Origin: a virus
DNA length: 21,062 nt
Virus record (IMG/VR): IMGVR_UViG_3300028925_013600
Coordinates: 1 to 21,062 of that record
Reading direction: 5' to 3' (one strand)
Positions within the stretch are counted from its first letter, which is position 1. Each line of letters starts with the position of its first letter. This document shows positions 1 through 21,062 of the stretch, piece by piece. The position numbers and the translations under genes were made by a program. Under the pieces are notes generated by a model that was not told the DNA's origin, searched no databases, and saw only the letters and a program-made list of their open reading frames with translations.

Positions 1-45
1 TGTTAGGATCGATTTTCCTTAACTTTGGTAACTTAATTTGATTCA
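1..45 (-). CDS. Start of a gene running off the left edge (15 residues visible)
   Basis: An ATG at position 45 opens a minus-strand frame that stays open to the window edge and reads MNQIKLPKLRKIDPN. A purine-rich AAGGGG lies 5 nt upstream of the ATG, and a possible -10 box (TATATT, 66-71) lies farther upstream, so this is probably the 5' end of the next gene of the leftward array. Too little is visible for a family call. Confidence 0.45.
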
Positions 46-95
46 TAAAAACCCCTTATAACTTTAATATAAATATGCTTTTGCATGATTAAACA
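46..95 (-). promoter_or_regulatory. Possible promoter/leader for the left-edge gene
   Basis: The 43-nt gap between the stop of the small membrane protein and the next ATG holds a minus-strand TATATT (66-71) followed by AAAG, as in the promoter at 9409-9438. The -35 at the expected 18-bp distance (90-95, TGTTTA) does not match the TTAGG(T/A) found elsewhere. A short inverted repeat ATGC-N4-GCAT (75-86) lies in the spacer and could be an operator. Weak on its own. Confidence 0.3.
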
Positions 96-322
96 CCCTG
101 TAATGCCTTCTTTTTTTGATTAATTATCCCATAAATATTTATGGAAATGATTATCAAACTCAATACCAAATGACTAAAATTGTCTATGAAAAAATCATAT
201 GTAATCCATCCAATATCTCCTACTATCCATGTGACCATTGCCCATGTAAAATTGCTTCTAGCATTTAGTATAAATCCTATCAATACTAATACTGTACTTG
301 TCCACCCTAAAACTTCTATCAT
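89..322 (-). CDS. Small three-helix integral membrane protein (77 aa)
   Basis: The 77-residue protein is mostly hydrophobic, with likely membrane helices at about residues 3-21, 26-44 and 49-68, and ends in a lysine-rich tail (QKKK near residues 69-72), probably cytoplasmic. Its size and Gly/Trp-rich helices (LGWTS, IGFILNARS, IGWITYDF) recall small three-helix transporter-like families (SemiSWEET, PnuC, YgjV), but this is a resemblance of pattern only and no substrate can be inferred. The ATG overlaps the stop of the SLOG gene as ATGA, so the two are translationally coupled. It is the last complete gene of the group led by the promoter at 1658-1687. Confidence 0.75.
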   Translation of the reverse strand: MIEVLGWTSTVLVLIGFILNARSNFTWAMVTWIVGDIGWITYDFFIDNFSHLVLSLIIISINIYGIINQKKKALQGV

Positions 323-720
323 GTTACTATTGTTACTGGTTTATTTAATTTCTTTGCTTGTTTTACTGCACTCATTGACCCATCTGCAGACACTCCATTT
401 GCTATAAATGCCATCATGACATCACAATCTCTAGCTATTAACATATTCCTATGATGGAATTGGGATACATGGTATGGCTTTTCATAATATGGTTTGGACA
501 TAGCTGAGTGTAAATTTTTAATTGTATGTGCCGGGTTGAATTCTCTATACCTAATTCCAAACTCTAGAGCATACTTCCTTGCATACAAGTCCGCGCCATT
601 CTTAGCGCCTCCTGATATAATGATAAGTTCATCTCCAAATTTCTGCTTTAATTGGAATAGCGTATCTTTAATCTTACGTATGTTCTCATATCCCCTACTA
701 CCTATTATTGCTACTTTCAT
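319..720 (-). CDS. SLOG-superfamily protein (DUF2493/YspA-like)
   Basis: A 133-residue Rossmann-like protein. The N-terminal strand and glycine loop IIGSRGY (residues 5-11) and the second loop SGGAKNGAD (36-44) are the hallmark nucleotide-binding motifs of the SLOG fold (DprA/LOG/YspA group), followed by a conserved RN pair at 91-92 and a strand with D98, D100 and MMAF. Single-domain members of this size occur widely in phages. Proposed roles are binding nucleotides or nucleotide-derived ligands; no reaction is established for this subgroup. It is coupled by ATGA overlaps both to the upstream Fe-S nuclease gene and to the downstream membrane protein, so the three are probably one transcript. 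The fold assignment is firm, the function unknown. Confidence 0.85.
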   Translation of the reverse strand: MKVAIIGSRGYENIRKIKDTLFQLKQKFGDELIIISGGAKNGADLYARKYALEFGIRYREFNPAHTIKNLHSAMSKPYYEKPYHVSQFHHRNMLIARDCDVMMAFIANGVSADGSMSAVKQAKKLNKPVTIVT

Positions 721-1652
721 ACTTTAATTCTATCCATTCTAGGACACAGGTCTGGCTTGTCTCTAAATTCACACCATTTGCAATGCTTATTATTCTTACC
801 TGCAATTGCCGGATACTTCCTATCTAAATTAAATGTACCATCTTTATGAAATGCGGAATCAACAAAGCCTTTAATCTCCGTTGCTAATTTATTTCTGGTT
901 GGCTTACCGCTGGCAGGTGCAAAATCTGTTATACGTTTTTGTGGAAACATTGCTCCTTCAATTAACTTACGTTTAACAATCATATACTTAACATCGATAT
1001 TTTCTACATCATATCCATATTGTTCTGCAAAGTATTTTTTATATAATACCAACTGAGATGTCTTTGTCTTATCAGCCTTTTGATATTTATTCCAGCCCAT
1101 TGTACTAGTTTTAATATCAATGATTGTTATTTTATTATTACGTTTATCTCTAATAACAATATCTAAGTAACCTAACATCATTACTTTATCATTCGTTTCA
1201 TTAACTGGATGATAAATTGGAACCTCTATGCCAATTAATTCTTCATTTCTACTAGAAAAGTATTGACCACGCTTTTTCTTGAACCAATCAAGTATTGCAA
1301 CGCCGTCCTCATAAAACTCTCCTAGTTCAAATTTGTTGGAAAAATGGTTCCCCATCTTATCAACAGCCTCTTTATACAATGTAAACATCTGATCTTTAAG
1401 ATACTTATTAATGTCAATTTCATCTGCCTTTTTAACAGATTCATTAAACATCACTGTTAAATAATTTTGCAATGTTTCATGGAAGGCTGTACCAAATATG
1501 GTATGAATTGATTGGCTAAATGTCCTCAATCCCTTTGCATATGCCAACTCCCAATGCTTTGGGCAGCTAGAATACATAGAAAATTGAGAATAGGAGATCT
1601 TTCGTTCGTCTGGCAACGGCTCTCTAATACTATACTTTAAAAATTTATTCAT
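717..1652 (-). CDS. PD-(D/E)XK nuclease with Fe-S cysteine motif (RecB/Cas4-like)
   Basis: A 311-residue single-domain nuclease of the RecB/Cas4/AddB-C type. Visible catalytic elements are H58 in GTAFHE, an acidic strand with D164 (GYLDIV), the core D179-x-K181 in IIDIKT, and the QxxxY helix (Q200, Y204). Four cysteines are placed as in 4Fe-4S nucleases: one near the N-terminus (C30, in SSCPKHW) and three at the C-terminus (C291, C294, C303). By family it should be a Mg-dependent exo/endonuclease acting on DNA ends or single strands, in recombination, host DNA degradation or replication fork processing. Its -10 box lies only 5 nt upstream of the ATG, so the message may be leaderless. It heads a three-gene unit with the SLOG and membrane proteins. 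Confidence 0.9.
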   Translation of the reverse strand: MNKFLKYSIREPLPDERKISYSQFSMYSSCPKHWELAYAKGLRTFSQSIHTIFGTAFHETLQNYLTVMFNESVKKADEIDINKYLKDQMFTLYKEAVDKMGNHFSNKFELGEFYEDGVAILDWFKKKRGQYFSSRNEELIGIEVPIYHPVNETNDKVMMLGYLDIVIRDKRNNKITIIDIKTSTMGWNKYQKADKTKTSQLVLYKKYFAEQYGYDVENIDVKYMIVKRKLIEGAMFPQKRITDFAPASGKPTRNKLATEIKGFVDSAFHKDGTFNLDRKYPAIAGKNNKHCKWCEFRDKPDLCPRMDRIKV

Positions 1653-1657
1653 ATATA

Positions 1658-1687
1658 AATATAAGGAATATTATCCGTACGTCCTAA
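1658..1687 (-). promoter_or_regulatory. Promoter, TTAGGA-N18-TATATT
   Basis: Read on the minus strand, TTAGGA (1682-1687) and TATATT (1658-1663) are separated by exactly 18 nt in the 35-nt gap before the Fe-S nuclease gene. The same layout recurs at 9409, 15860, 17049 and 20654. The -10 ends 5 nt before the ATG at 1652, so transcription would start at or next to the start codon. Confidence 0.75.
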
Positions 1688-2080
1688 TTATTTGCCCCAA
1701 ACTTTACTGGAAACTAATTGAGCAATTATGCCATATACTGATAGGTCTTGGAATGTGTCTATTTCAGATTCTCCCACTTCATCGTTATGGCCTAATATAA
1801 TTAACTGCTTTAGTCGTTGAACTTTGTCATTCACTCTAAACCATAAGCCAGTCAATGACAATTTTACATCTTCTGAAGTTGTTAAATTAGTACCGACTGA
1901 TATATTGCTTGGGCCATAATTCTTTTGTTTCTTACAGAACAGGATATACTGGTCTGCCATAATCTCTTTAAACATTTTACATGTTTCTGGGTAGTTAGCC
2001 TCACAGTAATCTACAGCTTCATTACCAGTTGATGTCTTTTCTATAAAATCTACTCTTGGCCTGTCTTTAATTGTTCTCAT
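1688..2080 (-). CDS. Nucleotide modification associated domain 1 protein (DUF1599-like)
   Basis: A 130-residue, mostly helical protein. It carries the features I associate with DUF1599/Nmad1: a YGPSNIS segment (55-61) after a helix with Lys/Gln, an RVNDKVQRLKQL helix (82-93), and an acidic C-terminal helix ESEIDTFQDLSVYG (104-117) that resembles metal-binding helices of all-alpha NTP pyrophosphatases. The family was named for its occurrence near DNA base-modification genes in phages, and a role in processing nucleotides is plausible but not shown. It is the last gene of the sliding clamp/GroEL run, 4 nt after the clamp-loader small subunit gene, and shares the window with DpdA, FolE, QueD and QueE, which fits that association. 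Confidence 0.75.
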   Translation of the reverse strand: MRTIKDRPRVDFIEKTSTGNEAVDYCEANYPETCKMFKEIMADQYILFCKKQKNYGPSNISVGTNLTTSEDVKLSLTGLWFRVNDKVQRLKQLIILGHNDEVGESEIDTFQDLSVYGIIAQLVSSKVWGK

Positions 2081-2084
2081 ATAA

Positions 2085-2519
2085 CTATTTTTTTAATAAT
2101 GATTTTGCTTCTTTTTCTGTCTTGCCATACTTCTTTAACATAGAAATGATCTCGCCCTTATCTAAGAGTCCGATATATTCTTCTGCTTCAGATTTGGCTA
2201 CTTCATAATGACCTGCTATAAATTTAACAAGGTCTTTATTATACTTGCCAGCCTTCTTCCCCTTTATATACTTGTTAAAGGTTTTCTGTTTTGGCAAGAA
2301 ATCAAAATATAATTGATATACATGTTTCTTACTCAACGGACCTATTGTATATTGTTGAAACATATCTACTATCTCTATATAATCAGGGTTCATTGATAAC
2401 CATCTATTTATCAAATATGGAGAGAAAGACTTTTGGGACGCCTCATCTAACGTTTCCCAAGGAGTCTTCTTCCATGTTATATTACCTAAATGATCAAATA
2501 TTGTAGCTGTCTTCTTCAT
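2085..2519 (-). CDS. Clamp-loader small subunit (T4 gp62-like)
   Basis: A 144-residue protein resembling the compact form of the T4 gp62 family (clamp-loader A subunit). It lacks an ATPase motif, as expected for this subunit. Recognisable parts are the N-terminal TPWETLDEASQKSFSPY block, the INRWLSMNPDYIEI helix (37-50), and the central LPKQKTFNKYIKGKK basic segment followed by a helical, lysine-rich tail. With four copies of the gp44-like ATPase it would form the loader that opens the sliding clamp onto primed DNA. It is separated from the ATPase gene by GroEL and the zinc-ribbon gene, whereas in T4 genes 45, 44 and 62 are adjacent. There is no obvious SD, and the ATG is 1 nt from the groEL stop, suggesting coupling. 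It is shorter than T4 gp62 (about 187 aa). Confidence 0.8.
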   Translation of the reverse strand: MKKTATIFDHLGNITWKKTPWETLDEASQKSFSPYLINRWLSMNPDYIEIVDMFQQYTIGPLSKKHVYQLYFDFLPKQKTFNKYIKGKKAGKYNKDLVKFIAGHYEVAKSEAEEYIGLLDKGEIISMLKKYGKTEKEAKSLLKK

Positions 2520-2520
2520 A

Positions 2521-4137
2521 TTACATCATTGGCATTTGTGGCGGCGCAGGTTCTTCTTTTGGAATATCTGTAATTACACATTCTGTAGTTAACATTGTAC
2601 CGGCGACTGATGCTGCTTTTTCAAGAGCGATCCTCGTTACCTTAACTGGGTCGACAATTCCTGCATCGACCATATCTTCTAAGATTGTCTCTGTCCGGAC
2701 ATCATATCCAGATCTTGTACCATCTCCGATAGTTACTATCTTATTCCATACCACCTCAGCATTGAGTCCAGCATTTTCCAGAATCGCGTTGAATGGAGCT
2801 TTACAAGCTTTAACCACAATATCTCTTCCCAATATTTGATCTTCGTTTTCATATATATCATCTTCAAAATGTTGATATCCTCTTAATATAGTACCTCCTC
2901 CAGCTATAATTCCTTCTTCTACAGCTGCTTTAGTTGCATTAAGTGCATCATCTAATCTATCTTTCTTTTCTTTCATCTCAATTTCAGATGCGGCGCCTAT
3001 TCTAATTACTGCAACCCCTCCTGATAATTTGGCTAATCTTTCTTGTAACTTTTCTTTTTCATACTCTGAATCTGTAGATTCCATCTGGGATGCGATATTA
3101 TTAATACGTTCTTGTACTAACTCCGATTCACCAAATCCATTAACAATTGTAGTATGGTCCTTTGTAATTGTAACCTTTTCTGCAGTTCCTAGATGTTCTA
3201 ATGTTGCATCTTCTAATGACAATCCTACCTTATCATTAATAACAGTTGCTCCAATTAATACGGCCAAATCTTCTAAGTGCTCAATTCGTTTAGCGCCGAA
3301 CCCAGGTGCCTTTACTGTTGCAACTTTCAATGTACCTCTAACTTTATTAACTACCAAAGTAGATAATGCCTCTCCCTCAACATCTTCAGCAATAATTAAC
3401 ATAGGCCTATCCATTTGCATAGACTGTTCTAATAAAGGTAATATATCTTTCATATTAGAAATTTTCTTATCATATAATAAGATAAATGGGCTATCTAATT
3501 CTACCGTCATTTTCTCAGCATTAGTTACAAAATATGGAGATGCAAATCCTCTGTCAAATCGCATACCTTCTACCACATCTAACTCGGTCTCTGATGTCTT
3601 GCCTTCTTCAACGGTAATTACTCCATTTTGTCCTACTTTGTCCATTGCCTCTGCAATCATTGCGCCTATAGAAGAATCATTATTAGATGATATAGTCCCT
3701 ACTTGAGCAATTTCATCATTTCCACTAACCGGTCTAGACTCATCCTTAAGATATTGTACAACGGCCGTGACTGTTTTGTCAATGCCTCGTTTCAATTCAA
3801 TTGGATTGGCTCCGTTTGCAATTTTCTTAAATCCTTCTTTAAGAATCGCATGTGCTAGCACAGTTGCTGTAGATGTTCCATCGCCAGCCTCGTCATTTGT
3901 TTTCGACGCTGCTTCTTTAACCATCTGTGCTCCGGCGTTTTGAATTGGGTCTTCTAATTCAATTACTTTAGCAACGGTTACGCCATCTTTTGTGACAGAC
4001 GGTCCTCCGAATGATTTTTCTATTACCACTGTTCTGCCTTTCGGCCCCAATGTTGATTTAACAGCATTTGTTAATTGCTCAACACCGTTTAATAACTCTA
4101 CGCGGGCTTCGTGCCCAAATATTAATTTTTTTGCCAT
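2521..4137 (-). CDS. groEL: Phage-encoded chaperonin GroEL (Hsp60), full length
   Basis: A 538-residue group I chaperonin, close to the usual 540-550. The equatorial ATP site is intact: [17 protein letters not shown] at the N-terminus, ITKDG-type loop (VTKDGVTV), GDGTST with the catalytic Asp of the E. coli D87 position, and the hinge [12 protein letters not shown] with the Asp of [13 protein letters not shown]. The apical domain is present in full. The C-terminus ends in PPQMPMM and lacks the GGM repeat tail of many bacterial GroELs. It should form the ATP-driven folding chamber, here used for phage or host proteins. It lies inside the replication cluster between the zinc-ribbon gene (3 nt upstream) and the clamp-loader small subunit (1 nt downstream), not next to groES, which is 10 kb away. 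Base composition is like its neighbours, so any acquisition is old. Confidence 0.97.
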
Positions 4138-4140
4138 AAC

Positions 4141-4401
4141 TTATTTACTTTCAATTGGTCTAAATTCTTCATTTAAAAATCCACAGTCATCACATCTAAA
4201 TGTTGGGACTGGGACAATTTGTTCTTTGCCACTTGGCGATATTAATGCTGATACTCTCTTAAATGCATTCACTTGTCTGAAATATTTACATTCGCAGCTC
4301 TCACATGTGATGTCCTTAAGGTCACCAGGCTTGATATTAATTGGTGGTGGCTTCTGCCCAGGCATGCCCACTACCTTTCCTTTATTACTCATTTTTTTCA
4401 T
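4141..4401 (-). CDS. Small zinc-ribbon protein (86 aa)
   Basis: Two CxxC knuckles, one in TCESCECK and one in RCDDCGF, about 33 residues apart, indicate a zinc ribbon preceded by a basic, proline-rich N-terminal tail (residues about 1-25). I do not recognise a defined family. Such proteins in phage replication clusters could bind nucleic acid or RNA polymerase, but that is inference. Start: ATG at 4401 with AGGA 6 nt upstream (4408-4411); the codon just before it is TTG and is less likely to be used, and another ATG lies at 4392. The gene is 10 nt downstream of the clamp-loader ATPase stop and 3 nt upstream of groEL, so it is probably co-translated with both. Confidence 0.75.
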   Translation of the reverse strand: MKKMSNKGKVVGMPGQKPPPINIKPGDLKDITCESCECKYFRQVNAFKRVSALISPSGKEQIVPVPTFRCDDCGFLNEEFRPIESK

Positions 4402-4411
4402 CAATCTTCCT

Positions 4412-5338
4412 TTATTTTAATTCGTTTAACATTTTTACAATGGTCGACATAATATGCAACTCTTTATCTACTGCAAATGAATCTTGATATTGCGATTCAG
4501 CTAAAATTAATATTATGCCGGCGATGTGTCCTTGCGCATAAGTATCTATCTCCTCAAACAGATATTTATGTAAGGCTGAGAAATCTTTTACTTTGCTATC
4601 ATTGATCAACTGCCTAATTTCTTTGAATGCAGTTTTCTTATCTGCCTTTAATAAGATGTCAGTCAGCTTAGTCATATAATTTGCTTGTATAACACTAGTC
4701 GCATCTACTTTTAATACTCCATCAATTACCTGCCGTTGACAGCCGTTTAATATCCTTCTTATATCAGGGTAGCCGGCGTTTATAATTGTAACAAGGTCCT
4801 TATTATCATATGACACTTGTAGATCATCTAGTATTGTTACTATCCTCTTAGCAACCTCCTTTTTATTAGGAGGAGTTATTCCAAATACTTGACATCTAGA
4901 TTGTATAGGGTCGATAATCTTTTCAACATAATTACATGTCAATATAAATCTAGTTGTTCTAGAGAATGTTTCCATTAGATTTCTTAATGCGGCTTGACCA
5001 TTCGGGGTCATATAATCTGCCTCATCTAATATAACAATCTTCCATTTCTTAAATCCAACAGTACTAGCATAACTCTTAATCTTGGTCCGGACGGTATCGA
5101 TATTATTCTCATCTGATGCATTTATGTACATTATATCTGCATCTACATTATTGGCAATAATTTTTGCTAATGTAGTTTTACCTGTACCTGCTCCGCCGTA
5201 GAACAATAAATGAGGGACGTCGCCGGATTCGATATATAATTTAACTTTATCTATGATATGTTCATTTCCGACATATCCATCTAATGTTGCTGGGCGGAAC
5301 TTTTCTACCCATAAAGTGTGTTCTTGATTTCCAAACAT
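4412..5338 (-). CDS. Clamp-loader large subunit, AAA+ ATPase (T4 gp44/RFC-like)
   Basis: A 308-residue AAA+ protein of the RFC small-subunit/gp44 group. Counting from the ATG at 5338: WVEKFRPATLDGYVG at the N-terminus, Walker A GGAGTGKT at 48-55, Walker B LDEAD at 104-108, a sensor 1 strand (ILTCNYVEKI), the SRC arginine-finger motif at 147-149, and a helical collar domain. With the gp62-like subunit it loads the sliding clamp using ATP. Start choice: the frame extends to a GTG at 5365, but the ATG at 5338 has AGGAA 6 nt upstream, lies 1 nt after the dUTPase stop and begins just before the conserved WVEKFRP block, so the longer form is unlikely. Confidence 0.95.
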   Translation of the reverse strand: MFGNQEHTLWVEKFRPATLDGYVGNEHIIDKVKLYIESGDVPHLLFYGGAGTGKTTLAKIIANNVDADIMYINASDENNIDTVRTKIKSYASTVGFKKWKIVILDEADYMTPNGQAALRNLMETFSRTTRFILTCNYVEKIIDPIQSRCQVFGITPPNKKEVAKRIVTILDDLQVSYDNKDLVTIINAGYPDIRRILNGCQRQVIDGVLKVDATSVIQANYMTKLTDILLKADKKTAFKEIRQLINDSKVKDFSALHKYLFEEIDTYAQGHIAGIILILAESQYQDSFAVDKELHIMSTIVKMLNELK

Positions 5339-5339
5339 A

Positions 5340-5777
5340 TTAATTTCCTGTTGATCCATATCCACCTTCGCCTCTCTCAGAAGATGCTAATTCATCTGAT
5401 TCCATCATTTCGATTTGCGGGTATGGCATTATTACTAATTGACCGACTCTATCTCCATCTTGAAATCTTTTAAGTTTTGCAAAGAATGAATGTTTATCAA
5501 ACTTATACCTAAAAGATATTTCTCCTCGATAACCAGAATCAACAACACCAACACAATTGGCTAATCTTAAATCTGTTTTAGATGTAGATGATCTAGGAAA
5601 TAAAAGACCTACATGTCCCTCCGGAACTTCTAATGCTATCCCCGTAAAATATTCGATATAATTATCTTCTGCATCTATTCTATGTCCAATGGCGGTCATA
5701 TCTAATCCTGCATCGCCTGGCTTTGCATACCTCGGAGTGACCGCTTTATCAACTAATTTTTTAAATTTAACTTTCAT
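5340..5777 (-). CDS. dut: dUTP diphosphatase (trimeric dUTPase)
   Basis: A 145-residue protein of usual trimeric-dUTPase length with all five family motifs: I PGDAGLDM (20-27), II PRSSTSK (61-67), III GVVDSGYRGE (77-86, with catalytic D80 and base-stacking Y83), IV RFQDGDRVGQLVI (104-116) and V RGEGGYGSTG (135-144). It hydrolyses dUTP to dUMP and pyrophosphate, keeping uracil out of phage DNA and supplying dUMP for thymidylate. It lies directly upstream of the clamp-loader ATPase and downstream of a 53-residue ORF. No sign of damage. Confidence 0.96.
   Translation of the reverse strand: MKVKFKKLVDKAVTPRYAKPGDAGLDMTAIGHRIDAEDNYIEYFTGIALEVPEGHVGLLFPRSSTSKTDLRLANCVGVVDSGYRGEISFRYKFDKHSFFAKLKRFQDGDRVGQLVIMPYPQIEMMESDELASSERGEGGYGSTGN
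5345..5349 (-). promoter_or_regulatory. Ribosome binding site deciding the clamp-loader start
   Basis: AGGAA on the minus strand, 6 nt upstream of the ATG at 5338, embedded in the last codons of the dUTPase gene. It supports a start at 5338 rather than the upstream in-frame GTG (5365) or ATG (5359). Confidence 0.7.
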
Positions 5778-5780
5778 ATT

Positions 5781-5942
5781 TTATTTTATTATATCCTTTC
5801 CTAATATTAAAGGAGACGCATCTTTATGTTTAAGTACACGATAACATTTACCAGACTCGAAAATCATTAGTGGCTTGTCTTTATACGTTCTATAATGTTT
5901 ATAAACGTATTCTGTAACTAGTTGTATAATATTTTCGTTCAT
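5781..5942 (-). CDS. Small unknown protein (53 aa)
   Basis: An uninterrupted ATG-to-TAA frame of 53 codons fills the gap between the sliding clamp (its stop ends 1 nt upstream) and dUTPase (ATG 3 nt downstream). The protein begins MNENIIQLVTEYVY and has alternating basic and hydrophobic residues (YRTYKDKPLMIF, CYRVLKHK), consistent with a small alpha/beta fold. I do not recognise it. Support comes from the tight fit between neighbours in a genome where no other gap is this long without a gene, not from homology. No clear SD; coupling to the clamp stop is likely. Confidence 0.6.
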   Translation of the reverse strand: MNENIIQLVTEYVYKHYRTYKDKPLMIFESGKCYRVLKHKDASPLILGKDIIK

Positions 5943-5943
5943 A

Positions 5944-6660
5944 TTACGATGATTGTAGTTGTACCAAATAGTATGTTGATGTAAATGTCTTGCCTGTAAA
6001 TGATACTCTTGAAAGACCTGCTTCAGAAATTTCTATTTTACCGGTAGCGGCATCTTTATTTGCTTGAAGTATTTCTTTAAACAATGTAGATGAGAAGCAA
6101 ATAACGCCCATGTCCGTGCTGTCTGGCGCATCCATGTCAAATTTAATTCTATTAGTATTGATCGATGAATAATTCATAATCATTTCTACCTTTCCATTAG
6201 AACATTTAATTCCAAAGTTTTCTGATTCTGGCAATGCATTCTTTGCTTTGATAAATTTATTTCTAAATGCATCTGTGATATCAATCGATGTATTCCAGTC
6301 CGGCGTATTCTTAAGGTCCGGCACCTGTCTAATTACAGATAGATCTGCCAACATAAATGTCATATCAACATCCTTGTCATTGGCATTAAAACTAACTGCA
6401 GTCTTATCTACTGTATTTATATTAACGGTCAGGTCTTCGCCTACAGCTGTTAACATTTTTACCAATTGAGGTGTGGCATACACGCCTAATTCATTATTAC
6501 CTAGATCTAGGTTAGATGCATTAATATGGCCTATCACGTTCTGATCATCTGTGATGAATTCAGTTTGTAATGTGCCATCAGCTGCTATCCATTTCACTGA
6601 TGTGGTCGCGCCGGCGAGATGATACCGGCCGACGAAATTTAATAAGTCGCTTTTTTTCAT
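5944..6660 (-). CDS. Sliding clamp (T4 gp45-like processivity factor)
   Basis: A 238-residue protein similar in length to T4 gp45 (228). It has the clamp-like two-domain organisation: an N-terminal half with MKKSDLLNFVGRYH and repeated strand patterns, and a C-terminal half with the strand/helix block ICFSSTLFKEILQANKD and the terminal YYLVQLQ. It would form the trimeric ring that tethers the DNA polymerase and, in T4-type phages, also takes part in late transcription. The ATG overlaps the stop of the dpdA-like gene as ATGA, so the clamp is coupled to the DNA-modification gene upstream. Assigned from pattern and from context (clamp loader, polymerase); sequence conservation in this family is low. 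Confidence 0.88.
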   Translation of the reverse strand: MKKSDLLNFVGRYHLAGATTSVKWIAADGTLQTEFITDDQNVIGHINASNLDLGNNELGVYATPQLVKMLTAVGEDLTVNINTVDKTAVSFNANDKDVDMTFMLADLSVIRQVPDLKNTPDWNTSIDITDAFRNKFIKAKNALPESENFGIKCSNGKVEMIMNYSSINTNRIKFDMDAPDSTDMGVICFSSTLFKEILQANKDAATGKIEISEAGLSRVSFTGKTFTSTYYLVQLQSS

Positions 6661-7901
6661 TTTTCTACTTTTTCTTCAAAGAATTGATTAAATATATCCT
6701 TGTTAATTGTTGTAATACTCTGTCCTCCAAACCTCTGATAATATTGTTTATATTTTTCATAGGTAGTGATCGCCGCATCTGGATCTTCAAACATTTCATA
6801 TATACTTTTTAATACTGCAGCTAAATTATTTGGAACAACATATTGAGCAACTTCTCTATGAGCGGCTACTATCTTGTTCACTTCTTTTATTGTATGATCA
6901 AATACATGCACATTATGTAATACCATTCTAGGCACTGCCGATGAATTATAATCATTTAGCATATCCCATGTAAAATCTTTACAAGCTGGACAATCTAAAC
7001 TACATGGCACTAACTGATCAGGCGCATCTAATAGATCTAGTTTTGCTATATTACCGTCTTCATCTTTTGCTCCTTTTGGCATATATACATCTGTAAACGA
7101 TAATTTCTTAAAGTTATGTGAATGTAAATAAGTACCATATACCGGATATTGACCGGGTGAACTTGAATCAGTTGTTACTACAATCCTATTTCCATAATGT
7201 TTATTCAAACATTTTTGTATTGTTGATAAAATAAAGAAATCTGATATTTTTGAAATGCCTAGCAAATGCAGGTATTCTAAATTTACCTTTTCAAATTCTC
7301 TATTCTTTAACATTAATGCTAATGCCCACATGAAGTCTACTAACTTCTGCGGACCTCCAATTGCCCAACCTTGGAATTCAAAATGCTTAAATTTCTGATA
7401 CCACCAATCATACTCTTGCGGATTAGATCCTTGCAACATATTTAAGTATTTTGTTTTTCCTGTCTGGTTCTTTTCAAACCAAGCAAAATTATCAAAACTA
7501 ATATCTGCACATTCATAAAATCTATTTTCATAAACTGTCTTAGGTGGTATATCTAAATTAGCAGCAACATCTGAATTGGCTTCTAACCAATGGAATATCT
7601 TTTCACGTAAGTCATCACTATATTTTAATGCTCCGGTTGCTATCTGATATCCACCCGAGTCTCCAAATACTAATGAATCTTTACCTAATCCAAATTGATC
7701 ACGTATATCCATTTTCTTATAATAATGCCCTGCTGTTATTAGAAAATTCTTATGTCTAAATTCTTCTGGATAACTATCATCATAGAACCTACATGTAGTT
7801 CCATTTGTTAATTTTGTATCCTTAATCAACGACGACGCAAAGCCTCCGGCTGATAGAGACGGGAAGTAAATGAACTCTTTTTGTTTTTCTTTATTTTCCA
7901 T
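6657..7901 (-). CDS. dpdA: DpdA-like TGT-family protein (7-deazaguanine DNA transglycosylase)
   Basis: A 414-residue protein with the fold markers of tRNA-guanine transglycosylase: DSGGYQ (81-86, the substrate-recognition Asp), GWAIGG (178-183), a HLLGI strand (212-216), a candidate nucleophile D245 in TTDSSSPG, and a zinc site C300/C304/C307 with H329 or H332. The Cys spacing is C-x3-C-x2-C, not the C-x1-C-x2-C of bacterial TGT. It has no PUA-like RNA domain and the context is phage DNA replication, so it matches DpdA, which exchanges guanine for a 7-deazaguanine in DNA, rather than a tRNA enzyme. FolE, QueD and QueE in the same window supply the precursor pathway. It overlaps the glycosyltransferase by 11 nt and is coupled to the sliding clamp by ATGA. 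A tRNA-directed role cannot be fully excluded. Confidence 0.88.
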   Translation of the reverse strand: MENKEKQKEFIYFPSLSAGGFASSLIKDTKLTNGTTCRFYDDSYPEEFRHKNFLITAGHYYKKMDIRDQFGLGKDSLVFGDSGGYQIATGALKYSDDLREKIFHWLEANSDVAANLDIPPKTVYENRFYECADISFDNFAWFEKNQTGKTKYLNMLQGSNPQEYDWWYQKFKHFEFQGWAIGGPQKLVDFMWALALMLKNREFEKVNLEYLHLLGISKISDFFILSTIQKCLNKHYGNRIVVTTDSSSPGQYPVYGTYLHSHNFKKLSFTDVYMPKGAKDEDGNIAKLDLLDAPDQLVPCSLDCPACKDFTWDMLNDYNSSAVPRMVLHNVHVFDHTIKEVNKIVAAHREVAQYVVPNNLAAVLKSIYEMFEDPDAAITTYEKYKQYYQRFGGQSITTINKDIFNQFFEEKVEK

Positions 7902-8949
7902 TAAATAATACCTTTTTTAATCCACTGCATGAGAAATAATTTTTATGCAATGTATCTGCTAATTGTTTTAATTTTCCTGTTTCTACTATTGTATCATAAC
8001 GAGTCATCCATATACGAATCTCTTGCACTAATCGATCTTTATATTTAAGATATGATTCCCATGACTCTGTCCACTCACTTGGATATTTGAACTCCTCTGA
8101 GTACATTTCTGTATAACTTAACCTATCTGGTACCATTGGTATTGCGCCGGCTAATGCTCCTTCGTAACATGAAATTCCTAATGTCTCTTGAACATTTGCA
8201 GAAAATACCATTTTAGACCTTTCTAATAGATCATGATATTGTTCCTTTGTAAAATTATGTCTTTGACACATAATAAATTTATACTCCGGAAGTGCTTTTG
8301 CTAGGTCTTCAAATATCTCAGGCTGTTTCTCTGGAGCTATCCTATGAGGAAATAATATAATATCTTCTTTCTTCTTTGGCGTAAACATCGTATGAAGATA
8401 TTCCATTGGCCACCCTGTTCGGAAACATTCAATATCACCATAACCAAAATTCTCTCTAAACATCTTTAAATGGTCATCTGACGCAAACCAGTTGTAATCT
8501 ATTGCTTGAGCTAATGATTTTTCAAATGTCTTAACCCAGGTATCTTTTATAAGCCTACCTAAGAAATCATTTGGGTCATAATTGCCTGCATGCCAAAGGC
8601 CATGAATCTTAATTGGTATTTCTAACAATTGACTCATATATTTTAATTGAATGATACTTGGATTCCATGCATCAGTATAAACAAAATGATCGCCTGGCTT
8701 AACTTTGTTCTCACAAAACAATCTACTAAGCTTGACCGTTTGAGCACTCTTATAAATATTAGTACCTCCAAAGTTTAAAAATGCGCCTGGAGTCGTTGCT
8801 GCTGGAATATCTGTAGGCCCTTCTATGACCTCTATATTATACTCATTGGGGTAGCTATTTGCGCGCAGCATTTCCGGGAAATGTTTTTTCCATTGGCCAG
8901 TATATCTACTTTCTACTGCCTCTAAATCTATTATCCAAATGTTATTCAT
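7891..8949 (-). CDS. GT-B glycosyltransferase (GT4-like, QTMAN-like C-terminal half)
   Basis: A 352-residue GT-B glycosyltransferase. The N-terminal half starts with a Rossmann strand (NIWIIDLEAVESRYTGQW). The C-terminal half has ILFPHRIAPEKQPEIF, a central FSANVQETLGISCYEGALAG block with the acidic GT4 nucleotide-sugar motif, and PMVPDRLSYTEMY. From memory, these three blocks resemble the C-terminal domain of tRNA-queuosine mannosyltransferase (GTDC1/QTMAN: PHRW...KDPE, STA.HEFFGVA.LEA, a P...L.YPE segment). The acceptor is unknown; its overlap with dpdA suggests a 7-deazaguanine base in DNA. Start: a longer frame begins at 9027, but the ATG at 8949 begins at the first Rossmann strand and overlaps the upstream stop by only 8 nt. 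No strong SD is visible. Confidence 0.85.
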   Translation of the reverse strand: MNNIWIIDLEAVESRYTGQWKKHFPEMLRANSYPNEYNIEVIEGPTDIPAATTPGAFLNFGGTNIYKSAQTVKLSRLFCENKVKPGDHFVYTDAWNPSIIQLKYMSQLLEIPIKIHGLWHAGNYDPNDFLGRLIKDTWVKTFEKSLAQAIDYNWFASDDHLKMFRENFGYGDIECFRTGWPMEYLHTMFTPKKKEDIILFPHRIAPEKQPEIFEDLAKALPEYKFIMCQRHNFTKEQYHDLLERSKMVFSANVQETLGISCYEGALAGAIPMVPDRLSYTEMYSEEFKYPSEWTESWESYLKYKDRLVQEIRIWMTRYDTIVETGKLKQLADTLHKNYFSCSGLKKVLFNGK

Positions 8950-9391
8950 GTCTATCGTATTTATAATCGTCTGGTGTAACTTTTTGCATATTTTGTATAC
9001 TCGCGCAATATAAACTATATGGCGCATGTATAACTTTTATACTATCATTTTGCTTTAATAAGCCAACTTCTTCTTCTTCCAACATATACATGATATGGGT
9101 CTTAATCCTAATCATTGGAGGGATGCATTTTAACATACCAGGTGTACATTCTAAACTAATTGTTATACCTGTACTATCAATAAAACTATTCATCCAATCC
9201 CAATCTAATTTACTTTGATTTTTCATATCATTAGTAATTAATTGTTCTACTGCTCCAGAACAAAAATAGATATGAGGAACTTTCTCTAAATTAACGCCTT
9301 TTACTAATATATCAGCAATGAACAATGTTTCTACATCTGTTAATCTGCCTTCACATTCTTTTCCGTACCAATGTTTTCTAAATCCTATCAT
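8942..9391 (-). CDS. Unknown protein heading the dpdA transcript (149 aa)
   Basis: I do not recognise this 149-residue protein. It has no membrane segment or coiled coil. Visible features are WYGKECEGRLTDVE near the N-terminus, a GITISLECTPGMLKCIPP segment with Cys and Pro, a MLEEEE acidic patch, and five cysteines in all (residues 13, 44, 82, 89 and 129), too scattered for an obvious metal site. It is the first gene after the promoter at 9409-9438 and overlaps the glycosyltransferase by 8 nt, which overlaps dpdA by 11 nt. It is therefore a candidate partner in DNA modification, by context only. Confidence 0.75.
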   Translation of the reverse strand: MIGFRKHWYGKECEGRLTDVETLFIADILVKGVNLEKVPHIYFCSGAVEQLITNDMKNQSKLDWDWMNSFIDSTGITISLECTPGMLKCIPPMIRIKTHIMYMLEEEEVGLLKQNDSIKVIHAPYSLYCASIQNMQKVTPDDYKYDRHE

Positions 9392-9408
9392 TTTTTCTTA
9401 TTATCTTT

Positions 9409-9438
9409 AATATAAGTAATTTTCTGCAAACAACCTAA
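9409..9438 (-). promoter_or_regulatory. Promoter, TTAGGT-N18-TATATT
   Basis: On the minus strand TTAGGT (9433-9438) and TATATT (9409-9414) are 18 nt apart, upstream of the unknown gene that leads the glycosyltransferase/dpdA/clamp run. The -10 ends 17 nt before the ATG at 9391, giving a leader of roughly 10 nt. Confidence 0.75.
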
Positions 9439-9458
9439 TAATTCCATCTAAATGTTAA

Positions 9459-9782
9459 TTATTTTTTTAAAATATCCGTATTTGGATTGATTGTTTTATC
9501 TAATTTATGCACCACTTCCCAGACATTGTCAAAACGTCTATCAGTACTACTTTCTAATTGAACTTGATACTCATCAATTCTGTTGTGAATCTCTTGATCA
9601 CCGGTGCATCTATCTCTAGACTCATATTCAATCTGTTTATTCGCATCATTGTGTATATCGTTCATCTCTGTTCTTACAAGTTCCAGATCTACGACCCTTC
9701 TACTCAACCTTATTACAGCCGCAACCGCGTACGCTAACGCACCGACCCCAACTGTACTTAAAACTGTCATTATTGTTTCCAT
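9459..9782 (-). CDS. Small membrane-anchored coiled-coil protein (107 aa)
   Basis: One N-terminal hydrophobic helix (about residues 4-25, TVLSTVGVGALAYAVAAVI) is followed by a basic RLSRR boundary and then a charged helical tail rich in Glu, Asp, Asn and Gln (about 30-95) with heptad-like spacing, typical of a coiled coil. The protein is probably anchored in the inner membrane with a cytoplasmic helical domain; function unknown. The start is well supported: AAGGAA 6 nt upstream of the ATG at 9782. It lies 33 nt downstream of DNA polymerase, and the promoter for the next gene lies after its stop, so it appears to end the polymerase transcript. Confidence 0.75.
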   Translation of the reverse strand: METIMTVLSTVGVGALAYAVAAVIRLSRRVVDLELVRTEMNDIHNDANKQIEYESRDRCTGDQEIHNRIDEYQVQLESSTDRRFDNVWEVVHKLDKTINPNTDILKK

Positions 9783-9815
9783 ATTTTTCCTTTATTTTTA
9801 ATTGACGGAACTATT

Positions 9816-12293
9816 TTAGTTGAATGCAAAAAACTTACCTAAATTATTATTTTCGGGGATCGACCCCCATTTCATTGCACTATAAAAATCATTCAATTTA
9901 TTTGAAAATGCTGATTTGAATATTTTATTATAGTCTATATTGTCTTGGACGAACTTTTCTATTGCAGCTGGATCATCAAATCCTTTTAATGCCATTGTCT
10001 CTAAATTCATTGAATTGGGTTTAAGATATGTCCATTTAATCTTTTCGCCATTTATAACGCCACGTACTGTTTTTATTTTATGATGACGTAACATATCATT
10101 ATAATTTAATGCTGACTTAACATGGACTGGTGTGCCTTTCATTCTCACTGCAAATGGCGCATCTCCTTTCCTAGTATATTTTTTTACATTTTTGCACCCT
10201 ATAGGAAACATTACATCCATTAGTCCCAATGTCTTCATATGTTCTTTAAAGGCCAAAATCTTAGCATCCAATGTTACCTTATCAATATCATTCAACATAT
10301 CTTCTAACACCTCTGCCATAAATTTTCTGAAGGACGGCGGGAATGATGATCTCACAACATCCAAGCCTTTCACATCTAATTTTGATACGGTATGGCCCTC
10401 GACATTAATTATCCATTGGGCATATCTTTTCTTTGCAATCCATAGACCAGCCTTAGCAACATTTTCTTGCTTTATATCAAATCTATGAACATCTACATTA
10501 TGAAATCGCTTGCCGTATATATCATATGATCTATTCATAAAGTCTTGCACCTGATCTGCAATTTCAATCGTTTTATCGGCCATCCATTTTTCATCTGTTA
10601 TGTCATATTCTGGATAACGTTTTTCTATTAATGGCAATGACGAAAAGAATACAGAATCCGTATCTATATAAATATTATAGTCCTTTTTCTTGCCCAACTC
10701 CCTAGCATAGAAATTATTTCCTACATCTGCTGTAAATTTAATTAATTGCTGGCCGGTACTTGTAATTGCAACTGCATTATCTGGGTCAAAGAATCTGAAA
10801 CTTGGATTACCCAATACTCCGTAGAATGAATTTAAGAGAATTTTAGTTACTAACTGCATCCTATCAAAATATTCCGCCTTCGCCAGGTCTCCCTCCTTTT
10901 CATACTTCTTTCTTAAGTTTTTATATTCAACTCTTTCATCAAACCACTTATCCAAAATACTTGGCAGGAATCCTTTTATCTGTGTATCATATACAACGCC
11001 ATTTGCTGCAATTGAATATTTATTCTTTTCTAGATAATCTCTTAGGTCTTGACTAGTCTCCCACCCATTCCATTGATCGGAATAATGTTGCCCGGTATTC
11101 TTTACATATCCTTTAGGGTCAAAGTTATCTAATTTAGTCACTTTAGTTTCTGGGGATATGTTAAGTGTCATAATAATACTAGGATACAGTGATGTCAAGT
11201 CAAGGTCATATACCCATTTATAACGACCCGCATTCGGAGCCTTAACATATGCTCCTAACAGTTCAACGCTTTCTCCCCTAGGAGGTCTACTTGGCGAAAC
11301 AATATTCTGTCGTTTCATATATGTTAATGCTGCGCCATCTAAGTATCGAGTCGGAAATAAGAAGTCTTCATATGGAACATGGCCTTTATGACATATACTT
11401 CGAGCCAGATCCATCAATTTCATCTTTTGATCAATTTCCCATACTAGATCAACATCATTCATATTATAGTCAATGTAGCCTTGGATATCATTTTTCATTA
11501 AATCATCTAAGGTTCCTTCATACTTCATCTTACCTTTACCTAATTCTTTTTGAGATATAGCTTCTAATGAATAACTAGATTCTTGATTATAGGTAAAGTT
11601 TTTATACAATGCCATATAATCTAAACATGACACTCCGGAGATTCTATACCTGTTTCTATGTTTTAACCAAATGACATCATTAATTGGAGACAATGTCCTT
11701 GCTTGCTTCTCACCCAATATCTTCACCATTCTATTATAAATGTAAGGGATATCAAAGAAATCAATGTTCCAGCCAGTAATTAAAGTAGGTTGTATTTCAT
11801 AATACTTGAACAAGAACTTACTCAATAATGTATGTTCATCTATACACGAGGTTACTTCATATCCAGGCTTTGTCATATTATCAACAACCTGGTCCTTGTC
11901 TAGAATCCACACACACCTCTGATCACCTGCCTCATCATATATTGCAATTGAAGTGACTTCATTCTGAGCTTCTTCTGGAGTCGGATAGCCAGAAGCAATA
12001 TCTACCTCAATATCAATAAATAATGGCCTGTGGCCGGTAGATGCTTCATCTGAGTCTGTATACATATCAATCAATGTACGCATTTCCGGGTTTATATCAT
12101 TTTCATATAACCCTCTTTCTTCTTGATCTGGATTCTCTATTCTCTGAACTGTCTGTCCATCTAACGCAACTAAACTGCCATATTGCGACTTTCTATAAGC
12201 ATATGGCTTATAATTAACTGTAATATGACCTTTCTTGTCATCCCAGATATGTACCTTGTTAGTACGTTTATGATATGCTATTGCTTGATACAT
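9816..12293 (-). CDS. DNA polymerase, family B (T4 gp43-like)
   Basis: An 825-residue replicative polymerase, somewhat shorter than T4 gp43 (898). The 3'-5' exonuclease domain has ExoI FIDIEV (around residue 93), ExoII GWNIDFFDIPYI (around 176) and ExoIII YNMNDVDLV (around 278). The polymerase domain has motif A DLDLTSLYPSI (around 364), motif B KILLNSFYGVLGNPS (around 486) and motif C YIDTDSVFF (around 545), with all catalytic Asp residues. The N-terminal MYQAIAYHKRTNKVHIWDD block is typical of gp43-like enzymes. It synthesises phage DNA with the sliding clamp and loader encoded in this window. There is no intein or split, unlike some phage polymerases. The ATG lies 16 nt after the GT8 stop; no SD is visible. 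Confidence 0.97.
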   Translation of the reverse strand: MYQAIAYHKRTNKVHIWDDKKGHITVNYKPYAYRKSQYGSLVALDGQTVQRIENPDQEERGLYENDINPEMRTLIDMYTDSDEASTGHRPLFIDIEVDIASGYPTPEEAQNEVTSIAIYDEAGDQRCVWILDKDQVVDNMTKPGYEVTSCIDEHTLLSKFLFKYYEIQPTLITGWNIDFFDIPYIYNRMVKILGEKQARTLSPINDVIWLKHRNRYRISGVSCLDYMALYKNFTYNQESSYSLEAISQKELGKGKMKYEGTLDDLMKNDIQGYIDYNMNDVDLVWEIDQKMKLMDLARSICHKGHVPYEDFLFPTRYLDGAALTYMKRQNIVSPSRPPRGESVELLGAYVKAPNAGRYKWVYDLDLTSLYPSIIMTLNISPETKVTKLDNFDPKGYVKNTGQHYSDQWNGWETSQDLRDYLEKNKYSIAANGVVYDTQIKGFLPSILDKWFDERVEYKNLRKKYEKEGDLAKAEYFDRMQLVTKILLNSFYGVLGNPSFRFFDPDNAVAITSTGQQLIKFTADVGNNFYARELGKKKDYNIYIDTDSVFFSSLPLIEKRYPEYDITDEKWMADKTIEIADQVQDFMNRSYDIYGKRFHNVDVHRFDIKQENVAKAGLWIAKKRYAQWIINVEGHTVSKLDVKGLDVVRSSFPPSFRKFMAEVLEDMLNDIDKVTLDAKILAFKEHMKTLGLMDVMFPIGCKNVKKYTRKGDAPFAVRMKGTPVHVKSALNYNDMLRHHKIKTVRGVINGEKIKWTYLKPNSMNLETMALKGFDDPAAIEKFVQDNIDYNKIFKSAFSNKLNDFYSAMKWGSIPENNNLGKFFAFN

Positions 12294-12309
12294 TAAATTA
12301 ATTTTTCGA

Positions 12310-13101
12310 TTATAATTGGTTTAATTCGTTATTATATTCTTTCCATAGGTTATTAAATAAACTGCCATCTAACGAATATTGTTCATTATTCATTACCGTT
12401 TCCCACGGTTTTACCATCATTTTTCTTCCTGGGGGAGGTAACGCTCCTGACCATGATAATATACATGTGCCTGTGGGTATCTCTCCAGAGTTTGAATAAT
12501 TATATGCCCAATTATAAATTTCTGGGATATTATTATACGTGCCACCCAATACTTCATTCATAACTTGTTGATCATTTATTCTAAATACTGTATTGGTATT
12601 AGATATTTTATCTATAAATTGATCATATATATTAGGGTTATTAATTTTCCAATCTTTGCCAATAACAAATAATGATGTATTAGCGCCAAGATCTCCACCG
12701 GTGCATGCCGAAATACGATCTAACGGGGCGTCTTCAATCATATTAGAAATGTCTTTTAAACATAATAAGTCGGCATCCATATATACAACTTTATCATAAC
12801 CTTGTTGTCTAAACACTTCAAATGCCATAAAACATGCTCGATGTGTTTCATACATGACTTTGCAGTTAGAATATGCCGGTTGGATAATTTCTTCAAATTC
12901 CATATGTGGAACTATTTTTAATATTTGTTGTTTATGGACATCAGATAATTTACATACTCTTTCATTAGTTAAAAGTTTAAAGTGGTATGAGTCAAAATCT
13001 CTAAGATGTTTTTTTAACGAAAATATATGTGTTAGTCCGCCGGCGAAGAATCTATCATCAAATGCCATTGTTATTAAAATATTTTGTTTATTTTGTATCA
13101 T
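12310..13101 (-). CDS. GT-A glycosyltransferase, GT8 (glycogenin-like) type
   Basis: A 263-residue protein with the GT8 pattern: an N-terminal NILITMAFDDRFF strand and donor loop, a helix with THRACFMAFEVF, the metal-binding DxD motif in VVYMDADLLCLKDI (around residues 106-119), an NTSLFVI segment, DQQVMNEVLGG and WAYNY toward the acceptor side. It would use a UDP- or related sugar; the acceptor is unknown. It overlaps the HPRT stop by 14 nt and follows FolE/HPRT, so it is co-expressed with the deazaguanine genes. It is distinct in fold from the GT-B enzyme beside dpdA. Candidates for the acceptor include modified DNA, a phage protein or the cell surface; the sequence does not decide. Confidence 0.85.
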   Translation of the reverse strand: MIQNKQNILITMAFDDRFFAGGLTHIFSLKKHLRDFDSYHFKLLTNERVCKLSDVHKQQILKIVPHMEFEEIIQPAYSNCKVMYETHRACFMAFEVFRQQGYDKVVYMDADLLCLKDISNMIEDAPLDRISACTGGDLGANTSLFVIGKDWKINNPNIYDQFIDKISNTNTVFRINDQQVMNEVLGGTYNNIPEIYNWAYNYSNSGEIPTGTCILSWSGALPPPGRKMMVKPWETVMNNEQYSLDGSLFNNLWKEYNNELNQL

Positions 13102-13612
13102 GACCTGAATTTAGTTTGTAAATATTTCTATAATTTCTCTTTAATGAATTATCATCTAATCCATAACCTACTACCCACTCATCATCTATTTCAAAACAAA
13201 AATGATCTACCGGCGGACTATCTTTTTTACGTTTAAGCAATGTAACAACTTTTACGTCTGCCGGTTTCATATCATTTACTATTAATAGGATTTCAAACAT
13301 CGTCTTGCCGGTATCTACTATATCATCGATAATATAAACACGCTTTCCTTTACAATGAATCTCCAAATCTTTTGTAATTGTAACTCCACCCGAATTATCT
13401 TTTCCTACATATGATTTAGCTCTAATGAAATCCATTTGTACATCGATTCCCATATCCTTCATTAGATCTGCAAAAAATGCATAGCCGCCGTTAAGTACAC
13501 ATATCATAACTGGTGGTAAGGTGCTCCCAGATGCTTTGTGCTCTTCTGATATTGCATGGGCTAATGCCCTAACACGTCTTTCTATTTTATATTCTGGTAT
13601 TAAAATCTCCAT
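13088..13612 (-). CDS. hpt: Hypoxanthine-guanine phosphoribosyltransferase
   Basis: A 174-residue purine phosphoribosyltransferase of usual bacterial length. The PRPP-binding motif YIIDDIVDTGKT (93-104) with catalytic Asp is intact, the substrate-pocket region DEWVVGYGLDD (144-154) is the classic HPRT C-terminal block, and the N-terminal loop reads VLNGG where HPRTs usually have LKGG/LKGS. It joins PRPP with guanine or hypoxanthine to give GMP or IMP. The ATG overlaps the folE stop as TAATG, so the two are co-translated. Context suggests it recycles guanine, including guanine released by a DpdA exchange reaction, into the GTP used by FolE. Preference for guanine over hypoxanthine is not readable from the sequence. 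Confidence 0.93.
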   Translation of the reverse strand: MEILIPEYKIERRVRALAHAISEEHKASGSTLPPVMICVLNGGYAFFADLMKDMGIDVQMDFIRAKSYVGKDNSGGVTITKDLEIHCKGKRVYIIDDIVDTGKTMFEILLIVNDMKPADVKVVTLLKRKKDSPPVDHFCFEIDDEWVVGYGLDDNSLKRNYRNIYKLNSGHDTK

Positions 13613-14268
13613 TAGTAACCTCTTACAAATTCATAATATTCATTTCTTGTAGCTGCATCAGCTTTAAATGCGCCAGTCAATTTACTAGTCTTCATACTTG
13701 CACCGCCATGTTTAACACCTCTACATTGTACACAATTATGAGTTGCATCAATCATTACTGCTACACCTGCATTATCTTCAATAATAGTATCCATTGCATT
13801 ATGAATGGCTACAGTTAACTGTTCTTGAATAGCACCTCTACGAGCAAAATGTTCTACTAATCTATTTAATTTTGACAGCCCTATCACATGACTATCCTTA
13901 CCTGGAATATATGCTACATGGACCTTTCCCATAATAGTCTGATGATGATGTGAACACATACTAGTTAAAGGAATGCCGCCTTCAAATACCATACCATCGT
14001 ACCCATCACTAGGGAAGGTTGTTATAGTCGGCGGGGCTTCATACCGGCCGGCCCATAAATCATTTACATATGCCTTTGCAACTCTATAAGGAGTCTTATC
14101 TGAGTTAGGGTCGTTCTTCCAATCAACTTTCAGTGCATCTAAAAACTTCCCAAATGCTTGTTCGGCCGCAAAAATCATATCTAGCTTTTCTTGTTCTGTC
14201 AAAGGCCGGCCTTTTGCAACACCATTCGCAAATCCTTCCTTTACTAGTTCTAAATTTAATCCGTCCAT
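13612..14268 (-). CDS. folE: GTP cyclohydrolase I
   Basis: A 218-residue enzyme of standard FolE length. Zinc ligands C105, H108 and C179 (in MCSHHH and HNCVQC) are present, along with the conserved GKVHVAYIP, VIGLSKLNRLVEHFARR and the C-terminal RNEYYEFVR end. It converts GTP to 7,8-dihydroneopterin triphosphate, the shared first step of folate, biopterin and 7-deazaguanine synthesis. With QueD and QueE upstream in the same run, deazaguanine synthesis is the likely purpose. Start at ATG 14268, 1 nt after the groES stop; the downstream hpt gene starts in its TAATG. Confidence 0.96.
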   Translation of the reverse strand: MDGLNLELVKEGFANGVAKGRPLTEQEKLDMIFAAEQAFGKFLDALKVDWKNDPNSDKTPYRVAKAYVNDLWAGRYEAPPTITTFPSDGYDGMVFEGGIPLTSMCSHHHQTIMGKVHVAYIPGKDSHVIGLSKLNRLVEHFARRGAIQEQLTVAIHNAMDTIIEDNAGVAVMIDATHNCVQCRGVKHGGASMKTSKLTGAFKADAATRNEYYEFVRGY

Positions 14269-14269
14269 A

Positions 14270-14581
14270 TTACTTAGATATTGAAGTCATTGCTATATCC
14301 GACTCTCGGACTAACACATATGTCTCGTTTTCTAATTTAACCTCATTTCCATTCTTGCCCGATAATTTACTCACAGACGTTAACACAACATCACCTGGCT
14401 TAATTGTCATTGGAATTCTATCACCCGTCTGAGTAAATAATCCTGGTCCGGTATCTACTACATCTGCATAGCCATACGTCTCGCTCGTTGATGATAAGAT
14501 AATTCCGGTTTTAGTTTTTGTAGATACCTCTCGCGCCTTAAGCAAGAGCTGATCTCCCATTGGTTTCATTTTCATATTCAT
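14270..14581 (-). CDS. groES: Co-chaperonin GroES (Hsp10)
   Basis: A 103-residue protein, close to the usual 95-105, with the GroES pattern: MKPMGDQLLLKARE at the N-terminus, a mobile loop centred on KTKTGIIL (the GroEL-binding GGIVL-type tripeptide), DVVDTGPG and IKPGDVVLTSV in the barrel, and a TYVLVRESDI C-terminal strand. It is the lid for GroEL chambers. In T4-type phages a gp31-type lid usually works with host GroEL; here the phage also carries groEL, 10 kb downstream. It lies between queE and folE, 9 nt and 1 nt away, although it has no role in that pathway. The start is ATG 14581 with AAAGAA just upstream; further in-frame ATGs follow at codons 3 and 5. Confidence 0.92.
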   Translation of the reverse strand: MNMKMKPMGDQLLLKAREVSTKTKTGIILSSTSETYGYADVVDTGPGLFTQTGDRIPMTIKPGDVVLTSVSKLSGKNGNEVKLENETYVLVRESDIAMTSISK

Positions 14582-14590
14582 TTCTTTGTA

Positions 14591-15367
14591 TTAAACTGCT
14601 CTTTGTGTATCAAATGCAATAATGTGATCTCTACCCGTCATATTATAACCATGCTCAGCACATAAGTCAAATACTAGAGGATACATTTTAATTAATTGTT
14701 GTCTTTCGTCGCCCGCGGGCATAACATATGTCTTATTTTTAGGGATATCCATTTTTACCCTAAACGCCTCAAATTCATCTAAACACTCTTGTGTTCCATC
14801 CCATACTGGTTTGTAGTGATAATCTTTATGATAATCTAACATCTTTCGAATTGTGTCGTACTTGAGTCGATGCTTATTATGCTGCTTTACAAACCTCTCA
14901 TCAACAACCTTTCCGCCTGGCGTAGTAATGCCTACTTGAGGGACGGAGTTAGAAAACTTAGGACTAAGAGAAATAAGATCAATACGATAATCGGTCTCTA
15001 CAAAATGCGAACCTTCTGTCTCAATAGTAATAATAATACCGCGCTCATTTGCGAAATGCGTAAGTTCATTTATCAACTTTGGTTGCATTGTCGGAGAACC
15101 ACCTGTTAACATCATTTCTTTAATATGTGGGTTCTTATCATAAATGGCAATAATATCATTAAAGCAAAATGTCCCCTTTTCTGGATGTATGGAGCTATAC
15201 CAGCTATCACACCACCCGCCATCACCAAACCAGCAACGATGAGTACAGCCTGTTACTCTAATTGCTATTGTAGGCCTTCCAAATCTACTTCCTTCGCTTT
15301 GTACACACCTATATAATTCATTTATAGGTAATACTTTGTTGTAATCTTCTATTCTTTTATTCGGCAT
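14591..15367 (-). CDS. queE: 7-carboxy-7-deazaguanine synthase (QueE, radical SAM)
   Basis: A 258-residue radical SAM protein with QueE signatures: an N-terminal SEGSRFGRPTIAIRVTGC block, three cluster cysteines C41, C45 and C53, a TGGSP motif (88-92), ETEGS (116-120) and SLSPK (133-137). It converts 6-carboxytetrahydropterin to 7-carboxy-7-deazaguanine. Two departures stand out: the cysteines are spaced C-x3-C-x7-C, with a GDGG insertion, instead of C-x3-C-x2-C, and the SAM-contact motif TGGEP reads TGGSP. Both may mark a phage subfamily. The start overlaps the queD stop by 11 nt, so the two are co-translated, and groES follows 9 nt downstream. Assignment as QueE rests on motifs plus the FolE/QueD context; another radical SAM activity is a small possibility. 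Confidence 0.88.
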   Translation of the reverse strand: MPNKRIEDYNKVLPINELYRCVQSEGSRFGRPTIAIRVTGCTHRCWFGDGGWCDSWYSSIHPEKGTFCFNDIIAIYDKNPHIKEMMLTGGSPTMQPKLINELTHFANERGIIITIETEGSHFVETDYRIDLISLSPKFSNSVPQVGITTPGGKVVDERFVKQHNKHRLKYDTIRKMLDYHKDYHYKPVWDGTQECLDEFEAFRVKMDIPKNKTYVMPAGDERQQLIKMYPLVFDLCAEHGYNMTGRDHIIAFDTQRAV

Positions 15368-15842
15368 ATATTGATGAATTTTTGTCGGCCTCCCAACATT
15401 CTACTTTAACTACTTTTACTCTACCACCACCCGTCTTAGACATAACATCATTAAATTTGTCATACACTAATTTGGCACATGACTCTGCGCCCATCTTATC
15501 CATGACATTTAATTTACAGAGGCCTTCCATTGCAGCTGATTGGAAGAAGTCTAAGTATGGGTCGTCCTTTTCAATTAGTAACGTATGGTCCCACATGCTA
15601 TTCATCCAATCCTTTAATCCATTACCAGGAGTTGGCTTTGCATCTTGTGACTTAAATCCTCCATAGTCCATTATCCAATTCATTTCATCTAATTGCTTTT
15701 CTTCTAATGACTCTTTAGATTCAAACCATACTTTAAATTTTAAAGCATACCCATGCAGCAATTCACAATGAGAATGACTTGCTTTCCATTGTCTCAATGC
15801 TACTGAATAATTGTCGAATACCTTTGTTGACTGATACGTCAT
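15357..15842 (-). CDS. queD: 6-carboxy-5,6,7,8-tetrahydropterin synthase (QueD/PTPS family)
   Basis: A 161-residue PTPS-fold protein. Recognisable elements are ASHSHCELLHG with catalytic Cys C26 and zinc ligands H23 (or H25) and H30, WIMDYGGFK (the MDFGDLK block), WDHTLLI with the D85/H86 catalytic pair, and a C-terminal VKVECWE with the substrate-anchoring Glu. It converts dihydroneopterin triphosphate (from FolE) to 6-carboxytetrahydropterin, the QueE substrate. The usual HGH zinc motif reads HGY (Y32 replaces a His), as I recall in a subgroup of bacterial and phage homologues, so the zinc site is altered. It is the first gene after the promoter at 15860-15889 and overlaps queE by 11 nt. 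Confidence 0.87.
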   Translation of the reverse strand: MTYQSTKVFDNYSVALRQWKASHSHCELLHGYALKFKVWFESKESLEEKQLDEMNWIMDYGGFKSQDAKPTPGNGLKDWMNSMWDHTLLIEKDDPYLDFFQSAAMEGLCKLNVMDKMGAESCAKLVYDKFNDVMSKTGGGRVKVVKVECWEADKNSSIYAE

Positions 15843-15859
15843 AATTGTAACTTTTATTT

Positions 15860-15889
15860 AATATATAATAAAATTATCATAAATCCTAA
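15860..15889 (-). promoter_or_regulatory. Promoter, TTAGGA-N18-TATATT
   Basis: Minus-strand TTAGGA (15884-15889) and TATATT (15860-15865), 18 nt apart, in the 51-nt gap upstream of queD. The -10 ends 17 nt before the ATG, so it would drive queD, queE, groES, folE, hpt and the genes beyond. Confidence 0.75.
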
Positions 15890-15893
15890 TAAT

Positions 15894-16187
15894 TTATACG
15901 GAATATGTCCATGCAAACCAAAATTTCTTTCCTTCTAGAAGGTGTGATGCTGTGGACGCATATTTACCATTAAATTCTGTCATGTAATTTAACATCACGA
16001 ATTTATCATCGAATAATGTAAAATTATCCGCATCCGGATACTTTGATCGGAATGATAATCCTGAATTCTTTACTGACTTTTGACCAATAGTCTCAAATAC
16101 CATTGTTCTCAAATACTCTTTATCAACTGACGGTAATTTTTTCATATCAAATGCCAGATCTACTAACTTAAACTTAAAGTCTCTCAT
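15894..16187 (-). CDS. Unknown protein (97 aa)
   Basis: I do not recognise this 97-residue protein. It is basic and soluble, with an aromatic-rich C-terminus (GKKFWFAWTYSV) and a central FRSKYPDADNFTLFDDKFVMLNYM block suggesting an alpha/beta fold. It is a single-gene unit: a promoter-like element with a palindrome lies upstream (16211-16247), and the queD promoter follows its stop, so it may be separately regulated. Confidence 0.7.
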   Translation of the reverse strand: MRDFKFKLVDLAFDMKKLPSVDKEYLRTMVFETIGQKSVKNSGLSFRSKYPDADNFTLFDDKFVMLNYMTEFNGKYASTASHLLEGKKFWFAWTYSV

Positions 16188-16210
16188 ATACTATCTTTTA
16201 ATTTATTATA

Positions 16211-16239
16211 AATATAAGTAATTTATTCCAAACGCACAA
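16211..16239 (-). promoter_or_regulatory. Variant promoter upstream of the 97-aa gene
   Basis: Minus-strand AAATTACTTATATT matches the promoter at 9409-9414 over 14 nt including the -10 TATATT (16211-16216). The -35 differs: TTGTGC (16234-16239) at 17 nt instead of TTAGGT at 18. The -35 lies within a 12-bp palindrome. The leader is about 16 nt to the ATG at 16187. Confidence 0.5.
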
Positions 16240-16247
16240 ATATTTGT
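16236..16247. promoter_or_regulatory. 12-bp perfect palindrome ACAAATATTTGT, possible operator
   Basis: A perfect inverted repeat of 12 bp in the 71-nt gap after the HAD gene, overlapping the -35 of the variant promoter at 16211-16239. Its position would let a dimeric repressor block RNA polymerase. No second copy was noticed, so the assignment is tentative. Confidence 0.35.
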
Positions 16248-16258
16248 ACCTCTTTTTT

Positions 16259-16744
16259 TTAAAAATCTCCTGGTGCTACTTGCATACAGGTTAAACCAAT
16301 TTCTCTCCACATATCAACAACTTTTTGACGATCATCAAATACACAAACAACTTCATGTTCATCTCTATTTTCATCGCCGGCAAATAAATCATTAAACCAA
16401 CCTAACTTTAATTCTTCATCAGGCATAAATTTCCATGGATGGCTGGTAGGTCGCATTTTTAATATATTATATTCAACGCCATGCTTCTTTAACCATTCGG
16501 CTGTTACTTGTTTTGATGATTTACTTCTACCTGAAAGTATTGCAATATTATAGCCTGATGCCTTCAATGCCTGGGCCATCTTTATTACCGGCTCATTGGG
16601 CTCATCATGTTCTATTAATTTATCTGCAAAGAAAATTTCCCAATCCATTTTGCCATTTGGCTTCTTTGCTATCTTTCTTCTAGTTTCAATATTGGCTAAG
16701 GTGCCGTCTAGGTCGAATATAACCCATTTTTTATCTACACTCAT
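16259..16744 (-). CDS. HAD-family phosphatase (Pnkp 3'-phosphatase-like)
   Basis: A 161-residue HAD protein: motif I FDLDGTLA with nucleophile D11 and acid/base D13, motif II LSGRS (70-74), and a C-terminal FDDRQKVVDMW (136-146) with the motif IV aspartates, ending in TCMQVAPGDF. The FDDR...MQVAPGDF ending is like the 3'-phosphatase domain of T4 polynucleotide kinase, here without the kinase domain. A role in repairing 3'-phosphate ends of RNA or DNA is likely but another phosphomonoester substrate is possible. The ATG lies 1 nt after the stop of the upstream 89-residue gene, so the two are co-expressed. Confidence 0.87.
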   Translation of the reverse strand: MSVDKKWVIFDLDGTLANIETRRKIAKKPNGKMDWEIFFADKLIEHDEPNEPVIKMAQALKASGYNIAILSGRSKSSKQVTAEWLKKHGVEYNILKMRPTSHPWKFMPDEELKLGWFNDLFAGDENRDEHEVVCVFDDRQKVVDMWREIGLTCMQVAPGDF

Positions 16745-16745
16745 A

Positions 16746-17015
16746 CTATGCTATTATCATATTAATCGGAACATTAAAACTACCACCTTGGCCGTTAATT
16801 AAACACTTAGTTCTTTTAATTTTTGTAATGGTAAACTTCATACCTCTAAATCTATCATGGTCTAAAGTTATTTCCTGGCCTAATGATAACGTGGATTGCT
16901 TTCGTAACGATCCAATTTTATCATTCGATTTTATGGTGGCAATTACCATACTATTTAACGTCCTTAACTCGGTTTGGCTTAACTGGCCCAACATCTTTTC
17001 AATCTTACTTAACAT
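16746..17015 (-). CDS. Unknown protein (89 aa), SH3/KOW-like C-terminus
   Basis: An 89-residue protein with a helical N-terminal half (MLSKIEKMLGQLSQTELRTLNSMV) and a C-terminal half reading LGQEITLDHDRFRGMKFTITKIKRTKCLI, followed by NGQGGSFNVPINMI. The latter looks like a small beta-barrel of the SH3/KOW type (strand, RFRGMKFTITKI turn, basic strand), which often binds nucleic acid. I do not recognise a named family. It is the first gene after the promoter at 17049-17078 and is followed directly by the HAD phosphatase. Confidence 0.72.
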   Translation of the reverse strand: MLSKIEKMLGQLSQTELRTLNSMVIATIKSNDKIGSLRKQSTLSLGQEITLDHDRFRGMKFTITKIKRTKCLINGQGGSFNVPINMIIA

Positions 17016-17048
17016 ATCTAATGGTTTTTAACTAATTACTTATACTAT

Positions 17049-17078
17049 AAGATAAGGTATAATTTTCATTAAACCTAA
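17049..17078 (-). promoter_or_regulatory. Promoter, TTAGGT-N18-TATCTT
   Basis: Minus-strand TTAGGT (17073-17078) and TATCTT (17049-17054), 18 nt apart, upstream of the 89-aa gene and the HAD phosphatase. One mismatch to the TATATT of its relatives. Leader of about 26 nt to the ATG at 17015. Confidence 0.65.
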
Positions 17079-17109
17079 TTTTTTCGAAGCTTTTTTTCAG
17101 CTTTTTTTA
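17079..17109 (-). repeat. A-rich direct repeat after the 71-aa gene
   Basis: Between the stop of the 71-aa gene and the next promoter the minus strand carries AAAAAAAGCT twice with 1 nt between, then a TTCGAA palindrome. A-tracts and an AGCT pair could form a weak hairpin, but there is no GC-rich stem with a following U run, so I do not call it a terminator. Confidence 0.4.
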
Positions 17110-17325
17110 TTATTCCACTTCTCTAGTTAATATCAACCCTTTTTTAGATAACATCTCTTGCATCTGTTTGAATGTGCCGTATATTTTATAACGCTTTCCA
17201 ACATCCTTTTTATATGTGAATATTTCTTTACTTTCGTTGTTCACGACATAATACGGACCTACATATGATTTTTTCATCATTTGTTCCTTAAGGTGTAATT
17301 CCTGGACCCAATCATGTAATTTCAC
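17110..17325 (-). CDS. Small unknown protein with GTG start (71 aa)
   Basis: A charged protein beginning MKLHDWVQELHLKEQMMKK, with a YVGPYYVVNNESKEIFTYKK beta-rich middle and a helical end; not recognised. The start is best placed at GTG 17325: GGAGG lies 5 nt upstream (17331-17335), the strongest SD in the window. A longer frame starts at GTG 17340, but that codon precedes the SD. The gene overlaps the end of the RNR gene by 14 nt, so it is co-translated with it. Possibly an accessory protein for RNR, by context only. Confidence 0.65.
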   Translation of the reverse strand: MKLHDWVQELHLKEQMMKKSYVGPYYVVNNESKEIFTYKKDVGKRYKIYGTFKQMQEMLSKKGLILTREVE

Positions 17326-19168
17326 AATTTCCTCCGGCACAGGCTAGCTCACCCTTTAAATCAGTTTCATCATCAGTTTCGACTATATCTGTTAAATCTA
17401 CATTATTTAATGATATCATTAACTTTTCATATGTTGCTACATCGATATCTTCAAATGGCGCCTGTGTATATGTCCCTCCATTATATGGTAATACAGCTAA
17501 CCCATTATAAGATTCTTTGTTTTCCCACATCCATTCTCCGGCCGCGTCCCATTCATGATCCCTTAAACTAATAGTTGCAGACACGTTATGAGAATTGTTA
17601 CCAGATCTATGACCTGGCCTGATCCACTCTTGAGATACCTTTTTAACTCTTTCTAATAATTGAAATGGCGATTCGGTTCTCATTATTGCGCCAGATGGTG
17701 CTTTTTGTGGCACCGATATCACAGCTGTGTCATGTGGTCTAAAATATTCATCTTCAACTAATTCTGGGTGGTGTTCCATTAAATGTTTATAAATGGATTC
17801 ATTTTTGCCAACTCTCAATCGTCTAATGTAATATTCATTGTGCCACGCATGTATACCTGATGATGTTCCTAAGGTTAGGGAGGTTGTGCCTGCAGGCTTA
17901 ACAGTTGTTGTTCTCGCAGATTTATTAATGCCAATCAATTCAGCTACTCGTGCATTTTCTGTCTTTACAATTTTTGCTGCCTCTTTCATATTATACCCAA
18001 GTACGGTCCCGGAGCCGATGCCGGTCATGGAGACACCTATAAGAGCATCTTTCTCTGTTGTCCTTTGCCATACAGGCCTTAAATAATGAAAGTCTGTATA
18101 TCCTGCTTGGAGTGTTCCTATAAATGAAGCTGCTCTCACTCTGTCGTTCAGATCATCTTGATCTAATATATTTGAAACATTTACTTCACATAAGTTACAA
18201 AATTGGTATGGTCTTAGTGCAATTTCACAACAAGGGTTAGTTCCCCAATCTTTATCATTAGATAAATATATACCAGGCTCTCCGGCGCCTGACAACTCAA
18301 CACGTTTCCATAAGTCCATAAAGAACTCTTTAGTAATTTTGTGTCTCATTAATACTGCTGAGTTATTAGACCGCCCCCGCTGTGGATTCAATTCCCACCA
18401 AGACCCGGATTTGCAAGATATCATCTGCTCATCATCTGCACTAAACAAACTAATAAGTGCTGCTCTACGAATTCCGCCGGCGAGAACCGCATCTGCAATA
18501 TAACAAACAATATCATGGACTTCTAATGTAGACAATTTATCACCATCTTGCTTATCTTTTAATAGTCCTTCAATTTTGACTAAACATTCTTTTAATGGCT
18601 GAGGTCCTGGAGCCTTTCCGCCTGATGTTACTAACCTAGCGCCCTTTGGTCTAATATCAGAATAATCAAATTTTAGATGTGAGCCGCCTGTATAATAATT
18701 TTTCATTACTGCCTTAACCGCGTCAGCCCAACCTTCAATCGAATCTGCAATCAAAAATCTTCTTGCCCTTTCATAGTTTGGTTTTCTGATGTCTGGTAAA
18801 TTTTCTACATGATGCTTTTGTACCGAATACCCCACGCCGGTGCCGCCTAATAATAAAAACATTGTTTCTGAAAATGCTCTCCAATCGTCTATCGGAAGGT
18901 ATGCACAATTATAAACTCGGTTTGGACTTATCTCAATCGGCTTTCCTGCAAATTGCATTGATCTCATCGATGGCAATACTTTCTTATCATATACCATTTT
19001 ATATGCCTCATTAATTTCCTTCTTAAGAGTAGGATATTTTTTAAGGTGCATTGCCTTATTTCTTGTAACTAATTCTTGCCAAGTCTCTCGTCTTTCCAAC
19101 TCCGGCATGTATTTTGCATACTTCATGTATACTGTGATATCTGATAATATCTGTGTTGAGATGTCCAT
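17312..19168 (-). CDS. nrdJ: Ribonucleotide reductase, class II (adenosylcobalamin-dependent)
   Basis: A 618-residue monomeric-type class II RNR, shorter than the Lactobacillus RTPR (739). Visible: C88 in the NCAYLPID strand, FLLLGGTGVGYS, SGGKAPGP, VLAGGIRRAAL, the active-site N311-x-C313-x-E315 in NPCCEIALRP, the VKPAGTTSLTLGTSSGIHAWH substrate block, and the C-terminal redox pair C610/C615 (CAGGNC). It reduces ribonucleoside di- or triphosphates to deoxy forms using adenosylcobalamin, so infection depends on the host's B12 supply. It needs no separate small subunit or oxygen. SD AGGA 5 nt before the ATG at 19168. Its end overlaps the 71-aa gene. A 124-nt gap separates it from the helicase gene upstream. 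Confidence 0.95.
   Translation of the reverse strand: MDISTQILSDITVYMKYAKYMPELERRETWQELVTRNKAMHLKKYPTLKKEINEAYKMVYDKKVLPSMRSMQFAGKPIEISPNRVYNCAYLPIDDWRAFSETMFLLLGGTGVGYSVQKHHVENLPDIRKPNYERARRFLIADSIEGWADAVKAVMKNYYTGGSHLKFDYSDIRPKGARLVTSGGKAPGPQPLKECLVKIEGLLKDKQDGDKLSTLEVHDIVCYIADAVLAGGIRRAALISLFSADDEQMISCKSGSWWELNPQRGRSNNSAVLMRHKITKEFFMDLWKRVELSGAGEPGIYLSNDKDWGTNPCCEIALRPYQFCNLCEVNVSNILDQDDLNDRVRAASFIGTLQAGYTDFHYLRPVWQRTTEKDALIGVSMTGIGSGTVLGYNMKEAAKIVKTENARVAELIGINKSARTTTVKPAGTTSLTLGTSSGIHAWHNEYYIRRLRVGKNESIYKHLMEHHPELVEDEYFRPHDTAVISVPQKAPSGAIMRTESPFQLLERVKKVSQEWIRPGHRSGNNSHNVSATISLRDHEWDAAGEWMWENKESYNGLAVLPYNGGTYTQAPFEDIDVATYEKLMISLNNVDLTDIVETDDETDLKGELACAGGNCEIT
17331..17335 (-). promoter_or_regulatory. 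Strong Shine-Dalgarno inside the RNR gene
   Basis: GGAGG on the minus strand, within the codons for the RNR C-terminal Cys-x4-Cys motif, 5 nt before the GTG at 17325. It decides the start of the 71-aa gene. Confidence 0.65.
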
Positions 19169-19292
19169 AAATTTCCTTTCTTTAATCTTAAATATGAGTT
19201 GTGACTAATTTGGCTACGTAAACCAACTAATTTCTTATATAAATATACGTCGCATGCGCTCTCGTGCCTGCTTTAAGTAACGTTTTCTTAAT
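19169..19292 (-). promoter_or_regulatory. Leader region upstream of RNR, possible promoter
   Basis: This 124-nt gap is the longest in the window without a gene. It contains the RNR SD (AGGA, minus strand, 19174-19177), a CATATTTAAGAT element that could serve as a -10 with a TTACGT-like -35 about 19 nt upstream, an 8-bp palindrome CGCATGCG (19251-19258) and an AT-rich TATATTTATATAAG stretch. It does not contain the TTAGG(T/A)-18-TATATT promoter found elsewhere. No riboswitch fold, in particular no obvious cobalamin box, was recognised. Confidence 0.35.
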
Positions 19293-20648
19293 TTATTCAA
19301 AGCCAGTACTTTGAGTTTCTTGATATTTTCTGGCCAACATCTGGCGTGCCATTTCATTGCCGCCGTCCATCTGCTTTTGAGTTTCCTTTCCACCTACAGA
19401 CGTATCGGTATATATATTAAATTGCCCATTTGATGTATTCATCTTACTTGGCAATGTGATACCATCCGGTCCAAATCTGTTTTTAATAACATGCCATCTT
19501 CCGGTGCCTGCTAACTTATCTTGGATCTTCCTTGATAATGATAATACAAAATCTGCTACCATCACTTTACCATATGATTCAGAAATTTTACTAGCATCGA
19601 TAACATCCTCTTCTAATGCCGACCTATTTGCCTGGGACGCTGTCCATACCGGGATTTCATATTCGCCGGCCATTCCGCGGAGGTCTTCATAAATGCCTTC
19701 TAACTCATGACGCTTTTCTTGGCCATGGCCTCTTAACAAATCTGCATAATCAACTATAATACAGTCCGGCCTTTTATCTTGCATTATACATTTTTCAACA
19801 TGGGCTCGGATACCCATTACTCCTACAGACTTTGTTGGATAATGTTTAATGATCAATTCACCCTTTATATTTTCTAGCTGTGCTTTGACATCATCCTGAT
19901 AATGTTTTAGATTTTGATTTGCAATACCTGTTATAACTGAATCATATCTTAATCCAACATATGCCTCATTCAACTCTAATGTATAATGGACAACCGTCTT
20001 GCCTTTCTTTACTAAATGCGCGCCTACATTCATCAATGCCCATGACTTACCAATGCCGGCAGGTGCTACCATTACTCCTAGCTCACCTTTACCTAATCCT
20101 CCATCAGTCAATTCATTAATAACGTCCCAAGGCGTTTCTTGTACAAACCGGACTGCATCTGTATACCTTTCGTCTATCTGAGTTAGGTAATCATGTCCGA
20201 TATCTTTATCTGCGCCGGCCTTTAAAGCTTCATCCACAACCGCTTTAATGCCATCATAATCGCCTTGTTTAAGTAATTCAACCGATCCTATAATAGCTTT
20301 TTTGATTTCCTGATTCTTACAGAAATCCATAGCCTGATCTTTAATATATGTTAAATCACTCGACTCTGTATATCTCCATGCATCTTTTAAGTGAGCAATG
20401 ATCTGATCTTTCAGCACATCCTGGTCAACTTTTTCAAGTTTAACTTTCATCACTTCTAATGTAGGCGATGCGTTATACTCTTTTTGGTATTCTAGGATTG
20501 TCGATACAATCCAATTGTTTGCGTCTGATTCAAAGTATTTCGGACTTAGTATATCAGAAATTTGTTGTAGAAATGATTTGTCTACCAACAACCCTGTTAT
20601 TACCTTTATCTGAAATGCGTAACCATATGAACTTAATCTATCTGTCAT
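19293..20648 (-). CDS. Replicative DNA helicase, DnaB/T4 gp41-like
   Basis: A 451-residue hexameric helicase, close to T4 gp41 (475). The N-terminal helical domain (about 1-150) matches the gp41/DnaB N-domain pattern. The RecA-like C-terminal domain has Walker A APAGIGKS (195-202), the downstream VVHYTLEL (H1a), Walker B CIIVDYADLL with D300, the ASQANRS motif (337-343) and YGKVMVADFVLSLSRK. It unwinds the fork ahead of polymerase and would work with a primase not seen here. Its -10 box (20654-20659) ends 5 nt before the ATG at 20648, so the transcript is likely leaderless; no SD is seen. The exonuclease gene ends 31 nt upstream. Confidence 0.93.
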   Translation of the reverse strand: MTDRLSSYGYAFQIKVITGLLVDKSFLQQISDILSPKYFESDANNWIVSTILEYQKEYNASPTLEVMKVKLEKVDQDVLKDQIIAHLKDAWRYTESSDLTYIKDQAMDFCKNQEIKKAIIGSVELLKQGDYDGIKAVVDEALKAGADKDIGHDYLTQIDERYTDAVRFVQETPWDVINELTDGGLGKGELGVMVAPAGIGKSWALMNVGAHLVKKGKTVVHYTLELNEAYVGLRYDSVITGIANQNLKHYQDDVKAQLENIKGELIIKHYPTKSVGVMGIRAHVEKCIMQDKRPDCIIVDYADLLRGHGQEKRHELEGIYEDLRGMAGEYEIPVWTASQANRSALEEDVIDASKISESYGKVMVADFVLSLSRKIQDKLAGTGRWHVIKNRFGPDGITLPSKMNTSNGQFNIYTDTSVGGKETQKQMDGGNEMARQMLARKYQETQSTGFE

Positions 20649-20653
20649 ATATT

Positions 20654-20683
20654 AATATAATAAATTTTTTTCAAATAACCTAA
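20654..20683 (-). promoter_or_regulatory. Promoter, TTAGGT-N18-TATATT
   Basis: Minus-strand TTAGGT (20678-20683) and TATATT (20654-20659), 18 nt apart, upstream of the helicase gene. The -35 overlaps the TAG stop of the exonuclease gene. The -10 ends 5 nt before the helicase ATG. Confidence 0.75.
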
Positions 20684-21062
20684 TCTTTACCCATTGAAGC
20701 AAACGCATTTAGCGAATTAAATGAATTCCTTAACCAAGAATCTAAATCTTTTATAACTGTATACATTTTGTCGGCCATAAACATTTTCTTAAATTCATAA
20801 GTATTAAGTTTGTCTATATCACGTTGCATTGCATCAAGAGTTACCTCTTTAGCTCCGCCATGAATATCAACTTCCTGTAATTGCATGAGTTTATAATTAA
20901 GATCTAATAATTCTTCATTTTCCGAAACCAATGTATGTACTTTATATTTTTTATCTACATTAGTAGCATGTTCAACTAATTCTCTAACTGTCAATACTCT
21001 ATCTTCAGTAAACATGGGAAAATGTTTAAGTAGACTCTTAGGGCCTACACCCTTAAGGCCTG
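20680..21062 (-). CDS. 5'-3' exonuclease, FEN/T4 RNase H-like, C-terminal part only
   Basis: The frame continues beyond an internal ATG at 21015 to the window edge. The first visible residues, GLKGVGPKSLLKHFP, are the helix-hairpin-helix (GVG-type) that binds double-stranded DNA in FEN/T4 RNase H-like nucleases. About 126 residues are seen, with a helical C-terminal region of mixed charge. The nuclease active-site acidic residues lie upstream, outside the window. The enzyme removes RNA primers and flaps from lagging strands. An annotation starting at 21015 would be a truncated protein missing this domain, so the true start is outside. It ends with TAG 31 nt before the helicase ATG. A PIN-type nuclease of another kind is possible. 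Confidence 0.8.
   Translation of the reverse strand, partial: GLKGVGPKSLLKHFPMFTEDRVLTVRELVEHATNVDKKYKVHTLVSENEELLDLNYKLMQLQEVDIHGGAKEVTLDAMQRDIDKLNTYEFKKMFMADKMYTVIKDLDSWLRNSFNSLNAFASMGKD

What the first reader, a model, noticed from the sequence alone, without database searches (positions are those of the whole stretch)
6657..15842. Seemingly complete early part of a 7-deazaguanine DNA modification system inside a replication cluster
FolE, QueD and QueE are the three steps from GTP to 7-carboxy-7-deazaguanine, and a DpdA/TGT-like protein with D81, D245 and a Cys3-His zinc site is present. DpdA enzymes insert 7-deazaguanines into phage DNA and protect it from restriction. QueC, needed to reach preQ0, is not in this window, so the inserted base may be made with host QueC, with a gene elsewhere, or may be 7-carboxy-7-deazaguanine itself. 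The genes are in two separated transcripts flanking DNA polymerase.
Basis: partly seen in the sequence, partly recalled or inferred. Interest (0 to 1): 0.8.

Follow-up and report, generated by a model that had tools for sequence, protein, structure and literature searches.

The report
Phage deazaguanine module with sugar transferase
This phage fragment carries genes that make a modified guanine and swap it into DNA, tightly linked to a previously unnoticed sugar-transferring enzyme, which suggests that many uncultured viruses (and a few cultured ones) coat their DNA with a sugar-bearing guanine analogue that no one has yet looked for.

Summary
FolE, QueD, QueE and a tRNA-guanine-transglycosylase-fold protein (D81, D245, Cys3-His) are present on one strand of a T4-like replication cluster. 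QueC is absent from this 21-kb fragment. The 'two transcripts' idea is not supported: twelve consecutive genes, largest gap 67 bp. DpdA overlaps a family-4 glycosyltransferase gene (GT4, 7891-8949), which overlaps orf149. In 160 viral loci every complete neighbourhood has both DpdA and GT4; so do all 20 well-covered, high-identity loci in bacterial/archaeal genome records, and five cultured phages (PA5oct, ACP17, Phosso, X1, BUCT-ZZ01). These phages lack QueC; nine cultured DpdA phages without GT4 all have it (Fisher p = 0.002). Thymidylate-synthase-type hydroxymethylases are absent from several complete GT4 genomes, so 5-hydroxymethylpyrimidine is not a general acceptor. Sugar-nucleotide genes and a guanine phosphoribosyltransferase recur in the module. 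Best reading: the phage stops at 7-carboxy-7-deazaguanine (or borrows host preQ0), DpdA exchanges it into DNA, GT4 adds a sugar, and HGPRT salvages released guanine. Glycosylation, sugar and attachment atom are inferred. New variant of a known kind; directly testable by LC-MS on cultured phages.

The parts
15357..15842 (-). QueD (6-carboxytetrahydropterin synthase), phage type
   Evidence: phrog_2389 E 3.8e-33; PF01242 E 5.6e-11
14591..15367 (-). QueE (7-carboxy-7-deazaguanine synthase), radical SAM; cysteines at 41, 45, 53 (CX3CX7C) and a GGSP motif
   Evidence: phrog_2076 E 7.2e-47 over the full length; TIGR03365 E 3e-14
14270..14581 (-). GroES-like co-chaperonin lying inside the gene run; not obviously part of the modification pathway
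   Evidence: PF00166 E 1.4e-18
13612..14268 (-). FolE (GTP cyclohydrolase I)
   Evidence: PF01227 E 5.4e-47; phrog_2197 E 4e-61
13088..13612 (-). Hypoxanthine-guanine phosphoribosyltransferase, proposed salvage of guanine released by DpdA
   Evidence: TIGR01203 149.5 bits (cut-off 150), PF00156 E 2.6e-24; PRTases recur in the module in all three groups and in BUCT-ZZ01 and PA5oct
12310..13101 (-). GT8-family glycosyltransferase; accessory, perhaps a second sugar
   Evidence: PF01501 E 1.8e-8; no homologue in 80 related loci
9816..12293 (-). Family-B DNA polymerase (T4 gp43-like), context
   Evidence: tblastn to Microcystis phage Mel-JY01 41% and T4-like phages
8942..9391 (-). orf149: conserved small module protein of unknown function, directly before GT4
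   Evidence: in 51 group A/B loci; profile similarity to the 175-aa protein of 68 group C loci (hhalign E 5.5e-6) and of ACP17 gp122 (E 4e-16); confident model (pLDDT 92) without a significant PDB match
7891..8949 (-). GT4-family glycosyltransferase (352 aa from the ATG at 8949; the longest ORF starts at 9027): H146, R229/K234, E281x7E289 (numbering of the long ORF)
   Evidence: invariant GT4 signature in 22 relatives; PF00534 in all 22 members, best E 7.8e-7, and E 8e-12 for the X1 homologue; start and 8-bp and 11-bp overlaps
6657..7901 (-). DpdA: DNA-guanine transglycosylase candidate, TGT fold, D81, D245, C300/C304/C307, His329
5944..6660 (-). Sliding clamp (gp45-like), overlapping DpdA by 4 bp; context
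   Evidence: for the ORF; identity as gp45 is by my reading of the sequence and its place in the replication run

Best explanation
The window holds a QueC-independent, sugar-adding variant of the phage 7-deazaguanine DNA-modification system. FolE, QueD and QueE convert GTP to 7-carboxy-7-deazaguanine (CDG). DpdA exchanges guanine in phage DNA for the 7-deazaguanine base. The GT4 glycosyltransferase, whose gene overlaps that of DpdA, attaches a sugar to the 7-deazaguanine, most simply to the 7-substituent after insertion (a glycosyl ester if the base is CDG). The phage HGPRT recycles the guanine that DpdA releases to GMP. The bulky charged or sugar-bearing base protects the DNA from host nucleases. 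Shown here: gene identities, TGT fold and catalytic residues, GT4 signature, near-obligate DpdA-GT4 linkage, absence of QueC where GT4 is present. Inferred: that DNA rather than tRNA is the substrate, that GT4 acts on the deazaguanine, that CDG rather than host-made preQ0 is inserted, the sugar, the guanine salvage role and the protective function.
For: (1) DpdA-GT4 linkage: from DpdA, 78 of 80 viral loci carry GT4 and the two others are cut inside DpdA. From GT4, 73 of 80 carry DpdA and the seven others begin within about 1.2 kb upstream of GT4. Of the genome-contig loci from the GT4 scan, all 20 with GT4 at 38% identity or more and a neighbourhood not cut off by a contig end carry DpdA. (2) The pair accompanies FolE/QueD/QueE in diverse phages: window group, PA5oct, ACP17, X1, BUCT-ZZ01, Phosso, and several DpdA lineages have it. 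(3) QueC: above cut-off in 1 of 6 GT4-bearing complete phages (the exception is PhiXhv-12, with a remote GT and a GAT-QueC-like ORF) against 9 of 9 DpdA phages without GT4 (Fisher p 0.002); no full-length QueC in 38 contigs; no QueF above cut-off in 18 records. (4) Donor-side genes sit in relatives' modules: cytidylyltransferase-like PF01467 (25 group B and 3 group C loci), UDP-glucose/GDP-mannose dehydrogenase, DegT aminotransferase, Gfo/Idh and alcohol dehydrogenases. (5) Complete GT4 genomes ACP17, X1 and BUCT-ZZ01 and several contigs of 163-238 kb have no thymidylate-synthase-family gene, so 5-hydroxymethyl-C/U from such an enzyme cannot be the general acceptor. (6) GT4 carries the complete EX7E and R/K signature; DpdA has the TGT fold. 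(7) A PRTase recurs in module operons.
Against: No chemistry was measured. Host QueC could supply preQ0, and 12 of 14 control genomes have QueC. Alphaproteobacterial chromosomal loci pair DpdA-GT4 with a Vut_1/YhhQ-like transporter, YhhQ being a known preQ0 transporter, so the inserted base may differ between members. PhiXhv-12 has a distant GT together with QueC. The window GT4 alone scores below the Pfam cut-off (E 0.036). The Cys3-His site is not conserved in PA5oct, Phosso, ACP17 or X1 DpdA. A glycosyl ester on CDG would be chemically unusual in DNA. The QueC counts involve related phages, so the p-value overstates independence.
Confidence: 0.55

Rival explanations
1. Plain 7-deazaguanine modification: DpdA inserts CDG (dCDG, a known phage base) or host-made preQ0, and the GT4 acts on something unrelated such as a virion or host surface glycan.
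For: FolE/QueD/QueE/DpdA suffice for dCDG; T4-like phages carry other GTs nearby; GT specificity cannot be read from sequence.
Against: The GT4 family is found essentially only beside or with DpdA, in several phage lineages and in cellular genome records, often overlapping it, and its presence tracks loss of QueC. An unrelated surface enzyme would not be expected to do this.
Confidence: 0.25
2. Host QueC completes the pathway to preQ0 and the inserted base is dPreQ0 or a derivative; the GT4 glycosylates that derivative.
For: QueC is common in bacteria (12 of 14 controls); Vut_1/YhhQ-like transporter genes lie between or beside DpdA and GT4 in alphaproteobacteria.
Against: DpdA phages without GT4 bring their own QueC (9 of 9 here); preQ0's nitrile offers no obvious glycosyl acceptor; no QueF above cut-off in 18 records.
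Confidence: 0.2
3. The GT4 glycosylates a different phage base such as 5-hydroxymethylpyrimidine, in parallel with DpdA.
For: Known DNA glycosyltransferases of T4-type phages use 5-hydroxymethylcytosine; thymidylate-synthase-family genes occur in some GT4 phages (PA5oct, Phosso, some contigs).
Against: ACP17, X1 and BUCT-ZZ01 (complete genomes) and several 163-238 kb contigs have none; the linkage is to DpdA.
Confidence: 0.08
4. The TGT-like protein modifies tRNA (phage queuosine-type pathway), with GT4 acting like a queuosine glycosyltransferase on tRNA.
For: Same fold as tRNA TGT; sugar-modified queuosine exists in animal tRNA (PMC12518689).
Against: The family is closest to DpdA2-type proteins, not Tgt; it lies in a replication cluster, overlapping the sliding clamp gene; no QTMAN N-terminal Pfam domain appeared in 22 members.
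Confidence: 0.07

Closest known systems
DpdA2-type phage 7-deazaguanine systems (Vibrio phages KVP40/nt-1; Hutinet et al. 2019, PMC6884629)
   Same: TGT-fold transglycosylase with FolE, QueD and QueE in a replication-gene neighbourhood; the family HMM matches KVP40 DpdA at E 1e-28
   Different: No QueC; GT4, orf149 and HGPRT added; the window DpdA forms its own 100/100 clade with its group A/B relatives
DpdA1/GAT-QueC archaeosine system of phage 9g (PMC6884629)
   Same: Same early pathway and the same final base-exchange logic
   Different: 9g has GAT-QueC and no GT4; its DpdA is barely similar in sequence (E 0.025)
Queuosine-tRNA mannosyl/galactosyltransferases (QTMAN/QTGAL)
   Same: Concept: a glycosyltransferase decorating a TGT-inserted 7-deazaguanine
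   Different: tRNA substrate, queuine acceptor; no QTMAN_N domain match in 22 members. A conceptual parallel only
T4 alpha/beta-glucosyltransferases on 5-hydroxymethylcytosine
   Same: A phage GT that sugars a modified DNA base after replication
   Different: Different GT families; base made by a dCMP hydroxymethylase of the thymidylate synthase family, absent from several complete GT4 phages
Carboxyl-handle hypermodification (CmoX/CmoY, Synechococcus phage S-B43, PMC12783734)
   Same: Precedent for a carboxyl group on a DNA base serving as a handle for a further group
   Different: Acts on cytosine, forms an amide, unrelated enzymes

Membership tests
DpdA DNA-guanine transglycosylase | TGT (alpha/beta)8 fold | tested here: met
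   Foldseek E 4.6e-9 to TGT; VIA Z 24.0, rmsd 3.7, 307 aligned
DpdA DNA-guanine transglycosylase | Catalytic Asp pair and DSGG motif; zinc Cys3-His | tested here: met
   D81, D245, C300/C304/C307, His329 in the window; D81, D245, H329 invariant in 33 relatives; Cys not kept in PA5oct, Phosso, ACP17, X1
DpdA DNA-guanine transglycosylase | Groups with DpdA rather than tRNA Tgt | tested here: inconclusive
   Family HMM: KVP40 DpdA2 E 1e-28 against E. coli Tgt E 1e-4; own clade 100/100, but the deep branches near Tgt and 9g are weak (76/70, long branches)
DpdA DNA-guanine transglycosylase | Inserts a 7-deazaguanine into DNA | not testable with these tools
   Needs nucleoside LC-MS or an activity assay
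preQ0 pathway | FolE, QueD and QueE present | tested here: met
preQ0 pathway | QueC present in the window | tested here: not met
   No PF06508 match in the 21,062-bp record; the record is a fragment, and related records also lack it
GT4 glycosyltransferase | EX7E motif and R/K diphosphate-binding pair | tested here: met
   E281x7E289, R229 and K234 invariant in 22 sequences
GT4 glycosyltransferase | Profile match to Glycos_transf_1 over the curated cut-off | tested here: inconclusive
   Window E 0.036, below cut-off; all 22 members match, best E 7.8e-7; X1 homologue E 8e-12, over cut-off
QTMAN queuosine-tRNA mannosyltransferase | QTMAN N-terminal domain (PF12038) | tested here: inconclusive
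   Not among Pfam matches up to E 10 in 22 members; HMM scan only
Bacterial dpd genomic-island system | Matches to PADLOC defence models | tested here: inconclusive
   No match for the window DpdA, GT4 or orf149; whether the library holds dpd models was not checked

The most novel reading that the evidence does not exclude
A widespread, QueC-less class of viruses (marine, freshwater, jumbo Pseudomonas phages) and some bacteria replaces guanine with a glycosylated 7-deazaguanine, possibly a glycosyl ester of 7-carboxy-7-deazaguanine, made by a near-obligate DpdA-GT4 pair with phage-made sugar nucleotides and guanine salvage: a further 7-deazaguanine DNA base and the first sugar-bearing one.
Probability: 0.4. 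Interest if true: 0.85.

Novelty: new variant of a known kind. Interest (0 to 1): 0.72.

Why it matters
Sugar-decorated 7-deazaguanine is not among the phage DNA bases that I know of (dPreQ0, dPreQ1, dG+, dADG, dCDG, dDG and two preQ1 derivatives; from my own knowledge), and I found no paper in the held library linking DpdA to a glycosyltransferase. If right, it adds a hypermodification class in hundreds of viral contigs, explains why many 7-deazaguanine phages lack QueC, gives a testable role to phage HGPRT genes, and makes a prediction that can be checked at once on phages already in culture (PA5oct relatives on P. aeruginosa PAO1, ACP17, BUCT-ZZ01). DpdA-GT4 pairs in bacterial chromosomes may be an unrecognised bacterial DNA-modification system.

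Tried and rejected
orf149 as a half-QueE: suggested by reading the sequence; the best VIA hit was E. coli QueE (Z 4.9, 121 aligned), but tied with STAS and clamp-loader folds, Foldseek gave nothing significant and hhalign to phage QueE gave under 1%: left open. QTMAN membership: suspected from motif similarity, no Pfam support. GT8 as a core component: rejected, absent from 80 relatives. A GlmS-type gene beside the PhiXhv-12 GT: its ORF contains a QueC domain, so it is more likely GAT-QueC. A PIG-L-like gene in X1 (L087:3876-4523): read by eye, no Pfam support, not used. Two transcripts: no promoter or terminator signal above chance. phmmer of DpdA and GT4 against PDB sequences gave nothing; profile searches were weak. 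PADLOC scan uninformative.
Full report
What was checked. The window is the whole held record, a 21,062-bp viral contig. From QueD (15842) to the sliding clamp (5944) twelve genes lie on the minus strand with gaps between -14 and +67 bp. FolE, QueD and QueE are secure by PHROG and Pfam. The putative transglycosylase has no Pfam or PHROG match of its own, but an AlphaFold model from 33 relatives is a TGT fold (Foldseek E 5e-9; VIA Z 24 to human QTRT1). The Cys3-His site is less conserved: it is missing in PA5oct, Phosso, ACP17 and X1 homologues.

Relation to DpdA. An HMM of the family matches the KVP40 protein (E 1e-28; KVP40 belongs with nt-1, whose protein defines DpdA2 in PMC6884629), NCTB (6e-39), pf16 and Moby, but E. 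coli Tgt only at 1e-4 and 9g DpdA at 0.025. In a tree the window protein sits in a 100/100 clade with its marine and freshwater relatives. The deepest branches, including where Tgt and 9g attach, are weak and long. So it is not a tRNA Tgt by sequence, and is best called a DpdA2-like lineage of its own.

The missed partner. DpdA overlaps by 11 bp a gene whose product carries the GT4 signature: H146, R229/K234 and E281x7E289, all invariant in 22 relatives. Its real start is probably 8949 (352 aa), which makes an 8-bp overlap with orf149. Pfam Glycos_transf_1 matches all 22 members, and the X1 homologue (not among the 22) over the curated cut-off. In the 80 best DpdA-bearing viral loci GT4 is present in 78, and the other two start inside DpdA. 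In the 80 best GT4-bearing loci DpdA is present in 73, and the seven others start within about 1.2 kb upstream of GT4. A few loci of the two sets are the same contig. In genome records (some clearly phage contigs, others chromosomal scaffolds of Devosia, Shimia, Magnetospirillum) all 20 high-identity loci with enough flank have DpdA as well. Cultured phages with the pair and early-pathway genes are PA5oct, ACP17, X1, BUCT-ZZ01 and Phosso, where the two genes are apart.

Groups. Group A is the window's marine T4-like group (orf149-GT4-DpdA-gp45). Group B is a freshwater group with 61-64% identical DpdA and, between orf149 and GT4, a cytidylyltransferase-like gene (PF01467) and a 116-aa PTPS-like gene, 'QueD2'. 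Group C (contigs to 238 kb) runs PolB-gp45-DpdA-o175-QueD2-GT4-FolE-PRTase-QueE. The 175-aa group C protein is related to orf149 (hhalign E 5.5e-6; ACP17 gp122 E 4e-16), so orf149 is a core part whose role is unknown. Its model is confident (pLDDT 92) but matches nothing significantly. Accessory genes in group C include UDP-glucose/GDP-mannose dehydrogenase, DegT aminotransferase, Gfo/Idh and alcohol dehydrogenases and HIT proteins: the outfit expected if a phage tailors its own sugar donor.

QueC. Among 15 complete cultured DpdA phage genomes, QueC passes the curated cut-off in 9 of 9 without GT4 and in 1 of 6 with it; the exception, PhiXhv-12, has only a distant GT, beside an ORF that contains a QueC domain (Fisher p 0.002; the genomes are not fully independent). 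In 38 uncultured records there is no full-length QueC (one 54-residue fragment over cut-off). QueF is not found above cut-off in 18 records. The group A records are partial (longest 130 kb), so for the window's own phage the absence is likely, not proven.

Mechanism. The simplest reading: GTP to 7,8-dihydroneopterin triphosphate (FolE), to CPH4 (QueD), to CDG (QueE); DpdA swaps guanine for the base; GT4 adds a sugar; a PRTase returns the released guanine to GMP. The PRTase is HGPRT-like here (TIGR01203 149.5 of 150 bits), annotated xanthine-guanine PRTase between QueE and QueD in BUCT-ZZ01, and present in PA5oct and most group C loci. Thymidylate-synthase-family genes, which would be needed for hydroxymethylpyrimidine acceptors of the T4 kind, are absent from ACP17, X1, BUCT-ZZ01 and most large contigs. 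That DNA is the substrate, that GT4 acts on the deazaguanine, which atom is glycosylated and with what sugar are all inference. A carboxyl group as a handle for DNA hypermodification has a precedent in phage S-B43 (PMC12783734), though with an amide and not a sugar. Host-made preQ0 remains possible, and the Vut_1/YhhQ-like transporter genes beside DpdA-GT4 in alphaproteobacteria speak for it in those hosts.

Verdict. The locus is one example of a widespread DpdA-GT4 module not described in the papers I could search (the 2023 paper on four additional 7-deazaguanines, doi 10.1093/nar/gkad657, is not held, so I could not check its phage list). Gene content is firm, glycosylation is a strong but untested inference, and the exact base is open.

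Noticed in passing
L196-L206, L208, L210 (genome contigs): DpdA-GT4 pairs in bacterial chromosomal scaffolds: Vut_1/YhhQ-like transporter beside GT4 and DpdA in Devosia, Shimia, Sulfitobacter, Pelagibacterium, Azospirillum; GT4-QueD2-DpdA-QueD in Magnetospirillum. Possibly a cellular DNA-modification system or integrated elements.
   Followed up: partly
window 8942-9391: orf149 is a conserved core protein of the module with a confident model but no recognisable fold; the top structural hit, QueE, is tied with unrelated folds.
   Followed up: partly
L050:8628-8978, L083:13030-13413, L087:7490-7861, L081:14748-15125: 'QueD2', a 116-130-aa protein with a PTPS-like HxH pattern, present in nearly all GT4 modules except the window's group; it lacks the usual QueD Cys and coexists with QueD in group B and ACP17.
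   Followed up: partly
window 12310-13101: GT8 glycosyltransferase next to PolB, not found in any of 80 relatives; a recent acquisition that might add a second sugar.
   Followed up: partly
window 14591-15367: QueE has an unusual CX3CX7C cysteine spacing and GGSP in place of GGEP; group C QueE keeps GGEP.
   Followed up: no
L086:2708-5942: PhiXhv-12 has a GAT-QueC-like ORF, a gene annotated as a GlcNAc-malate deacetylase and a distant GT4 relative in a row: perhaps a sugar-modified archaeosine.
   Followed up: partly
L217:4653-5996: BUCT-ZZ01 carries a second GT4-like protein (447 aa) immediately before DpdA, besides the GT4 after it.
   Followed up: no
window 2521-4137 and 14270-14581: Phage GroEL and GroES are both encoded but about 10 kb apart, GroES embedded between QueE and FolE.
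   Followed up: no
L218:3454-4704: Stenotrophomonas phage Moby has an annotated inositol-3-phosphate synthase inside its FolE-QueC-DpdA-QueE cluster.
   Followed up: no
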